Below are positions 1-64,000 of a DNA stretch of 64,000 nt, in pieces. The DNA is taken from assembly GCA_017309275.1 (NCBI GenBank), contig JAFKLT010000053.1, forward strand, positions 1-64,000, given 5' to 3'. The notes below the pieces were generated by a model. It had not been told where the DNA came from. It saw only the letters and a list, made by a program, of their open reading frames with translations, and did no database searches. Origin of the DNA: Sphingomonadales bacterium. Lineage in GTDB: Bacteria > Pseudomonadota > Alphaproteobacteria > Sphingomonadales > Sphingomonadaceae. Within the stretch, counting starts at the first letter, position 1; each line of letters opens with the position of its first letter. Made by a program: the position numbers and the translations under genes.

Positions 1-1590
1 GAGGCGGGGCGCGAGATATTGCATCAGGGCGGCACCGCCGCGGACGCGGCGGTCGCGATGGTCGCGGTGCTGACCCTCGTCGAGCCGCAGTCGAGCGGCA
101 TCGGCGGCGGCGGCTTCATGGTCTATCACAATGCCGCCGACGGCAGCATCGCGACGATCGACGGCCGCGAAACGGCACCCGCCGGCGCAAAGCCGGAGCG
201 TTTCCTGGGCCCCGATGGTAAGCCGCGCGGTTATATGGATGTTATCCCCGGCGGGCTGTCGGTCGGCGTTCCGGGCAATGTCCGCCTGATGGAAATGGCG
301 CACAAGAAATGGGGAGAGCTGGAATGGAAAGCGCTGTTCCAGCCCGCGATCAAACTGGCTGACGAGGGCTATCAGGTCACGCCCGCGCTGTACCAATGGC
401 TCGTCCAGTTCGAACCGGTGTGGAAGGATTTTCCCGCGGCGCGAGCCATTTATTATGTGAACGGCAAGCCGGCACCCGTCGGTACGACGATCCGCAACCC
501 GGCCTATGCCGCGGTGCTGCGCGACATCGCCGCGCGCGGACCCGAAGCCTTTTATTCGGGCGCGAACGCAAAGGCGATCAGCGACGCCGTCGCCAAGGCC
601 CCGCGCAACGCGACGCAGCTCACGCTGAAGGATCTGGCCGCCTACAAGGCGAAGGACCGCCCCGCGGTCTGCACCACCTATCGCATCTACAAGGTCTGCG
701 GCATGGGGCCGCCCTCGTCCGGCGCCACGACCGTCTTCGGCATCCTGGGGATGCTCGAAGGCTGGGACATGAAGGCGATGGGCAAGGACAATCCGATGAG
801 CTGGCACCTGATGGCAGAGGCGATGCAGCTCGCCTATGCCGACCGCTCGGCCTATCTGGGCGATGCCGACTTCGTCGACGTTCCCGTAAAGGGACTGCTC
901 GACAAGACCTATCTCGCCGAGCGCCGCGACCTGATCTCGCCCTATGGCGCCGCAGGGCGTTACGAGCCCGGCACGCCGCCCGGCACCAAGCCGCGCGCGG
1001 AGGCTCCACCGGTCAAGGAACAGGGGACGACGCATTTCGTGGCGGTCGACGCCGCGGGCAATGTCGTTTCGATGACCTCGACGGTCGAGAGCATCTTTGG
1101 CAGCCAGTTGATGGCGAACGGCTATTTCCTGAACAATGAACTCACCGATTTCGACCTGGCGCCGACCAAGGACGGCGTGCCGACCCAGAACCGCGTGCAG
1201 GCGGGCAAGCGTCCGCTGTCGTCGATGTCGCCGACCATCGTGTACGGCCCCGACGGCAAGGTCGTGCTGGCGGTCGGTTCGGCGGGCGGCAAGCGCATCA
1301 TCATGCATGTCACGAAGACGCTGATCGGCGTGCTCGACTGGGGGCTGGACGCCAAGTCGGCGATGGAGCTTCCCAACCTCTTTTTCGGGCAGCAGGGCGT
1401 GCTGATCGAGAATAACGATGCCGGGAAGGCTATTGCCGCAAAGATGAAACCCTTTGGTTACAGCTTTACCGCGACCGACCTGGGGTCAAAGCTCAACGCG
1501 GTCGAACGCGTCGGTGACGGGTGGCGCGGTGCCGCCGATCCCCGTGGCCCCGGCACCTCGTCGGTCGACGGCGCGCCGGCGCAGAACTGA
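1..1590 (+). CDS. ggt: Gamma-glutamyltransferase, 5' end outside the window
   Basis: Cleaves and transfers the gamma-glutamyl group of glutathione and related peptides, normally in the periplasm. The frame is open from base 1 and the first visible residues (GGTAADAAVA, then VEPQSSGIGGGGF) belong to the conserved start of the large subunit, so the signal peptide and the first tens of residues are missing. The self-processing and catalytic threonine is the first Thr of QGTTHFVAVD (codon 1027-1029), and the PLSSMSP segment of the small-subunit active site follows near 1212. It ends 51 bp before an acyl-CoA synthetase on the same strand, so the two may be co-transcribed. Family assignment is firm; substrate preference is not visible. 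Confidence 0.93.
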   Translation, partial: EAGREILHQGGTAADAAVAMVAVLTLVEPQSSGIGGGGFMVYHNAADGSIATIDGRETAPAGAKPERFLGPDGKPRGYMDVIPGGLSVGVPGNVRLMEMAHKKWGELEWKALFQPAIKLADEGYQVTPALYQWLVQFEPVWKDFPAARAIYYVNGKPAPVGTTIRNPAYAAVLRDIAARGPEAFYSGANAKAISDAVAKAPRNATQLTLKDLAAYKAKDRPAVCTTYRIYKVCGMGPPSSGATTVFGILGMLEGWDMKAMGKDNPMSWHLMAEAMQLAYADRSAYLGDADFVDVPVKGLLDKTYLAERRDLISPYGAAGRYEPGTPPGTKPRAEAPPVKEQGTTHFVAVDAAGNVVSMTSTVESIFGSQLMANGYFLNNELTDFDLAPTKDGVPTQNRVQAGKRPLSSMSPTIVYGPDGKVVLAVGSAGGKRIIMHVTKTLIGVLDWGLDAKSAMELPNLFFGQQGVLIENNDAGKAIAAKMKPFGYSFTATDLGSKLNAVERVGDGWRGAADPRGPGTSSVDGAPAQN

Positions 1591-1641
1591 ACAAAGACAA
1601 CGATAAGATAAAACAACGACACTCCCTGGAGAGAGGCAGGC

Positions 1642-3471
1642 ATGAAGCTCGTAAATCCCCATCTCGACCATTTCCCGAGTCTGGTCGCGATGTTCTTCGA
1701 CCGCGCGATGCGCGGCGGCGAAGATCCCTTCCTGTGGCGCAAGGCCGACCGGACGTGGCAGCCACTGAGCTGGCGACAGGTCGCGAACCAGGTCGCGGCG
1801 CTCGCGCACAATCTGCGCGAACTGGGACTGAAGGACGGCGACCGGGTCGTCCTGGTCAGCGAGAACCGGCCCGAATTCTGTATCGCCGACCTCGCCATCA
1901 TGGCGGCGGGCTGCATCACCGTTCCGACCTACACCACCAATACCGAACGCGATCACCAGCATATCCTGGACAATAGCGGGGCAAGCGCGGTGATCGTGTC
2001 CACCGCGAAGCTGGCGCGCGTTCTGATGCCCGCCGTGCTGCGGTCGAACGTCAAGATGGTGATCAGCATGGAAAGCATGCGCGTCGGCCAGCAAGGCGAT
2101 GTGCAGGTCCTGGACTGGGATCCGCTCATCACCGGTGGCGAGGCCTATCGCGCCGACATCGAGGCGCGCGGGGCGGCGATGAAGCGCGAGGATACCGCCT
2201 GCCTGATCTATACCAGCGGAACGGGCGGCGCGCCGCGCGGCGTCATGCAGCATCATGGCGCGATCCTGCACAATGCGGCGGGCGCCGCGGAGGTGCTCGT
2301 CAACGATTTCGGCATCGGCGATGAAGAGGTCTTTCTCTCCTTCCTGCCGCTCAGCCACGCCTATGAACATTCGGGCGGGCAGTTCCTGCCGATCATGGTC
2401 GGCGCGCAGATCTATTACAGCGAAGGCTTGGAAAAGCTCGTCTCGAACATCGAGGAGACGCGTCCGACGATCATGGTCGTCGTGCCGCGCCTGTTCGAGG
2501 TGATCCGCGCGCGGATGATCAAGTCGGTCGAGAAACAGGGCAAGCTCGCCAACTGGATGCTCAACCAGGCGCTTCGCGTCGGCGAGAAGGATTATGAGCG
2601 GCGCCTGGGCGTGCTCGATCGGCCGGTCGACCTGCTGCTCAACAAGCTGTTCCGCCCCAAGATCCAGCAGCGTTTCGGCGGCCGGATGAAGGCGCTGGTG
2701 TCGGGCGGCGCGCCCCTGAATCCGGAGATCGGAGTCTTTTTCCACTCGATCGGCCTGACCCTGCTGCAGGGCTATGGCCAGACCGAGGCGGGGCCCGTGA
2801 TCAGCTGCAACCGCCCGTCGGTGGGCCTTAAGATGGACACCGTCGGCCCGCCGCTGATGAACACCGAGGTCAAGATCGCCGACGACGGCGAGATATTGGT
2901 GCGCGGCGAGCTGGTGATGAAGGGCTATTGGCGCAACAAGCCCGAGACCGAGCGCGTGTTGGTCCCCGATCCCGCCGAGCCCGAAAAGGGGCCGTGGCTG
3001 CACACGGGCGACATCGGCCATATCGACAACAAGGGCCGCATCGTCATCACCGACCGCAAGAAGGACCTGATCGTCAACGACAAGGGCGACAATGTCTCAC
3101 CGCAGCGCGTCGAAGGCATGCTGACGCTTCAGCCCGAGATATTGCAGGCGATGGTCTATGGCGACAAGCGCCCGCATCTGGTCGGGCTGATCGTCCCCGA
3201 TCCCGAATGGATCGTCGAATGGGCCGAGGTCGAGGGGCTGCCCAAGGACCTCAAGCTGCTGCGCGAACATGAGAAGTTCCGGGCCGCCGTTCGCGCCGCG
3301 ATCGACCGCGTCAACGAACAGCTTTCGGTGATCGAAAAGGTTCGCAAGTTCGACTTCGCCGACGAGCCGTTCACGATCGAGAATGAACAGATGACGCCCT
3401 CGATGAAAATCCGCCGCCATGTGCTGCGCGAGGTTTACCAGGACAAGATCGCCGCACTCTACAAAGGCTGA
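1642..3471 (+). CDS. Long-chain acyl-CoA synthetase (AMP-forming, FAA1/FadD15-like)
   Basis: Activates long-chain fatty acids to acyl-CoA through an acyl-adenylate. The 609-residue protein has the full adenylate-forming architecture: the P-loop-like motif YTSGTGGAPRGV at residues 190-201, GYGQTEAG near residue 376, WLHTGDIG near 452 and DRKKDLI near 471. The length fits the FAA1-type group rather than the shorter E. coli FadD. The ATG follows a good ribosome-binding site (GAGAGG). It stands 51 bp downstream of gamma-glutamyltransferase. The next gene lies convergently on the other strand. Confidence 0.93.
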   Translation: MKLVNPHLDHFPSLVAMFFDRAMRGGEDPFLWRKADRTWQPLSWRQVANQVAALAHNLRELGLKDGDRVVLVSENRPEFCIADLAIMAAGCITVPTYTTNTERDHQHILDNSGASAVIVSTAKLARVLMPAVLRSNVKMVISMESMRVGQQGDVQVLDWDPLITGGEAYRADIEARGAAMKREDTACLIYTSGTGGAPRGVMQHHGAILHNAAGAAEVLVNDFGIGDEEVFLSFLPLSHAYEHSGGQFLPIMVGAQIYYSEGLEKLVSNIEETRPTIMVVVPRLFEVIRARMIKSVEKQGKLANWMLNQALRVGEKDYERRLGVLDRPVDLLLNKLFRPKIQQRFGGRMKALVSGGAPLNPEIGVFFHSIGLTLLQGYGQTEAGPVISCNRPSVGLKMDTVGPPLMNTEVKIADDGEILVRGELVMKGYWRNKPETERVLVPDPAEPEKGPWLHTGDIGHIDNKGRIVITDRKKDLIVNDKGDNVSPQRVEGMLTLQPEILQAMVYGDKRPHLVGLIVPDPEWIVEWAEVEGLPKDLKLLREHEKFRAAVRAAIDRVNEQLSVIEKVRKFDFADEPFTIENEQMTPSMKIRRHVLREVYQDKIAALYKG

Positions 3472-3506
3472 TTACCGGGGCTGATCTCTACCGTTCCGCA
3501 GCGGGC

Positions 3507-3558
3507 GAAGCCGAGACGGAAGCCGAGAAGACTTGGTGCAAGCCACCATCTCGGCTTC
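3507..3558. repeat. Inverted and direct repeat in a convergent intergenic gap
   Basis: GAAGCCGAGA occurs twice (3507-3516 and 3519-3528) and its exact reverse complement TCTCGGCTTC lies at 3549-3558, so either copy can form a 10-bp stem. There is no T-run after it, so it is not a typical intrinsic terminator. It may still end transcription of the acyl-CoA synthetase gene or of the convergent lipoprotein gene. The rest of the 187-bp gap shows no gene. Confidence 0.5.
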
Positions 3559-3658
3559 GTCCGATGCAGAGGGAGCGGACCTGGTCCATGATGCAGGCGG
3601 GGATGCGACCCGAAGAGCTCGGTGCAAACCGGAGCCCCGCCTGCGACCAAGCCATGGC

Positions 3659-4102
3659 TCAGCCAGCGTCCCCCGCCGGTTTGCGATAGGGGACGAATTC
3701 ACCGAAGACGCAGGTCGGACCGCGGATGCCGCTGGTGCGGTCGACCAGATGGAAGAAGTCGCCTTCACAGGTCGACGATCCGAACTGTCGGATGACCATG
3801 ATGTCGCTGTCGCGCGCCAGACCGGGGCAGGCGCCCTTCAGATTGTTGCGATAAACCAGGTTGCCGCCAGCGCGATAGAGCAGGATGTCGTCCGAGATGC
3901 GGATGGTCTCGCTCGTGCGGTAATTGGGAAGGCAGCGGATCGGCTCACCGGGAACCTTGCCGGCCAGCTGCTTGTCGAGCCGCTCGGCCTGCTTGGGCGA
4001 CAGCGCGGACGCGCCGGGCTCAGCGGTACCCGACCCCGCGCAACTGGCGAGTAATGGGACCGCGACAATTGTCAGCGCTGCGGCGCGCATCGTCTTGAGC
4101 AT
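3659..4102 (-). CDS. Small hypothetical lipoprotein
   Basis: A 147-residue protein of no recognised family. It begins with a lipoprotein signal peptide: a hydrophobic stretch ends in LLASC, putting the lipidated cysteine at residue 21. The start at 4102 is chosen because AAGGAG lies about 6 bases upstream and the signal peptide starts there; the open frame continues further upstream but overlaps gloB. The mature part contains two or three more cysteines and no obvious catalytic motif. It is the last gene of the glyoxalase-rich minus-strand cluster, 61 bp after gloB. Confidence 0.75.
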   Translation of the reverse strand: MLKTMRAAALTIVAVPLLASCAGSGTAEPGASALSPKQAERLDKQLAGKVPGEPIRCLPNYRTSETIRISDDILLYRAGGNLVYRNNLKGACPGLARDSDIMVIRQFGSSTCEGDFFHLVDRTSGIRGPTCVFGEFVPYRKPAGDAG

Positions 4103-4163
4103 GACTACACTCCTTGCAGCATTACGGATGCTGCCATTGATAAACTGAACGTCCGCTGAAGCA

Positions 4164-4892
4164 TCACGCCGCGTCCTTGAGCGCGCGGATGCGCCCAAGT
4201 TCGACGGCGCTGGCTGCACGCAGGAAGGGATTGGTCGCGCGCTCGGCGCCGATGTTCGTCGGCACCGTGGGTTCGCCCAGCGCGCGCGCCGATTCGACCG
4301 CCGCCAGCCGTTCGGCCAGCGCCCGGTTGTCGGGTTCGACCGTCGCCGCGAAGCGCGCGTTGGATAGCGTATATTCATGGGCGCAATAGACGCGGGTAGC
4401 ATCGTCGAGCGTCTGAAAGCGCTGCATGTTGGCGAACATCTGTTCCGCCGTGCCCTCGAACAGTCGGCCGCAGCCCATCGCGAACATCGTGTCGCCCACG
4501 AAGATCGCCTCGTCGGCTGCGAAATGATAGGCGATATGCCCCGCGGTGTGAGCGGGAACGTCCCAGACGTCGGCGACATGCGCGCCGAGCCGTACCGTGT
4601 CGCCCCCCTTCACCTGACGGTCGAGTGTCGGGATGCGTTCGAACTCGGCGGCGGGGCCGGTGATGGTGCAGCCGGTCGCTTCCTTGATCGCGGCATTGCC
4701 GCCGGTGTGGTCGGGGTGCCAGTGCGTGTTCCAGATGTCGGTGATGGTCCAGCCGCGGGCGGCCGCGGCTTCGAGCACGGGGTCGGCGACGGCCGGGTCG
4801 ACGACCATCGTCGCCTTGCTGTCGGGATCGTGGACCAGCCACACATAATTGTCGCTGAGGACGGGGATGCGGACGATGTCGAGCGCGCTCAC
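4164..4892 (-). CDS. gloB: Hydroxyacylglutathione hydrolase (glyoxalase II)
   Basis: Hydrolyses S-D-lactoylglutathione to D-lactate and glutathione, the second step of methylglyoxal detoxification. It is a 242-residue metallo-beta-lactamase-fold enzyme with the metal motif HWHPDH at residues 57-62. Further ligand regions are visible in HTAGHIAYHF, GDTMFAMGCGR and CAHEYT. A GTG start at 4892 is preferred: it sits just behind GGAGACTAAA and gives the usual family N-terminus, whereas the ATG nine codons upstream would add a charged extension. It shares a strand with a glyoxalase-I-like gene and two other VOC proteins. Confidence 0.93.
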   Translation of the reverse strand: MSALDIVRIPVLSDNYVWLVHDPDSKATMVVDPAVADPVLEAAAARGWTITDIWNTHWHPDHTGGNAAIKEATGCTITGPAAEFERIPTLDRQVKGGDTVRLGAHVADVWDVPAHTAGHIAYHFAADEAIFVGDTMFAMGCGRLFEGTAEQMFANMQRFQTLDDATRVYCAHEYTLSNARFAATVEPDNRALAERLAAVESARALGEPTVPTNIGAERATNPFLRAASAVELGRIRALKDAA

Positions 4893-4960
4893 TTTAGTCT
4901 CCTTTCTCTCCGGCCTCATGCTCTCCTGACGGAGCGACGGGCGATCAGCCTTGGTCGACG

Positions 4961-5371
4961 TCAGGTCGCGATGGCATCATATCCCTTCGCGTTGAACGCG
5001 ATCAGGCAGAAACCGTTGCCGAACGGGTCGGCGAACATTGCCTGTCTGCCATAGGGCAGCGTCAATGTCTCACCTTCCTGCACCGCTCCGGCGCGAATTG
5101 CGCGCGCTATGGCCCTGTCGAGGTCGTCTACGATGAAATCCGCATGCACCGGCGTCCAATGCCGATCGTAACGCCGCAGGTCGTCGCCGGCGGGGCCGAT
5201 CGTCGAGCCGGCCGATTTGCGGATCAGATAGATGGGGGCCGCGCTTCCCAGCAGCTCGACGATATCGCCGCCGACGAACCGGCGCCCGACGGACAGGTCG
5301 AGCGCCGCGGTATAGAATTGCTCGCCAGCGGCAAGGTCGGGCACGTCGATGTTGATCAACAGGCCCGGCAT
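4961..5371 (-). CDS. VOC family protein (glyoxalase/bleomycin-resistance fold)
   Basis: A 136-residue protein of the vicinal-oxygen-chelate superfamily. The two half-repeats are visible: INIDVPDLAAGEQFYTAAL at the start and HADFIVDDLDRAIARA in the second half, closing with FADPFGNGFCLIAF. The ligand positions are only partly those of glyoxalase I, so the substrate cannot be read off. The start at 5371 gives the normal beta-strand beginning; a longer frame upstream overlaps the preceding gene. It lies 10 bp after the gloA-like gene and 68 bp before gloB. Confidence 0.82.
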   Translation of the reverse strand: MPGLLINIDVPDLAAGEQFYTAALDLSVGRRFVGGDIVELLGSAAPIYLIRKSAGSTIGPAGDDLRRYDRHWTPVHADFIVDDLDRAIARAIRAGAVQEGETLTLPYGRQAMFADPFGNGFCLIAFNAKGYDAIAT

Positions 5372-5381
5372 CGCGGCGACC

Positions 5382-5819
5382 CTACCAGACGCCGGTGTTC
5401 GGCATCGATGCCCATGGCTCCTGCGAAGGCAGGTGCCCGTCCTGCAGCAGTTCGACCGAAATGCCATCGGGTGACCGGACGAACGCCATATGGCCGTCGC
5501 GCGGCGGGCGGTTGATCGTCACGCCGGCATCCATCAACCGCTGGCAGGTTTCGTAGATGTCGTCGACCCGGTACGCGAGGTGGCCGAAATTGCGGCCGCC
5601 CGAATAGGCTTCGGCCGCGCTGCCGTCCTCGGGCGGCCAGTTATAGGTCAGCTCAACCTCGGCGACCCCGGCCTGTCCCGGCGGCGCCAGAAAGATCAGG
5701 GTGAAGCGGCCCTGTTCGCTGTCGAAGCGGCGGACCTCTTCCAGCCCGATCAGCTTGAAGAAGTCGATGGTGGCGTCGGGATCCGATACGCGGATCATCG
5801 TGTGGAGATATTTGGTCAT
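5382..5819 (-). CDS. gloA: Lactoylglutathione lyase-like protein (glyoxalase I)
   Basis: Probably isomerises the methylglyoxal-glutathione hemithioacetal to S-lactoylglutathione, the step before GloB. The 145-residue protein carries all four expected metal-ligand segments: His in KYLHTMIRV, Glu in AEVELTYN, His in [10 protein letters not shown] and Glu in SVELLQ. The family opening, [18 protein letters not shown], is also present. It lies in a tight run with the thioesterase (10 bp upstream) and another VOC gene (10 bp downstream). Assignment to glyoxalase I rests on the ligand pattern and on gloB nearby; some paralogues of this type have other substrates. Confidence 0.82.
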
Positions 5820-5828
5820 GACGCCAAT

Positions 5829-6266
5829 CTAGTCGCGAAGCGGCCGGCCTTCAAACGCTTCGAACAGATTTACGAATTCATCGGGGACGGGGGATGTCGA
5901 TCCGCGGGCTTCCTCGACATGGACGCTGACCTCCAGCCCGGTCGCGCGCAGGTCGTCCTTCCCCGCGCCGTGCAGTTCGAACAGAAAGGTCATCGAACTG
6001 CGCCCGACGCGCGAGCAGCGCACGCAGATGTCGATTTCCTCGTCGAGCAGGATGGGTGCTTTGTAATCGACTTCGGCGCGCGCGACGTGGAATTCGGGGC
6101 TGTCGCGCAGCGGCCAGCGGTCATAGACACCCGCCGCGCGCCAATATTCGGTGATCCCGATATCGAAATATTCGAGGTAGCGGCTGTTGAACACCACGGC
6201 CTGCGCGTCGATTTCCGCATAGCGGACGCGCTTGATGACGTGAAAACGAAAGTCGCTGCGGGCCAT
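5829..6266 (-). CDS. Acyl-CoA thioesterase, 4-hydroxybenzoyl-CoA thioesterase family
   Basis: A 145-residue hotdog-fold protein expected to hydrolyse an acyl-CoA thioester in the cytoplasm. The family pattern YAEIDAQAVVFNSRYLEYFD is near residues 16-35, with the probable active-site Asp at residue 20, followed by the typical VDYKAPILLDEEIDICVR strand pair. Short gaps of about 10 bp on both sides suggest an operon with gloA and the broken hydrolase. The acyl substrate is unknown; in this setting it could be a short or hydroxylated acyl thioester, which is inference. Confidence 0.85.
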   Translation of the reverse strand: MARSDFRFHVIKRVRYAEIDAQAVVFNSRYLEYFDIGITEYWRAAGVYDRWPLRDSPEFHVARAEVDYKAPILLDEEIDICVRCSRVGRSSMTFLFELHGAGKDDLRATGLEVSVHVEEARGSTSPVPDEFVNLFEAFEGRPLRD

Positions 6267-6275
6267 GTTGTTCCT

Positions 6276-7053
6276 TCAGGGTCGGTTGTGATGGGCGTGG
6301 ACCAGCCGGGCCACCGTTTCTATCAGCAGCGCGATGTCGCTGTCGCGCGACAGCCGGTGGTCGCCGCCCTTGACGAGCGTGACCTGCACATCGTCGCTGG
6401 CGAGCGCGGCCGCCAGCGACAGGCTGATTTCGGGGGGAACGTCGCCATCCTCCTGCCCGTGCAGCAGGCGGACGGGGCAGGTGAGGTCGATGCGGGTGCC
6501 GAGCAGGCGGTTCGCCTGCCCGTCGGTCCAGAATTTGCGCGTCGTGATATAGGGTTGGTCGCTGTAGGGCGTGTCTTCCTGTAACAGGCCCTCGGTCGCG
6601 ATGATCGTGTCGCAGGCGCCCTCCGACGCACCTCTCGTCGCCGACCAGCCCGGCGATCCCGTGCGGCTGCCCGCGCTTCGACCATTCGAGCGCGGCAAGC
6701 AGCATAAGCCATCCGCCCATGGAAGAGCCGACCAATATCTTCGGACCCATGGTTTCGACATTGCCCACGGTCAGCACGTCGTCGCGCCAGCTCGACAAGG
6801 TTTCTTCGGCGAAAACGCCTTCCGAAAGGCCGCAGCCGGCATAGTCGAGCAACAGGCAGGCCTGCCCCGTCGCGGCCGCCCAGGCCATCATCGCGGTCGC
6901 CTTGCTGCCGCTCATGTCCGACATATAGCCGGGCAGGAATATCAGTGTCGGCAACCGGCCAGGCAAATAGCGATAGCGAAGCACCGTGCCGTCGGCGCGG
7001 CGGAGCATGCTGATCGGTGCGATGGAATCCAGCGGGTCGTCCACCGAGGTCAA
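6276..7053 (-). pseudogene. Alpha/beta hydrolase gene interrupted by a frameshift
   Basis: The N-terminal half, including the nucleophile elbow GSSMGG, is read in one frame up to GIAGLVG at about 6640. The C-terminal half, from DTIIATEGLLQ through the acid-residue region LLHGQEDGDVPP and the histidine region GDHRLS, is read in a different frame ending at 6276. The joining segment is about 12 codons, where relatives have roughly 20 (from memory), so a small deletion that shifts the frame is the simplest explanation. A sequencing or assembly error is the alternative. The likely start is a TTG at 7053, overlapping the stop of the upstream gene as TTGA. The neighbouring genes are intact. Confidence 0.7.
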
Positions 7054-7304
7054 ATCACCCAGTCGACCGTGTTCATCTGGATCGCGGCCTGCCCCTTGGC
7101 GGCGCGCTGTTCGACCATGATCTTGTTCAGCCGGCGGATCGTGTCGCTGCCGGTCGTGATGCACCAGCCCGGGACGACCGCGTGGACGAGCGCGCAGAGA
7201 CCGCCATAGATCATCGTGACGCCGAATTTCGACGCGACGCCGAAATGCTCGACGTAATTTTCATCGACGCTCTTCGGATGGTCGACGAACAGGCGCTTGA
7301 ACAT
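7050..7304 (-). CDS. DUF6356 family protein
   Basis: An 84-residue protein found mainly in sphingomonads and of unknown function. The recognisable pattern is FVDHPKSVDENYVEHFGVA at the start, then a hydrophobic central helix (FGVTMIYGGLCALVHAVVPGWC) that could be a membrane segment, and a C-terminal basic helix RLNKIMVEQRAAKG. AAAGGAG lies upstream of the ATG. Its stop overlaps the proposed start of the broken hydrolase, suggesting translational coupling. Confidence 0.8.
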   Translation of the reverse strand: MFKRLFVDHPKSVDENYVEHFGVASKFGVTMIYGGLCALVHAVVPGWCITTGSDTIRRLNKIMVEQRAAKGQAAIQMNTVDWVI

Positions 7305-7337
7305 GGGGACGGCTCCTTTCCGGCTGCCGCCGCCCTA

Positions 7338-7358
7338 GCGGGTGATAGTATCTCCCGC
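7338..7358. repeat. Inverted repeat upstream of the DUF6356 gene
   Basis: Two 10-base arms, GCGGGTGATA and TATCTCCCGC, around a single central base form a near-perfect palindrome with one mismatch. It lies between the stop of a VOC gene and the start of the DUF6356 gene. No T-run follows, so an operator or mRNA stem is as likely as a terminator. Confidence 0.4.
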
Positions 7359-7374
7359 AAGGGTGGCCGGGGTT

Positions 7375-7749
7375 TTAACCCATCAATCGGCTGGGCCAGC
7401 CGATGCGGACCAGAGTTTCGTCGGGATCGGACAGCGCGAACTCGTACATGCCCCACGGTTTGTGCGTCGGCGCCTTTTGCGGTTCCAGGATCCGGTCGCG
7501 CACGCGCTCCGCAATCTCCGCCACCTGCTGGGTGTAGAGATAGAGGCCGAACGGGTTCTGGTCGCGCTCGGGCCAGGTTGGTCCCGATTCATTGGTCAGG
7601 TGAAGCTGCCAGCCCTTGCCGTCCGCGAGCAGGCGGTACGTGCCATGGTCGCTGACGACCTCCAGCCCCAGCCGCTGGTAAAAGGCGGTGCTGGCGTCGA
7701 GGTCGCTGCACGGCAGGATCGCGGCGATGCTGTGTGTGGGGTCGGTCAT
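7375..7749 (-). CDS. VOC family protein
   Basis: A 124-residue vicinal-oxygen-chelate protein, one module made of two beta-alpha-beta-beta-beta halves. The first half reads SIAAILPCSDLDASTAFYQRLGLEV and the second GLYLYTQQVAEIAERV, ending in FALSDPDETLVRIGWPS, the usual closing strand. The glyoxalase I ligand set is not complete, so it is more likely a resistance or ring-cleavage-type relative. It is the first gene of the minus-strand cluster, divergent from thrS across 144 bp. Confidence 0.82.
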   Translation of the reverse strand: MTDPTHSIAAILPCSDLDASTAFYQRLGLEVVSDHGTYRLLADGKGWQLHLTNESGPTWPERDQNPFGLYLYTQQVAEIAERVRDRILEPQKAPTHKPWGMYEFALSDPDETLVRIGWPSRLMG

Positions 7750-7893
7750 GCTGGAACTCCGGAAGGGGGTCCTTATCTATGCCGCAGGGTATGTCCGAAT
7801 ACAAACCGCGCCCGTTTCCGCGCCCCTTGCGGCGGAGCGGCATGGCTGGCAAAGGGGCGCGGCAATTTTTGCGCAAGAAAGGCCGATTTCTAG

Positions 7894-9912
7894 ATGTCCC
7901 AGATGATCCGCGTCACCCTTCCCGATGGCTCTGCCCGTGAAGTCGCGCGCGGAACTACCCCGGCGCAGATCGCCGCGGACATCGGTCCGGGCCTGGCGAA
8001 AGCCGCGCTTGCCGCGAAAATCGACGGCGAACTGCGCGATATCATGCGCCCGCTGGACGAAGACACCAACCTGTCGCTGGTGACGAACCGCGACGAGGCC
8101 GATGCCCTGGAACTCGTGCGTCACGACTATGCGCATGTTCTGGCCGAGGCGGTGCAGAATCTGTTTCCCGGCACGCAGATCACCTTTGGTCCGTCGACGA
8201 ACGACGGATTCTATTATGACTTCGCGCCGACCGCCGAGCGCGGCCCCTTTCGCGATGACGAACTGCCGCTGATCGAGGAGGAGATGCGCAAGATTATCGC
8301 CGCCGATCTGCCGCTGACTCGCGAGGTGTGGGAGCGCGACAAGCTGATCGCCAAGTGGCAAGCCGACGGCGAGAGCTTCAAGGCCGAATGGGCGGTCGAA
8401 CTGCCGCAGGGCGAGGAACTGACGGTCTACCGATCGGGCGGCCAGAATGGCGAGGGCGGCTGGATGGACATGTGCCGCGGCCCGCACCTCGCCTCGACGG
8501 GAAAGCTCGACCCGGCGGCGTTCAAACTCACCCGCGTCTCGGGCGCCTATTGGCGCGGCGACCAGAAGAATGCGCAGCTTTCGCGCATCTATGGCACCGG
8601 CTGGCTCAACAAGAAGCAGCTCAGCGAGCATCTGATCCGCCTGGAGGAGGCCGCGAAGCGCGACCACCGCAAGATCGGGCGCGAGATGGACCTGTTCCAC
8701 CTGCAGGAAGAGGCGCACGGCAGCGTCTTCTGGCACCCCAAGGGCTATCGCATCTATCGCGAGCTCGAGGCCTATATGCGGCGCGCGATCGACGGCGCCG
8801 ACTATCAGGAGGTCAAGACTCCGCAGGTGATGGACGCGCGCCAGTGGGAACAGTCGGGCCACTGGGGCAAATATCGCGAGAATATGTTCGTCATCCCCGA
8901 CGAGGTTCCGAATATCGAGGATGAAGGTCCGCTGGTGTCCGACGATGCCGAGTGGATGGCGTTGAAGCCGATGAACTGCCCCGCGCACGTCCTGATCTTT
9001 CGCCAGGGGATCAAGTCGTATCGCGACCTGCCGCTGCGCATGGCCGAAATGGGTTGCTGCCACCGCAACGAGCCGCACGGCGCGCTGCACGGCATCATGC
9101 GCGTGCGCCAGTTCACGCAGGACGACGGCCACATCTTTTGCCGCGAAGACCAGATCGTCGAGGAGGTGCGCGCCTTTTGCGAGCTGCTCGACCGCGTCTA
9201 CAAGCAGCTGGGGTTCGAGAAATATGCGGTGAAGCTCGCGCTGCGTCCCGAGATGCGCTTCGGCACCGAAGAGATGTGGGACAAGGCCGAGCAGGAACTG
9301 CGTGAGGCCGTCGAGCGCGCCGGCATGGCGAGCGACGATTATGGCTGGGAAGAGCTGCCGGGTGAGGGGGCTTTCTATGCGCCCAAGCTGGAATTCCACC
9401 TGACCGACGCGATCGGCCGTACCTGGCAGTGCGGGACGATCCAGTCGGACCGCGTGATGCCTGAACGCCTCGATGCATCCTATGTCGGCGAGGATGGCGA
9501 GCGCCACCGGCCGGTGATGCTCCACCGTGCGATCCTCGGCACGTATGAGCGGTTCATCGGTATCTTGATCGAGCATTTCGCCGGTCGTTTCCCCACCTGG
9601 CTCGCGCCGGTGCAGGCGGTCGTCGCGACGATCGTTTCGGACGCCGACGATTATGCGAAGGACGCGGTCGAAAAGCTGGCCGCCGCCGGCGTCCGCGTCG
9701 AGGCCGATCTGCGGAACGAGAAGATCAACTATAAGGTTCGCGAACACAGCCTGCAAAAGGTCCCGTACCTGCTCGTCGTCGGCAAGCGCGAGGCCGACGA
9801 GGGGACCGTCGCGATCCGCACGCTGGGCCAGGACGGCCAGCGCATCATGCCGCTGGCTGATGCGATCGCGATGCTGAAGGGCGAAGCAACCCCGCCGGAC
9901 CTGCGCGATTGA
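7894..9912 (+). CDS. thrS: Threonyl-tRNA synthetase
   Basis: Charges tRNA-Thr with threonine and clears mischarged Ser-tRNA-Thr. The 672-residue protein has the complete bacterial layout: TGS domain at about residues 1-65, an editing domain with HDYAH (His77 and His81) and the CRGPH pair near 190, then the class II core with MNCPAH carrying zinc ligands and the C-terminal anticodon-binding domain. The ATG at 7894 gives [12 protein letters not shown]; a second ATG three codons later is possible. The last bases overlap the next gene by four nucleotides. Confidence 0.97.
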
Positions 9913-10760
9913 GCACGCGGCCGCGGTGGAGGTGGCGACGCTGGGTCGCGCTTCTGGCGCTTCTCGGCGTTGCGATCCTCGCGCGCGGATACTGGAACTC
10001 GACCCGCGATCCGATCGTCCGCACGGCGACGGTCGCGGTCGCCGACTGGCCGAAGGGCCAAGCCCCGCTGCATGTGCTGCTGCTTTCGGACACGCATGTC
10101 GCGGGCCCCGACATGCCGCCCGAGCGGCTCGCGCGGATCGTCGGCGAACTCAACCGGCTGAAGCCCGATCTCGTCTTGATAGCGGGCGACCTGGTCAGCG
10201 AAAAACGCACCGCGACCCACATCTATACGCCCGCCGAAATCGTTGCTCCGCTCGGGCGGTTCAAGGCGCCGCTCGGCGTCGTCGTCGCGCCCGGTAATCA
10301 CGATCACTGGTTTCGTCCCGATGCCTTGCGCGGAGCGCTCGAGAAACAGGGGCTTCGTGTCCTTCAGAATGAAGCGGTCAAGCTCGGCCCGCTCGTCGTG
10401 GGCGGGGTCGACGATGATTTTTCGGGGCACGACGATATCCCGAAGACGCTGGCCGCGATGGACGCGCTCGGACCCGGCGTGCCGGTCATCGTCTCGCACA
10501 GCCCCGACGTCGTGCCCGATATCCCTCGCCGGGTCGCGGCGGTGTTCGCGGGGCATACGCATTGCGGCCAGATCCGTTTGCCCGTTGTCGGCGCGCTGAC
10601 CTATGTCTCGCGCTACGGAAGCCGTTTCGCGTGCGGCGACATCACCGACAAGGGGCAGCGGCTTTTCGTCGGCGCGGGGCTGGGGACCAGCGTCCTGCCG
10701 CTTCGTTTCAACACGCCGCCCGACGTCTGGCTGGTAACGCTTGGGCCGAAGGTCGCCTGA
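9909..10760 (+). CDS. Membrane-anchored metallophosphoesterase (YkuE-like)
   Basis: A calcineurin-type phosphoesterase of 283 residues with one N-terminal membrane anchor ([18 protein letters not shown]), so the catalytic part probably faces the periplasm. The metal-binding motifs are all present in order: LLSDTH, AGDLVS, PGNHDHW, VSHSPD and AGHTHCGQ. The only start that retains the anchor is a TTG at 9909, overlapping the thrS stop as TTGA, so translation is probably coupled. The substrate is unknown; related proteins act on lipid or sugar phosphates. Confidence 0.87.
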
Positions 10761-11518
10761 TGGATGTTGCGCATCTCGTCGGCTTCGCGCCGCTGACTTT
10801 CGCCGGCGCCGCCGCGATGACCTTTGGCGCGGCCTTCGTGCGCGGGCTCACGGGCTTCGGGATGGCGATCATCCTCGTCCCGCTGCTCGGCATGCTGATG
10901 CCGCCGGGCGAGGCGGTGGTGCTGGGCATCATCCTTCAGCTCTTGATTGGGCCCGTCGGTTTCAGGCGGATCGCCAATGACGCCGATCGGCGCACGGCGG
11001 TTCCGATCGGGCTGTTGGCGATGGTCGCCACGCCGATCGGCATGTTGGCGCTGAAGGCGGTGTCGCCCGACGTCGCCCGCTTGCTGATCGCGATCATCGC
11101 CATCGGCGCGTTTCTGCTGATCCTGATGCCGCAGCATCCCGACGGGCATCGGCCGGGCGCGGCGTCGATCGGCCTGACGGGGGTTGCGTCGGGCGTGCTC
11201 ACCGGCTTCGCCGCAATGCCGGGGCCGCCGGTCGTGCCCTTCTACCTGCGCCAGCGCATCGATCCAGCGGTTGCCCGTGCATCGATGATGCTCGTCTTTT
11301 TCGCGACCGCGATTGCGGGGACATTGGCGTCGCTGTGGCTTGGCCTGGCGACGAAGCATCTGTTCGTCGTTGCGGTGCTGCTGTTCGTTCCCATGTGGCT
11401 GGGCGACAATGTCGGCACGCGCCTGTTCGGGCGCGTGCCGGTGTCCGTGTGGCGCAGCATCGTCGCGGTCGTGCTGGGTGTCGCCGGCCTGTCGGCGCTG
11501 CTCCGCCTGCTGAACTAA
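10760..11518 (+). CDS. TauE/SafE family membrane exporter
   Basis: A 252-residue integral membrane protein with about eight hydrophobic segments and two related halves, typical of the TSUP (sulfite/organosulfonate exporter) family. The first repeat shows AAFVRGLTGFGMAIILVPLL, the second GVASGVLTGFAAMPGPPVVPFYL. The start ATG shares one base with the stop of the metallophosphoesterase (TGATG), so the pair is likely co-translated. The transported compound cannot be deduced. Its stop overlaps by four bases with that of the convergent permease gene. Confidence 0.87.
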   Translation: MDVAHLVGFAPLTFAGAAAMTFGAAFVRGLTGFGMAIILVPLLGMLMPPGEAVVLGIILQLLIGPVGFRRIANDADRRTAVPIGLLAMVATPIGMLALKAVSPDVARLLIAIIAIGAFLLILMPQHPDGHRPGAASIGLTGVASGVLTGFAAMPGPPVVPFYLRQRIDPAVARASMMLVFFATAIAGTLASLWLGLATKHLFVVAVLLFVPMWLGDNVGTRLFGRVPVSVWRSIVAVVLGVAGLSALLRLLN

Positions 11519-14016
11519 AGGCTGCGGAGCGCCTGCGCGGGCTTGGCCGATAGCAGCGGCCAGCTGCCCGCGATCCCGATCAGGAACGACAGCCCGGCGC
11601 CGCCGAGCAGCGTCAGCCCGACGATGAACGGATCGGGCGCAAAGTGGAAGTCGAAGAGCTGTGTCACGACATACCACGCCCCCGCCAGTCCGAGCGCCAG
11701 CGCGAGAAGCGCCAGAATGCCCGCCAGCGCCGCATATTCCAGCGCCTGCGCTCCCAATATCTGCCCGCGCGTTGCGCCGAGCAGCTTCAGGATGACGCTG
11801 TCATAGACGCGCCGCTCGCGGCTTGCGGCGATCGCGCCGATCAGCACGGCGATACCGGCAAGGATGGCGATGCTCGCCGCCGCTGCGATCGCCTGGCTCG
11901 TCTGGGTCAGCAGCGTGGTCACCTGGCTGACGACGTCGCGCACCTGGATCAGCGACGCCGACGGAAAGGCGCGCGGGATGCTGCGTGCCAGCTCGGCTTC
12001 GGCCTTTGGCGGTACGGCGACGGTCGCGACCATGTTGTGCGGCGCGGCGTCGAAGGTGCCCGGCGAGAAGACGAGCACATAGTTCAGCCCGAAATTGTCC
12101 CACGAAACCGTGCGGAAAGAGGTGACCTTTGCCTGAACTTCGACGCCCAGGACGTTGACCGACAGCGTATCGCCCAACTTGAGGCCCAGCGATGCCGCGA
12201 CCTCCTGCTCGACGCTGACGAGCGGCGGCCCCTTGTAATCGGCCGCCCACCATTGGCCGCCGACCAGCTCGCTGCCGTTCGGGAGCGTGGGGCTATAGGT
12301 CAGGCCGCGGTCGCCGCGCAGTACCCATGCGCCTTCGGGCAGCTCGGCAAGTTCGTCGACGCGTTGACCGCGAAATTCGGTGACGCTTCCGCGCAGCGCG
12401 GGGATCATGTTGACCTGCGCATCGGATGCGGTCTCGACGATCATCGCCTTGAAGCGCGCCGCATCGCCGCGCGGAATGTCGAGCACGAAGAAGCTCGGCG
12501 CACGCTGCGGAACGGTGCGGGCGATTTCGGCGGTGATGCTCGTCTGGATGGCCGCCAGCGTGACGAACAGCGTCAGGCCCAGGCCCAGCGCCACGACCAG
12601 CGCGCCGGTTGCCGCGCCGGGCCGGTGCAGGTTCGCGACCGCGAGGCGCAGCAGCGGTCGTTTGGGACGGGGAAGGCGGCTTGCGGTGCGCCGCACCAGC
12701 CAGCCCAGCCCGACGAGGATCAGCAGCAGGGCGATCGCCGCGCCGATGAACGACAGCGCGAACAGCGGCTCGCGCGCGGTTCCGACGGCGAGCGCAATGA
12801 TGGCGGCCAGCGCCAGCCCGACTGCGACGACCGTCGGTCGGTCGACGCGCACACCGCCGTCGACCGTTGCCCGATAAAGCCCGGCCGCCGGGACGTGCCG
12901 CGTCGCGGCGAGCGGCGGCAGTGCGAACGCGGTCGCGATCAGCAGGCCATAGGCGGCGCTGACGATCAGTGGCAGCGGATAGAGCGCAAAGCCCGGCCGT
13001 ACCGGCAGGACATCGCCGGCGATCATGCCGATCAGGCTCGGCGCCATAGCACCCACCAACAGGCCCGCGCCGATCGACGCCGCCGCGACGGCGAGTATCT
13101 GAAGCCCATAGATGCGAAGCACCGCCGCGCTGTCGGCGCCCAGCACCTTCAGCGTTGCCAGCCCCGGCCGCTTGCCCGCCAGATAGCTTGCGACGCCGTT
13201 GCCGACGCCGATCCCTGCGATCACCAGCGCGGCGAGCCCGACGAGCGACAGAAATTGTCCCATGCGTTCGATGAAGCGGCGTGTGCCCGGTGCGCCGTTG
13301 CTGCGGTCGGTGACGTCCCAGCCCGCGTCGGGGAACCGCGCGGTTAGCTGCTTGCCCACCGCCGTGGGGTCCGCGCCATCGGGCAGGCGGACGCGATATT
13401 TGCTTTCATAAAGGCTGCCGGGCTGGATGAGCCGGGTCGCGGGCAGGTCGTTCAGCCCGATGATCGCAACCGGACCCAGCGTGAAACCCTCGCCCAGCCG
13501 GTCGGGTTCTTCGGCGATGATACCGTCGACAAGGAACGTTTTTTCACCGAACTTCACACGCTCGCCGGTCTTTATCTGCAGCCTGGAGGCCAGGTCCTTG
13601 CCGATCCAGATCGCCCCCGCGGGGGGCGGGCCCTTGCGGACGCCGCTGTCGAGCCGCATTTCGCCATAGAGCGGATAGGCGCCGTCGACCGCCTTAAGTT
13701 CCGACAACAGCGCGTCGCCGTCGGTGTCATTCGCCATCGCGCGCAGCCGTACCGTTGCGGAGGGGATGCCGATGCTGCGGAATCCGGCCATTTCCTCGGC
13801 GCTGGCCTGGCGCTGCGGCATGCTGAATTCGACGTCGCCGCCCAGGATCGTCTGTCCGCGTCGTTCGAGTTCGGAGGTGATCCCGCTGGTCAGGCTGCCG
13901 ATTGCGGCGAGCGTCGCGACGCCGAGAAACAGGCAAACCGCCAGCAGCCGAAGGCCGCGGATGCGCGTCGCCAGATCGCGTCGCGCGATCCGCCAGAGGG
14001 TGGCGAGGGGAAGCAT
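11515..14016 (-). CDS. ABC transporter permease, FtsX-like (YbbP type)
   Basis: An 833-residue permease with a membrane segment near the N-terminus (LLAVCLFLGVATLAAIGSL), a periplasmic MacB-type core domain, a block of four helices, a second periplasmic domain and a final FtsX block (about ten helices in all). It sits 3 bp downstream of its ATPase gene, and together they match the E. coli ybbA-ybbP pair. Such pairs act in envelope lipid or lipoprotein handling rather than nutrient import; the actual substrate is unknown. Confidence 0.87.
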   Translation of the reverse strand: MLPLATLWRIARRDLATRIRGLRLLAVCLFLGVATLAAIGSLTSGITSELERRGQTILGGDVEFSMPQRQASAEEMAGFRSIGIPSATVRLRAMANDTDGDALLSELKAVDGAYPLYGEMRLDSGVRKGPPPAGAIWIGKDLASRLQIKTGERVKFGEKTFLVDGIIAEEPDRLGEGFTLGPVAIIGLNDLPATRLIQPGSLYESKYRVRLPDGADPTAVGKQLTARFPDAGWDVTDRSNGAPGTRRFIERMGQFLSLVGLAALVIAGIGVGNGVASYLAGKRPGLATLKVLGADSAAVLRIYGLQILAVAAASIGAGLLVGAMAPSLIGMIAGDVLPVRPGFALYPLPLIVSAAYGLLIATAFALPPLAATRHVPAAGLYRATVDGGVRVDRPTVVAVGLALAAIIALAVGTAREPLFALSFIGAAIALLLILVGLGWLVRRTASRLPRPKRPLLRLAVANLHRPGAATGALVVALGLGLTLFVTLAAIQTSITAEIARTVPQRAPSFFVLDIPRGDAARFKAMIVETASDAQVNMIPALRGSVTEFRGQRVDELAELPEGAWVLRGDRGLTYSPTLPNGSELVGGQWWAADYKGPPLVSVEQEVAASLGLKLGDTLSVNVLGVEVQAKVTSFRTVSWDNFGLNYVLVFSPGTFDAAPHNMVATVAVPPKAEAELARSIPRAFPSASLIQVRDVVSQVTTLLTQTSQAIAAAASIAILAGIAVLIGAIAASRERRVYDSVILKLLGATRGQILGAQALEYAALAGILALLALALGLAGAWYVVTQLFDFHFAPDPFIVGLTLLGGAGLSFLIGIAGSWPLLSAKPAQALRSL

Positions 14017-14019
14017 GCT

Positions 14020-14721
14020 CTAGGCCGTCCGCTCTTCGATCCGCCCGTCGTGCATCACCACGACGCGGTCGCAATGCTCGGCCAGGTCGGGGTCGTGCGT
14101 GATGATCAGCAGCGTCGCGCCAAGGGCGGCGCGGCGCGCGAAGATCAATTCGATGATCGAATGCCCGGTCGCGGTGTCGAGATTGCCCGTCGGTTCGTCG
14201 GCAAAGATGATCGCGGGCGAACTCGCCATCGCGCGCGCTATGGCGACGCGCTGTTGCTCGCCGCCCGACAGCTGCGCGGGATAATGCGTGAGGCGGTGGC
14301 CGAGGCCGACAGCCTCCAGCTCGGCCTGCGCCCGCCCGAACGGATCGTCGATCCCGGCCAGTTCGAGCGGCACCGCCACATTCTCGCGCGCGGTCATCGT
14401 CGGCAGCAGGTGAAAGGCCTGAAGCACGATTCCGACCCGTCCGCGCCGCGCCCGCGCGAGCGCATCCTCGTCCATCGTGCCGAAATCGAGTCCGGCGACC
14501 TTGATCGTCCCGCCGCCGGCGCGTTCGAGTCCGGCCAGGACCGCCATCAGCGAGCTTTTGCCTGATCCCGAGGGGCCCAGCAGCGCGACCGAGCTGCCGG
14601 CCTCGACCTCCAGGTCGACCCCGCGCAATATTTCGACGGGGGCCTTGTCGCTCCCCAGAGTCAGCGTCACATTATGGGCGGCGATCGCCAGATCAGGCGA
14701 AGGTCGGGAAGCTGCGGTCAA
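14020..14721 (-). CDS. ABC transporter ATP-binding protein (YbbA/LolD type)
   Basis: ATPase partner of the FtsX-type permease directly downstream. The Walker A motif is GPSGSGKS, followed by a Q-loop in IVLQAFHLLP, the signature LSGGEQQRVAIARA, Walker B IIFADEPTGNLD and the switch histidine in IITHD. A TTG at 14721 is the best start (233 residues), because longer versions run into the divergent esterase gene and shorter ones lose the first strand. The starts of this gene and the esterase are only 16 bp apart, so their promoters must overlap. Confidence 0.88.
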   Translation of the reverse strand: MTAASRPSPDLAIAAHNVTLTLGSDKAPVEILRGVDLEVEAGSSVALLGPSGSGKSSLMAVLAGLERAGGGTIKVAGLDFGTMDEDALARARRGRVGIVLQAFHLLPTMTARENVAVPLELAGIDDPFGRAQAELEAVGLGHRLTHYPAQLSGGEQQRVAIARAMASSPAIIFADEPTGNLDTATGHSIIELIFARRAALGATLLIITHDPDLAEHCDRVVVMHDGRIEERTA

Positions 14722-14737
14722 GAAGGGACCCTTTGGA

Positions 14738-15451
14738 ATGAAAACGGCCGGATGGCGTTCTGCTCTGATATATGGTTGCGCGATCGCGCTTTGCCAACCG
14801 CTCGCTGCATGCGGTTCGGCGGAGGCGCCGGCGGCGTCGACAAACGACAAGGCCCCCGACGCCAAGGTCGCGCCGATTGCAGCCGACGCCCCGCTTATCA
14901 TCGCCTTCGGCGACAGCCTTTATGCCGGCTATCAGCTTGGCCCCAAGGAAGGGCTTGCGCCGCAGCTTCAGGCCGCGCTGGCCGAGGACGGCGTCGTCGC
15001 GCGCGTCCAGAATGCCGGCGTGTCGGGCGATACCACCGCTGCGGGGCGTCAGCGGCTGACCTATGTGCTCGACAATGCGAAGGTGAAACCGGCGCTGGTC
15101 GTGCTGGGGCTCGGCGGCAACGATATGCTGCGTGGGATCGACGCCGGCCAGACGCGCGCCAATCTGGATGCGATGCTGGCCGAACTCAAGAAGCGGGGCA
15201 TTCCGGTGGTGCTGACCGGCATGGTTGCAGCGCCGAATATGGGCCCCGATTATATCGCCAAATTCAATCCGATATATTCCGATCTTGCCACGAAATATGG
15301 CGCCAGCCTCTATCCCTTCATCCTCGACAATGTGGTCGGGAAAAAGGACCTGATGCTGGGTGACAATATCCATCCCAATGCAAAGGGGGTGAAGGTCGTG
15401 GTTCAGGGGCTGGCGCCGCTGGTCGAGGATGCGTTGCCCGACGCGAAATAG
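14738..15451 (+). CDS. tesA: TesA-like SGNH hydrolase, predicted lipoprotein (arylesterase/lysophospholipase)
   Basis: A 237-residue GDSL/SGNH esterase. The catalytic blocks are clear: GDSLYAGY with the nucleophilic serine, the GVSGDTTAAG block, GGNDML, and DNIHPNAKG with the Asp-His pair. The N-terminus is a signal peptide ending in PLAAC, so it is predicted to be a lipoprotein, unlike soluble periplasmic E. coli TesA. It is divergent from the ABC ATPase/permease pair exactly as in E. coli tesA-ybbA-ybbP, which supports the assignment and a role in lipid turnover in the envelope. Confidence 0.88.
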   Translation: MKTAGWRSALIYGCAIALCQPLAACGSAEAPAASTNDKAPDAKVAPIAADAPLIIAFGDSLYAGYQLGPKEGLAPQLQAALAEDGVVARVQNAGVSGDTTAAGRQRLTYVLDNAKVKPALVVLGLGGNDMLRGIDAGQTRANLDAMLAELKKRGIPVVLTGMVAAPNMGPDYIAKFNPIYSDLATKYGASLYPFILDNVVGKKDLMLGDNIHPNAKGVKVVVQGLAPLVEDALPDAK

Positions 15452-15453
15452 GG

Positions 15454-16098
15454 TTAGCCGAGCAGCTTTCCCGCCCGCGCGCGCCACGTCGACGCCAGCA
15501 CGTCCATTCCCCACAGCGCCCGTAGCGCGGCCAGCTCGCGCTTGCCCGCGCCGCCGATCAGCAGGTGAAAGGTCCGCTCGACGCTCCAGTTCGGCAGCGG
15601 CCGTTCGACCAGCTCCAGCGTGTCGCCTGCCGTCACCGCGCCTTCCTCGATCACGCGATAGTACCAGCCGCTCCGCCGCGTCGCGACGACCGTCGCCGGA
15701 ACGGTGGCGACGCCGAAGCGATGCCCCAGTTTCCAGCACGGCTGGCGCCCCTGGCTGATTTCGACCAGCGCGGATCCCAGCCGATAGCGGTCGCCGATAC
15801 AGGCCTCGCCCTCGACCAGTCCTTCGGTCGAGATATTCTCGCCGAACGCGCCCGGCGCGTCGAGGAGCGCGTGGCCGCCCAACGCCTCGGCCCACCAGCG
15901 ATAATGGTCGCGCGGATAATGGTGGATCGCCTTGTCGACCCCGCCGTGCACGGTGAGGTCGGCCTGTTCGTCGCCGTCGATGCCCAGCACGCCGACGTGC
16001 CGGGCGCTTTCGACGGGCATCTTGGCGATCGCGCTCGCCTCGCCGCCGCGAAAGGCCTGCGCCTTTCCGGTCAGCACGGCGTCGATCGCATAGCTCAT
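15454..16098 (-). CDS. MOSC domain protein (YiiM-like)
   Basis: A 214-residue protein with a molybdenum-cofactor sulfurase C-terminal (MOSC) domain. Visible family features are [29 protein letters not shown], and the conserved cysteine in [15 protein letters not shown]. YiiM-type proteins reduce N-hydroxylated base analogues using molybdenum cofactor; that role is inferred from family. The start at 16098 overlaps the stop of the YnfA gene by four bases (ATGA), indicating translational coupling. Confidence 0.87.
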
Positions 16099-16424
16099 GC
16101 CGCCGCGCCCCGCGGTCCGAACAGGATGATCGCCGCGCCGCCCAGACAGATCGCCGCACCGATCAGGTCCCAGCGGTCGGGCCGCGCGCCCTCCACTATC
16201 CACAGCCACAGCAGCGCCGCGGCGATATAGACGCCGCCATAGGCGGCATAGGTGCGCCCCGCATGATCGGCGTCGACCAGCGTCAGCAGCCACGCGAACA
16301 GCGCGAGAGAGGCCATGCCGGGCACGATCCACCAGATGGGCTTGTCGAGCCGCAGCCACGCCCAGAAGGCGAAGCATCCGGCGATCTCGGCCAGGGCGGC
16401 CCCGATATAGGCGAAAGCGGTCAT
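16095..16424 (-). CDS. YnfA family small membrane protein (UPF0060)
   Basis: A 109-residue inner-membrane protein with four predicted helices and the family patterns [16 protein letters not shown] and [16 protein letters not shown]. YnfA proteins resemble small multidrug resistance transporters, and some reports link them to efflux of cationic compounds. Its last codons overlap the MOSC gene start. Confidence 0.9.
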
Positions 16425-16450
16425 GCCCGCATCGTGGCCGGATCGCGCCC

Positions 16451-16483
16451 AAAAGAAAAGGGGCGACCCGCAGGCCGCCCCTT
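16451..16483 (-). terminator. Intrinsic terminator after the outer-membrane barrel gene
   Basis: A GC-rich stem built from AAGGGGCG and its partner CGCCCCTT-type arm (16458-16483) is followed on the minus strand by a T-rich run (TTTTCTTTT). It lies 28 bp after the stop of the barrel protein and before the YnfA gene, so it should end the barrel transcript. Confidence 0.8.
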
Positions 16484-16510
16484 CCGTTTTCAGGTCGCTG
16501 TTCCGAAGGA

Positions 16511-16969
16511 TCAGAACGCGATGCCGATGCCGGCAGCGACCGTGTCGAAGTCGCCGAAGTTGCCGATGAACTGGTGACGGTACTCGACCTTGCCATAGAC
16601 GTTCGAGCCGAACTTGTGCTGGTAGCCAGCACCGATGTACGGATCGTCGATGTCGCTGAAGGTGTAACCACCGGTCGCGTAGAGCTTGCCAGCGGTGCCG
16701 ACCTTGGCGCCGATGCGGCCACCGGCCGAGAACTGGACGTCAGCGCCGCCCTGCAGAACCTTGTCGCCCGCGACTTCCGCACCGGCGAACAGCTTGTCGC
16801 CCAGGTCGAAGTCGTAACCGGCCGCGAGACCCGCGGTGGCTTCGTCGACGCCATTGCCCCAGATATAGCCGCCGCGCAGTTCGACGCGGGCTTCGCCGCC
16901 ATCGGCAGCAAGGGCAGGGGTGGCAACAACGGCCGAGAGGAGAGCGGCTGCAACTGCGAACTTCTTCAT
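16511..16969 (-). CDS. Small outer-membrane beta-barrel protein
   Basis: A 152-residue protein with a clear signal peptide ([21 protein letters not shown], cleavage after ALA). The mature chain alternates short hydrophobic strands and turns rich in Gly, Asp and Tyr ([39 protein letters not shown]) and ends in an aromatic residue (GIGIAF), as eight-stranded barrels do. AAGGAAA precedes the ATG. The 150 bp upstream is comparatively AT-rich, as expected for a well-expressed gene. Function is unknown beyond the fold. Confidence 0.82.
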
Positions 16970-17089
16970 TGTCTTTTTCCTTTTTCTTCCATTCGAACCA
17001 CGCCCTTTGGGTCGCGGCCCACCCGCAAATTGGGGTTCGTGCCTGTCGCTTCAATGAATGGATCGTTCAGAAAATGACAATTTTGTTAC

Positions 17090-17113
17090 CTGTGTTGTTT
17101 TTGCAACACAGGA
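17090..17113 (-). terminator. Probable rlmN terminator hairpin
   Basis: CCTGTGTTG and CAACACAGG form a perfect 9-bp stem around a 6-base loop, 7 bp beyond the rlmN stop. On the minus strand the stem is followed by an A/T-rich stretch rather than a clean T-run, so efficiency is uncertain. Confidence 0.6.
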
Positions 17114-17119
17114 GGGCCG

Positions 17120-18358
17120 TCAACCGAGCGCGACCTGCTTCTCTTCGGCGATGCGATCGAGTTCGGCGCGACTCGGCTTGGTCGCGGCGCTCTTGAGCTG
17201 GCCGCACGCCGCCATGATGTCGCGTCCGCGCGGGGTACGGATCGGCGCCGAAATGCCGTTCTTGAAAATGATGTTGCTGAACGCGCGCACGCGCTCGGGC
17301 GACGAACATTCATAGATTGCGCCGGGCCACGGGTTGAAGGGGATCAGGTTCACCTTCGCGGGCAACTTGTACTGCTTGATCAGCCGGACGAGCTCGCGCG
17401 CGTCGTCGTCGCTGTCGTTCTTGTCCTTCAGCATCACATATTCGAAGGTGATGCGCCGGGCGTTGTTCGCGCCGGGATAGGCGGCGCAGGCGGCGAGCAG
17501 TTCCTCGATGCCGTATTTGCGGTTGAGCGGCACGATCTCGTCGCGGATCTCCTTGTTCACCGCATGCAGCGACACGGCCAGGTTCACGCCGATTTCCTCG
17601 CCCGCGCGCGCCATCATCGGCACGACGCCGCTGGTCGACAGCGTGATGCGCCGTTTCGACAGCGCCAGGCCGTCGCCGTCCATGACGATCTTCAGCGCGC
17701 CCTTGACCTCTTCGAAATTATACAGCGGCTCGCCCATGCCCATCATCACGATGTTGGTGAGCATGCGGCCGTCGGCAGTATAATGGCCGGCGTCGTCATC
17801 CTCGTCGTCGACATCGGCGGTCGAGGCCATCGTGCCCTTTGGCCATTCGCCCAGCGCGTCGCGCGCGAGCAGCACCTGCCCGACGATTTCGCCCGCCGAC
17901 AGATTGCGGACAAGGCGCATGGTCCCGGTGTGACAAAAGCGGCAGTTGAGCGTGCAGCCGACCTGGCTTGAAACGCACAAGGTTCCGCGGTCCGCATCGG
18001 GGATGAAGACCATCTCATATTCCTGGCCGTCGGCGGCGGCGAGCAGCCACTTGCGTGTGCCGTCGGTCGAAACCTGCGCGGTGACGACGGTCGGGCGGCC
18101 GACGATGAAGCGATCGGTCAGCCAGGGACGCATCGTCTTTGCGATATCGGTCATCGCGTCGAAATCGGTGACGCCGCGATGATACATCCAGTGCCAGATC
18201 TGCTTGGACCGCAGCTTCGCGGCCTTGGTATCGAGGCCGGCCTCTTCGAGCGCGGCGCGAATGCCGTCGCGCGTCAGCCCGACAAGGTCGATGCGGTTGC
18301 CCCCGCGCAGGGGAACGGTGCCCGTCGTGACGGGGTCGATATGGCCGGGAATCTGCAT
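17120..18358 (-). CDS. rlmN: Dual-specificity RNA methyltransferase RlmN
   Basis: A radical-SAM enzyme that methylates C2 of A2503 in 23S rRNA and of A37 in some tRNAs. The 412-residue protein has the iron-sulfur motif CTLNCRFC with cysteines at 135, 139 and 142, preceded by [10 protein letters not shown]. The second catalytic cysteine lies near the C-terminus in [11 protein letters not shown]. It stands alone between two hairpins. The ATG at 18358 gives a slightly extended N-terminus that fits alphaproteobacterial members. Confidence 0.96.
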
Positions 18359-18379
18359 GATGCGCGGCCATATAGTGGC

Positions 18380-18420
18380 AAAGGGCCGTTTACGCCAGTC
18401 CCGGCGGCAAACGGCCCTTT
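18380..18420 (-). terminator. Strong hairpin between an SDR gene and rlmN
   Basis: AAAGGGCCGTTT and its perfect 12-base complement AAACGGCCCTTT enclose a 17-base loop. It lies 10 bp downstream of the short-chain dehydrogenase stop, so it probably ends that transcript. The stem itself supplies the terminal T residues; there is no longer T-run. Confidence 0.7.
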
Positions 18421-18430
18421 CGCTGGGCCT

Positions 18431-19174
18431 TTAGAGCGATGCGAGCATTTCCAGAACGGCATCGACATTGCCGTTCGCCTCCGCATTGCGAAGCGGAAGG
18501 ACGTTCCGGACCAGGATTTCCGGGGGCGTCGGCACTTGCGCGAACAGCGTCATGACCTCGTCGGCATAATCGTCGAGCGGCATATAGGCGTCGCGCGTCG
18601 ACTGGCCGGGGGTCAGTTCGGTGCGGACGGCGGGCGGCGCGATTTCGATCACCTCGACCTGGCCTTTCAACTGAACGCGCAGCGCCTGCGTATAGCTGTG
18701 CATCGCGGCCTTGCTTGCCGAATAGGTCGGGGCCTTGGGCAGCGGCACGAAGGCAAGGCCCGAGGTGACGTTGATGATCGCGCTGTCGGCCTGTGCCGCA
18801 AGCTGCCCGATCAGCGCGTCGGTCAGGCGGATCGGCCCCAGGATATTGGTGACGAGGGTCGTCTCGGCGTCGGTCAGGTCGCGCTTGGCGTTCGCCTGTT
18901 CGTACATCATCACGCCGGCGTTGTTGACCAGCACGTTCAGCGCGGGAAAGCGGGCGAGGACGTCGGCCGCAAAGGCGGCGATGGCGGCGGGGTCGGTGAC
19001 GTCCAGCGTCATCGCATGCATGTTCGCGCGGCCCGCGACTGCGCCCTCGAGCTTCGCCGCGTTGCGGCCGGTGATAATCACCACATTGCCGGCATCGTGC
19101 CAGCGCTGCGCGAGAGCCAGGCCGATGCCCGAGCCGCCGCCGGATACGAGGATGGTGTTGCCGCTGGTCTTCAT
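18431..19174 (-). CDS. Short-chain dehydrogenase/reductase (DltE-like)
   Basis: A 247-residue NAD(P)-dependent oxidoreductase with the Rossmann glycine motif SGGGSGIG at residues 11-18, NNAG near residue 88, and the catalytic Ser-Tyr-Lys set in INVTSG and YSASK. The overall sequence resembles DltE/YdfG-like classical SDRs. It is divergent from an HxlR-type regulator across 116 bp containing paired repeats, an arrangement common for redox-stress or quinone/aldehyde-responsive SDRs. The substrate is unknown. Confidence 0.88.
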   Translation of the reverse strand: MKTSGNTILVSGGGSGIGLALAQRWHDAGNVVIITGRNAAKLEGAVAGRANMHAMTLDVTDPAAIAAFAADVLARFPALNVLVNNAGVMMYEQANAKRDLTDAETTLVTNILGPIRLTDALIGQLAAQADSAIINVTSGLAFVPLPKAPTYSASKAAMHSYTQALRVQLKGQVEVIEIAPPAVRTELTPGQSTRDAYMPLDDYADEVMTLFAQVPTPPEILVRNVLPLRNAEANGNVDAVLEMLASL

Positions 19175-19217
19175 GTCGTTTCCTCCTTGGGGGGGTGGTG
19201 AGGACCGCTAGATATGC

Positions 19218-19276
19218 CTATACTCTCCAAAAGAAAGAAGGCACCTGAAAGTGCTATACTTACCCGAAAGAGAGAT
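19218..19276. promoter_or_regulatory. Paired direct repeats, probable HxlR-type operator
   Basis: CTATACT occurs at 19218-19224 and again at 19254-19260, 36 bp apart. Each copy is followed at similar distance by a CC then AAAG/GAAAG-rich stretch. The pair occupies the intergenic space between the SDR gene and the hxlR-type gene, where both promoters must lie. HxlR regulators commonly bind such direct repeats; the binding itself is inference. Confidence 0.5.
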
Positions 19277-19290
19277 TTGGATTTTCAGCC

Positions 19291-19683
19291 ATGCAGGCAC
19301 CCGAAAAAATGACCGACGACCATTCGCAGCCGCTCGATCCGCGCGTCGAGATGCTCGTCAACGAGCTGATCGGCCGAGTCGCCGACAAATGGACGATGCT
19401 TTTGCTCGAGGCGCTGGAGGATAATGGCGAATGCCGTTTTACCCGGCTCGCGCAGCTTGTTCCGGGCATCAGCCAAAAGATGCTGACGCAGACGCTGCGC
19501 CAGATGGAACGCGACGGTCTGGTGCATCGCACTGTCCATCCCGTCATCCCGCCCAAGGTCGAATATCGTCTGACCGAACTTGGGCAGGGATTGGGGGAGG
19601 CCTTTTGCGGCGTGTGGTTGTGGGCCGAGGCGAATCTGGAACGGGTCGAGACCGCCCGGATCGCCTTCGACACCCGCGACTAG
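19291..19683 (+). CDS. HxlR family transcriptional regulator
   Basis: A 130-residue winged-helix regulator. The family pattern is complete: VADKWTMLLLEAL, ECRFTRLAQLVPGISQKMLTQTLRQMERDGLV and the wing HPVIPPKVEYRLTELG. It has no cysteine near the N-terminus of the kind used by thiol-sensing HypR/QorR members; one cysteine lies after the first helix and one near the C-terminus. It is expected to control the divergent SDR gene and itself. Its stop overlaps that of the next gene on the opposite strand. Confidence 0.9.
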   Translation: MQAPEKMTDDHSQPLDPRVEMLVNELIGRVADKWTMLLLEALEDNGECRFTRLAQLVPGISQKMLTQTLRQMERDGLVHRTVHPVIPPKVEYRLTELGQGLGEAFCGVWLWAEANLERVETARIAFDTRD

Positions 19684-20135
19684 TTGCCCAGCTTCGCGAA
19701 CTCGGCCTTCGCCGCCGCGACCGGGTCGGCCACGACAGGGCCGCCATAGGCTTCGTCGCCGCACACCATGCTCATCGCGCCGTGCATCATCGATCCCGCG
19801 CTGTGGGTGCGCCGCTCGCCGGGATTGGTATCGCGATCCAGCAGCTTGCCGTTCCGATAATATTCGTTCGTCACGATCGTCGACGCCTTCGCCGCGCAGC
19901 TTCCTTCACGCTGGGTGATCGACCGATCCCAGTCGCGGTCTTCGGTCGTCGTGTTGAAAATGGTCGACGTGCGAAAACGCACCGTGTCGCCATTGCGCGC
20001 GACCGAATAGGAATCGACGAAATAGGCGCTCGCTATGCCGTCGCCGCTCGATCCGGTGTCGACAAAGCGCCACCCTTCGGTGGCGCCCGCCGCCGCGAGC
20101 AAGACCGACAAACCCAAAGCTCCGATGATATTCAT
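19680..20135 (-). CDS. Exported hypothetical protein (possible surface-adhesin E-like fold)
   Basis: A 151-residue protein with a short signal peptide (MNIIGALGLSVLLAAAGA). The mature part begins WRFVDTGSSGDGIASAYFVDSYSVARNGDTVRF, a pattern resembling small exported proteins grouped with surface-adhesin protein E; this link is from memory and tentative. Two cysteines (GSCAAK and MVCGDEAYGG) could form a disulfide. It is convergent with the HxlR gene and 75 bp downstream of the UrcA gene. Confidence 0.7.
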   Translation of the reverse strand: MNIIGALGLSVLLAAAGATEGWRFVDTGSSGDGIASAYFVDSYSVARNGDTVRFRTSTIFNTTTEDRDWDRSITQREGSCAAKASTIVTNEYYRNGKLLDRDTNPGERRTHSAGSMMHGAMSMVCGDEAYGGPVVADPVAAAKAEFAKLGN

Positions 20136-20210
20136 TACCCACCTCCGATTGGACCCCGGCGTCAGCTAAGCCAAAGAAAAGGGAGGCAGGCAATGGAAAA
20201 AGTGTCGCGG

Positions 20211-20546
20211 TCAGTCCCGGATCGAGGCGACGCGGACCGGCTGATCGCGCGATACGCCCGCGATGGCCAGATCGGCCTGTGCCGATGCGGTCGCCAGCGT
20301 GTCCCGGCGGCATTGCCGGATGTCGTTCTTGCCCGCGATATCGAATTCCGACGTCGTTCCGCACACGTCGACGACGGCGCGCCACACGCGAAGCTTGAGC
20401 GTCCGGGCGCCGGCTTCGGTGTGAAGGTCCAGGTCGCGATGTTCGACCAGCGCGGTGTGCGTCACCGATGACTGGGCGTAGGCGGGCTGCATCGACGATG
20501 CGGCGGCGATCGCGGTCAGGGCGGTCAGGATCAGGATCTTTTTCAT
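20211..20546 (-). CDS. UrcA family protein
   Basis: A 111-residue exported protein of the UrcA family, common in sphingomonads and Caulobacterales and of unknown function. It has a signal peptide (MKKILILTALTAIAAASSMQ, cleavage near AYA), the family core LDLHTEAGARTLKLRVWRAVVDVC, and a second cysteine in IRQCRRDTLATA. It is divergent from a LysR-type gene; a palindrome between them could regulate both. Confidence 0.88.
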   Translation of the reverse strand: MKKILILTALTAIAAASSMQPAYAQSSVTHTALVEHRDLDLHTEAGARTLKLRVWRAVVDVCGTTSEFDIAGKNDIRQCRRDTLATASAQADLAIAGVSRDQPVRVASIRD

Positions 20547-20645
20547 CTCATGTCTCCATCAGCCGGCTCGAGAGGAGGGGAGGAAGCCGGTGGAGAACCA
20601 GATAATCGATCGGTCCGCGCAAAAGGAGCAACGATGTTGCGCGAC

Positions 20646-20667
20646 CATTCTGCAAAATTGCAGAATG
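20646..20667. promoter_or_regulatory. Perfect palindrome, probable LysR-type operator
   Basis: Two 10-base arms, CATTCTGCAA and TTGCAGAATG, are separated by two bases. The site contains the T-N11-A pattern of LysR-type binding sites and ends 31 bp before the LysR start, between it and the divergent UrcA gene. Autoregulation is inference from position and symmetry. Confidence 0.6.
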
Positions 20668-20698
20668 AGGCGCGGGCGCTTATGTCGCAAAAGGCGTC

Positions 20699-21580
20699 AT
20701 GTATGATTGGAACGACCTGAAGGCCTTTCTGGCCGTGGCGGAGACGGGCAGCACGCTGTCCGCCGCCCAGACGCTACGCGTGAGCCAGACCACCGTGGCG
20801 CGTCGCATCGCGGCGCTGGAGGAAGCGACGGGCGTGAGCCTGTTCGAGCGTCGGCAAGCGGGATACGCGCTGACCCCGGTGGGCGAGGCGATGGTGGCGA
20901 GCGCGGTGGCGGTTCGCGAGGCCGCCGATCGCTTCGGCGAAGCCGCCGGCGCGCGGTCGCGCGACACCGCCGGAACGGTCAGCCTGACGACGATGGAGAT
21001 TTTCGCGGTCACCGTCCTGCCGCCGATCCTGCGCGATCTTCGCGCCGCGCATCCCGGCATCCATATCCATCTCGACACCTCCGACGAGCCGCGCGATCTT
21101 GGAGCGGGCGCCGCCGATATCGCGCTTCGCAGCAGCAAGCAGCCCGCCGGCGCGGGTCTTGTCGGGCGGCGCATCGCCGACAATCCGTGGACGCTCTATT
21201 GCAGCCGCGACTATGCCGATCTGCACGGCATTCCGCACAGCCGCGAGCAGTTGGCGACGCATCCCTTCATCGGCGGCGGCGGCGGCGTGTGGGAGCCGTA
21301 TCAGGCCTGGCTGCGGCAATATGGGCTCGAGGAATCGGTGGTCATGAAATATGACAGCGCGTCCGGCCTTCTCGCCGGGGTGCGCGCCGGCATGGGGCTG
21401 ACGATCCTGCCCGCCTTCCTCGCCGACCGCGAGCCCGATCTCATCCGCTGCATCCCACCCAAGGCGGAGGACACCACCGGCCTCTGGCTGCTGACGCACG
21501 AACGCCTGCGCCGCGTCCCGCGCATCCGCATCGTCCTCGATTTTCTCGCCGCCTCGTTGGGGAGGTTGGCGCGGGATTAG
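20699..21580 (+). CDS. LysR family transcriptional regulator
   Basis: A 293-residue regulator with an N-terminal helix-turn-helix (WNDLKAFLAVAETGSTLSAAQTLRVSQTTVARRIAALE, residues 4-40) and a substrate-binding domain from about residue 90. The effector domain shows DIALRSSKQPAGAGLVGRRI and a glycine-rich GGGGGVWEPYQAWL. It resembles the AaeR/DsdC-like group of single-target regulators. A palindrome lies just upstream. The neighbouring UrcA gene is the only obvious divergent target. Confidence 0.9.
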   Translation: MYDWNDLKAFLAVAETGSTLSAAQTLRVSQTTVARRIAALEEATGVSLFERRQAGYALTPVGEAMVASAVAVREAADRFGEAAGARSRDTAGTVSLTTMEIFAVTVLPPILRDLRAAHPGIHIHLDTSDEPRDLGAGAADIALRSSKQPAGAGLVGRRIADNPWTLYCSRDYADLHGIPHSREQLATHPFIGGGGGVWEPYQAWLRQYGLEESVVMKYDSASGLLAGVRAGMGLTILPAFLADREPDLIRCIPPKAEDTTGLWLLTHERLRRVPRIRIVLDFLAASLGRLARD

Positions 21581-21736
21581 GGGAAGGGCGGTTCGAACCC
21601 GCCGACAAACGGCTGTCCTGCAATATTCGGCTCCCATAGCATCGATGGCGATGGCGCCTGGCTCCCGACAGATTCTCCGCGCGAAAGCGAATTGCGAGTG
21701 AATTTTCTCAGAAATTAGCCATTCTTTCGAACCGCC

Positions 21737-22234
21737 TCAGCGGATCGAGGCGCACCCCAGTGCCGCGGCGTCGATCGCGGTCGCCGCGCCGCGCAGGCGA
21801 TAGGTGTCGGCGATCGCGCGCCCGCTGGCGGTGCTGCTTTCGACGCTCATGCTTGGCGCGGAGCGCATCGCGGCGATGATCGCGGCGTCCATGCGCGCGT
21901 CGCTCGCCCAGCCGTGGATGCCGTTGCCGGTCAGGATGAAGCGGCGGCTGCCGACCGTCAGGCGCAGCTCGCGTCCCGGTGCGCGCTCGCGCGACAGCCG
22001 CACGTAAAATTGCCCGCGAATCCGCGATTTCGGCCAGTAGCCGACGCTCGCATAACCCTTTATCTGCGGCGTCCCGATCGTGGCAGACGGCGCGGCGAGC
22101 GCATAGCAGCGCGGAACGCTGGCCTCGCGAAAGGCGCCCCAGCCGTCGAAAATGCCAAGCGCGGTTTGTGGCGCGGCGAACGCCATCGCCGGAACCATCG
22201 CCGCGATCAGGAAAAATGTGGCTCTGCCCCGCAT
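21737..22234 (-). CDS. Exported hypothetical protein
   Basis: A 165-residue protein of no firmly recognised family. The start at 22234 is chosen because GAGGA lies just upstream and it opens a good signal peptide (RATFFLIAAMVPAMAFA). The mature part has the pattern WGAFREASVPRCYALAAPS then GQFYVRLSRERAPG, which loosely recalls IalB-type exported proteins, with the cysteine pair PRC and LGC at either end able to form a disulfide. It is divergent from dnaN. Confidence 0.72.
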   Translation of the reverse strand: MRGRATFFLIAAMVPAMAFAAPQTALGIFDGWGAFREASVPRCYALAAPSATIGTPQIKGYASVGYWPKSRIRGQFYVRLSRERAPGRELRLTVGSRRFILTGNGIHGWASDARMDAAIIAAMRSAPSMSVESSTASGRAIADTYRLRGAATAIDAAALGCASIR

Positions 22235-22264
22235 CAATCCTCGTTTGCGCGAATGTGGATGCTT

Positions 22265-22281
22265 TGCAAGCATGGCTTGCA
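22265..22281. repeat. Inverted repeat upstream of dnaN
   Basis: TGCAAGC and GCTTGCA flank a 3-base centre, a perfect 7-bp palindrome located between the exported-protein gene and dnaN. Position suggests an operator or a short RNA stem; no regulator can be named. Confidence 0.4.
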
Positions 22282-22399
22282 CGGCGCGGCGCGCACGTTA
22301 AGGAAGGTGGACATTTTCGGGGGACGGGATTCGGGGCGAATTGCCCGTTCCACCGCTCTTAGGGACTTTGCCCTCATTGTATAGGGATGGCGAATTAGA

Positions 22400-23515
22400 A
22401 TGAAAGCGACGATCGAACGCGCAGTGCTTCTCAAGAGCCTCGGCCACGTCCAGTCGGTGGTCGAACGGCGCAACACGATTCCGATCCTCTCGAACGTGCT
22501 GATCGAGGCTGACAGCACCGGCCAGTTGAAGCTGATGGCGACCGACCTGGATCTGCAGGTCGTCGAAACCGTCGCGGCCAAGGTCGAAACGCCGGGCACC
22601 ACTACCGTGTCGGCGCACACGCTCTTTGAAATCGCGCGCAAGCTGCCCGAAGGCACCGAGGTCAGCCTGGCCGCTGCCGAGGGCAAGATGCAGGTGAAGG
22701 CCGGCCGTTCGAACTTCAACCTTCCGACGCTGCCGCGCGACGACTTCCCGGTGATTGCCGAGGGTGACCTGCCGACCAGCTTCGAACTGCCGGTGGCAGA
22801 GCTGATCCAGATCATCGACAAGACGCGTTTTGCCATCTCGACCGAAGAGACGCGCTATTACCTCAACGGCATCTTCCTGCACGTTGCCGAAGACGCGACG
22901 GGTCCGGTGCTGAAGGCGGCGGCGACCGATGGCCACCGCCTCGCGCGCTATACCGTCACGCGCCCCGACGGCGCGTCGTCGATGCCCGACGTCATCGTGC
23001 CGCGCAAATGCGTCGGCGAGATCCGCAAGCTGCTCGACGAGGCCGAGGGCAATGTCGAGATCAGCCTGTCGGCCAGCAAGATCCGTTTCCAGCTCGGCAA
23101 CGCCGTGCTGACCTCGAAGCTGATCGACGGCACCTTCCCCGACTATAGCCGCGTCATTCCGACCGCGAACGACAAGCTGCTGAAGGTCGATCCGAAAAGC
23201 CTGTTCCAGGGCGTCGATCGCGTCTCCACCATCGCCAGCGAAAAGACGCGCGCGGTAAAGGTCGGGCTCGACAAGGATCGCATCACCCTGTCGGTGACCA
23301 GCCCCGAAAACGGCACCGCCGCCGAAGAACTCGCCGCGGGCTACGACAGCGACGCGATGGAGATCGGCTTCAATGCCCGCTATCTCAGCGATATTCTGGG
23401 CCAGGTCGACGGCGACAGCGTCGAACTGCACCTCGCCGACGCCAATGCGCCGACGCTGATCCGCGAGAGCGAGAAGAGCCCGGCGCTCTACGTCCTCATG
23501 CCGATGCGCGTATAA
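22400..23515 (+). CDS. dnaN: DNA polymerase III subunit beta (sliding clamp)
   Basis: The 371-residue sliding clamp that tethers polymerase III to DNA. The N-terminus MKATIERAVLLKSLGHVQSVVERRNTIPILSNVLIEA and the three-domain layout are canonical, and the C-terminal ALYVLMPMRV is the expected end of the clamp. It is a single-gene unit here, followed by a terminator, and is not next to dnaA or recF, as is usual in alphaproteobacteria. Confidence 0.97.
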   Translation: MKATIERAVLLKSLGHVQSVVERRNTIPILSNVLIEADSTGQLKLMATDLDLQVVETVAAKVETPGTTTVSAHTLFEIARKLPEGTEVSLAAAEGKMQVKAGRSNFNLPTLPRDDFPVIAEGDLPTSFELPVAELIQIIDKTRFAISTEETRYYLNGIFLHVAEDATGPVLKAAATDGHRLARYTVTRPDGASSMPDVIVPRKCVGEIRKLLDEAEGNVEISLSASKIRFQLGNAVLTSKLIDGTFPDYSRVIPTANDKLLKVDPKSLFQGVDRVSTIASEKTRAVKVGLDKDRITLSVTSPENGTAAEELAAGYDSDAMEIGFNARYLSDILGQVDGDSVELHLADANAPTLIRESEKSPALYVLMPMRV

Positions 23516-23572
23516 CACCAGGAACGGTGACCGGCTGCGTGCCGGTCGTCACGACCACGATAAAGACTAAAC

Positions 23573-23605
23573 GGGCCGCCCTGCCGAGTGCAGAGGCGGC
23601 CCTTT
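23573..23605 (+). terminator. Intrinsic terminator after dnaN
   Basis: GGGCCGCC and GGCGGCCC form an 8-bp GC stem around a 14-base loop and are followed by TTT on the plus strand, 57 bp after the dnaN stop. On the minus strand it could also serve the convergent dehydrogenase gene. Confidence 0.75.
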
Positions 23606-23642
23606 CATGCCGGTGGAAGCAGGGGGGCCGGGCAGCCGGCTA

Positions 23643-24995
23643 TCAGGTCGCCGGTGCGGCCGCCTTCGACACCCGCCAGATGGTGTTGCCGGTGTCGTCG
23701 GCGATCAGCGCGCTGCCGTCCTTCGCCACCTTCACGTCGGCGGGACGCCCGCGTGTCGTCTTGCCGTCCTTGGCCAGGAACTGGTCGAGGAAGGTGACGG
23801 GCAGGGCGTCGACCGGTTTGCCGTTCGCGCCGAACTTGACGAAGATGACATTATATCCCGCGGCCGGCTCGCGGTTCCACGAACCGTGCAGTGCGATCAG
23901 CGCGCCATTCGCCCAACGCTCGCCGAGGTTCAGCTTGTCGGTGAAGGTAAAGCCCAGCGGCGCGACATGCGCGCCCAGACCGTAATCGGGGCGCTTCACA
24001 TACTGGCGGCGATCCTCGGCTTCGGGTTCGACGCGCGGGTCGATGAAGCCGCCCCAATAATACCAGGGCCAGCCATAGAAATCGCCCTCGCCGACGTCGG
24101 TCAGATAATCGGGGACCAGGTCGCTGCCCAGCATGTCGCGTTCGTTGACCACGGTCCACAGCCGGTCGCTGCCCGGATAGAAAGCCAGTCCTACGGGATT
24201 GCGGATACCCGCCGCGAAGGTGCGCATATATTTGTTTTCGGGCCGTACCTCGAGCACGCTTGCACGGCGCACTTCGTTGCCCATGCCCTTTTCGCCGATG
24301 TTCGAATCCGCGCCGACGCCGACATACAGCCATCCGTTGGGCGCGGCGACCAGGCTCTTTGTCCAGTGGCGGTTGGTGCCCTTCGCCGGCAGGTCGACCA
24401 GCTTCGTCGGCTTGCCGCTCATCGTCGTCTCGCCCTCGACATAGGGAAAGGCGATGATCGCGTCGGTGTTGGCGACGTACAGCGTCTTGCCGATCAGCGC
24501 CATGCCATACGGCGAGTTCAGGCCGGTGATATAGGCGGTCTTGACCTCTGCCTTGCCGTCGCCGTCGGCGTCGCGCAGCAGTGTGATACGGTTCGCCGAT
24601 TGTCCGCCCGCGCCCGCCTTGCTCATCATCGACTTCATGATCTTGCCTTCGATGCCGCCATCCTTCCGCGGCGGGCTCTCGGCCTCGGCGACCAGGACGT
24701 CGCCGTTCGGCAGCACGAGCATCGAGCGCGGATGCTGCAGCCCTTCGGCAAAGCGCGCGACCGTCAGCCCCTGCGCTGCGCGCGGCGCCTCGTTTGCGGG
24801 CCAGCGCGTCGCCTCGGGCACGTTCATCGTCGGGATGCTCTCCGACTTCTGCGAAGCCATCACCGGCACGCGGCCGCTAAGCTCCGCCGTCGAAAAACGC
24901 GCCACGTCGGGCCGCGACAGGACATAGAAAGCGATCCCGCCCGCGACGATCAGGACGACGAGGGCGATGGCGGCATATTTCAGGATTTTGCGCAT
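23643..24995 (-). CDS. Sorbosone dehydrogenase-like PQQ beta-propeller protein
   Basis: A 450-residue protein of the glucose/sorbosone dehydrogenase family, soluble beta-propellers that use PQQ. The start at 24995 gives a membrane anchor (ILKYAAIALVVLIVAGGIAFYVL), so the propeller is held in the periplasm. Family motifs include FAEGLQHPRSMLVLPNGDVLVAE, AAGIRNPVGLAFYPGSDRLW and the DVGEGDFYGWPWYYWG region near the active site. The substrate and even activity are unproven; many members are orphan paralogues. Confidence 0.87.
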   Translation of the reverse strand: MRKILKYAAIALVVLIVAGGIAFYVLSRPDVARFSTAELSGRVPVMASQKSESIPTMNVPEATRWPANEAPRAAQGLTVARFAEGLQHPRSMLVLPNGDVLVAEAESPPRKDGGIEGKIMKSMMSKAGAGGQSANRITLLRDADGDGKAEVKTAYITGLNSPYGMALIGKTLYVANTDAIIAFPYVEGETTMSGKPTKLVDLPAKGTNRHWTKSLVAAPNGWLYVGVGADSNIGEKGMGNEVRRASVLEVRPENKYMRTFAAGIRNPVGLAFYPGSDRLWTVVNERDMLGSDLVPDYLTDVGEGDFYGWPWYYWGGFIDPRVEPEAEDRRQYVKRPDYGLGAHVAPLGFTFTDKLNLGERWANGALIALHGSWNREPAAGYNVIFVKFGANGKPVDALPVTFLDQFLAKDGKTTRGRPADVKVAKDGSALIADDTGNTIWRVSKAAAPAT

Positions 24996-25055
24996 GGCGG
25001 ACAGTCTTACACGGCGACGCTGCGGCTGCAAATGGACGATTGCGGGCGCGGATGG

Positions 25056-25082
25056 TTAACCCGCCGACGCGCCGGATTAACC
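25056..25082. promoter_or_regulatory. Two TTAACC half-sites, possible CtrA-type control
   Basis: TTAACC occurs at 25056-25061 and 25077-25082, 21 bp apart on the same strand, in the 151-bp gap between divergent genes. CtrA of alphaproteobacteria binds TTAA pairs, but its normal spacing is closer, so this is only a suggestion. Confidence 0.25.
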
Positions 25083-25146
25083 TTACCGATCCGTTCATTA
25101 CGGTTGGGAACGGCGCGGTGATGCGCGCCCGTTAGACGGGACGGCG

Positions 25147-25383
25147 ATGCAACGGGCCGGGAACACCATGCAACTGCCAGCACCTTTTCTTGCCGACCGC
25201 GGCGCGGTCGACGACGCGCATATGCTGATCCGCGAACATGGCGAGGAGGCGGGCTTTGCCGCCGCGGCGCGCGCGGAGCAATATCGCGTGCTCGGCAATC
25301 ACCTGCATTTCGCACGTTGGCGCCAGATCGAGCGGCTGATCACCTATCTGTCGATCGACGTCGCGCTCGACACCGTCCACTGA
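25147..25383 (+). CDS. Small hypothetical protein
   Basis: A 78-residue, mostly alpha-helical protein without recognised domain: an N-terminal AHMLIREHGEEAGFAAAARAEQYRVLG followed by FARWRQIERLITYLS. Small proteins with a similar MLIREHG-type opening are frequent in alphaproteobacteria and uncharacterised. A second ATG seven codons in (25168) is an alternative start. It ends 3 bp before the stop of the convergent argC. Confidence 0.6.
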   Translation: MQRAGNTMQLPAPFLADRGAVDDAHMLIREHGEEAGFAAAARAEQYRVLGNHLHFARWRQIERLITYLSIDVALDTVH

Positions 25384-25386
25384 AGA

Positions 25387-26307
25387 CTAGATCCGCAGCC
25401 CCGCGGTTTCGGGCAGCCCCGCCATGATGTTGAGGCTCTGGACGCAGGCGCCGCTGGCACCCTTGCCCAGATTGTCGAGCCGGGCGACCAGCCGCAGCTG
25501 GGTGCCGTCCGGGCTGGCGTAAAGCATCAGCTCCATCCGGTCGGTCGCTTCGTCGCTCTTGCGCAGCAGCAGCTCGCTCTCACCCTCCGCACGGCGCACG
25601 CCGATCAGCGGCGATCCCGCGAAATGGGCGGCGAGCGCGTTGAAAACGGCGTCGGCCGACGGCGTGTCGAAGCCGATCGGCACTTCGACCAGCATGCCGC
25701 GATAGACAGGAACCACGGCGGGGGCGAACAGCGGCGGATGTGCAAGGCCTGCGCCCTGCTGCATTTCGGGCACGTGCTTGTGCGCCAGGTTCAGCCCATA
25801 GCTGCGAAAGCCGATGTCCTCGTCGGACTCGAACCGCGCGATCAGTTCCTTGCCGCCGCCCGAATAGCCCGACACGGCGTTGACGCTGAGCCGCGCGTCG
25901 CGTGCGACGATGCCTGCCGCAACCAGCGGCGCGACGAGCGCGAGAAAGCCGGTCGGATAGCAGCCGGGATTGCTGACGCGTGTCGACGCCGCGATCGCGC
26001 TGCGCTGCGCCGCGCTGAGTTCGGGAAAGCCATAGGCCCAATCGGGCGCGACGCGGTGCGCGGTCGATGCGTCGATGATCCGCACGGTCGGATTGTCGAC
26101 CATCGCCACTGCCTCGATCGCCGCGGCATCGGGCAGGCACAGGACGACGAAATCTGCCTCGTTCAGCGCTTCGCGGCGCGCGGCGGCGTCCTTGCGGCGC
26201 GCCTCGTCGAGGGTGATCAGCGAAAATTCGCTGCGCCCGGCAAGCCGCTCGGCGATTTCCAGGCCCGTCGTTCCCGCCGCGCCGTCGATGAATACCGTCT
26301 TTGTCAT
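25387..26307 (-). CDS. argC: N-acetyl-gamma-glutamyl-phosphate reductase, type 2
   Basis: Reduces N-acetylglutamyl phosphate to the semialdehyde in arginine synthesis. The 306-residue length, short opening FIDGAAGTTG and catalytic Cys116 in SNPGCYPTGF identify the type 2 (ArgC2) form. Further family segments are VSGYSGGGKELI and HKHVPEM. It is followed by nothing on its strand and is 3 bp downstream of the NlpC/P60 gene, so the two are probably co-transcribed although functionally unrelated. Confidence 0.95.
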   Translation of the reverse strand: MTKTVFIDGAAGTTGLEIAERLAGRSEFSLITLDEARRKDAAARREALNEADFVVLCLPDAAAIEAVAMVDNPTVRIIDASTAHRVAPDWAYGFPELSAAQRSAIAASTRVSNPGCYPTGFLALVAPLVAAGIVARDARLSVNAVSGYSGGGKELIARFESDEDIGFRSYGLNLAHKHVPEMQQGAGLAHPPLFAPAVVPVYRGMLVEVPIGFDTPSADAVFNALAAHFAGSPLIGVRRAEGESELLLRKSDEATDRMELMLYASPDGTQLRLVARLDNLGKGASGACVQSLNIMAGLPETAGLRI

Positions 26308-26310
26308 GAT

Positions 26311-27255
26311 TTATCGCAGTCGTTTATAGCCGCTGACCGGGACCTCATTGCCCTTTGCGGCCGACCGCTTCGCAACTTCGGCGAGCGGTTCGACGCGCAC
26401 TTCCATCCACTGGCGGCTCGCGTGGACGATATTCTGCTTGTCAGCCATGATGCCGACATGGCCGGGGAAAAAGACCAGGTCGCCGCGTTCCAGGTCGGCG
26501 GGGGCGACATCCTTGTCGGGGCCAAGCGCCGCAAGCTGCAGGTCGCTGTCGCGGGGCAGCTGTACTCCGGCGGCAGCCCAGGCAAGTTGGACAAGGCCCG
26601 AACAGTCGATACCTTTCGCGGTACGTCCGACCCACAGATAGGGCGTGCCGATCATCGTCTCGGCGACCGCGACCGGGTCCTCATGTTCGCTGCCGACCTC
26701 GACAAGCGCGGCTAGCGGAAGATAGCCGTGCGCGGTGCGAAGCCATTCGCCCTCGGCTTCGCCCATCACCAGAGCACCGCGCGGTAGCACGGCCGGGCCG
26801 CCGCTTGCCGCGTCGGGAGCCGAATGGAGCATCGCCTCGATCATGTCGACGCGATGAGTGGGGGCAATCGGCGCGCCTAGCGCCTCGGCGGAGAGATAGC
26901 CGACATAATGGTCGGCAAGGCTATAGCCCCAAGCCCAGCCGCCCGTCAGGTCGAGCAGGGCGAAGCCTTCACCAAAGAGCAGCTCGCTGGTCTGTTCAGC
27001 TTCGAGCGACGGCAAACCGCGCATGATCGCGGCGGGCAACATGCCGCTCATCATCATCGGCGATGCATAGTGAGGCGCGAAATGGGTGCCGGCGACAGCG
27101 ATGTCGGCAAGGTCGGGGCGGATCGCGACGACGCGCGGGTCGAACGACTGCGACGTGCCGGTCAGGCCGAAACGATCGCGGCCCTGTCCGGCGACGCCGG
27201 GGCGCCCCATCCGCACGCGGTTCGCCGCTGAAGTATCGCCACTAGTCGTTGTCAC
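26311..27255 (-). CDS. NlpC/P60 family peptidase with SH3-like domains
   Basis: A 314-residue predicted cell-wall peptidase. The C-terminal NlpC/P60 domain carries the catalytic cysteine in GIDCSGLVQ (residue about 218), the histidine in FPGHVGIM and the segment IVHASRQW. Preceding SH3-like regions (ELLFGEGFALLDL, GWAWGYSLADHYVGYL) probably bind peptidoglycan peptides, as in dipeptidyl endopeptidase VI-type enzymes. No signal peptide is seen, which suggests a cytoplasmic recycling role. A GTG at 27255 is the preferred start; an ATG 15 codons later is possible. Confidence 0.87.
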   Translation of the reverse strand: MTTTSGDTSAANRVRMGRPGVAGQGRDRFGLTGTSQSFDPRVVAIRPDLADIAVAGTHFAPHYASPMMMSGMLPAAIMRGLPSLEAEQTSELLFGEGFALLDLTGGWAWGYSLADHYVGYLSAEALGAPIAPTHRVDMIEAMLHSAPDAASGGPAVLPRGALVMGEAEGEWLRTAHGYLPLAALVEVGSEHEDPVAVAETMIGTPYLWVGRTAKGIDCSGLVQLAWAAAGVQLPRDSDLQLAALGPDKDVAPADLERGDLVFFPGHVGIMADKQNIVHASRQWMEVRVEPLAEVAKRSAAKGNEVPVSGYKRLR

Positions 27256-27330
27256 TTGTCGTCCCGTAATAAGCCAATTTCCGCGCCAAGCGGACAATCG
27301 CGGCGCATTAGACCAGCGCCCCCCGCTTTA

Positions 27331-28743
27331 TCAAGCGGGTTCACCTTTCTGGCGGCGGTCGTATCGGGACTGCAGCATCGCCCAGGCGGCGCGCAATCCG
27401 AGTGCCGCACCGCCCTTGGGTCGGCCGGGCTTTGCCGACGGTCGCCAGGCGAAGGTATCGAAATGCGCCCACGCTGTATCGTCGGGGATGAAGCGTTTCA
27501 GGAACAGCGCCGCGGTAATGGTTCCGGCGAAGGGCGAGCTTCCCGCATTGCCAAGGTCCGCGATGTCGGTCTCCAGCAGGTCGGCATAGCCGTCCCACAG
27601 CGGCATCCGCCACAGCGGATCGTCACGGTCGGTGCCGCCTTTCAGCAGATCGTCGGCAAGCGCGTCGTCATTCGCGAACAGGGCAGGGAGGTCGGGCCCC
27701 AGCGCGACGCGCGCTGCGCCCGTCAGTGTCGCGAAATCGACGATCAGTTCGGGCTTGTCCTCGCCCGCCTTCGCCAGCGCGTCGCCCAGGACCAAGCGGC
27801 CCTCGGCGTCGGTGTTGCCGATTTCGACTGTCAGCCCCTTGCGGCTCTTCAGCACGTCGCCGGGCCGGAAGGCATCCGACGAGATCGCATTCTCGGCCGC
27901 CGCGACCAGGCAATGGAGGCGTACCGGCAGTCCGCTCGCCATGACCAGTTCGGCCAGCGCCAGGACGTGCGCCGCGCCGCCCATGTCCTTCTTCATCAGC
28001 CGCATGCCCGATGCCGGCTTGATGTCGAGGCCACCGCTGTCGAAGCTGATCCCCTTGCCGACCAGCGCGACGCGTGGGTGGTCCTCCTTGCCCCATTCGA
28101 TCTCGATCAGCCGCGGCGCATGATGCTTGGCCGCTGCGCGCCCGACGGCATGGATCATCGGATAGCCTTGTTCCAGGGCTTCGCCCTTGGTGACGGTCAG
28201 CTTGCCGCCATGCGCCTTGGCGATCCGTTCGGCCGCCTTCTCGATCGCGGCGGGCCCCATGTCGGCCGCCGGCGTGTTGACGAGGTCGCGGACGAGCGCC
28301 GTCGCGCGCACCTCGGCAACGGTGGGGGCAATCGCGCCGACTTCGGTGGTCAGCAGCACGCGTGGGCCCTTTGTCGGCGGGTTCGATTTATACGTGTCGA
28401 AGCGATATTGTGCGCTCAGCCATCCGAATAGCGCCTTGCCCGGCTGTTGCCTCTCAAGCCGATAGCGGCCCTCGGGCAGGATCTGGGCCAGCTTGGCGAG
28501 GCACCAGGCCGACAGGCCGTCGACGTTGGCGACCGTGGTCACTACCGACCAGCGCTCCGGATCGTCGCCGGGCAGGATCGCATGGACGAATGCATCGGGC
28601 TTGAACCCGACCGCCGCGAGATGCGCCCGTTCGCGCGCATTGCGGCCTTTGAGCCATTCGTCATAGCTCTTCTTGTCGACGAGGTGGATCGCGCGGGCGT
28701 CCTGTCCCTTGTCGGGCTGGATCAGGTCGGAATAGTCGGTCAT
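27331..28743 (-). CDS. Leucyl aminopeptidase (M17 family)
   Basis: A 470-residue two-metal aminopeptidase that removes N-terminal residues from peptides in the cytoplasm. The C-terminal catalytic domain shows VGKGISFDSGG, MKKDMGGAA and the M17 signature NTDAEGRL; the N-terminal domain is the divergent macro-like part. It is divergent from a lipoprotein gene across 55 bp. The family is certain; whether it should be called PepA or PepB is not. Confidence 0.93.
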   Translation of the reverse strand: MTDYSDLIQPDKGQDARAIHLVDKKSYDEWLKGRNARERAHLAAVGFKPDAFVHAILPGDDPERWSVVTTVANVDGLSAWCLAKLAQILPEGRYRLERQQPGKALFGWLSAQYRFDTYKSNPPTKGPRVLLTTEVGAIAPTVAEVRATALVRDLVNTPAADMGPAAIEKAAERIAKAHGGKLTVTKGEALEQGYPMIHAVGRAAAKHHAPRLIEIEWGKEDHPRVALVGKGISFDSGGLDIKPASGMRLMKKDMGGAAHVLALAELVMASGLPVRLHCLVAAAENAISSDAFRPGDVLKSRKGLTVEIGNTDAEGRLVLGDALAKAGEDKPELIVDFATLTGAARVALGPDLPALFANDDALADDLLKGGTDRDDPLWRMPLWDGYADLLETDIADLGNAGSSPFAGTITAALFLKRFIPDDTAWAHFDTFAWRPSAKPGRPKGGAALGLRAAWAMLQSRYDRRQKGEPA

Positions 28744-28774
28744 GCCAAGGGTGCTAGGCCGCTCGGGATATTTT

Positions 28775-28803
28775 GTCGATTCCCCGCGTTGTGCGGGGAT
28801 GAC
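28775..28803. repeat. REP-like palindrome that contains a start codon
   Basis: CCCCGC and GCGGGG enclose GTTGT, with outer bases GTCGATT and ATGAC matching the common alphaproteobacterial repeat with ends GTCAT and ATGAC. The ATG inside the right end (28799) is the apparent start codon of the following lipoprotein gene. Similar palindromes occur at 39673, 52733 and 54549. Confidence 0.6.
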
Positions 28804-29620
28804 CTATCGAATTATCGCCGCGATCATGCCCGTGATGCTCCTTGTGACGGGCTGTTCCGAGGAGAAGTCCACAAAGGCGGACAGGGTTGCCGCTGCGTCG
28901 GTCCCGGGCGCGCCGCGGGGCGGCGCGAAGGACGAGATGGCAAAGGGGGCGCCTGCATCCGACGTTCGGGAATCGAATGATCTTGTCGAGTTCGCCTATT
29001 CCTATCCCAAGGAAGCGGCGCGGATTCCAGATCTTGCCAAATTTCTCGATACCGACCGCCAGGTAAAGCGCGAGGCGCTGGTCGCCGCAGCGCAGCGCGA
29101 CCAGGCGGCATCGGCGAAGGGCGAATTTCCCTATCATGCACACAGCCATCTGCAGAAATGGCTGCGCGTCACCGACACGCCGCGCTTCCTCAGCCTCTCG
29201 GCCGAGATCGAGACCTATATGGGCGGCGCGCACGGCATGACGAGCTTCGACACTTTGCTGTGGGATCGGAACAAGCGGGCGCGGTTGAAGCCCGTTGATC
29301 TCTTCACCAGTCCAGCCGCCTTTGACGCGGCGGTCCGCGATGATTTTTGCTTGCGGATCAAGCAGGCAAAGGCTGCAAAGGGCATCCAGGCCCCCGACGA
29401 ACCCGACAGCCCATTTTCGAAATGCCCACCCGCCTCCGCCCAAACCATTTGGGTGGGATCGTCCGATGGTCGCTACCTTGACCGCATGACGATCGCGATA
29501 GCGCCCTATGAGATCGGGCCATTCGCGGAGGGCAGTTACAAGATCAATCTGCCGGTGACCGCGGCGCTGGTGCGTGTCGCCAAACCCGACTTCGCGCGTG
29601 ATTTTCTGCCGATCAACTGA
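28799..29620 (+). CDS. Lipoprotein with DUF4163/DUF3298-type domains
   Basis: A 273-residue predicted lipoprotein: signal peptide TYRIIAAIMPVMLLVTGC with the lipid-bearing cysteine at residue 19. The body resembles the pairing of a PdaC/DUF4163-like domain and a DUF3298 (RsiV-like) domain: FAYSYPKEAARIPDLAKFLDTD, SAEIETYMGGAHGMTSFDTLLWD and FAEGSYKINLPV. Such proteins may bind lysozyme or peptidoglycan fragments, which is inference. The ATG lies at the end of a palindromic repeat with no separate ribosome-binding site; an ATG further upstream (28742) would also be in frame. Confidence 0.8.
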   Translation: MTYRIIAAIMPVMLLVTGCSEEKSTKADRVAAASVPGAPRGGAKDEMAKGAPASDVRESNDLVEFAYSYPKEAARIPDLAKFLDTDRQVKREALVAAAQRDQAASAKGEFPYHAHSHLQKWLRVTDTPRFLSLSAEIETYMGGAHGMTSFDTLLWDRNKRARLKPVDLFTSPAAFDAAVRDDFCLRIKQAKAAKGIQAPDEPDSPFSKCPPASAQTIWVGSSDGRYLDRMTIAIAPYEIGPFAEGSYKINLPVTAALVRVAKPDFARDFLPIN

Positions 29621-29631
29621 AAGGACGGATG

Positions 29632-29814
29632 ATGCCAGCCCGGTCAAAAGCGCAGCAAAGAGCCGCAGGGGCCGCGCTCAGCGCGAAGCGCGGCGATACC
29701 CCGCGTTCGAAGCTGAAGGGCGCGTCGAAAGAGATGCTGGAAAGCATGACCGAAAAGCAACTCGAAGACTTCGCCAGCGGTTCGACCACGGGCAAGCCGG
29801 AGCGCGTCGCCTGA
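29632..29814 (+). CDS. DUF3008 family small protein
   Basis: A 60-residue basic protein of the DUF3008 family, recognised by SKAQQRAAGAALSAKRGD and the helix SKLKGASKEMLESMTEKQLEDFA. Function is unknown; relatives are small abundant soluble proteins. The second of two adjacent ATGs is preferred because AAGGA is 6 bases upstream of it. It is 11 bp downstream of the lipoprotein gene. Confidence 0.85.
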   Translation: MPARSKAQQRAAGAALSAKRGDTPRSKLKGASKEMLESMTEKQLEDFASGSTTGKPERVA

Positions 29815-29829
29815 GCCGTTGGCGGCCGA

Positions 29830-31359
29830 CTATTCGGCCGCTTCGAGCTCCGCCACCGGGGCTGCTTTGGCGACGGAAGCGTTTGTGAAAGTCAACACGC
29901 CGTCATTGATCGCACCGGTTTTCATGTCGACGCGGTCGCGCAGATAATCCTGGTTGAGGCGCCAGGGCATCTGGTCGGCGTTCTTCGGCATGATGTGGAG
30001 CGACCGCTGGATGTATCCCGACGAGAAGTCGAAGATGTTTTCCTCGGTCAGGCTTGCCGGATCGGCGAGCGCCGGCGTCGCGATCGTGGTGCCGGTTTGC
30101 TTCATGTGATTGAGCACGCGGCAGACATATTCGGCGACGATGTCGGCGCGCAGCGTCCAACTTGCGTTGAGATATCCGAACACCACCGAGAAGTTCGGGA
30201 CGTTCGAGAACATGCATGCCTTGTAATAGAAATGCTCGCTCCAGTCGACGCTTTCGCCGTCGACGCGCACCGGAATCTTGCCCGCGACTGCCAGTTTCAG
30301 GCCGGTGGCGGTTATGATGATGTCGGCGTCGAGATGCTTGCCCGACTTGAGCTGGATGCCGGTCGCGTCGAACCGTTCGATATGGTCGGTGACGACCGAC
30401 GCCTTGTCGGCCTTCATCGCTTCGAAAAAGTCGGCGTCAGGAACCAGGCACAACCGCTGTTCCCAGGGGTTGTAGGGCGGGGTGAAGGCCTCTGCGTCAT
30501 AACGGTCGCCGAGTGCCTCCTGCACCTTTTTGCTCAGGAACTCCTTCAGCTTTTCCGGCTTTTCGCGTGCGCGCTTGAAGACGATGTCCTGCATCTTGAC
30601 GTTCTTGAAGCGCGTGATCTTGTACGCCAGGCCGTCGGGCAGGATCTTGCGCAGGAAGTTGGCGATGCCGTCCTTCGCGGGGCGGATCGCGTACCAGGTC
30701 GGCGTGCGCTGGAGCATCGTGACGTGCGCCGCGCCCTTGCCGTCGCCCTTTTCGGTCATCGACGGAACGATCGTCACGGCTGTCGCGCCCGAACCGATCA
30801 CGACGACTTTCTTGCCGCTGTAATCCAGATCCTTCGGCCAGAATTGCGGGTGGATGATCTGACCCTTGAAATCCTCGCGCCCCGTGAACTGGGCGTCGAA
30901 GGGTTCGTCATAATCGTAATAGCCCGAACCGAGGAAGAGCCAGCGCGCGGTCGTGGTCGACTTTGCGCCGTTTTGGTCCTCCATCGTCACCGTCCAGCGC
31001 GCGGCCGCGCTGTCCCAGTCAGCGCCGACGACCTTGCTGTTGAAGCGGATCTTGTCACGAATGCCGCGTTCGTCGACGATGCGGTTCAGATAGTCCAGGA
31101 TCGCCGGACCGTCGGCGATCGACTTTTCATGCTTCCACGGCTCGAACACGAAACCCAGCGTGTGCATGTCGCTGTCCGAACGGATGCCGGGATAACGGAA
31201 CAAATCCCATGTGCCGCCCAGGTCGGCGCGGCGCTCCGCAAGTCCGAAACTTCGGTCGGGCGAATACATCTGGAGATGCACCGCCATGCCGATGCCTGAA
31301 ATGCCTGCGCCAACGATCAGGACGTCCTGGTCCACCGGGCTCGCCGTGCCTGCCATCAT
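29830..31359 (-). CDS. Flavin-containing Baeyer-Villiger monooxygenase (EthA-like)
   Basis: A 509-residue class B flavoprotein monooxygenase using FAD and NADPH to insert oxygen beside ketones or oxidise heteroatoms. It has the FAD-binding GAGISG at residues 17-22, GGTWDLFRYPGIRSDSD, the Baeyer-Villiger fingerprint FKGQIIHPQFWP, and the NADPH motif GSGATAVT. The resemblance is to EthA-type enzymes. It is divergent from the phosphate locus; the gap of 191 bp holds inverted repeats of TTGCA type that may control it. Confidence 0.9.
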   Translation of the reverse strand: MMAGTASPVDQDVLIVGAGISGIGMAVHLQMYSPDRSFGLAERRADLGGTWDLFRYPGIRSDSDMHTLGFVFEPWKHEKSIADGPAILDYLNRIVDERGIRDKIRFNSKVVGADWDSAAARWTVTMEDQNGAKSTTTARWLFLGSGYYDYDEPFDAQFTGREDFKGQIIHPQFWPKDLDYSGKKVVVIGSGATAVTIVPSMTEKGDGKGAAHVTMLQRTPTWYAIRPAKDGIANFLRKILPDGLAYKITRFKNVKMQDIVFKRAREKPEKLKEFLSKKVQEALGDRYDAEAFTPPYNPWEQRLCLVPDADFFEAMKADKASVVTDHIERFDATGIQLKSGKHLDADIIITATGLKLAVAGKIPVRVDGESVDWSEHFYYKACMFSNVPNFSVVFGYLNASWTLRADIVAEYVCRVLNHMKQTGTTIATPALADPASLTEENIFDFSSGYIQRSLHIMPKNADQMPWRLNQDYLRDRVDMKTGAINDGVLTFTNASVAKAAPVAELEAAE

Positions 31360-31401
31360 TTCGTCTCCCAGCTATCTTTAGGATGCAGCTTACGCACCAC
31401 G

Positions 31402-31414
31402 TTGCATTTTGCAA
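31402..31414. repeat. Inverted repeat upstream of the monooxygenase gene
   Basis: TTGCA and TGCAA flank three T residues. A related TTTGCAATTT occurs again near 31496-31505. Both lie in the shared promoter region of the monooxygenase and NUDIX-DUF47 genes; an operator role is a guess. Confidence 0.35.
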
Positions 31415-31463
31415 TCGAATTGACGTTTACGGAAAGTGCCGCTGCGGCTATGGGCCATTGTCG

Positions 31464-31492
31464 TTGTCACAACATTGTCATAATGGCGTCAC
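31464..31492 (+). promoter_or_regulatory. Pho-box-like array of three 11-bp direct repeats
   Basis: TTGTCAC (31464), TTGTCAT (31475) and GCGTCAC (31486) stand exactly 11 bp apart with 4-base spacers. This is the size and period of PhoB-binding sites, whose units resemble CTGTCAT. The array ends 58 bp before the NUDIX-DUF47 start. A possible minus-35 TTGTCA (31475-31480) with TGCAAT 17 bp downstream (31498-31503) would put the promoter on top of the array. Binding by PhoB is inferred; the regulator is not in the window. Confidence 0.6.
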
Positions 31493-31550
31493 CAATTTGC
31501 AATTTAGGGCCGCTGCGTGGGGCGGGTAGCGGGAAAATCAGACAAGTTTA

Positions 31551-32675
31551 ATGCGGCAGATCGCAGTTCTCCCTTATCGATTCGGCGGGTCCGACAAGGA
31601 TGGCCCGACCGAAATATTGCTCGTCACCTCGCGTGGTACGGGCCGCTGGGTGATTCCCAAGGGTAATCCGCTGACCGGAATGGACCGCCATAGCTCGGCG
31701 GCGATCGAGGCGGAGGAGGAGGCCGGCGTACTCGGGGCGGTATGCCCGACATCGATCGGCAGCTATGAATATCGCAAGCGCCGCGCGAATGGTGCGGCCA
31801 TCATGTACGATGTCGAGGTATTCCCGCTCGCGGTGACGCGCGAACTCGACGAATGGAAGGAAATGGACGAGCGCGAACGGCGTTGGTTCACGCTCGATCA
31901 GGCCGCTTCATCGGTCGACGAGCCCGATCTTCAGGCGATGATCCGGTCGTTCGGCGATCGCGGCTTTCGTGCCGCGGCGCAGCGGTCGGGCGTCGTCTTC
32001 AATGTTGCGGAAAAGACAGGGGTCAATCGCATGTTTGCCTGGTTTCAGCGCCTGCTTCCCAAGCAGGGCAATTTCTTCGAGCTGTTCGAGGCGCATGCGG
32101 CGACGCTGACCGCGGGGTCGGAAGCGCTCGCGCGGATGCTGCAGGGCGGCGACGGCATGGCGGACCATATCCAGGAGATCATCGAGCGTGAGCATGACGC
32201 GGACGCGATCACCCGCGAAGTGCTCCAGACGGTGCGCCGTACCTTCCTGACGCCCTTCGACCGCAGCGCGATCACCGACCTGATCGCGTCGATGGACGAT
32301 GCGATCGACGAGATGCAGAAAACCGCGGGCGCGGTCGACCTGTACGACGTCACCGAATTCGAGCCGGAGATGCGCGACATCGCCGGGATCATTGTCGACG
32401 CCGCGCGTCTGACTGCCGAGGCGCTGCCGCTGCTGCGCAATATTTCGGCGAACGGTCCGCGCCTGCACGAACTGACCGAGCGGCTGGTCCGCATGGAAGG
32501 GCACGCTGACGACATTCATGCTGCCGGCCTCAAGCGCCTGTTCAAGGAGCATGGCGAGGCGAACCCGACGCGCTTCCTGATCGCGCGCGAACTTTTCCGT
32601 CACCTCGAACGCGTCACCGACAGTTTCGAGGATGTCGCGAACGAAATCGACGGCCTGGTCATCGACCACGCGTAA
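31551..32675 (+). CDS. NUDIX domain fused to DUF47 (PhoU-like) phosphate-transport regulator
   Basis: A 374-residue fusion. Residues 1-140 are a NUDIX domain of the diphosphoinositol-polyphosphate-hydrolase-like type (WVIPKGN), with box positions E53, E56, E57 and G59 kept but the first Glu and the Arg replaced by Met44 and Ile52. Residues 161-374 are a full DUF47 helical domain (MFAWFQRLLPKQGNFFELFE, IIEREHDADAITREV), related to PhoU. No stop codon separates the parts; Met161 (32031) could be an internal start. The Pit transporter follows after 15 bp. In rhizobia the DUF47 gene (orfA) precedes pit without a NUDIX domain. Catalytic activity of the NUDIX part is uncertain. Confidence 0.85.
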   Translation: MRQIAVLPYRFGGSDKDGPTEILLVTSRGTGRWVIPKGNPLTGMDRHSSAAIEAEEEAGVLGAVCPTSIGSYEYRKRRANGAAIMYDVEVFPLAVTRELDEWKEMDERERRWFTLDQAASSVDEPDLQAMIRSFGDRGFRAAAQRSGVVFNVAEKTGVNRMFAWFQRLLPKQGNFFELFEAHAATLTAGSEALARMLQGGDGMADHIQEIIEREHDADAITREVLQTVRRTFLTPFDRSAITDLIASMDDAIDEMQKTAGAVDLYDVTEFEPEMRDIAGIIVDAARLTAEALPLLRNISANGPRLHELTERLVRMEGHADDIHAAGLKRLFKEHGEANPTRFLIARELFRHLERVTDSFEDVANEIDGLVIDHA

Positions 32676-32690
32676 GCGGGGGCGCTTCCG

Positions 32691-33704
32691 ATGCACGAAC
32701 TCGCTTTTCCCCTGCTCGTCGGCCTGATCCTGCTTGCGCTGGCGTTCGACTTTCTGAACGGCCTGCACGATGCGGCGAACAGCATCGCGACCGTCGTCGC
32801 GACGCGCCTGCTGCGGCCGGTCCAGGCGGTGATCTTTGCCGCCTTCTTTAACTTCGCGGCCTATTTCCTGTCGCTTGCCTTTCCCGAATTGCACAAGGTG
32901 GCGGAGACTATTGGGAAGGGGATTATCGACAAGGACCTAGTCACGCCCGCGGTCGTTTTCGGTGCGCTGGTCGGAGCGATGTTCTGGAATGTCGTGACCT
33001 GGCTCAAGGGCATTCCGTCGTCGTCCAGCCACGCGCTGGTCGGCGGAATCGTCGGTGCGGGCGTCGCGCATGCGGGGTTCGAGGGGATCCAGTGGACCGG
33101 CCTCAACAAGACCGTCATCGCGATCTTTCTGTCGCCGATGCTGGGCATGCTGCTCGCGATGCTGGTGATGTTGCTCAGCAGCTGGGCGCTGGCCCGCGCG
33201 AGTGCGAAATTCGCCGAAAGCACCTTTCGCACGCTACACCTTTTCTCGTCGGCGGCGTATTCGCTGAGCCACGGCCTCAACGACGCGCAAAAGACGATGG
33301 GCGTGATCACCGTCCTCCTTTATTCGACCGGCTATCTGTCGGGCGAGTTCCACGTTCCGCACTGGGTCGCGATCAGCTGTTATGTCGCGATCGGGCTCGG
33401 CACGCTGTCGGGCGGGTGGAAGATCATCGAGACGATGGGCGGCCGTATCACCAAGCTGTCGCACCACCAGGGCTTCGCGGCCTCGACCGGCGGGTCGATC
33501 ATGGTCTTCACCGCCAGCCTGCTGGGCATCCCCGTATCGACGACGCACACGATCACCGGCAGCATCATCGGCGCCGGCGTAGCGCGCCGCGCCAGCGCGG
33601 TGCGGTGGGGCGTGGCGAGCAACGTCGTCGCGGCCTGGTTCATCACCATTCCGGCCAGCGCGATGGTCGCCGCGGCCTTCTATGCGCTCACCCGGCTCTT
33701 CTGA
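32691..33704 (+). CDS. pit: Low-affinity inorganic phosphate transporter (Pit family)
   Basis: A 337-residue inner-membrane phosphate/proton (metal-phosphate) symporter with about ten helices. Both PiT signatures are visible: FDFLNGLHDAANSIATVV near the N-terminus and SLSHGLNDAQKTMGVI in the second half, plus SSSSHALVGGIVGAGV and STTHTITGSIIGAGVA. It is 15 bp downstream of the NUDIX-DUF47 gene and surely in its operon. A Pho-box-like array ahead of the operon suggests control by phosphate supply. Confidence 0.94.
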   Translation: MHELAFPLLVGLILLALAFDFLNGLHDAANSIATVVATRLLRPVQAVIFAAFFNFAAYFLSLAFPELHKVAETIGKGIIDKDLVTPAVVFGALVGAMFWNVVTWLKGIPSSSSHALVGGIVGAGVAHAGFEGIQWTGLNKTVIAIFLSPMLGMLLAMLVMLLSSWALARASAKFAESTFRTLHLFSSAAYSLSHGLNDAQKTMGVITVLLYSTGYLSGEFHVPHWVAISCYVAIGLGTLSGGWKIIETMGGRITKLSHHQGFAASTGGSIMVFTASLLGIPVSTTHTITGSIIGAGVARRASAVRWGVASNVVAAWFITIPASAMVAAAFYALTRLF

Positions 33705-35183
33705 TCAGCGCTTCGGCCGATAATCGACGCTGGCACCGCCGGTAAGGCGGACGGGCAGGTAGAGCCCGTTGCCATAGGCCTTTATTTCGCCCGTCTCGAA
33801 CCCGTCGATGCGCGTGCGGATGACGAAGGCACCCTCGCGCCGCTGATCGACCGCGCGCCTGATCTTGCCCTCCAGCCCTTCCAGATCGCGCGTGAAATTC
33901 TGGGTCAGGGCCTCCGCGATCAGCGGCGCAAAGCCTTCGCTGCGGCCGAGCAGGATCAACAGGTCGCCGCCGACGCCATCGGTGTCGCCATTGATGGCGA
34001 GATTGGTGAAGCGAACCTCGGCCGAGCCCGGCGCGTTCACGGGCGTCGCGGTCATCCAGATGCGGCCGCGTGTCGGCGCGCCGGTGCGGGCCTCGAGTCG
34101 CGCTTCGACGTCGGTGCCCACTGCGATCTTGCCATCGGGCGCGCCATAGACGGTCGACTTGCCGAACTTGACCATCATCGGACCAAGCTTGGGCAGGACG
34201 AAGGGTCGCGTGGCGCGTTTGGCCAATGCTCGGTCGATGACGGGCTGAAGCTGCGCATAGTCGGCGATCACGGGCACGCGGATGTCGAGATGCGGACGCG
34301 GCGTTTCGCGCACCAGCCTGGGCATCGGCGTCGGATCGGACGGCTCGGGCCGCTGCGATACGAAGGTTTCGGTGATGCCCTCGATCCCCAGATTCAGGTC
34401 CAGGCGATGCCCGTTCAGGCGATATCCGCCGTACAGGATGCGCTGCGGCGTGACGCGCATCCACACCGGCGGGTTTTCGCGATTGAGTTCGAGCACGGCA
34501 AAGCTCTGGCGCCAGATATCGGCCGCCTGGGCGCGGATATCGACCTTTGCGATCTCGCGATTAACCTCGCGTTCGACGTCGGCGATCACGGGTTTCAGCT
34601 TTGCGTCGGCCTCGTCGGTAAAGGTGATCCGCTTGCCGAGGAAATCGATTCCGGGGGCCTTCGTCCAGCCATAGGTGATGCGCGCCTTGCCGCGCAGCCG
34701 CCAATCGGACGACAGGTCGACCCGAATACGCGCGTGGGCCATTGCCGACCCGGTCGCCGTCTCGCCCTTCAGCACTCCGCCGACGTCGCGCGCGGCGATG
34801 GTGGCGTTGATCGGCACGTCGATGACGATTTCATTGCCTTCGCCGCGCAAGCGGAGCGGTCCGCGGGTCACCTGTCCAACGATCGTGCACGGAATCGCCG
34901 GTGTGACCTTGACCTTCTTGCCGAAGACCTTGACGCGCTGCGGCGCGACGCAGGCCTTTTCGCGGCGGTTGATCGTCCACAAGGTGCGCGGCACCGCGCG
35001 TTCCAGCTCGGCCTTCACCGGCGAGATATCGGCGTTGATCGGAACCGCTATCAGCGAGCGCTGACTGGGCGTGGGGGCGGTGTCGGTCGCGCGCGGCGGC
35101 GCTTCGTCTCCGCCCTTCGCCGGATCGCAGGCGGAGAGCGTCACCAGCAGGATCGTCGCGGTCAGCGCCTTGATGAAATGCAT
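33705..35183 (-). CDS. DUF4403 family lipoprotein
   Basis: A 492-residue predicted lipoprotein: the start at 35183 opens a signal peptide ending LVTLSAC, and an upstream ATG would add an unlikely extension. The body matches DUF4403: an N-terminal VPINADISPVKAELERAVPRTLW and long repetitive beta-rich sections (LRLRGEGNEIVIDVPI, ARIRVDLSSDWRLRGKARITYGW). The alternating amphipathic strands recall lipid-binding tubular (BPI/TULIP-like) folds, but that is speculation. It is convergent with pit, with no gap. Confidence 0.82.
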   Translation of the reverse strand: MHFIKALTATILLVTLSACDPAKGGDEAPPRATDTAPTPSQRSLIAVPINADISPVKAELERAVPRTLWTINRREKACVAPQRVKVFGKKVKVTPAIPCTIVGQVTRGPLRLRGEGNEIVIDVPINATIAARDVGGVLKGETATGSAMAHARIRVDLSSDWRLRGKARITYGWTKAPGIDFLGKRITFTDEADAKLKPVIADVEREVNREIAKVDIRAQAADIWRQSFAVLELNRENPPVWMRVTPQRILYGGYRLNGHRLDLNLGIEGITETFVSQRPEPSDPTPMPRLVRETPRPHLDIRVPVIADYAQLQPVIDRALAKRATRPFVLPKLGPMMVKFGKSTVYGAPDGKIAVGTDVEARLEARTGAPTRGRIWMTATPVNAPGSAEVRFTNLAINGDTDGVGGDLLILLGRSEGFAPLIAEALTQNFTRDLEGLEGKIRRAVDQRREGAFVIRTRIDGFETGEIKAYGNGLYLPVRLTGGASVDYRPKR

Positions 35184-35250
35184 GAAAAGCCCCTGATCGA
35201 TGCCTGTTTCTAACACCGATCGCTAAAGGCCGTTCCAACAAATGATCCGA

Positions 35251-36621
35251 TCAGGCGGAAACGACTCCGAACAGGTCGTGCTCGTCGGCGTCCTCGATCT
35301 CGACATCGACGATGTCGCCGGGCTTCAGCGTTTCGGTGACGTCGCGCAGATAGACATGGCCGTCGATCTCCGGCGCGTCGGCCTGGCTGCGACCCGTGGC
35401 GCCGATGCTGCCGTCCTCATCCGCTTCGCCGACCTCGTCGATGATTACGGGGAGCGTACGGCCGATCTTGGCTTCCAGCTTCGCGGCGCTGATCGCGGCG
35501 GTTTTCGCCATGATCCGCTGATAGCGTTCTTCCTTGACCTCTTCGGGCACCGGATCGGGCAGGGCGTTCGCCTGTGCGCCCGCGACGGGTTCGAAGCGGA
35601 AGGCGCCGACGCGGTCGAGCTGTGCCTCATCCAACCAGTCGAGCAGATATTGGAAATCTTCCTCGGTCTCGCCGGGAAAGCCGACGACGAAGCTCGATCG
35701 GATCGAGATGTCGGGCGCGATCGCACGCCAGCTTTTCAGCCGTTCCAGGACCTTCGCCTCGTTCGCCGGGCGCTTCATGCGCTTCAGCACGCTGGGGCTC
35801 GCATGCTGGAAGGGGATGTCGAGGTAGGGGGTCAGCAGCCCTTCGGCCATCAGCGGAATGACAGCGTCGACGTGCGGATAGGGATAGACATAATGGAGTC
35901 GCACCCAGGGCGCGCGATCTTCGCTTGTCCTGAGCTGCCCCAGTTCGCGCGCAAGGTCGGTCATGTGGGCGCGAACTTCGCGGCCGTGCCACTGGCGCGG
36001 GTCGTGCCTGATGTCGACGCCATAGGCCGAGGTGTCCTGGCTGATGACCAGCAATTCCTTCGTTCCGGCGGCGACCAGCTTTTCGGCCTCGCGCAGCACG
36101 GCGTCGATCCGGCGGCTGACCAGTTTGCCGCGCAGATCGGGAATGATGCAGAAGGCGCAGCTGTGGTTGCAGCCTTCCGAAATCTTCAGATAGCTGTAGT
36201 GCCGCGGCGTCAGCTTCAGCCCGCCCTCGGGCACCAGGTCGATGAACGGACCCTGCGTGGGCGGCGCGGCATCGTGGACGGCGTCGACCACCTGTTCATA
36301 TTGATGCGCGCCGGTGACCGCGAGGACGTTCGGAAAGCGCGCGCGGATGACCTCGGCCTCGTTGCCCATGCATCCGGTGACGATGACGCGGCCATTTTCG
36401 GCCATTGCCTCGCCGATCGCCTCCAGGCTTTCTTCCTTGGCGGAATCGAGGAAGCCGCAGGTGTTGACCAGCACGACGTCGGCGCCGGCATAATCGGGCG
36501 ACAGGCCATAGCCGTCGGCGCGCAACTTGGTGAGAATCCGTTCGCTGTCGACCAGCGCCTTCGGGCAGCCGAGCGACACCATGCCGACCTTCGGCTGGGT
36601 AGGTAGGGTTTTGACTGTCAT
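35251..36621 (-). CDS. rimO: Ribosomal protein S12 methylthiotransferase RimO
   Basis: Adds a methylthio group to Asp88 of ribosomal protein S12. The 456-residue radical-SAM enzyme has the N-terminal cluster cysteines in SLGCPK, VNTCGF and VTGCMG, the radical-SAM motif [13 protein letters not shown], and a C-terminal TRAM domain ([30 protein letters not shown]). The sequence [13 protein letters not shown] distinguishes it from MiaB. A hydrolase gene lies 19 bp upstream on the same strand. Confidence 0.96.
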
Positions 36622-36640
36622 GATTGGCGGCGCCCCTAGT

Positions 36641-37360
36641 CTATTTTTGGGGCTTTGTCACGCCTGCCAGTGTGTCGGCGATGATCCGCCAGACGCGCGG
36701 GCTGATCCCCAGGCCAAGATGCGTGGCGTCGACCCGTATGTTGCGGGCCTGCGGATTATAGATATCGACCGCGATATCGGGACCGACGATGCCGTCGCGG
36801 TCCGAGTAGATGACGGTCAGCGGCTGCGTCAGTCCCCGCAGGTTGCGCGCATGAATCTCGCGCTCGATTGCGTCGAAATCACGGCCCGCAAAGCGCTGAG
36901 CAAGCGCGGTATATTTGGGGCCGCCGATGATCGGCGTGCCCATGGTGATGACCTCGCGGACAAGGTGCGGGTGGTTGCGCGCCGTCTCGCGCGCGATGAC
37001 GCCGCCCAGGCTCCAGCCGATCAGTGTCAACGGTGCGCCGTCGGTCTTGGCCCACGCGCCGGCCTGTGCCGCAAAGCGTTCGACGTCGGCCGCGACGCGG
37101 CCGTTGTTGCGGCCCAGGCCCCAGTCGCGGACATGATAGCCGAGGTGGCGAAGATAGGCCTCCAGCGGACGCATCGACAACTCGCTGGCGCCATAGCCGG
37201 GGAGAAGGGCGATGGGCCGCCCGTCGCCGCGCGTCGCGCCGATCAGATGATAGCCCGACAGGCCATAGCGGATCATGTCGAGGGGCAGCGCGAACTCGCC
37301 GAGCGTCGCGAGCCGGCTGGGCGGCCTCAATCCTTCGGGAAGCGGAACGTCGCGGGGCAT
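36641..37360 (-). CDS. Alpha/beta hydrolase
   Basis: A 239-residue alpha/beta hydrolase-fold protein with the oxyanion segment LLPGYGASE, nucleophile elbow GWSLGG and a C-terminal HLGLG carrying the likely catalytic His. The acid residue is probably in IYSDRDGIV. Its resemblance to PGAP1/lipase-like esterases is general. It probably shares a transcript with rimO, 19 bp downstream. Confidence 0.85.
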
Positions 37361-37429
37361 CGCCTTCTCCCTCTCTCCGCCCTATAGCTTGGCGCGCTTG
37401 CGCGGCTTTGCAAGCGGTTAGCGAAAGGG

Positions 37430-37762
37430 ATGGGCGTGATAGGCGTATTTGCGGCGATTTCGGCAGCGATGGCGGTGGCGGCGGGAGCCTTCGGCGCGCA
37501 TGGCGCGGCGGGGCCGCACGAGGCCGAATGGCTGCGTACCGGGGGCATGTATCAGCTGGTCCATGCGGTGGCGGCGCTCGCGCTGATGGGCGTTGCTCGC
37601 GGGCCGGCGATCACGCTGGTCGTCGGCGCGGCGATCTTCTCGATCACGCTCTATGCGATGGCGCTCGGCGCACCGAAATGGCTCGGGGCGGTGACACCGA
37701 TCGGCGGAACCCTGCTGATCGCCGGGTGGCTGTGGGCCGCCTGGCTTTACTGGCGGGGCTAG
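37430..37762 (+). CDS. DUF423 family membrane protein
   Basis: A 110-residue inner-membrane protein with three or four helices, recognised as DUF423 (YwdK/YgdD) by AAGAFGAHG near the N-terminus and TPIGGTLLIAGWLWAAW near the end. Function is unknown. GAAAGGG lies before the ATG. It stands alone between the divergent hydrolase and the convergent channel gene. Confidence 0.9.
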   Translation: MGVIGVFAAISAAMAVAAGAFGAHGAAGPHEAEWLRTGGMYQLVHAVAALALMGVARGPAITLVVGAAIFSITLYAMALGAPKWLGAVTPIGGTLLIAGWLWAAWLYWRG

Positions 37763-37788
37763 AGTTCAGGGCCAAACCCCAACAATCC

Positions 37789-38850
37789 CTAGGCTGCGTC
37801 GGCCTCGCTGGGCTCGCAGCGGATGACCTCGACGACCATGTCGCCCGATTCCAGCTTCTGCACCTCCGGTTCCCAGAAGCCATAGGGCGTGCCGCGGCGA
37901 TAGACGCGCAGGCCGCGTCCGCCGCTGGCAAGCTGGTCCAGGCTGCGGCCGACTTCCTCCGCGCTTACCAGCCGTTCGCGCAGCTGCACCTTGCCGCCGA
38001 TCGACGCCAGGTCGGCCATATAGTCGGCGATATGCGCGCCCTGTGCCGACCCGGCGAGCAGCAGGCCGGTGAAGCTGACCGGGTTGATGACGTTGTTCGC
38101 GCCTGCCTGCCGCGCCAGCAGTTCATTGTCCTGTGCGCGGATGACGACGCTGATCGGCACGTTCGGCGCCAGGTGGCGAACGGTGAGGACGATGAGGATC
38201 GAGGTATCGTCGCGCCCCGCCGACACCAGCACCGACTGCGCCTCTGCGATTCGGAGGTCGATCAGTGTGTCGTCGTTCGAGGCGTCCCCCTCCAGCACAT
38301 TGCAGCCCGCGGCCTCTGCGGCGTTGATGCGGTTGCGCGCCTGGTCGATCACGACGATGCACGCGGGGTCGGTGCCGCGCTGGATCAGCTCGTTGACCGC
38401 TTCGGCGCCGCTGGTGCCATAGCCCATGACGACGATATGGTCGGTTAGTTTTGCCTGAATGCGGGCCATACGCCATTTTTCCCATGTGCGCTTGATGACG
38501 AAATTATAGGCGGTGCCGACGAAGATAAAGAGCACCGCGATGCGGATCGGCGTCACGATCACCGCCTCGATCAGCCGCGACCGGTCGGACACCGGCGCGA
38601 TGTCGCCAAAGCCGGTCGTGGTGACCGAGATCATCGTGAAATAGACGACGTCCAGAAAACTGATGTGGCCGTCGTGGCTGTCTTTCAGGCCGGCGCGGTC
38701 GATCCAGTGGACCAGGATGACGATCCCGATCAGAAAGAAGGCCAGGCCCAGCCGCGCGATCAGGTCGGCCCAGATCGGCCATTTCGCTGCGCGACGCAGC
38801 AGGTGGAAGCTGTTCTGGAGCTGAAGCTTCGGGTTCGGCCTTTTGCTCAT
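37789..38850 (-). CDS. Potassium channel with RCK (TrkA-N) domain
   Basis: A 353-residue two-helix K+ channel. The first helix is FFLIGIVILVHWI, the pore contains TTTGFGD (a variant of TVGYGD) after VVYFTMISV, and the second helix is AVLFIFVGTAYNFVI. A cytoplasmic RCK domain follows, with the nucleotide-binding GYGTSGAEAV near residue 140 and a C-terminal TrkA-C-like part. Members of this type (MthK/Kch-like) are gated by calcium or nucleotides; the ligand here is unknown. Confidence 0.9.
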   Translation of the reverse strand: MSKRPNPKLQLQNSFHLLRRAAKWPIWADLIARLGLAFFLIGIVILVHWIDRAGLKDSHDGHISFLDVVYFTMISVTTTGFGDIAPVSDRSRLIEAVIVTPIRIAVLFIFVGTAYNFVIKRTWEKWRMARIQAKLTDHIVVMGYGTSGAEAVNELIQRGTDPACIVVIDQARNRINAAEAAGCNVLEGDASNDDTLIDLRIAEAQSVLVSAGRDDTSILIVLTVRHLAPNVPISVVIRAQDNELLARQAGANNVINPVSFTGLLLAGSAQGAHIADYMADLASIGGKVQLRERLVSAEEVGRSLDQLASGGRGLRVYRRGTPYGFWEPEVQKLESGDMVVEVIRCEPSEADAA

Positions 38851-38883
38851 CGCCGACCTTGTGCCAAAGCCGCGCGGCGAACG

Positions 38884-39648
38884 CTAGCCGCTATACGCGC
38901 CCCGCAGCGCCGCCAGCGAGGCGTCGTGCGTCAGGTCGAGCTGGAGCGGGGTGACCGAGATATAATTGTCGTCGATCGCCTCCAGGTCGCTGTCGTGGCC
39001 CAGCGAATGTTCGATGCCGTGCAGTCCGAACCAGTAATAGCGATAGCCGCGTGGATCGGTGCCTTCGACGATCGAACCGCGGCCATAATCGTGGAAGCCC
39101 TGCCGCGTGACGCGGATGCCCTGCACCTCGCCCGCCGGGATCGCGGGGAAGTTGACGTTGATCAGCGTGCGCGGCGGCATCGCCATGTCGAGCAGCGGGC
39201 GCAGCACCTTGGCGCCCCATTGCTCTGCCGCCTCGAACGGCACGCTGTCGCCCATGCCTTCACGGGCATAGACCTGGCTCAGCGCGATGGCGGGGATGCC
39301 CGCGAGCGCGCCCTCGATCGCCGCCGAGACGGTTCCCGAATAGGTGATGTCGTCGCCCAGGTTGGCGCCGCGATTGACCCCCGACAGGATCAAGTCGGGC
39401 TTTTCCGGCATCAGCTTGCCGATCGCCATCATCACCGAATCGGTCGGCGTGCCGCTGCACGACCAGCGCCGTTCGCCATGCTGGCGGATGCGCACCGGGC
39501 GCGAGAGGGTCAGCGAGTGTCCGGCCCCCGACTGTTCCTCGGCCGGGGCACAGACCCAGATATCGTCCGAAAGTTCGCGCGCGATCGCTTCCAGCACCGC
39601 CATGCCGGGCGCGTGATAGCCGTCGTCGTTGGTCAGCAGGATGCGCAC
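38884..39648 (-). CDS. surE: 5'/3'-nucleotidase SurE
   Basis: Dephosphorylates nucleoside 5'- and 3'-monophosphates, in survival of stationary phase. The 254-residue protein starts MRILLTNDDG, with the metal ligands N7, D8 and D9, and shows LSGVNRGANLGDDITYSGTV in the active site. It lies 53 bp downstream of serS on the same strand, an order common in alphaproteobacteria. A REP-like palindrome separates the two. Confidence 0.95.
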   Translation of the reverse strand: MRILLTNDDGYHAPGMAVLEAIARELSDDIWVCAPAEEQSGAGHSLTLSRPVRIRQHGERRWSCSGTPTDSVMMAIGKLMPEKPDLILSGVNRGANLGDDITYSGTVSAAIEGALAGIPAIALSQVYAREGMGDSVPFEAAEQWGAKVLRPLLDMAMPPRTLINVNFPAIPAGEVQGIRVTRQGFHDYGRGSIVEGTDPRGYRYYWFGLHGIEHSLGHDSDLEAIDDNYISVTPLQLDLTHDASLAALRGAYSG

Positions 39649-39672
39649 TGTCGTTTCTTTCTGTCTGCGTTG

Positions 39673-39695
39673 CCCGGACCGGGTCCGGGATGACG
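39673..39695. repeat. REP-like palindrome between surE and serS
   Basis: CCCGGACC and GGTCCGGG flank one base and are followed by ATGACG. It is the most perfect of the window's palindromes ending in ATGAC and sits between two minus-strand genes. Confidence 0.65.
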
Positions 39696-39701
39696 ATGGC
39701 C

Positions 39702-40985
39702 TTAGGCCGCCGCCGGCGTCAGTTTCGTGATTCCGCCCATATAGGGGGCCAGCGCCGCCGGAATGTCGACGCTGCCGTCCGCCTGCTGGTAATTTTCCAG
39801 AATGGCGACCAGCGTGCGACCGACGGCAAGGCCCGATCCGTTCAGCGTGTGGACGAACTCGTTGCCCCTGGCATCCTCGCGGCGGAAACGCGTGTTCATG
39901 CGGCGCGCCTGAAAGTCACCGCAGTTCGAACAGCTCGAAATCTCGCGATAGGCGTTCTGCCCCGGCAACCACACCTCCAGGTCGTAGGTGCGGCGCGCCG
40001 AAAAGCCCATGTCGCCGCTGCACAGCAGCATCTTGCGATAGGGAAGTTCGAGTGCTTCCAATATCTTCTCGGCCGCTCTTGTCTTGCGTTCCAGTTCGGC
40101 GTCGCTGTCCTCGGGACGCACGACCGAAACCAGCTCGACCTTCCAGAACTGGTGCTGGCGGATATAGCCGCGCGTGTCGCGGCCCGCGGCGCCGGCTTCG
40201 GAGCGGAAACAGGGGGTCAGCGCGGTCATGCGGATCGGCAGCTCGGCCTCGGGCAGGATTTCCTCGCGGACCGCGTTGGTCAGGCTCATCTCGGAGGTGG
40301 AAATCAGCCAGCGGCCGTCGGTCGTCTGAAACAGATCCTCGCGGAACTTCGGCAGCTGCGTCGTGCCGAACGCCGCCTCGTCGCGGACCATCAGCGGCGT
40401 CGCGCACTCGACATAGCCGGGTTCGCCGGTCTGCATGTCGAGCATGAACTGGCCCAGCGCGCGTTCCAGCCGCGCCATCTGTCCGCGCAGAAACGCAAAG
40501 CGTGCGCCCGACATCTTGGCCGCCGTCTCGAAATCCAGGCCCAGCGCGGGGGCGAAGTCGGCATGTTCCTGCGGCGCGAAGTCAAAGCTGCGCGGGGTGC
40601 CCCAGCGCGCGATCTCGACATTGCCGTCCTCATCCTCGCCATCGGGCACGTCGGCCGCCGGGATGTTGGGCAGCGCGGCGAGCACGTCCTGCAGCGCCGC
40701 GAGCTGCTCGCGCTCGGCCTCTTCTTTCGCCGGAAGCGTGGTCTTCAGATCGGCGACCTCGGCTTTCAGCGCCTCGGCGGTGTCCTTGTCGCCCTGTGCC
40801 ATCGCCTGGCCGATCAGCTTCGACGCCTCGTTGCGGCGCGCGAGCGCGGCCTGGATCTCGGTCTGGAGCGCGCGCAACGATGCATCGGCGCTCAGCACCT
40901 GGGCGGACAAAGGGGCGAGGCCGCGCCGCGCGAGGCCTGCGTCGAACGCTTCGGGGTTGTCCCGGATCAGGCGGATATCGTGCAT
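39702..40985 (-). CDS. serS: Seryl-tRNA synthetase
   Basis: Charges tRNA-Ser (and tRNA-Sec) with serine. The 427-residue class II synthetase has an N-terminal coiled-coil arm ([14 protein letters not shown] start, then charged heptads to about residue 110) and a core with motif 2 [17 protein letters not shown] and motif 3 [20 protein letters not shown]. The start at 40985 matches the family; an in-frame ATG 12 codons upstream would add a Pro-rich extension. Confidence 0.96.
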
Positions 40986-41074
40986 GCGCCGCGCTATGGC
41001 GGGGCCGGGCGGGTGGTGCAAGCCTGTCGTTCGCGGATGCGTTCCGATGGCCGGCGCGTGGCGCTGACGGGCGA

Positions 41075-41536
41075 TTACTCCTCCAGCAGCGCCGCGAGCT
41101 GGCCGATCACCGTGCCCCAGCCGTCGTGAAAGCCGAGTTCGACATGCTTGGTGCTGTCCGCGGGGTTCTTGTGAAGCACGCGGGCAGTGTAGAGCGTGCC
41201 GCCGTCCTGCGGCTGAAAGCTCAGGATCGCGGTCAGGGCGAGCCAGGGCTCGGCGGGTTGCCAGCCCTCAGTCAGGACAGTGGTGAAGACCAGCTTCCTC
41301 TCGGGCGCCACTTCGAGGAAGCAGCCGTCGATATGCGGCTGGAAATCGCCACCGCCCTCGCGCATCCGCGTCACGAAACCGCCGCCGGGATGTAGGTCGA
41401 GCGTGTCGACGCGGCATTCGATCGGTGCAGGAATCCACCACTGCGCCAGCTTGGCCGGATCGCTCCACGCGTCCCACACCGCCGACGGCGGGGCCTTGAT
41501 CAGGCGCGATATGGTCAATTCGGTTTCGTTGCTCAC
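41075..41536 (-). CDS. SRPBCC/AHSA1 family protein
   Basis: A 153-residue START-like (Bet v 1 fold) protein with the activator-of-Hsp90-homologue pattern: [26 protein letters not shown] at the start and [18 protein letters not shown] at the end. Such proteins bind hydrophobic ligands; their role is unknown. It overlaps the stop of the ArsR-type regulator gene by four bases, so the regulator and this protein form one unit. Confidence 0.87.
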
Positions 41537-41877
41537 CTCTGCTTCTCCTCAGGGCTGTGCGATTCGACGAATGCGGCGAGCCGGTCGGTGCGGCCCTGCC
41601 AGATGGCGCGCTGCTCGGAGAGCCAGCGTTCAGCGGTCGCGAGCCGATCGGCGTTGAGGTGACAGGTGCGCACGCGCCCCTGCTTCTCCGATCGGATCAA
41701 TCCCGACCCCTCCAGCACGGTCAGGTGCTTGAGAAACGCGGGGAGGCCGATGTCGAAGGGCTCGGCCAGCCGCTTCACCGGCGCGGCGCCGTTCAGGAGC
41801 TGGTTGATCACTGCACGCCGCGTCGGATCGGCAAGCGCGTGAAAGACCGAGTCTAGGGCCGTGTATTGGTTCACCAT
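41533..41877 (-). CDS. ArsR family transcriptional regulator
   Basis: A 114-residue winged-helix regulator of the ArsR/SmtB group that pairs with SRPBCC genes. It has FHALADPTRRAVINQLL, LAEPFDIGLPAFLKHLTVLEGSGLIRSEKQGRVRTC and lacks the cysteine pair of metal sensors, so a non-metal ligand is likely. Regulator-SRPBCC pairs of this type are widespread and mostly uncharacterised. A perfect inverted repeat 5 bp upstream of its start is the probable operator. Confidence 0.9.
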   Translation of the reverse strand: MVNQYTALDSVFHALADPTRRAVINQLLNGAAPVKRLAEPFDIGLPAFLKHLTVLEGSGLIRSEKQGRVRTCHLNADRLATAERWLSEQRAIWQGRTDRLAAFVESHSPEEKQR

Positions 41878-41882
41878 ATGGC

Positions 41883-41900
41883 GAACTATATAGATAGTTC
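41883..41900. promoter_or_regulatory. Probable ArsR-type operator
   Basis: GAACTAT and ATAGTTC form a perfect 7-bp inverted repeat around a 4-base ATAG centre, starting 5 bp before the regulator's ATG. AT-rich composition contrasts with the surroundings. Autorepression of the regulator-SRPBCC pair is the natural reading. Confidence 0.6.
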
Positions 41901-41933
41901 ACCGATCGGCAAAATGAAAATGGCACGCGCATG

Positions 41934-41963
41934 AAAAGAGGGCCGTCCCGGAAGACGGCCCTC
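41934..41963 (-). terminator. Intrinsic terminator after the Ser-rich protein gene
   Basis: GAGGGCCGTC and GACGGCCCTC make a perfect 10-bp stem around CCGGAA. On the minus strand it is followed by TTTT. It lies 47 bp beyond the stop of the Ser-rich gene and closes that transcript before the ArsR region. Confidence 0.85.
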
Positions 41964-42010
41964 AGTGAGGTGGTCGGGGTTAGCCCCCCCGCGACCGCCA
42001 GTGGATTTCG

Positions 42011-43213
42011 TTACGCCGCGTTGGCGTCGTCGTCGTTGCGGTTCGCGGCACGGCGGCGCGCGACGAGCGCGGCGGCGGCGGCGCCGAACAGCAACATCAT
42101 CGGCGGCGCCGGAACGGGGGTCGGGTCGCCCGACGAACCGCTGCTGGTGCTGCCGCCCGAGCTGGACGAGGAGGAACTGGAAGAGCTGCTGCTCGACGAC
42201 GAGGAAGACGAGGAACTGGTGCTCGTGCCGCCGAAGCTGCTGCTGGTGCTGGTCGCGCCCGACGAGGTCGCGCCCGACGAGCTGCTGCTCGACGACGAGG
42301 ACGAACTGCTGCTGCTCGAAGAAGACGAAGAACTGCTACCCGAACCGCCCGAGCTGCTGGAGCTGCCGCCGTGCGAGGAGCTGCCACCCTTGGACGAGCT
42401 GCCCCAGCCCGAGCTGCCGTGCGACGAACCGCCCTTGGACGAGCTGCCGCCACCCGACGAGGACGAGCTCGACGAGGAAGAGGAGGATGACGAGGAGGAG
42501 CTCGACGACGAGCTGCTGCTCGACGAGGTGCTGCTGATGCCGCCGGTCGAGGTCGAGACGTTGCCCGACGACGTGCTGACGTTGCCCGAAGAGGTCGAGA
42601 CATTGCCCGAAGAGGTGCTGACGCCGCCGGTCGACGTCGAAACGCCGCCAGTCGAGGTGCTGACGCCGCCCGTGGAAGTGGAAACGCCGCCCGTGGAGGT
42701 CGACACACCGCCGGTCGAGGTCGAAACGCCGCCCGAGGTCGAGCTGGTGGTCGAGCTGAGGCCGCCCGTGGTGGTCGAGGTCACGACCACGCTGCCGCTG
42801 CTGCCGCCCGAGCTGCCGCCAAAGAAACCGCCGAAGAAGCCACCACCGAAACCGCCGCCGAAGCCGCCGCCGATCACGGTCACGCCGCCGCTACCGCCGC
42901 CGCCTTCCCAGCCGCGCTGCGGAAAAGGTGCATAGGGGATCGGGGGCAGGGGAATGGTCTGCGTGACGACCTGCGTCTGCGGAGTCGCGGTGCGGATCAC
43001 GCGCTTCGTCGTGACGACGCGGCGGATGCGCTTCACCGGCTTCTTCGCGGCATGACGCTTGCGCACGACCTTCTTGGGTGCGCAGGGCGTGCAGGACGCT
43101 TTTCGAACGGTTGCTGCTGCGGGCACGTCGGCAACCTGCATCGCACCGCCACCGATCAATGCGCCGCCACAAGTGCAGGCACAGAGCTTCGCGAGGGCCA
43201 TCCGGACAGACAT
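42011..43213 (-). CDS. Serine-rich repeat surface protein with PEP-CTERM-like anchor
   Basis: A 400-residue low-complexity exported protein. In order: signal region MALAKLCACTCGGALIGGG, a basic stretch 38-74 rich in Lys/Arg, a glycine-rich block 103-140, nine 7-residue units of the type VSTSTGG at 161-224, then three nearly pure serine tracts separated by Gly/Lys/His spacers, and a C-terminal sorting signal DPTPVPAPP, hydrophobic LLFGAAAAALVA, RRR from residue 363. That tail fits PEP-CTERM/VPAP-type processing by an exosortase, not seen here. A short GAGAG site precedes the ATG. Matrix or surface role is inference; the repeats suggest variation by slippage. Confidence 0.8.
   Translation of the reverse strand: MSVRMALAKLCACTCGGALIGGGAMQVADVPAAATVRKASCTPCAPKKVVRKRHAAKKPVKRIRRVVTTKRVIRTATPQTQVVTQTIPLPPIPYAPFPQRGWEGGGGSGGVTVIGGGFGGGFGGGFFGGFFGGSSGGSSGSVVVTSTTTGGLSSTTSSTSGGVSTSTGGVSTSTGGVSTSTGGVSTSTGGVSTSTGGVSTSSGNVSTSSGNVSTSSGNVSTSTGGISSTSSSSSSSSSSSSSSSSSSSSSSSSGGGSSSKGGSSHGSSGWGSSSKGGSSSHGGSSSSSGGSGSSSSSSSSSSSSSSSSSSSSSGATSSGATSTSSSFGGTSTSSSSSSSSSSSSSSSSSSSSGGSTSSGSSGDPTPVPAPPMMLLFGAAAAALVARRRAANRNDDDANAA
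42542..42733 (-). repeat. Nine tandem heptad repeats within the Ser-rich gene
   Basis: Nine 21-bp units encode VSTST or VSTSS followed by GG or GN (residues 161-224). The five first units are nearly identical, and units six to eight share the variant ending SSGN. The DNA units are imperfect copies, consistent with repeat expansion followed by drift. Confidence 0.8.
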
Positions 43214-43638
43214 ATATTTCTCTCTCTTTTCCCGTTGCAGGTGCGACAGGGGCGTCCTGTTGCACCTCCCGCTAAATCCAAATGGCCAAAGCTTCGTGAA
43301 CGCGTCCATTGCGTTAACCGCGTTTGCCTGTCCGTGATCGGGAAAAGGTCACCGGAATCAACAAAAATCGGCGTAACTGTCCCAAATCAGTACGTAAATG
43401 GGTATAATTTGGTACCGTTGGTTAATTCAGAGCTTAATTCGACTCCTGTTTTGTTCGGGGTAGGAGGGCATCAGATCGTCGCTTTGCGACCGCTGGTTCA
43501 GCTTCGCTTCACGCCGTTGCGACTAGCCGCTGCTTCGGCGCTTGTATCGGCTCTGGCGGCTGGCTATAGGCGCGGCGCATTCCCCTCGTTCGCTCGTTCC
43601 GGGTGACAGGGCGACAGGAAGGACGCGAAAAGCCTTTT
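43214..43638. other. 425-bp gap upstream of the Ser-rich gene and dksA
   Basis: This is the longest gene-free stretch of the window and shows lower GC, especially 43360-43445. It must hold the divergent promoters for the Ser-rich gene (minus) and dksA (plus). A TATAAT hexamer at 43403-43408 is the best minus-10 candidate on the plus strand, without a convincing minus-35. CCAAAT (43382) and ATTTGG (43407) form a loose inverted repeat. I see no coding region or RNA gene of known type. Confidence 0.5.
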
Positions 43639-44100
43639 ATGCCAACCCAGATTGCCGATGTTGGCGCCGACGCGCTCCTTGAAGCCAAATCGAATCTCGA
43701 TTCGGATTATGTTCCCAGCGACGACGAAGAGTTTATGAATGAGCGACAGCAGGAATATTTCCGCGGCCTGCTCCTCGCCTGGAAAAAGTCGATCCTTTCC
43801 GAATCCGAATCGACCCTTGCGCATCTGCAGGACGGTCCGCTGCGCGAACCCGACCTGGCTGACCGCGCGTCGAGCGAAACCGATTGGGCGATCGAGCTGC
43901 GGACGCGCGATCGCCAGCGCAAGCTGATCGCCAAAATCGATTCGGCGATCCGCCGGATCGACGAAGGTGAATATGGCTATTGCGCCGTCACCGGCGAGCC
44001 TATCTCGCTCGCCCGGCTTCAGGCGCGCCCGATCGCAACGATGACGCTGGAGGCGCAGGAGCGTCACGAGCGTAACGAGCGCATCTCTCGCGAGGATTGA
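43639..44100 (+). CDS. dksA: DksA-type RNA polymerase-binding regulator
   Basis: Binds the secondary channel of RNA polymerase and works with ppGpp in the stringent response. The 153-residue protein has the coiled-coil region FMNERQQEYFRGLLLAWKKSIL, the catalytic-tip region with DLADRASSETDWAIELRTRDRQRKLIAKI, and the DksA end IARLQ-like SLARLQARPIATMTLEAQERHE. Of the four zinc cysteines only YCAV remains; the others are Thr, Met-type and Glu-type residues, as in Cys-poor DksA proteins. The start at 43639 is chosen for its family N-terminus. Confidence 0.92.
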   Translation: MPTQIADVGADALLEAKSNLDSDYVPSDDEEFMNERQQEYFRGLLLAWKKSILSESESTLAHLQDGPLREPDLADRASSETDWAIELRTRDRQRKLIAKIDSAIRRIDEGEYGYCAVTGEPISLARLQARPIATMTLEAQERHERNERISRED

Positions 44101-44204
44101 TTCCGAGTTGCTCCGACGCGGGACACAAGCGCCCGGTCATTTACGTTTCCGCAAGGCCTGCGATTTAGAACCTGATCCGAACGCAATGCGGGGAACAGGT
44201 CGCA

Positions 44205-44588
44205 ATGGAATCGCGCGTACCGACATCGGTGGATGAAGAAGTGGCGTCGCTGTCGCGCAGCGCCGACCGCGACAGTCTGTTCATGCAGGCCAGTGTGCTG
44301 TTGCCGGGACAACAGTCGCCGGTAACCGTGCGCGTGCGCAACCTGTCGGCCGGCGGCATGCTGGCAGAAGCAAAGGTGCGCGGGCTGGCACAGGGTGCCG
44401 CCGTCGAGGTCGAACTTCGCAACATCGATTTCGTGCCCGGCCGTGTGGTCTGGGTCGGCGAAGGCAAGTTCGGCGTCGCGTTCGACCATCCGATCGATCC
44501 GCAGGCGGTGCGCCGTCAGGTTGTCCAGAAGATGGAAGTGCCGCCGCATATTTCGGCGCTGAATGGACCTCTCTACCGCCGGCGCTGA
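44205..44588 (+). CDS. PilZ domain protein
   Basis: A 127-residue single PilZ domain, the c-di-GMP-binding module. The NxSxxG motif is present in VRNLSAGGML and an RxxxR-like arginine pair occurs in LSRSADRDS before it, though with changed spacing, so nucleotide binding is plausible rather than certain. It follows dksA by 104 bp. Likely role is in surface, motility or envelope control, by family. Confidence 0.85.
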   Translation: MESRVPTSVDEEVASLSRSADRDSLFMQASVLLPGQQSPVTVRVRNLSAGGMLAEAKVRGLAQGAAVEVELRNIDFVPGRVVWVGEGKFGVAFDHPIDPQAVRRQVVQKMEVPPHISALNGPLYRRR

Positions 44589-44635
44589 GCGTTCGGGGGG
44601 AATGCGTCAGCGGGGCGGTAGCGGTCAGGCGACGG

Positions 44636-44794
44636 TCAGGCGGTCGCGGCCATTTCTTCCTTGATTCTCAGTTTCTGCTTTTTCATCTGCGCCACTAATG
44701 CCGTATCGGGGCTAGGGCGCCGCTCCTCATTCGCAATTTTCTCGTCGAGGTCCGCGTGACGGGACTTCAGGGCGGAAAGGTGCGACGTGGTCAT
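44636..44794 (-). CDS. DUF465 (YdcH-like) small protein
   Basis: A 52-residue coiled-coil protein of the DUF465/YdcH family: HLSALKSRHADLDEKIANEERRPSPDTALVAQMKKQKLRIKEEM. The two helices with a proline-rich hinge are typical. Function is unknown. The start at 44794 is the one preceded by GGAGAA. A second DUF465 protein lies divergently 140 bp away. Confidence 0.87.
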   Translation of the reverse strand: MTTSHLSALKSRHADLDEKIANEERRPSPDTALVAQMKKQKLRIKEEMAATA

Positions 44795-44934
44795 TGGCCA
44801 TTCTCCTTTTCGACTCATTGTTGGCAGGACCGAGTAAATCACGAATCGGCCTTGATGTCGTGACGATTCGGCCAGCCGGTCCCCGTTGCGGACGGCCCGT
44901 TGCGGACCGGACGCGATCGTGGCAGGAGGCAGGC

Positions 44935-45132
44935 GTGAGCCCGGAAGAAATCTCCCAACGACTGGAACTGCTTCGCCTCGAGCATCGCGACCTCGACGCC
45001 GCGATCATTGCGCTTGGCGATACGACCATTCCCGATCAGCTTCAGCTCGCGCGGATGAAAAAGCGCAAGCTGCGCCTTCGCGACGAGATCGCGTGGTGCG
45101 AGGATCAGATCATTCCCGACATCATCGCCTGA
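44935..45132 (+). CDS. DUF465 (YdcH-like) small protein, second copy
   Basis: A 65-residue coiled-coil protein with the same helix-hinge-helix plan as its divergent neighbour: RLELLRLEHRDLDAAIIALGDTTIPDQLQLARMKKRKLRLRDEI. The GTG start at 44935 is supported by AGGAGG 6 bp upstream. The last codons are followed by a short tandem repeat. It precedes a DUF1465 gene, an order frequent in sphingomonads. Confidence 0.87.
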   Translation: MSPEEISQRLELLRLEHRDLDAAIIALGDTTIPDQLQLARMKKRKLRLRDEIAWCEDQIIPDIIA

Positions 45133-45174
45133 TTGAAATCGGCCTGATTCAAAAGCGGGCTGATTCAAAACGGG
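45128..45174. repeat. Three imperfect 15-16 bp tandem repeats at a gene end
   Basis: CCTGATTGAAATCGG, CCTGATTCAAAAGCGG and GCTGATTCAAAACGGG follow one another at 45128, 45143 and 45159. The first copy includes the stop codon of the DUF465 gene. Likely a replication-slippage product. Confidence 0.6.
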
Positions 45175-45245
45175 ACGCGGGGGCTTCCAGATTTCATGGT
45201 TACCGTCGTTGCGATCGCCGCGGCAGCCGTGGCATCCCCCGGCAC

Positions 45246-45731
45246 ATGATGACGGATCATACTGACGGCGCCGCGATCGGGATTCCGGTGCAGCGCGCGC
45301 AGGTCGAAAATCTGTATGTCGAGGCGATGCTGCTCGCCGACGAGGCGCATGCCGCCTTTGCCGCACATCGCGAACTGGGACTGATCGAGGGGGGCAGTGT
45401 GCGTGGCGACGCGTTGCTGCAGGTCGGCCTTGCCTGCGAATCGCTGAAGACGACGACGCGGCTGATGCACATCATCGCGTGGCTGCTGCACCGCCGCGCG
45501 ATGATCGCTGGTGATCCGTGCGCGGGGCCGAACGACAGCGCGGCGCGCATTGGCGACCCCGTCGTGGCCGACTGGGACATCTGTGTGCGGTTCGAGGCGC
45601 CGCTGCGCCGGGTCGTCGCGGCGAGCGAACGCCTGTTCGAACGCATCGCGACGCTGGAGGCGGGGTGGGAATCCCCCGTTGCGGTCATGCCGGTCCAGGC
45701 GCTGCTCGCGCGCCTGGAGGCGCGACTCTAG
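45246..45731 (+). CDS. DUF1465 family protein
   Basis: A 161-residue alpha-helical protein of the DUF1465 family, restricted largely to alphaproteobacteria: VENLYVEAMLLADEAHAAFAAH, LACESLKTTTRLMHIIAWLLHRRA and a basic C-terminal helix ALLARLEARL. Relatives have been linked to cell-division or regulatory functions only by context. The first of two adjacent ATGs is given as start. It follows the second DUF465 gene by 113 bp. Confidence 0.85.
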   Translation: MMTDHTDGAAIGIPVQRAQVENLYVEAMLLADEAHAAFAAHRELGLIEGGSVRGDALLQVGLACESLKTTTRLMHIIAWLLHRRAMIAGDPCAGPNDSAARIGDPVVADWDICVRFEAPLRRVVAASERLFERIATLEAGWESPVAVMPVQALLARLEARL

Positions 45732-45755
45732 GATGCTTGCCCTGGCGTTCTGGCT

Positions 45756-46838
45756 CTAGGGTTCCAGCCACTCGACCCATGCGCCGTGCGCATGTGCGCG
45801 TCCCAGCATCTTCGACGCCTCGCCGCCAGGCCAATAGCGTACGACCAGTTCGTGGCTGTGCACCGTGCGGTTCGCCTCCAGCGCAATCCAAGCGAGCGGA
45901 CGATCGGGCGATGCCTCGGCGCCGGCCTCCTCCATCGCGGTCGTCACGCGCATCTGTTGATCCTCGGGCACATATTGCCAGACGATCGAGTGCATCAGAA
46001 CACGCGTCACGCCTTTCGGCTGCGGTTTCTTCAGCGCGGCCTCGACGAAGTCGGCGGCGGTCGCGCGGATCAGGTCCGGCTTTTTCTCCCGCGCGGCGGC
46101 GATCGCCGCCTCCATGCGGGCAAAGCGCACTGCGTGTTCGGGCCAGATATAGGCCTTCAGCCGCATCGCCTGCGCCGGATCGGTCAGGTCGACCGGTGCG
46201 ACGTCGCAGCCTTTCAGCCCGGCAAAGTCGATCTTGTGCTGCGGCGGATGGTTGCCGCGCCATTCGGGGGTGAAAGCCATCACGCCGGGTTCGGGGCCGA
46301 CCTGAACGCCGCCCAGATCGTAATGATAACGGTCGATCATCAGGTTGATTCCGGCGCTCGATCCGATTTCCAGGCAGTCGAAATGCGGCGGCAGGCCCTG
46401 TTCGGTCAGCCACAGCATCGCCGCGATGAAATTCGACGAGCGACCCGCCTCGTTGGTTTGCGGCGGGCCGTCCAGCCAGGGGAGCAGCGCCGCTTCGTGC
46501 CGCGCGATGACCCCGGCGACGATCGCGCCGTCGTTGATGTCGTCGGCGTCGGCATAGATGGGCGACAATTCGGGCGCGGCGCCCGACAAGTGCAGCGCAT
46601 GCAGCCCGCCCGCCGCGCGAAGCGGCAGGGCGTCGGCAAGCGGCGCGCCCTGCCAGTCGGCGATCCGCTGCGCGAAAGTCGTCGCCGGCTTTTCCAGCGT
46701 GGTCGCCAGCGCGGCGACGATCCGGGCAGTCACCGGCGCGTCGTTGGCGCGGCAATAGAGGACCTGGTTGGCGAAAGCGGTGCGGACGGCGTCCTTGCCC
46801 GTATCGCCCAGATCGATCGGCTGATAGCGCTCGCTCAT
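45756..46838 (-). CDS. DUF2332 family protein
   Basis: A 360-residue protein of the DUF2332 family. The core [21 protein letters not shown] resembles a methyltransferase-type glycine motif, so SAM binding is conceivable, but no reaction is established. Other segments are [12 protein letters not shown] near residue 85 and [19 protein letters not shown] in the C-terminal half. It is divergent from hisG. Confidence 0.85.
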
Positions 46839-46876
46839 TGCCCTTTCTCCCGTCGCCGCTTATGGGCGCGGTGCTT

Positions 46877-47533
46877 ATGCCCGAACCGATCATCTTTGCC
46901 ATCCCGAAAGGTCGCATCCTCGACGAGGCACTGCCCTTGCTCGCGCGCGTGGGCATCGAGCCTGCCGCCGACTTTTTCGACAAGAGCAGCCGCGCGCTCG
47001 TGTTCGGGACGAACCAGCCGCACATCTCGCTGATCCGCGTCCGCGCCTTCGACGTCGCGACTTTCGTCGCACATGGCGCCGCACAGCTCGGCATCGTCGG
47101 ATCGGACGTCGTCGATGAGTTTGATTATTCCGAACTTTACGCCCCGGTCGACCTCGGCATAGGTCATTGCCGCCTCTCCCTGGCCGGACCCGCCGACAGC
47201 GCGCCGCCGGGAATCGGCGAAAGCCATATTCGCGTCGCGACCAAATATCCCGCGACGACGCGCCGCTGGTTCGAAGGGCAGGGGATCCAGGCCGAATGCA
47301 TCAAGCTCAACGGCGCGATGGAGATCGCGCCGAAGCTGGGACTTGCCTCGCATATCGTTGACCTGGTCTCGACCGGCCGCACGCTCGTCGAGAATGCGCT
47401 CGCCGAGCAGCAGGTGATCAGCGAGGTATCGGCGCGGCTGATCGTCAACCGGGCGGCGTTCAAGCTGCGCTCGGCCGAGGTGCCGGCACTCGTCGAAAAG
47501 TTCCGCCAGGCGGTGGGCGATGCGGCGGCTTGA
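46877..47533 (+). CDS. hisG: ATP phosphoribosyltransferase, short form
   Basis: Catalyses the first step of histidine synthesis, joining ATP and PRPP. The 218-residue length lacks the C-terminal regulatory domain, so this is the HisG-S form that needs HisZ; hisZ is not in the window. Family segments are [31 protein letters not shown] and the PRPP-binding ISTGRT-like [13 protein letters not shown]. The start at 46877 fits the family; ATGs at 46838 and 46862 would only add a Pro/Leu extension. It overlaps hisD by 14 bp. Confidence 0.92.
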
Positions 47534-48809
47534 CGCCTCCGACCCCGGCTTCGCCGCGGAATTCGACGCGCTGGTCGACGACCGGCGCGAAAGCGCGTCC
47601 GATGTGTCTGTCGATGTCGCGGCGATCATCGCGCGCGTGAAGGCGGAGGGCGATGTCGCGCTCGCCGATTATACCGCGAAGTTCGACCGCTTCGACCTCG
47701 ACACGAGCGGCTGGAGCATCTCGCGCGAGGAATGTGCCGCGGCCTATGAAGGACTCGCGCCCGAGTTGCGCGACGCTCTCGACCTCGCGGCTGACCGCAT
47801 TCGTGCCTATCATGCGGCGCAGCTTCCCGAGGATCGCGACTATCGCGATGCGGCCGGCGCGCGGCTCGGTGCGCGTTGGCGCGCGGTCGACGCGGCGGGC
47901 GTTTATGTCCCGGGCGGGCGCGCCGCCTATCCCTCGTCGGTGCTCATGAACATCCTGCCGGCGAAGGTTGCGGGCGTGGAGCGGATCGTGATGATGACCC
48001 CGACGCCGGGCGGCGAGACCAATCCGGTCGTAATGGCGGCGGCGCATATCGGCGGGGTGGACGAAATCTGGCGCGTCGGCGGGGCGCAGGCGGTGGCCGC
48101 GCTCGCTTATGGCACCGACCGCATCGCGCCGGTCGACGTCGTAACCGGCCCGGGCAACGCCTGGGTGGCTGAAGCGAAGCGCCAGCTTTACGGCGTCGTC
48201 GGCATCGACATGGTCGCTGGACCCAGCGAGATCGTCGTGGTCGCGGACAAGCGGAACGAACCGCATGTCATCGCCGCCGACCTTCTGAGCCAGGCCGAGC
48301 ATGACCCGACGAGCCAGTCGATCCTGTTCACCGACGACGGCGATTTCGCCGACGCGGTCGCGGCAGCGGTCGCGCACGTCATCCCCACGCTGTCGACCGC
48401 GGCGACGATGCAGGCGAGCTGGGCCGACAACGGCGCGGTGATCGTCGTGCCGACGCTGGCCGAGGCGATTCCGCTCTGCGACCGGCTCGCGCCCGAGCAT
48501 CTGGAGCTTGCGGTCGATCCGGAGCAGGCCGACGCGCTCTTTGCGCAGGTGCGCCACGCCGGTTCGGTGTTCCTGGGGCGCCAGACGCCGGAAGCGATCG
48601 GCGACTATGTCGCGGGTCCCAACCATGTCCTTCCGACCGGACGCCGCGCGCGCTTTTCCAGTGGGCTTTCGGTGACCGATTTCATGAAACGAACCAGCTT
48701 CCTCGCGCTCGACGAAGCAAGCCTCGCCGCGATCGGCCCCGCCGCCGTCGCGCTCGCCCGGGCCGAGGGGCTTCCTGCCCACGCGCTCAGCGTTCAGAAC
48801 AGACTATAG
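47520..48809 (+). CDS. hisD: Histidinol dehydrogenase
   Basis: Oxidises histidinol to histidine in two NAD-dependent steps, using zinc. The 429-residue protein shows [33 protein letters not shown], the signature [15 protein letters not shown] and ligand regions [11 protein letters not shown] and [20 protein letters not shown]. It overlaps hisG by 14 bp and is followed by nusB at a 5-bp gap, so hisG-hisD-nusB is one unit. Confidence 0.96.
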
Positions 48810-48814
48810 TGGAA

Positions 48815-49267
48815 ATGACCATGAATAAACGAGCCCAATCCCGCTCCGCCGCCCGGCTTGCCGCCGTTCAGGCGCTCTATCAGCACGAGATGGAGGGCAC
48901 GCCGGTCGCGCAGCTCATCCACGAATTTCATCAGCACCGCATCGGCGCGATCATCGAGGACGCCGAATATGCCGATGCCGATGTGCCCTTCTTCGACGAT
49001 ATCGTGAAGGGTGCGCTGGCACGCTCCGAAGAGGTCGACGCCGCGATCACCGCACGGCTTGCGAGCGGCTGGACGATGGACCGGCTCGACCGCACGATGA
49101 AGGCGATCCTGCGCGCCGGCGCCTATGAACTGCTCGCGCGCGGCGATGTGCCGGTCGGCGCGGTGGTCAGCGAATATGTCGATGTCGCCAAGGCCTTTTT
49201 CGACGCGCGCGAGGCGGGCTTCGCGAACGGCCTGCTCGACGCGATCGGCAAGGACGTGCGCAAGTAA
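48815..49267 (+). CDS. nusB: Transcription antitermination factor NusB
   Basis: RNA-binding partner of NusE (S10) in rRNA antitermination. The 150-residue helical protein shows RSAARLAAVQALYQHEM at the start and LDRTMKAILRAGAYELLARGDVPVGAVVSEYVDVAKAFFD, the NusB signature. Starts at GTG 48809, ATG 48815 and ATG 48821 are all possible; 48815 is a compromise. It lies between hisD and thiL, the usual sphingomonad order. Confidence 0.94.
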   Translation: MTMNKRAQSRSAARLAAVQALYQHEMEGTPVAQLIHEFHQHRIGAIIEDAEYADADVPFFDDIVKGALARSEEVDAAITARLASGWTMDRLDRTMKAILRAGAYELLARGDVPVGAVVSEYVDVAKAFFDAREAGFANGLLDAIGKDVRK

Positions 49268-49275
49268 GCCGAAAT

Positions 49276-49333
49276 CCTCCCCGTCGAGTAGCGATGGGAA
49301 GGGGGGGCGTCCGCGAAGCGGATGGTGGAGGGG
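49276..49333. repeat. Intergenic palindromic element between nusB and thiL
   Basis: The element is framed by CCTCC and GGAGG and contains an inner hairpin TCCGC-GAA-GCGGA (49310-49322). It resembles the CCTCCCC...GGAGGGG repeats found scattered in sphingomonad genomes. It may act as a terminator or mRNA stem between the two genes. Confidence 0.5.
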
Positions 49334-49441
49334 CCGCGTAATCGTTCTTCCATTGGTCGTGTGTCGGACATTTTGTCGCAATGCATTGATTGTCGTCGAC
49401 CGCGATTGTCGGATGCCGATAATTTCCGCTATTCGGACGCC

Positions 49442-50374
49442 ATGAGCGAAGCCGACTTCATCGCCCGTCTGCGAACCATCGCCACCGACCCCGCCGCGCG
49501 CGGGCTGGCCGACGATGCGGCGGTGCTTGGCGACCTGGTCCTCACGCACGACATGATCGTCGAGGGCATTCACTTCCTGCCCGACGAACGCCCGCAGGAT
49601 GTGGCGTGGAAGCTGGTTGCGGTGAACCTGTCCGACCTTGCGGCAAAGGGCGCCGTCCCCATCGGCGTGCTGCTGGGATACAGCCTGACCGGCGATAGCG
49701 AATGGGATGAGGCCTTTGCCCAGGGACTCGATGAGGTTCTGCGCCGCTATGATACCATCCTGCTCGGCGGCGATACCGTCGGAATGCCCGCCGGTGCGCC
49801 GCGCAGCTTCGGGCTGACCGCGATCGGCAGGGCGCCCGCGACGGGTGCGCCTGCGCGCAGCGGCATGCGGCCCGGCGACCAGCTATGGGTCACCGGGACG
49901 ATCGGCAATGCCGGGGTCGGGCTGGCGATGCGCTTGGGGGAGGTCGATGCGAACGAGACCTGTCTCGCCGCCTATCGGCGTCCGCAGCCGCTGACCGATT
50001 TCGGCCCGGCCATCGCGCCGCATGTCCATGCGATGATGGATGTGTCGGACGGCCTGCTGATCGACGCGGAGCGCATGGCGGCGGCGAGCGGCTGCGCGGT
50101 CACGCTGATGATGGAGGCGGTGCCGCTGTCGGCCGCCTTGCTCGCGGTGCGTCCCGACGTGCTCGACACGCGCCTTGCCGCGGCGACCGCCGGCGATGAC
50201 TATCAACTGCTCTTCGCGGCCGATCCCGACGCCGCACAGGCCGTTCGCGAACTGGCAGCGACGGCGGGAATCGCGGTCACGCCTGTCGGCTACGCAGGAG
50301 TCGGCGCAGGAATCACGTTGGTTCACAGTGCGCAGCGGATTGCACTGCCGGATCGTCTGGGTTTCACGCACTAG
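49442..50374 (+). CDS. thiL: Thiamine-monophosphate kinase
   Basis: Phosphorylates thiamine monophosphate to the active diphosphate. The 310-residue protein has the AIR-synthase-like ATP-grasp pattern: LADDAAVLGDLVLTHDMIVEGIHF, NLSDLAAKGAVPIGVL, LLGGDTVGMPAG and MMDVSDGLLIDAERMA. The start at 49442 gives the standard N-terminus MSEADFIARL. It follows nusB after 174 bp with a palindromic element between. Confidence 0.95.
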   Translation: MSEADFIARLRTIATDPAARGLADDAAVLGDLVLTHDMIVEGIHFLPDERPQDVAWKLVAVNLSDLAAKGAVPIGVLLGYSLTGDSEWDEAFAQGLDEVLRRYDTILLGGDTVGMPAGAPRSFGLTAIGRAPATGAPARSGMRPGDQLWVTGTIGNAGVGLAMRLGEVDANETCLAAYRRPQPLTDFGPAIAPHVHAMMDVSDGLLIDAERMAAASGCAVTLMMEAVPLSAALLAVRPDVLDTRLAAATAGDDYQLLFAADPDAAQAVRELAATAGIAVTPVGYAGVGAGITLVHSAQRIALPDRLGFTH

Positions 50375-50556
50375 CGCGCGAAAGCATGGAAAACTGCCAA
50401 ATTAGCAGGCTTGCCCTCGGCTTTCTTTCTTCCCATAACTCGGCGTCCAAATTTGGGGCGGTCGCATCAGGGGAGAGAGCGAACCGGCATCAATAAGTCG
50501 GACGTTCGACTGCTATCTCTGCGTTCGCCCTTCTCATGGGGAAGGAATAGACACGC

Positions 50557-52659
50557 ATGAATCCGGTTTTGATCGCGATAGCGTGCGGCCTTTTGGCCGT
50601 GCTCTATGGGTTCATTACCTCGCGGCAGGTGCTCGGTGCACCGGCGGGTAATGAGAAAATGCAGGAAATCGCCGCCGCCATTCAGGAGGGCGCGCAAGCC
50701 TATCTCAAGCGCCAGTATACGACGATCGCCATCGTCGGTGTCGTCGTCGCGGTAGTCGTCGCGTGGGCGCTTGGCCCGATCTCCGCGACGGGCTTCGTCA
50801 TCGGCGCCGTTCTGTCCGGCGTCGCCGGCTTCATCGGCATGAACATTTCCGTCCGCTCGAACGTGCGCACCGCGGCTGCCGCCCAGAAGGGGCTGCAGGC
50901 AGGCCTGACGCTGGCGTTCCGCGCGGGCGCGATCACCGGCCTGCTCGTCGCGGGCCTGGCGTTGCTCGCGATCTCCGTCTTCTATTGGGTGCTCACGACG
51001 CAGATGGGCAAGACGGTCGGCGGTGAAGACCGCACGGTCGTCGACGGCCTCGTCGCCCTTGCGTTCGGCGCTTCGCTGATTTCGATCTTCGCGCGTCTCG
51101 GCGGTGGTATCTTCACCAAGGCCGCCGACGTCGGCGCCGACCTCGTTGGCAAGGTCGAGGCCGGAATCCCCGAGGACGATCCGCGCAACCCCGCCGTGAT
51201 CGCCGACAACGTCGGCGACAATGTCGGCGACTGCGCCGGTATGGCGGCCGACCTTTTCGAAACCTATGTCGTGACGGTTGGCGCCACGATGGTGTTGACC
51301 GCTTTGCTGCTGAAGAGCGCGGGCGATCTGCTTCCGGGCCTGATGGCGCTGCCGCTGCTGATCGGCGGCGTCTGCATCATCACCTCGATCATCGGCACCT
51401 ATTTCGTCCGCCTTGGCGGGTCGAACAATGTGATGGGTGCGATGTACAAGGGCTTCCTCGTCTCGGCCATACTTGCGGTTCCGGCGATCTGGTTCTCGAC
51501 CCAGCACGCGCTTGGCGGGATGGAAACCAACATCGCGGGCACAGATTTCAACGGCCGCGCGCTCTTCTATTGCTCGCTGCTCGGTCTGGTCATCACCGGC
51601 CTGATCATCTGGATCACCGAATATTATACCGGCACCAACTATCGTCCGGTGCGTTCGATCGCCAAGGCTTCGGAAACGGGCCACGGCACGAACGTGATCC
51701 AGGGTCTTGCCATCAGCCTTGAATCCACCGCGCTGCCGACGCTCGTCATCGTCGCCGGCATCATCATCGCTCACCAACTCGCGGGCCTCATCGGCATCGC
51801 CTATGCCGCAACCGCGATGCTTGCGCTGGCCGGCATGGTCGTCGCTCTCGACGCTTATGGTCCGGTGACCGACAATGCGGGCGGTATCGCCGAAATGGCC
51901 GGCCTCGACGACTCGGTCCGTGAAAAGACCGACTTGCTCGACGCTGTGGGCAACACGACCAAGGCGGTGACCAAGGGCTATGCGATCGGTTCGGCGGGGC
52001 TCGCCGCGCTGGTGCTCTTCGCGGCTTACACGACCGATCTTCGGGAATTCTTCCCGAACCTGACGGTCAATTTCAGCCTCGAAAACCCCTATGTCATCGT
52101 CGGCCTGCTGCTCGGCGCCCTGTTGCCGTATCTGTTCGGCGCGATGGGCATGACCGCCGTCGGCCGTGCTGCCGGTGACGTCGTGAAGGACGTGCGCGAA
52201 CAGTTTGCGGGCGACCCTGGCATTATGGCGGGCACCTCGAAGCCCGACTATGCACGCACGGTCGATCTGGTGACGAAGGCGGCGATCAAGGAGATGATCA
52301 TCCCGTCGCTGCTGCCGGTGCTGGCGCCGATCGTCGTCTATTATGTGATCACGGCGGTCGCGGGTCAGGAGAACGGCTTTGCCGCGCTCGGCGCCCTGCT
52401 ACTCGGCGTGATCGTCGGCGGCCTGTTCGTCGCGCTCTCGATGACTTCGGGCGGCGGCGCATGGGACAATGCCAAGAAGTATATCGAGGACGGCAATCAT
52501 GGCGGCAAGGGCAGCGAAGCCCACAAGGCCGCGGTGACGGGTGACACGGTCGGCGATCCCTATAAGGACACCGCCGGCCCTGCCGTGAACCCGATGATCA
52601 AGATCACCAACATCGTCGCGCTGCTTCTGCTCGCGGCGCTGGCGAGCCACGCGATGTAG
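50557..52659 (+). CDS. hppA: K+-independent H+-translocating pyrophosphatase
   Basis: Pumps protons across the inner membrane using pyrophosphate hydrolysis. The 700-residue protein has about 16 membrane segments and the catalytic loops [34 protein letters not shown] and, near residue 470, [18 protein letters not shown]; the Lys in GNTTKA marks the potassium-independent class. GGAAGGAA precedes the ATG. It has its own 182-bp promoter region and a terminator. Confidence 0.96.
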
Positions 52660-52683
52660 GCATCGCGCCCGTCAGGGTGAAAG

Positions 52684-52723
52684 AAAGGCTCCGCCGGATC
52701 GTTCCGGCGGGGCCTTTTCTTTT
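52684..52723 (+). terminator. Intrinsic terminator after hppA
   Basis: A stem of AAAGGC and CCGCCGGA with its complement TCCGGCGG and GCCTTT is followed by TTTTCTTTTC, 25 bp after the hppA stop. The stem is long, GC-rich and closed by a 4-base loop, a classic terminator. Confidence 0.88.
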
Positions 52724-52732
52724 CTTCCTGTC

Positions 52733-52766
52733 GTCATCCCGGTCGTGCCTCCGGTGCCGGGATGCC
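52733..52766. repeat. REP-like palindrome after hppA
   Basis: CATCCCGG and CCGGGATG arms surround a 14-base centre, with GT preceding and CC following. It belongs to the same family as the palindromes at 28775, 39673 and 54549. Confidence 0.6.
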
Positions 52767-52810
52767 AATGCTGGAATGAATGCCCGATCAAGACAGACGT
52801 AGCGAAGTGC

Positions 52811-53623
52811 CTATTTGTTGGCCTTCATCTGCGCGGCATAGCCTGCCCGCACCATTGCATTCATCTGGTCGAACAGGGCATCGGGGTCGCTGCGCCGAAG
52901 CCCGGCAATCGCCGCTTCGGCACCCTCGGCGACGACCAACTCGCGGGTTCCGGCTGCAACGGCATCGAGTATCCGCGTCGCGGCGACATCCGCCGGCAGG
53001 CCATTGTCTATCGCCTTGTCGCTCTCTCCTCGCACGCTGCCATCGGCGTTCAGCGCGTTGCGGCTGACGTTGGTCTGCACCGACCCCGGCTCCACGACCA
53101 GAACCTTCAGCCCCAGATGCTCATTCTCGGCGCGAACGCTGTCGTGATAGCCGATCAGCCCGTGCTTGGCGGCGCAATAGGCGCTGCGCAGCGGTATGCC
53201 GGCGATCCCGGCGACGCTGGAAATGGCGACGATCTGTCCGCCGCCCGCTGCGATCATGCGCGGCAAAAGCTGCTGGGTGAGGGCGATCGGGGCGAGCAGG
53301 TCGACACCGACGATCTTTTCATAGACCGAAAAATCGGTGTCGACGGCCAGGCTACGCTGCGAGATCCCGGCATTGTTGACAAGACCATCGATGCGGCCGC
53401 ACCAGTTCCACGCTTCCTCGACCAGCGTCGGAAGCACGGCATAGTCGGTGGCCTCGAACGGCAGGATCATCGTGCCCGGGCCGCAATCCTTCGCGACCTC
53501 CTCCAGCGCCGCGACGTTTCGGCCCGACAGGATCAGGCGTGCTCCGCGCGCCGAAAGTTCGCGTGCCAGCGCCGCGCCGATGCCCGATGACGCCCCGGTA
53601 ACCCACCAGACTTGATCCTGCAT
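52811..53623 (-). CDS. Short-chain dehydrogenase/reductase
   Basis: A 270-residue classical SDR with VTGASSGIG at residues 8-16, NNAG near residue 88, and the catalytic Ser and YCAAKHG set. The dehydrogenase resembles the DHRS7-like/general oxidoreductase group. It is isolated: a palindrome lies downstream and a 311-bp gap upstream. The substrate is unknown. Confidence 0.88.
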   Translation of the reverse strand: MQDQVWWVTGASSGIGAALARELSARGARLILSGRNVAALEEVAKDCGPGTMILPFEATDYAVLPTLVEEAWNWCGRIDGLVNNAGISQRSLAVDTDFSVYEKIVGVDLLAPIALTQQLLPRMIAAGGGQIVAISSVAGIAGIPLRSAYCAAKHGLIGYHDSVRAENEHLGLKVLVVEPGSVQTNVSRNALNADGSVRGESDKAIDNGLPADVAATRILDAVAAGTRELVVAEGAEAAIAGLRRSDPDALFDQMNAMVRAGYAAQMKANK

Positions 53624-53934
53624 AACCGCTCCCTATCTGTGATTTCGTTGCAACCTGAAACGGGCTTGATGAGCCGTCAAGGTGCCGACCCACGCATTTC
53701 CGTGCAGGGGTGGCAATTTTGTTGCGAATCTGTTATAATAAATATCAACGCGTCGACAGTTTGCCTCTGCCCATAGGGCGCAAGGAGACTGAGGGCGTCC
53801 TGATGGAGCCATATCCCTTGTCACTCTGACTGGCTAGCGCCGCCCGAAATCGCCGATCCCCCTTTCATGAGGGCAGGATGCACCCGGCTTTTTGCGCTTT
53901 CCTGTTCACTGACAAGGCCAAGAAAGGAATTTGC
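53624..53934 (+). promoter_or_regulatory. carD: 311-bp gap with extended -10 promoter candidate for carD
   Basis: No gene is seen here. An extended minus-10 element TGTTATAAT (hexamer 53734-53739) is the best promoter candidate for carD and would give a leader of roughly 190 bases. A possible 8-codon leader peptide (53802-53828) has no well-placed ribosome-binding site. The other end of the gap must carry the SDR promoter on the minus strand. Confidence 0.45.
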
Positions 53935-54465
53935 ATGTCTGCAAGCACGCTCTTGTTCGAAGTTGGTGATTATGTCGTTTATCCGAAGCATGGCGTGGGG
54001 CGCGTCATCGAGCTTCAAAAATCTGAAATCGCCGGGATGCAGCTGGAACTTTATGTGCTGCGCTTCGAAAAGGAAAAGATGACGCTTCGCGTTCCGACCA
54101 ACAAGGCCGAAGGCGTCGGCATGCGCAAGCTGTCGTCGGACAAGACGCTGAAGGAAGCGCTCCAGGTTCTGACCACCAAGCCGAAGGTAAAGCGCACCAT
54201 GTGGTCGCGCCGTGCGCAGGAATATGAAGCCAAGATCAATTCGGGCGACCTCGTGTCGATCGCCGAAGTGACCCGCGACCTGTTCCGCGCCGACGATCAG
54301 CCCGAGCAGAGCTATTCGGAACGTCAGATCTTTGAAGCGGCATCGAGCCGCCTCGCGCGCGAACTGGGCGCGATGGAAGAAAGCGACGAAAAGACCGCGC
54401 AGGCGAAAATCCTTCAGATCCTGAACGAGCATGCGCCGAAATATTATCTGGAGAAGGCGGTTTAA
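53935..54465 (+). CDS. carD: CarD family transcriptional regulator
   Basis: Binds RNA polymerase beta and stabilises open promoter complexes; essential in several alphaproteobacteria. The 176-residue protein has the N-terminal CarD/TRCF domain FEVGDYVVYPKHGVGRVIELQ and LELYVLRFEKEKMTLRVPTNKA, then the C-terminal helical DNA-binding part ending in LQILNEHAPKYYLEKAV. The start at 53935 is preceded by AAGGAAT; a frame open further upstream is ignored. Confidence 0.95.
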   Translation: MSASTLLFEVGDYVVYPKHGVGRVIELQKSEIAGMQLELYVLRFEKEKMTLRVPTNKAEGVGMRKLSSDKTLKEALQVLTTKPKVKRTMWSRRAQEYEAKINSGDLVSIAEVTRDLFRADDQPEQSYSERQIFEAASSRLARELGAMEESDEKTAQAKILQILNEHAPKYYLEKAV

Positions 54466-54492
54466 GCCGACCTTTCCCGATGAAGTGAAGAG

Positions 54493-54519
54493 GGGCGGTC
54501 CTGCGGGGCCGCCCTTTTT
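54493..54519 (+). terminator. Intrinsic terminator after carD
   Basis: GGGCGG and CCGCCC form the core of a GC-rich stem followed by TTTTT at 54515-54519, about 30 bp after the carD stop. A clean example. Confidence 0.85.
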
Positions 54520-54548
54520 CGTTGGGAATGCCCCATCAGATATCGGCG

Positions 54549-54577
54549 CCCCGGACTTGATCCGGAGGGGACGACGA
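54549..54577. repeat. REP-like palindrome after carD
   Basis: CCGGA and TCCGG enclose CTTGA, and the element continues GGGGACGACG; the layout matches the CCCGGACTTGATCCGG core of common alphaproteobacterial repeats. It lies between carD and the convergent truA. Confidence 0.6.
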
Positions 54578-54587
54578 CAGGCAAATT

Positions 54588-55331
54588 CTACATCGGATAT
54601 CTCGCCTCGACGAAATAGAGCCCGTCGGGCGGAGCATTGAGTCCCAGCGCAGTGCGATCGGCGGCGTCGAGCGCCGCCTTCAGGTCGCGCGCCGACCATT
54701 TCCCTTCGCCGACCATCGACAGGCACCCGACCATCGATCGCACCTGATGGTGCAGGAAGCTGCGCGCCGCGGTCTCGATGATGATTTCTTCGCCGTGCCG
54801 GCTGACGCTGATCCGGTCGAGCGTCTTGACCGCGCTTTCCGCCTGGCAGTGCACCGATCGAAAGGTGGTGAAATCATGATTGCCGACGAGTGCCTGCGCA
54901 GCGCCGTGCATCGCCTCGGCATCGAGCGGCTTGGCGAACTGCCATGACAGTCCCTTGTCCCAGGTCAGCGGCGCGCGGCGATTGACGATCCGATATTCAT
55001 AGGCGCGCCCGATGCAGGAAAAGCGCGCGTGCCAATCGTCGGCGACCTCGGTGCAGGCGAGTACCGCGACCGGGGCAGGGCGAAGCTGCGCATTCAGGGC
55101 CTCCATCAACCGGAAGGGCTGGATCACCTTTTCGATGTCGACATGCGCGCGCATCGCGATGGCGTGAACCCCCGCATCGGTGCGGCCCGCGCCATGCACC
55201 GCGGTTTCCTCGCCGGTGATCCGCGCGACGGCTTCTTCCAGCGCTTGCTGGACACTCGGGCCATGGCTTTGGCGTTGCCATCCCATGAAGGGGCGACCGT
55301 CGAATTCGATCGTGAGGGCAAATCTTGTCAT
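54588..55331 (-). CDS. truA: tRNA pseudouridine(38-40) synthase
   Basis: Converts U38-U40 of the tRNA anticodon arm to pseudouridine. The 247-residue protein shows [12 protein letters not shown], the catalytic aspartate in [10 protein letters not shown] (Asp near residue 52), [12 protein letters not shown] and the final LYFVEARYP. The start overlaps the fmt stop by four bases (ATGA), so fmt-truA are translationally coupled. Confidence 0.96.
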
Positions 55332-56248
55332 GCCAGCCGCGTGCCCCTGGGGATCGCGCGCCCGCGGAGCAGTTCGGCAGCGTCCATCGCCGGCTTACCC
55401 GCGCGTTGCACGCGCGTCGCACGGATCGCGCCAGGGTTACAGGCGATCGTGAGCGCATCGTCCAGCGTCAGGCCCGGCGCGGCGCCCGCGACCGTCTCCG
55501 CAGGATGCACGGTGGCGGCCGCCAAAATCTTGTACCGCTCGCCGTCGAGTTCGAAAAACGCGCCGGGCATCGGATTGAAAGCGCGCACCTGTCGTTCGAC
55601 CTGCACAGCGCCGGTCAGGAAATCGAGCCGCGCTTCGCTCTTGTCGATCTTCGCCGCGTAGGTGACGCCTTCCTCGGGCTGCGGCGTCGGCGGAAAGGCA
55701 TGAAGGTCGCTCAGCACCTTCACCATCATCAGCGCGCCCATTTCGGCGAGTTCGTCTGTCAACATGCCCGCGGTCTTGCTCGCCGCCGCGGTCGTTTCGA
55801 TCAGGCGCATGCCGCCGGTGTCGAGTCCCGCGTCCATCTGCATGATCGTCACACCGGTCTCCGCATCGCCCGCGAGTATCGCGCGTTGCACCGGCGCCGC
55901 GCCGCGCCAGCGCGGCAGGACCGAGCCATGGACGTTGAGGCAGCCCTCGCGCGGCGCATCGAGTACGGCCTGCGGCAGGATCAGGCCGTAGGCCGCGACC
56001 ACCGCGACATCCAGGTCCAGTGCGGCAAAATCCGCCTGTGCCTCCTCGCCTTTCAGGCTCTTCGGCGTGCGGACGGGCAGGCCATGTTCGTCGGCCCAGA
56101 CGTGCACCGCGCTCTGCTGCAGCTTCTTCCCGCGCTGCGCCGGGCGCGGCGGCTGCGTATAGACGGCCACGATCTCGTGCCCCGCCGCATGCAGCGCGGC
56201 GAGTGTCGGCACCGCAAAGGGCGGCGTTCCCATGAAGGCGATGCGCAT
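55328..56248 (-). CDS. fmt: Methionyl-tRNA formyltransferase
   Basis: Formylates initiator Met-tRNA. The 306-residue protein has [39 protein letters not shown], the folate-binding segment [20 protein letters not shown] with catalytic Asn and His, and the C-terminal OB-like domain. Start at 56248 or two codons earlier (56254) is possible. It is divergent from recR, across 35 bp. Confidence 0.96.
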
Positions 56249-56283
56249 TGTCATTTCTCGCGCGCCGCTTAAGACCATCCGTC

Positions 56284-56880
56284 ATGGCATCGCAAGAGAT
56301 TGAAGCGCTCGTCCAGCAACTCGCCCGCTTGCCGGGTCTCGGCCCACGTTCGGCGAGGCGCGCCGTGTTGCACCTGATGAAGAAGCGCGAGAGCAGTTTT
56401 GCGCCGCTTCTCGCGGCGCTCCAGACCGTGTCCGAACGGCTCGTCACCTGCGGCACTTGCGGCAATGTCGACACGCAGGATCCATGCGCGATTTGCTCCG
56501 ATCCGCGCCGCGACGCGCGAAGCCTCTGCGTCGTCGAAGAAGTCTCCGACCTTTGGGCGCTCGACAAATCGCGGCTGTTCCCCGGCAAATATCATGTGCT
56601 GGGTGGCCGGCTGTCGGCGCTGGAGGGGGTGCGCCCCCAGGACCTCAGCATCGACGCCCTCGTCGCGCGCGTCGCGGCGGGCGGGATCGACGAGGTCGTG
56701 CTGGCGATGAACGCGACGCTGGAGGGCCAGACGACCGCGCACTATCTTGCCGAGCGGCTGGAGGGCTATCCGGTCCGGCTGACGCAGCTCGCGCACGGCC
56801 TGCCGGTGGGTGGCGAGCTCGATTATCTCGATGAGGGGACGCTGGCGCAGGCGCTGAGGGCGCGGCGGCCGGTGGGATGA
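56284..56880 (+). CDS. recR: Recombination mediator RecR
   Basis: Works with RecF and RecO to load RecA at gaps. The 198-residue protein has the helix-hairpin-helix [19 protein letters not shown] at residues 14-32, a zinc finger [16 protein letters not shown], and a Toprim domain [16 protein letters not shown]. The start at 56284 is the family start. Its last codons overlap the next small gene by four bases. Confidence 0.96.
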
Positions 56881-57098
56881 GACTGGGCGCGCAAATTCTC
56901 GTTTGCGCCCTCTTCGCCGCTATCCCGGCTTTCGCGGTTGGGAATATGGCGCTTGATCATAATCCGCAGGGTGAGTTCGCGAATCCCGGCTACACGGGCG
57001 ATCTCTATATGTTGGTCGCAATGACCTGGGCGTTGTTCGCGCTCCCCACCATGGGGCTCGCGGTGCTGGTCGAATTCGGGCGGCGTTCCGATCATTGA
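56877..57098 (+). CDS. Small membrane protein of unknown function
   Basis: A 73-residue protein with two hydrophobic segments ([20 protein letters not shown] and [24 protein letters not shown]) joined by a polar loop. No family is recognised. Its ATG overlaps the recR stop (ATGA), and def follows after 31 bp, so it is probably translated as part of recR-def. Sphingomonad relatives may exist in the same place, which I cannot check here. Confidence 0.65.
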
Positions 57099-57129
57099 CC
57101 CGGGGGCTTAGCCTACCTAAATCGCACTC

Positions 57130-57663
57130 ATGGCCATTCTACCCATTATAGAGACCCCCGATCCCCGGCTGCGCGTCATTTCCAAGCCCGTCGAGACCTT
57201 CGACGCCGAGCTGAAGACGCTGGTCGCCGACATGTTCGAGACGATGTACGACGCGCCCGGCATCGGGCTTGCCGCGATCCAGGTCGGGGTGCCGAAGCGC
57301 ATCCTCGTCATCGATCTGCAGGAACCCGATCCCGAGGATGAAGAGGGCAAGCGGGTCATCCGTACGCCGCGCGTCTTCATCAATCCCGTCTTTTCGGACG
57401 AGAGCGAGGAGCATAGCATCTATCAGGAGGGCTGCCTGTCGGTTCCCGAGCAATATGCCGATGTGACGCGCCCCGCCGAAGTCACCGTCGACTGGCAGGA
57501 CGAGGACGGCAAGCCTCATCAGGAACGCATGACCGGCCTGATGGCGACGTGCATCCAGCACGAGCATGACCATCTGGAGGGCATCCTGTTCATCGACCAT
57601 CTGTCGCGATTGAAGCGCGAGATGGTGCTGAAGAAACTGGCGAAGTTGCGTAAGGCCGCCTGA
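57130..57663 (+). CDS. def: Peptide deformylase
   Basis: Removes the formyl group from nascent chains, the counterpart of Fmt encoded nearby on the other strand. The 177-residue metalloenzyme has all three motifs: GIGLAAIQVG, EGCLSVP with the metal cysteine, and QHEHDHLEG with two histidines and catalytic Glu. A terminator follows. Confidence 0.97.
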   Translation: MAILPIIETPDPRLRVISKPVETFDAELKTLVADMFETMYDAPGIGLAAIQVGVPKRILVIDLQEPDPEDEEGKRVIRTPRVFINPVFSDESEEHSIYQEGCLSVPEQYADVTRPAEVTVDWQDEDGKPHQERMTGLMATCIQHEHDHLEGILFIDHLSRLKREMVLKKLAKLRKAA

Positions 57664-57670
57664 TCCAACA

Positions 57671-57702
57671 AAAAACCCCGGCGAAAGCCGGGGTTTCTTT
57701 TT
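57671..57702. terminator. Bidirectional terminator between def and grpE
   Basis: AAACCCCGGC and GCCGGGGTTT form a perfect 10-bp stem with a GAAA loop (57673-57696), followed by CTTTTT on the plus strand and preceded by a run of A that gives T residues on the minus strand. It can end both convergent genes. Confidence 0.92.
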
Positions 57703-57724
57703 GTCTCGATGCCAATGGGGCGGA

Positions 57725-58267
57725 TCAGTCCGCCTTCTTCGCCACGCCCACCATTGCCGGACGCAGCAGCCGGTCCTTCATCATATAACCGGCCTGCATT
57801 TCCTGCACGATCGTGCCGGGCGCCTTGTCGCTCGGGATTTCGAGCATGGCCTGATGCTGGTTCGGGTCGAGCGGCAGGCCGATCGCCGCGATGCGCGTGA
57901 TGCCGTTGCGTTCGAACACGCTCAGCAGTTCGCGCTCGGTCGCTTCCAGGCCGGTGATCAGCGGCTTGATCGCTGCATCCTCGCGCTGCTCGGCCGTCAG
58001 CGCGGCGAGCGCGCGGCCAAGATTGTCGGCGACCGACAATATGTCGCGCGCAAATTTGGTCGACGCATAGGCGTGCGCGTCGGCGACCTCCTTTTCAGCG
58101 CGGCGGCGGACGTTCTGCGTCTCGGCGCGGGCGTACAGAAGATCCTGCTGCACGGCGGCGAGCTGCTCGACGAGTCTCGCCGTTTCGTCCTGCGTTTCGG
58201 TCGCCACGGTTTCGGTGTCTTCGGTCGCGCCGTCGTCGACGGGCGTGTCATTTTCAATGTTCGTCAT
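57725..58267 (-). CDS. grpE: Nucleotide exchange factor GrpE
   Basis: Releases ADP from DnaK. The 180-residue protein has an acidic N-terminus, a long coiled coil ETARLVEQLAAVQQDLLYARAETQNVRRRAEKEV and the C-terminal signature MLEIPSDKAPGTIVQEMQAGYMMKDRLLRPAMVGVAKK. It lies 5 bp downstream of hrcA, so hrcA-grpE is one transcript. Confidence 0.96.
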   Translation of the reverse strand: MTNIENDTPVDDGATEDTETVATETQDETARLVEQLAAVQQDLLYARAETQNVRRRAEKEVADAHAYASTKFARDILSVADNLGRALAALTAEQREDAAIKPLITGLEATERELLSVFERNGITRIAAIGLPLDPNQHQAMLEIPSDKAPGTIVQEMQAGYMMKDRLLRPAMVGVAKKAD

Positions 58268-58272
58268 GAGCC

Positions 58273-59316
58273 TTATCGTATCAGTCTTGAAAGCGATTGT
58301 GCGGTGAAATCCACCATGGGTACGATCCGGGCATAGTTCAAGCGCGTCGGGCCGATCACGCCGACGACGCCGACCACGCGGCCGTCCGATCCTCGATAGG
58401 GCGCCGCTATCACGGACGAGCCCGAAAGCGAGAATAATTTATTTTCCGATCCGATGAAAATCCGGGTCGCGCTGCCTTCGCGCGCGCTGTCGAGCAACCC
58501 GGCGATTTCCTGCTTGGTTTCGAGCTCGTCGAGCAACTGGCGCACGCGGTCGAGGTCGCCGACCGCGCTCTCGTCCAGCAGATTCGCCTGGCCGCGCACG
58601 ATCAGCACGGGCCGATCCGCGCCGTCCGAAGACCAGATCGCAAGTCCGCGCGATACCAGGTCGGCCGCGGCGCGATCGATCGCGATCCGTTCGGCCTCGA
58701 TCTCGCGCCGTACGCGCGCCATGGCCTCCGACAGGGTCAGGCCGCCCAGCATGGCGCTGATATAATTCCCCGCCTCGACCAGCGCCGAGGGGTTGAGGCC
58801 CGCCGGCACGTCGATCACGCGATTTTCGACCGTCCCGTCGCCGGCGACCAGCACGACGAGCGCCTGCGTTCCCGACATGGGGACGAACGCGAGCTGCTTC
58901 AGCACGCGCTCATGCTTGGGCACCAGGACCAATCCGGCACACGCCGACAGGCCGGACAGCGCGGCGGTTGCCTGTGCGAGCGCGCTTTCGATCGGGCCGC
59001 CTTCGACCAGGCTCGCCTCGATCTGCGCGCGGTCCTCGGCGCTGGGTTCGGCGACCTGCATCATGCCGTCGACGAACAGGCGCAGGCCCTGCTCGGTCGG
59101 CATGCGCCCCGCGCTGGTATGCGGGCTGCTGAGCAGGCCGAATTCCTCCAGGTCCTGCATGACGTTGCGGATCGATGCGGGGGACAGGTTCAGTGCCGCG
59201 AACTTCGACAGCGTGCGTGATCCGACCGGCTGCCCGGTTTCGAGATAGGCATCGACGACGAGCCGGAACACGTCGCGCGCGCGCGTGGTCAGTTCGGTGA
59301 TCGGCGGGGTCGTCAT
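58273..59316 (-). CDS. hrcA: Heat-inducible transcription repressor HrcA
   Basis: Represses heat-shock operons by binding CIRCE elements. The 347-residue protein has an N-terminal winged helix (VGSRTLSKFAALNLSPASIRNVMQDLEEFGLLSSPHTSAGRMPTEQG) and a GAF-like dimer domain with the HrcA signature TRLNYARIVPMVDFTAQSLSRLI at the end. The start at 59316 is the family start. No CIRCE repeat is visible in the 119 bp upstream. Confidence 0.95.
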   Translation of the reverse strand: MTTPPITELTTRARDVFRLVVDAYLETGQPVGSRTLSKFAALNLSPASIRNVMQDLEEFGLLSSPHTSAGRMPTEQGLRLFVDGMMQVAEPSAEDRAQIEASLVEGGPIESALAQATAALSGLSACAGLVLVPKHERVLKQLAFVPMSGTQALVVLVAGDGTVENRVIDVPAGLNPSALVEAGNYISAMLGGLTLSEAMARVRREIEAERIAIDRAAADLVSRGLAIWSSDGADRPVLIVRGQANLLDESAVGDLDRVRQLLDELETKQEIAGLLDSAREGSATRIFIGSENKLFSLSGSSVIAAPYRGSDGRVVGVVGVIGPTRLNYARIVPMVDFTAQSLSRLIR

Positions 59317-59435
59317 GAGAAAGGATTTAGGGACGGGGAGGGGATGGGGCAAGCGCAAGAACCCCCAATCGCCGGCGGGAGAGGGTTTGACACGCCGTAT
59401 CCCGCCGCTAGCCTGCACCATCGGGGGAGAAGAGC

Positions 59436-60236
59436 ATGACCGACCGACCGCTCAACCGCGACGACCCGCTCGACGATTTCGAGCATCGCGATATCGTCCT
59501 GCTCGGCCGCACGCACCGCGTCTACCAGATGGGCAGTGGCCCCGCGGTGATCGTGATGACCGAGATGCCCGGCATCAGTCCGCATGTCGCACGCTTTGCG
59601 CGATGGGTCCGCGATGCGGGTTTCACCGTCTATATGCCGCATATCTTCGGCAAGGACGGCGCGGTGCCGCGCATGCCGGGCGCGCTGTTCACGATGATCG
59701 GCGGCTGCATCAGCCGTCAGTTCCGCGCGTTTCAGGCCAATGAAAGCTCGCCCGCGACGCAGTGGCTGCGCGCGCTCGCCGCGCTTGCGCATCAGGAATG
59801 CGGCGGCAAGGGCGTCGGTGCGATCGGCATGTGCTTCACGGGCAATTTCGCGCTGTCGATGATGTTGGAGCCCGCAGTGCTCGCGCCCGTACTTTCGCAG
59901 CCCTCGCTGCCGATCAACGATCCGGCGGGAATGCACATCCACCCCGACGAACTCGCCGCGGTCAAGGCACGGATGGAGGCCGAGGATCTCACCGTGCTCG
60001 CCTATCGCTTCGAGGGCGACAAATTCTGCAAGGCCGCGCGCTTTGCCGCCTATGAAGCGGCGCTGGGCGACCGTTTTGTCGGGCGCGTCCTGCCCGACGA
60101 GGCGGCAAACCCCGACAGCCCGATGAAGAACCCGCACAGCGTCGTCACGCTTCACCTGATCGACGAGGAAGGTCAGCCGACGCGCGCTGCGCGCGACGAA
60201 ATCCTCGATTTCTTCCGTATGCGCTTGAGCGGTTGA
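59436..60236 (+). CDS. Dienelactone hydrolase family protein
   Basis: A 266-residue alpha/beta hydrolase with the dienelactone-hydrolase elbow GAIGMCFTGNFAL, in which cysteine is the nucleophile. The start has the typical IVLLGRTHRVYQMGSGPAVIVMTEMPGISPHV, and the acid and histidine residues are expected in YRFEGDKF and PHSVVTLH. It may act on an aromatic-derived lactone or ester; the substrate is unknown. It is divergent from hrcA. Confidence 0.87.
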   Translation: MTDRPLNRDDPLDDFEHRDIVLLGRTHRVYQMGSGPAVIVMTEMPGISPHVARFARWVRDAGFTVYMPHIFGKDGAVPRMPGALFTMIGGCISRQFRAFQANESSPATQWLRALAALAHQECGGKGVGAIGMCFTGNFALSMMLEPAVLAPVLSQPSLPINDPAGMHIHPDELAAVKARMEAEDLTVLAYRFEGDKFCKAARFAAYEAALGDRFVGRVLPDEAANPDSPMKNPHSVVTLHLIDEEGQPTRAARDEILDFFRMRLSG

Positions 60237-60284
60237 GGGCAGCCGCCTAAGGGCGACGGCAATCACCTAACGAAAGGACTGTCT

Positions 60285-61001
60285 ATGCGCCCCTCCGGCC
60301 GCGCGCCCGATCAGATGCGCCTCATCGGCATCGAAACCGAATTCACCATTCATGCGGAAGGCAGCGTCCTTGTTTCCTTCGGCAATACGAAGGTGCTGGT
60401 CACCGCCAGCGTCGAAGAAAAGGTCCCGCCCTTCCTTCGCGGCAAGGGGCAGGGCTGGGTCACCGCCGAATATGGCATGCTCCCCCGTGCGACGCACACG
60501 CGCGGCAGCCGCGAGGCGGCGAAGGGCAAGCAGTCGGGACGGACGCAGGAAATCCAGCGGCTTATCGGACGCAGTTTGCGCGCCGTCGTCGATATGGCGA
60601 AGCTCGGCGAGCGTCAGATCGTCATCGACTGCGACGTGATCCAGGCCGACGGCGGTACGCGTACCGCTTCGATCAGCGGCGCATGGGTCGCGCTGCGTCT
60701 CGCGGTCGACAAGCTGCTTGCTAGCAAGGCACTGGCCGAGGATCCGATCCAGGACAGCGTCGCCGCGATTTCGTGCGGTATCTACAAGGGCACGCCGGTT
60801 CTCGATCTCGATTATGATGAGGATTCGGTCGCGGAGGCCGACGGCAATTTCGTTCTGACCGGTCGCGGCCAGATCGTCGAAGTGCAGGCCAGCGCCGAGG
60901 GCGCGACCTATGACGAGGAAGGCCTGCTGCGCCTGCTGCGTCTCGCGCGGATCGGCTGCGGAGAGATTTTCGCGGCGCAGGCGAAAGCGGTGGGCCGCTG
61001 A
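60285..61001 (+). CDS. rph: Ribonuclease PH
   Basis: Trims tRNA 3' ends phosphorolytically. The 238-residue protein has [48 protein letters not shown] with the conserved acidic and arginine residues, and [12 protein letters not shown]. It begins a unit rph-rdgB-hemW-xerC, with 1 bp between rph and rdgB. Confidence 0.97.
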
Positions 61002-61002
61002 G

Positions 61003-61626
61003 GTGACGCGAAAGCTCGCCCCCGGCAAGCTCGTGATCGCGAGCCACAATGCGGGCAAGGTACGCGAAATCCGCGCTTTGCTCGAACCCTTCGGGATCGA
61101 GCCCGTGTCGGCGGGCGACCTTGGTCTGCCCGAGCCCGAGGAGACGGGGACGACCTTCGTCGAAAATGCGCTGCTGAAGGCGCATGCGAGCGCTTCGGCA
61201 TCGGGCCTGCCGGCACTCGCGGACGACAGCGGGCTGGAGGTCGCGGCGCTCGGCGGACGGCCGGGCGTCTACACCGCCGACTGGGCCGAACGGCAGTGGT
61301 TCGAGGGCGAGAAAGGCCGTGACTGGTACATGGCGATGGGCAAGGTCGAGGGCCTGCTCGCCGAACAGGGGCCCGAGGTCGACCGCAGCGCGCGCTTCGT
61401 CTGTACGCTTGCGATCGCCTGGCCCGACGGCCATGCCGAGGTGTTCGAAGGCAAGGCGGAAGGCAGTCTGACCTGGCCCCCGCGCGGGACGCTCGGCTTC
61501 GGTTATGATCCGGTGTTCGTTCTGGCCGGCAACAGCCTGACTTTCGCGGAAATAGACCCGGCAGAGAAGCATGCGATCAGCCACCGTGCCGACGCGTTTG
61601 CCAAGCTGGTCGCGGGAGCATTTTAG
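61003..61626 (+). CDS. rdgB: Non-canonical purine NTP pyrophosphatase RdgB/HAM1
   Basis: Hydrolyses dITP, ITP and XTP to prevent misincorporation. The 207-residue protein has the substrate pocket [34 protein letters not shown] and FGYDPVF. A GTG start 1 bp after the rph stop is used; no ATG gives a full N-terminus. Confidence 0.94.
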
Positions 61627-61636
61627 GCAGCGCCGC

Positions 61637-62782
61637 ATGGCCGAACCGCTCGCCCTTTATGTCCATTGGCCATTTTGCGTCAGCAAATGCCCCTATTGCG
61701 ACTTCAACAGCCATGTGCGCGAGAGCGTCGACCAGGACGTGTGGCGCGGGGCCCTGCTCGCCGACCTGCGGCATGAGGCCGCCTTGCTGCCGGGGCGTCC
61801 GGTATCGTCGATCTTCTTCGGCGGCGGTACGCCCAGCCTGATGCCGCCCCAAACCGTCGCGGCGGTGATCGCGGCGGCGGATGAAGCCTGGGGGCTGGCG
61901 AGCGACTGCGAGATCACGCTCGAGGCGAACCCCAATTCGGTCGAAGTCGCGAATTTCGCTGCGCTGGCAAGTGCCGGCGTCAATCGCGTGTCGATCGGCG
62001 TCCAGAGCTTCGATCCGCAAATCCTGGAATTTCTGGGCCGCGCGCACAGCGGCGACGAGGCGCGGCGCGCGATCGCGGCGGCGCAGGAGCATTTCTCGCG
62101 CGTCAGCTTCGACCTGATCTATGCGCGCCCCGGCCAGTCACTCGCCGCGTGGGAAGCCGAACTGAGCGAAGCGCTCGCCTTCGGTACCGGCCATCTGTCG
62201 CTGTACCAGCTCACGATCGAACCCGGCACGCGGTTCGCGACGCTCGCGGCGAAGGGCGATCTCGTCATTCCCGACGGCGACACGGCCGCCGACCTGTTCG
62301 ACGCGACGCAGGCAATCACGCGCGCGGCGGGTCTGCCCCGCTATGAAGTATCGAACCATGCCCGGCCGGGCGAGGAGAGTCGGCACAATCTGACCTATTG
62401 GCGCTATGGTGACTATGCCGGCGTCGGCCCCGGCGCACATGGGCGCCGGCTTGCGCAGGCGACCGAACGCCACAAGAAGCCAGAGAATTTCGTCGCGGCG
62501 GTCACGCGGAACGGCCATGGGCTGAAGGTCGAGAGTGATTTGCCGCCTCACGAGCGCGCGACCGAGGCGATGCTCATGGGGCTCCGCCTGACCGAAGGCA
62601 TCGATCTTGCGCGCATCGAAGCACGGAGCGGGCTGGCGCGTGATGCGTTCGTCGACGCCGATGCCTTGGCGCGGCTCGCAGGGCAGGGGTTGATCGTGCA
62701 GAACGACGAACGGCTTGCGGTGACCGACGATGGTATCCTCCTCCTCGACTCGATCCTTTCCGAGGTCGTGCGGACGGGATAG
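61637..62782 (+). CDS. hemW: HemW, heme-delivery radical-SAM protein
   Basis: Formerly annotated as oxygen-independent coproporphyrinogen oxidase. The 381-residue protein has the radical-SAM motif CVSKCPYC near the N-terminus, FFGGGTPSLM, GVQSFDPQILEFLGRAH and the HemW-type domain with NLTYWRYGDYAGVGPGAHG. The shorter length and lone gene favour HemW, a heme chaperone, over HemN. It follows rdgB by 10 bp. Confidence 0.93.
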   Translation: MAEPLALYVHWPFCVSKCPYCDFNSHVRESVDQDVWRGALLADLRHEAALLPGRPVSSIFFGGGTPSLMPPQTVAAVIAAADEAWGLASDCEITLEANPNSVEVANFAALASAGVNRVSIGVQSFDPQILEFLGRAHSGDEARRAIAAAQEHFSRVSFDLIYARPGQSLAAWEAELSEALAFGTGHLSLYQLTIEPGTRFATLAAKGDLVIPDGDTAADLFDATQAITRAAGLPRYEVSNHARPGEESRHNLTYWRYGDYAGVGPGAHGRRLAQATERHKKPENFVAAVTRNGHGLKVESDLPPHERATEAMLMGLRLTEGIDLARIEARSGLARDAFVDADALARLAGQGLIVQNDERLAVTDDGILLLDSILSEVVRTG

Positions 62783-62805
62783 GCTTGGCCTGAAGCGAGG
62801 CAGAT

Positions 62806-63696
62806 TTGACCGACGGCATCATCCGCGAATGGGACGCCCATCTGGCGCATGAAAAGCGCCGGTCGGAGCATACGCGCCGCGCCTATATCGCGACCGCCGA
62901 ACGCTTCTGTGCCTTTCTCTCGCATCATCGTGGCGGCGCGGTCGATGCGCCGATGCTCAAGGGCCTGACCCCCAACGACCTGCGTTCCTATCTCGCCGAC
63001 CGCCGCGCCGAGGGGCTGGGCAATGCCTCGGCGGCGCGCGAGCTTTCCGCACTCCGGGGTTTCCTGCGCTTCGTCGGCGGATCGAACGCCAGCGTGCCGC
63101 AGATGCGCGGCCCGCGTGTCAAGAAGGGCTTACCGCGCCCGGTCGCTCCGGCCGAGGCGCTCCAACTCGCGCAGGATGTCGAGGATAATGCCCGCGAAGG
63201 ATGGGTCGGCGCGCGCGATTTTGCGCTGCTGTTGCTGCTCTATGGCGCGGGACTGCGCATCGGCGAGGCTTTGAGCCTGACCGGTGCGGCGCTGCCGCTC
63301 GGCGACACGCTGCGCGTGACTGGCAAGCGGAACAAGACGCGCATCGTTCCGGTCTTGGCGGCCGTCTCGTCGGCGGTGTCGCGCTATGTCGAGGCTTGCC
63401 CCTGGCCGATCGCAAAGGACACGCCGCTTTTTCTCGGCGCGCGGGGCGGTCCGCTTGCGCCAGGCGTCGTTCGCGCCAGCGTTCGCTCCGCCCGGCGCGC
63501 GCTGGGCCTGCCCGAACGCACCACACCGCATGCGTTGCGGCACAGCTTTGCGACGCACCTGCTTGCGGGCGGCGCCGATTTGCGCAGTCTGCAGGAACTG
63601 CTGGGCCATGCTAGCCTTGCATCGACCCAGGTTTACACCGCGGTCGACGCGGCGCACCTTCTCGACATCTACCGCAGCGCGCATCCGCGCGCTTAG
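62806..63696 (+). CDS. xerC: Tyrosine recombinase XerC
   Basis: Site-specific recombinase that resolves chromosome dimers at dif with XerD. The 296-residue protein has an N-terminal SAM-like DNA-binding domain and a catalytic domain with Arg in GAGLRIGEAL, HALRHSFATHL and the nucleophilic Tyr in LGHASLASTQVYT. A TTG start at 62806 gives the family beginning; no ATG lies nearby. It is 23 bp after hemW and overlaps the stop of the next, convergent gene. Confidence 0.93.
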   Translation: MTDGIIREWDAHLAHEKRRSEHTRRAYIATAERFCAFLSHHRGGAVDAPMLKGLTPNDLRSYLADRRAEGLGNASAARELSALRGFLRFVGGSNASVPQMRGPRVKKGLPRPVAPAEALQLAQDVEDNAREGWVGARDFALLLLLYGAGLRIGEALSLTGAALPLGDTLRVTGKRNKTRIVPVLAAVSSAVSRYVEACPWPIAKDTPLFLGARGGPLAPGVVRASVRSARRALGLPERTTPHALRHSFATHLLAGGADLRSLQELLGHASLASTQVYTAVDAAHLLDIYRSAHPRA

Positions 63697-64000
63697 GCTT
63701 TCGGTTTCCAGGTGAAGATGCGCCAGAGATAGATCAGCACGAGCGATCCGATTGCCACCAGCGCCAGCGGTCCGACGAAGGCGTCGAGGTTCGCGAACTG
63801 GCTGCCGAACCAATGCCCCGCGCCCGCGAGCGCGGCGATCCAGATCGTCGAACCCGCCGCGGTCCACAGCAGGAACTTGGCCTGGGTCATCCGGACCATC
63901 CCGGCGGGAAGCGATACCATCGTTCGCGCGACAGGCATGAAGCGCGCGACGAATACGATCGCAGGACCATATTTGACGAACCACGCGTGCAGCCGCTCGA
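63693..64000 (-). CDS. DedA family membrane protein, N-terminal part outside the window
   Basis: The last 102 or so residues of a DedA/VTT-fold membrane protein. The signature FVARFMPVARTMVSLPAGMVRMTQAKFLLWTAAGS is visible, followed by two hydrophobic segments (AALAGAGHWFG and LALVAIGSLVLIYLW) and a basic tail. DedA proteins act in lipid scrambling and pH/drug tolerance. The first half lies beyond the window edge. Confidence 0.9.
   Translation of the reverse strand, partial: ERLHAWFVKYGPAIVFVARFMPVARTMVSLPAGMVRMTQAKFLLWTAAGSTIWIAALAGAGHWFGSQFANLDAFVGPLALVAIGSLVLIYLWRIFTWKPKA

Follow-up and report, generated by a model that had tools for sequence, protein, structure and literature searches.

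A NUDIX-DUF47 fusion protein encoded before the Pit phosphate transporter suggests a new way of tuning phosphate balance in sphingomonads

Gene organization of the locus

The window analysed here is a 64,000-nucleotide stretch of DNA from a Sphingomonadales bacterium of the family Sphingomonadaceae, and its features that are of interest for this work are listed in Table 1. Based upon a reading of its open reading frames (ORFs), a NUDIX domain and a DUF47 domain of the PitR/Pap type are encoded one after the other in a single frame, and the next ORF, which specifies a protein of 337 aa, begins after a gap of 15 nt. The original prediction of an uninterrupted NUDIX-DUF47 frame of 374 codons before Pit is thus borne out by the ORFs and also by Pfam, where the NUDIX domain (PF00293, residues 19–125) scored 24.5 bits against a cut-off of 21.1, the PhoU_div/DUF47 domain (PF01865, residues 172–371) 138.3 bits against 24.4, and the ORF that follows 311.5 bits against 33.7 for PHO4. 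The score of the fusion with the NCBI model TIGR00153 was 55.2 bits, which is below the cut-off of 104.3, and due to its added NUDIX domain the protein differs from PitR and Pap, which have a single domain. A structure prediction, which had been proposed as a check, yielded two mostly confident domains (AlphaFold; mean pLDDT 83.4, pTM 0.83) separated by a floppy, low-confidence linker (residues 136–172).

Table 1. Features of the NUDIX-DUF47-Pit locus in the window
Feature	Position	Strand	Details
Pho-box-like direct repeats	31464..31492	+	59-87 nt before start codon
NUDIX-DUF47 fusion gene	31551..32675	+	374 codons, ATG start
NUDIX domain, residues 1-135, DIPP-like	31551..31955	+	Pfam, PDB sequence match, model, fold
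Nudix box, residues 38-60 (G38, M44, I52, E53, E56, E57, G59)	31662..31730	+	
Variable, low-confidence linker, residues 136-160	31956..32030	+	Alignment, pLDDT
SD-like AGGGG (32018-32022); the ATG of internal Met161 (32031-32033) follows after 8 nt	32018..32033	+	
DUF47/PhoU_div (PitR, Pap), residues 161-374	32031..32672	+	Pfam, fold, conservation
Acidic motifs of DUF47 domain			E214xxxD218, D249DxxD253, E316xxxD320, E353xxxD357
Pit phosphate transporter (PHO4)	32691..33704	+	ORF, Pfam, neighbour count

As the fusion gene and Pit are on the same strand with only 15 nt between them, they probably form one operon. A search of the window's genome detected one DUF47 and one Pit and none besides these. 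A gene for a DUF4403 protein (33705–35216, reverse strand) lies convergent with Pit. The DUF47 half has a PhoU-like fold (3l39, TMt 0.92), and the acidic residues E214, D218, D249, D253, E316, D320 and E353 are present in all of the 198 fusion loci described below, with D357 present in 197. These acidic motifs of the DUF47/PhoU_div domain presumably have a role in metal binding.

Distribution of the fusion

A full-length fusion without an inner stop codon is found in 34 of the 36 genomes of the genus, that of the window counted; in the two remaining genomes, G015 has NUDIX only and G018, which is 85% complete, gave no match. In the sample from the family it is present in 91 of 298 genomes, with matches that extend from residue 1–19 to residue 374, and in the sample from the order, which overlaps with that from the family, in 54 of 296 genomes. 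All of these 54, and every one of the 78 matching genomes in the order sample, belong to the window's own family. Among the named contigs of the best 80 of 172 loci, the fusion occurs in Sphingopyxis, Sphingomonas, Novosphingobium, Sphingobium, Parasphingorhabdus, Altererythrobacter and their relatives. It had been recognized at the outset that a sequencing slip, or the restriction of the fusion to a single sequence, would refute it, and neither holds in the related genomes: that a sequencing or assembly slip joined two genes is refuted by the full-length frame in so many genomes of the family and the genus, has no point in its support (in G299 the opposite is seen, a frame that breaks within DUF47), and can be given virtually no credence.

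The mapping of neighbours for DUF47 proteins with an N-terminal NUDIX domain, another check that had been suggested, covered 198 fusion loci (L001–L135, L158–L160 and L207–L266), which come from two collections, include some genomes twice, and comprise 176 distinct DNA sequences. The fusion proved to be widespread, and 197 of these loci have Pit as the next gene in the same orientation; the sole locus without it (L062) is a sequence that ends 110 nt past the fusion. Outside the family, the fusion was absent from all 24 same-order genomes of other families, was limited in the class sample (385 genomes) to three genomes of the family f46, and was not seen further among the matches listed for the phylum sample (398 genomes). 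In our tree the f46 fusions (L158–L160) nest among those of the window's family, and they may have been acquired by horizontal transfer. The DUF47 partner in rhizobia had been expected to consist of DUF47 only, which we also take to be the case for Sinorhizobium meliloti orfA, and among the 30 listed of 545 plasmid matches the best-matching place in each Rhizobium record indeed begins no earlier than residue 114 and so covers mainly DUF47.

Unfused and partial arrangements

DUF47 without an attached NUDIX is present in 13 of the 298 family genomes, which indicates that NUDIX is dispensable for Pit. Twelve of them (L138–L149), which are dispersed over the tree, contain DUF47-Pit with no NUDIX in the stretch examined, and in the remaining one (G186; L136) NUDIX, DUF47 and Pit are separate genes that follow one another in this sequence, and a ribosome site lies between NUDIX and DUF47. 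Within the window's genus, the NUDIX gene of G015 (L137) lies between an FMO-like gene and rimO, as it does in the window, and the space between these two genes gave no match to DUF47, Pit or DUF4403 of the window; in G316 (L138), DUF47-Pit adjoins the same FMO-like gene without NUDIX. Both are members of the genus with small genomes, and they show reciprocal states at one locus. As judged from these gene contents, both halves have been lost separately within this genus. In addition, whole-genome searches detected neither Pit nor DUF47 in three genomes that have the NUDIX (G015, G176 and G211), and in two others (G152 and G191) NUDIX and a Pit were found but no DUF47. The coupling of NUDIX to Pit is therefore not obligatory, and the three genomes that lack both partners argue for NUDIX having a function of its own.

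In a tree of 125 rows the fused state changes six times, and at least five of these changes are required by well-supported branches; the bootstrap of this tree had not converged, and long branches were noted, so that the number of fusion origins is uncertain. Our reading of these results is one early fusion that was followed by repeated losses, and it is possible that in the ancestral state the genes were split.

Genomes from other families of the class were likewise searched. With f46 set aside, 16 genomes outside the family contain a DUF47 stretch, and 15 of these loci were examined (G625, at a contig edge, was left out). Pit adjoins DUF47 in all 15, and a NUDIX of the same subfamily is adjacent in six, where it is located after Pit (G410, G668, G490 and G588, the last three from one genus), before DUF47 (G393) or in divergent orientation (G524). 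The other nine have no adjacent NUDIX, and one of them (G683) ends just after Pit. In the phylum sample, at least 7 of the 33 DUF47 genomes from the same class and other families (G893, G988, G1053, G1035, G952, G964 and G393) have, by coordinates, a NUDIX within ~1.1 kb of DUF47; this is a lower bound because at most four candidates were scored per genome, and four of the 33 genomes, including G393, are also among the 15 loci above. For genomes of ~4 Mb that contain one or two NUDIX genes of this kind, we estimate that chance adjacency would predict far below one case. One plasmid record, from Lichenicola cladoniae (L206), covers 80% of the query; in it a separate NUDIX gene and a DUF47 in two annotated pieces are found among transposases, and no Pit is annotated in the 9.3 kb shown.

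These arrangements bear upon the possibility that operon neighbours became fused without any functional need, in which case NUDIX would share the phosphate-regulated mRNA and polypeptide but not act on Pit, its own role being nucleotide clean-up or the breakdown of Ap4A or polyP. The separability of the two halves in G015 and G316, the unfused gene order of G186 and the repeated changes into or out of the fused state are all in its favour. However, in other families of Alphaproteobacteria the same NUDIX subfamily lies next to DUF47-Pit in three different arrangements, which is difficult to explain without a functional tie, and we consider this possibility to be a substantial but rather unlikely one.

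Catalysis and substrate of the NUDIX half

The residues originally assigned to the Nudix box are numbered correctly, and G38 and G59 can be added to them. In comparison to the full box GX5EX7REUXEEXGU, the first Glu and the Arg are replaced and E53, E56 and E57 are kept, so that this part of the original prediction stands. Its further suggestion, that the replacements make the domain a sensor with reduced catalysis, is not supported by the 198 fusions. Position 44 varies freely (L in 99, M in 65, I in 17 and others) as does position 52 (I in 50, V in 41, H in 31, Q in 22 and others), whereas E53 and E57 never change and position 56 is Glu in 196 and Asp in 2. The first Glu is also missing in all 19 listed relatives from other families, and hence its absence is a trait of the subfamily; both the first Glu and the Arg, and with them the full canonical box, are found in the stand-alone NUDIX of the family in G015. 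Of 78 solved Nudix domains, 38 are described as lacking the full box, and some of these are hydrolases (PMC5389931).

Among PDB entries, the NUDIX half is matched best by DIPP1 in both sequence (phmmer 5.5e-6) and fold, followed by Mycobacterium smegmatis MutT1 and yeast DDP1, so that in addition to the Pfam score the fold is also that of the Nudix proteins DIPP1 and MutT1. The assignment of a substrate class rests upon an identity of ~25% to the DIPP-type structures. Several basic residues of this half are retained in the fusions (R32 and K76 in 198, K37 and R28 in 196). Inositol pyrophosphates are, to our knowledge, not established in these bacteria. In DDP1, S53, R58 and K63 are reported to be located at the phosphates of InsP6, polyP and Ap5A, with R58 for polyP only, and K63 is not conserved in the human DIPPs (PMC8064635). 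S27, R32 and K37, which are kept in the fusions, are putative counterparts of these residues, a correspondence that covers three positions and is based upon residue spacing.

Based upon these sequence and fold characteristics, we favour the view that the NUDIX half is a catalytically competent pyrophosphohydrolase, and that its substrate would be a phosphate-chain compound. A ligand sensor that lacks catalysis and tunes DUF47/Pit, close to what was originally envisaged, would be in accordance with the missing Glu and Arg, with the regulatory nature of DUF47 and with the existence of NUDIX sensors such as NrtR, the NUDIX domain of which is in row 47 of the fold matches. In view of the near-invariance of the three Glu residues in 198 sequences, the absence of the first Glu in the other-family relatives as well, and the three genomes that keep NUDIX without DUF47 or Pit, a sensor of this kind appears improbable.

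Pho-box-like sequence upstream of the fusion

The repeats preceding the fusion gene have an 11-bp period (TTGTCAC-AACA-TTGTCAT-AATG-GCGTCAC); the third, a weaker one, was identified by visual inspection, and the first two (31464–31481) have a score of 8.9. Scoring was based upon the Pho-box consensus, and for 139 dereplicated loci the highest score of a tandem heptamer in the 160 nt upstream was determined. A score of 8 or higher was obtained for 66 of them, as compared with 0.6% of base shuffles and none of 278 coding controls, and the other 73 scored below 8; of the top 60 loci, 32 are from the window's genus or near to it by identity. For nine NUDIX genes of the family outside the fusion, that of G186 counted (200 nt, score only), the scores were 9.2 (L137), 9.5 (L152) and, for the other seven, 5.6 to 6.9. 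Two of the three genomes that have NUDIX without DUF47 and Pit carry a Pho box before it. A promoter scan found no sigma-70-like site. The tandem repeat is likely to be a control site for phosphate starvation.

Apparent near-cognate start codons in the sister genera

The window's gene starts with ATG, and in the 74 loci with at least 80% identity, which represent its genus, the start is ATG in 56, GTG in 10 and TTG in 8. Among the 123 scored loci with less than 80% identity, the codon at this place in the alignment is ATT in 54, ATC in 36, ATA in 5, CTG in 1, ATG in 19, TTG in 2, GTG in 1 and another in 5 (G242, a full-length family locus, and L264 are left out of these counts). Of 33 genera, the window's own not included, 29 have at least one locus with an apparent AUU, AUC or AUA start, and 25 when the criterion is strict. 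Outside that genus the fusion thus in many cases apparently begins at AUU, AUC or AUA, and such a codon behind a Shine-Dalgarno (SD) sequence, with no canonical start, is seen in the sister genera but not in the window.

These codons could instead be ordinary internal Ile codons, with translation beginning upstream at another codon. Of the 96 near-cognate loci, 23 have an in-frame ATG, GTG or TTG within 12 codons upstream, and in relatives from outside the family the start lies at a more upstream position. However, none is found within 12 codons in the other 73, the upstream open frame of 52 contains none at all, and almost no room is left in L223, where a single codon (CCC) separates the stop from ATT, or in L239, with four codons before ATC. 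The SD core ends 4–14 nt before the codon in 66 of 81 dereplicated near-cognate cases, with a peak at 7–8 nt, as compared with a shuffled mean of 13.9 and maximum of 23, although shuffle figures overstate the certainty since related loci are not independent. Residue conservation also begins directly after the codon: no residue in codons −10 to −1 exceeds 24 of 81, whereas R2 is present in 69 and Q3 in 81 (conservation of codon 1 in this set is a product of its selection). In the first 41 loci, ATT accounts for 31 of 41 at codon 1 but only 61 of 856 Ile codons beyond codon 10; its share in codons 2–10 (10 of 38) is already higher than further in, which fits with an upstream start, and in the larger set it is 54 of 95 at codon 1. 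The Pit genes of these 41 loci have ATG at or within four codons of the aligned start in 40 cases and only GTG in one, which indicates that these genomes are not odd. We regard initiation further upstream as quite improbable.

NUDIX genes of the family outside the fusion also show ATC or ATT (L136, L137, L151–L154 and L205), with an ATG five codons upstream in L136 and a TTG nine codons upstream in L154. Among the 19 other-family relatives, one (L175) shows ATC, with an ATG seven codons upstream. Very few genes with non-canonical start codons are described as characterized; for two of them, infC (ATT, ATC) and Streptomyces sigR (GTC), IF3 represses these starts (PMC5472188). The fusion resembles infC and sigR in its apparent non-canonical start, which in sigR is conserved behind an extensive ribosome site; their starts have been shown by experiment (PMC5472188), whereas that of the fusion, a different gene in a different lineage, is deduced from sequence. 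Among the papers listed for AUU/ATC starts with Sphingomonas, titles and abstract openings revealed none on this gene. In the window's genome, infC (L267, ~1437–1464 of that locus, on the window's own contig C54 beyond the end of the window) has AGGAG 8 nt before ATA CCA CCG CCC ATG, the apparent ATA start lying 12 nt before the first in-frame ATG; we read it as a near-cognate start.

Possible internal start of DUF47

Residue 161 is Met in 170 of the 198 fusions and mostly V, I or L in the others, for which a packing constraint may also account. It aligns with the start of the unfused DUF47 genes (ATG in 9, GTG in 3 and none in 1 of 13), and the same AGGGG-type site precedes those of L138, L139 and L142. 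In 55 dereplicated fusions the mean anti-SD energy before codon 161 is −6.2 kcal/mol, as compared with −4.3 for synonymous shuffles (Wilcoxon p 3e-6) and −2.8 at other internal Met codons, with only 20% of the 55 individually below 0.05; codon 161 is other than ATG in 3 of them, and the internal-site motif searched for is absent in 43 of the 198 loci. A DUF47 start codon and a ribosome-site-like sequence thus persist inside most fusions, which is only suggestive of an internal start.

Proposed function

The fusion is a new form of Pit accessory regulator. On balance, and with only slightly better than even confidence, we interpret it as one that carries a competent NUDIX pyrophosphohydrolase of the DIPP type, is likely to be transcribed together with Pit, of which the cell has only one, and is controlled by PhoB. 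The fusion itself, the gene order, the residue conservation and the Pho-box-like sequence are observed directly; the role with Pit and the substrate are deduced. PhoB would control the transcription of the fusion gene and of Pit, and the DUF47 half, by analogy with PitR of Staphylococcus aureus, would work with Pit to report or limit the import of Pi. The NUDIX half would cleave a phosphate-rich metabolite, which may be polyphosphate or of the Ap5A/Ap6A type rather than an inositol pyrophosphate, and phosphate stores or a signal of phosphate status would thereby be set together with Pi uptake. In most sister genera the AUU/AUC start, which is of the kind gated by IF3, would apparently keep the full-length product low, and free DUF47 may come from the internal ATG, which has a ribosome site of its own.

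Carried further, this leads to a more tentative proposal of two products and two gates, which we consider possible but doubtful: transcription would be gated by PhoB, the IF3-gated AUU/AUC start would yield scarce NUDIX-DUF47, the internal ATG with its ancestral ribosome site would yield free DUF47, and a few polyphosphate-cleaving subunits would thus be mixed into the Pit regulator. If this is correct, it would be a phosphate regulator in which the ratio of enzyme to regulator is set by the choice of start codon. A family-wide AUU/AUC start, if true, would add a natural case of such initiation and caution that gene finders may misplace the start.

DUF47/PitR proteins act with Pit. A DIPP-type hydrolase that is fused to one of them and linked to Pho provides a direct candidate, open to testing, for a connection through metabolites between the import of phosphate and the pools of polyphosphate or dinucleotides in bacteria, for which DDP1 offers a parallel in yeast. 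The sphingomonad fusion suggests a new way of tuning phosphate balance.

Comparison with known systems

A literature search pairing Nudix with DUF47 gave matches of which one concerns DUF4743 and another describes separate genes. In the nudA, pap and pitH1 phosphate gene region, a NUDIX gene (nudA), DUF47 (pap) and Pit likewise occur together, but there they are separate genes and pap-pitH1 has no Pho box. The orfA-pit operon of S. meliloti is described as having a Pho box just upstream of its translation start and as being repressed by Pi starvation (Bardin et al., cited in PMC3131613). It is similar to the present locus as a Pit operon with a Pho box near the start, with which the repeat before the fusion is consistent, and differs in that its description there mentions no NUDIX domain (PMC3131613). 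DIPP1 of humans and DDP1 of yeast are alike to the NUDIX half as its best matches in sequence and fold and may be so, by spacing, in the putative counterparts of S53, R58 and K63 of DDP1 (PMC8064635); differences from them include the low identity, the lack of the first Glu and the Arg, the bacterial origin and the fusion to DUF47. A parallel for the DUF47 half is PitR of S. aureus, a DUF47/PhoU_div accessory regulator of PitA that is reported to influence Pho signalling jointly with its own transporter (PMC13170248). The word nudix is absent from the main text of that paper, and its PitR gene tree is described as built from sequences with a single PhoU_div domain, so that fusions such as these fall outside it (PMC13170248). 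The two proteins share the PhoU_div domain and a gene located with Pit, and PitR consists of this single domain (PMC13170248), whereas in the sphingomonads a NUDIX domain is joined to it.
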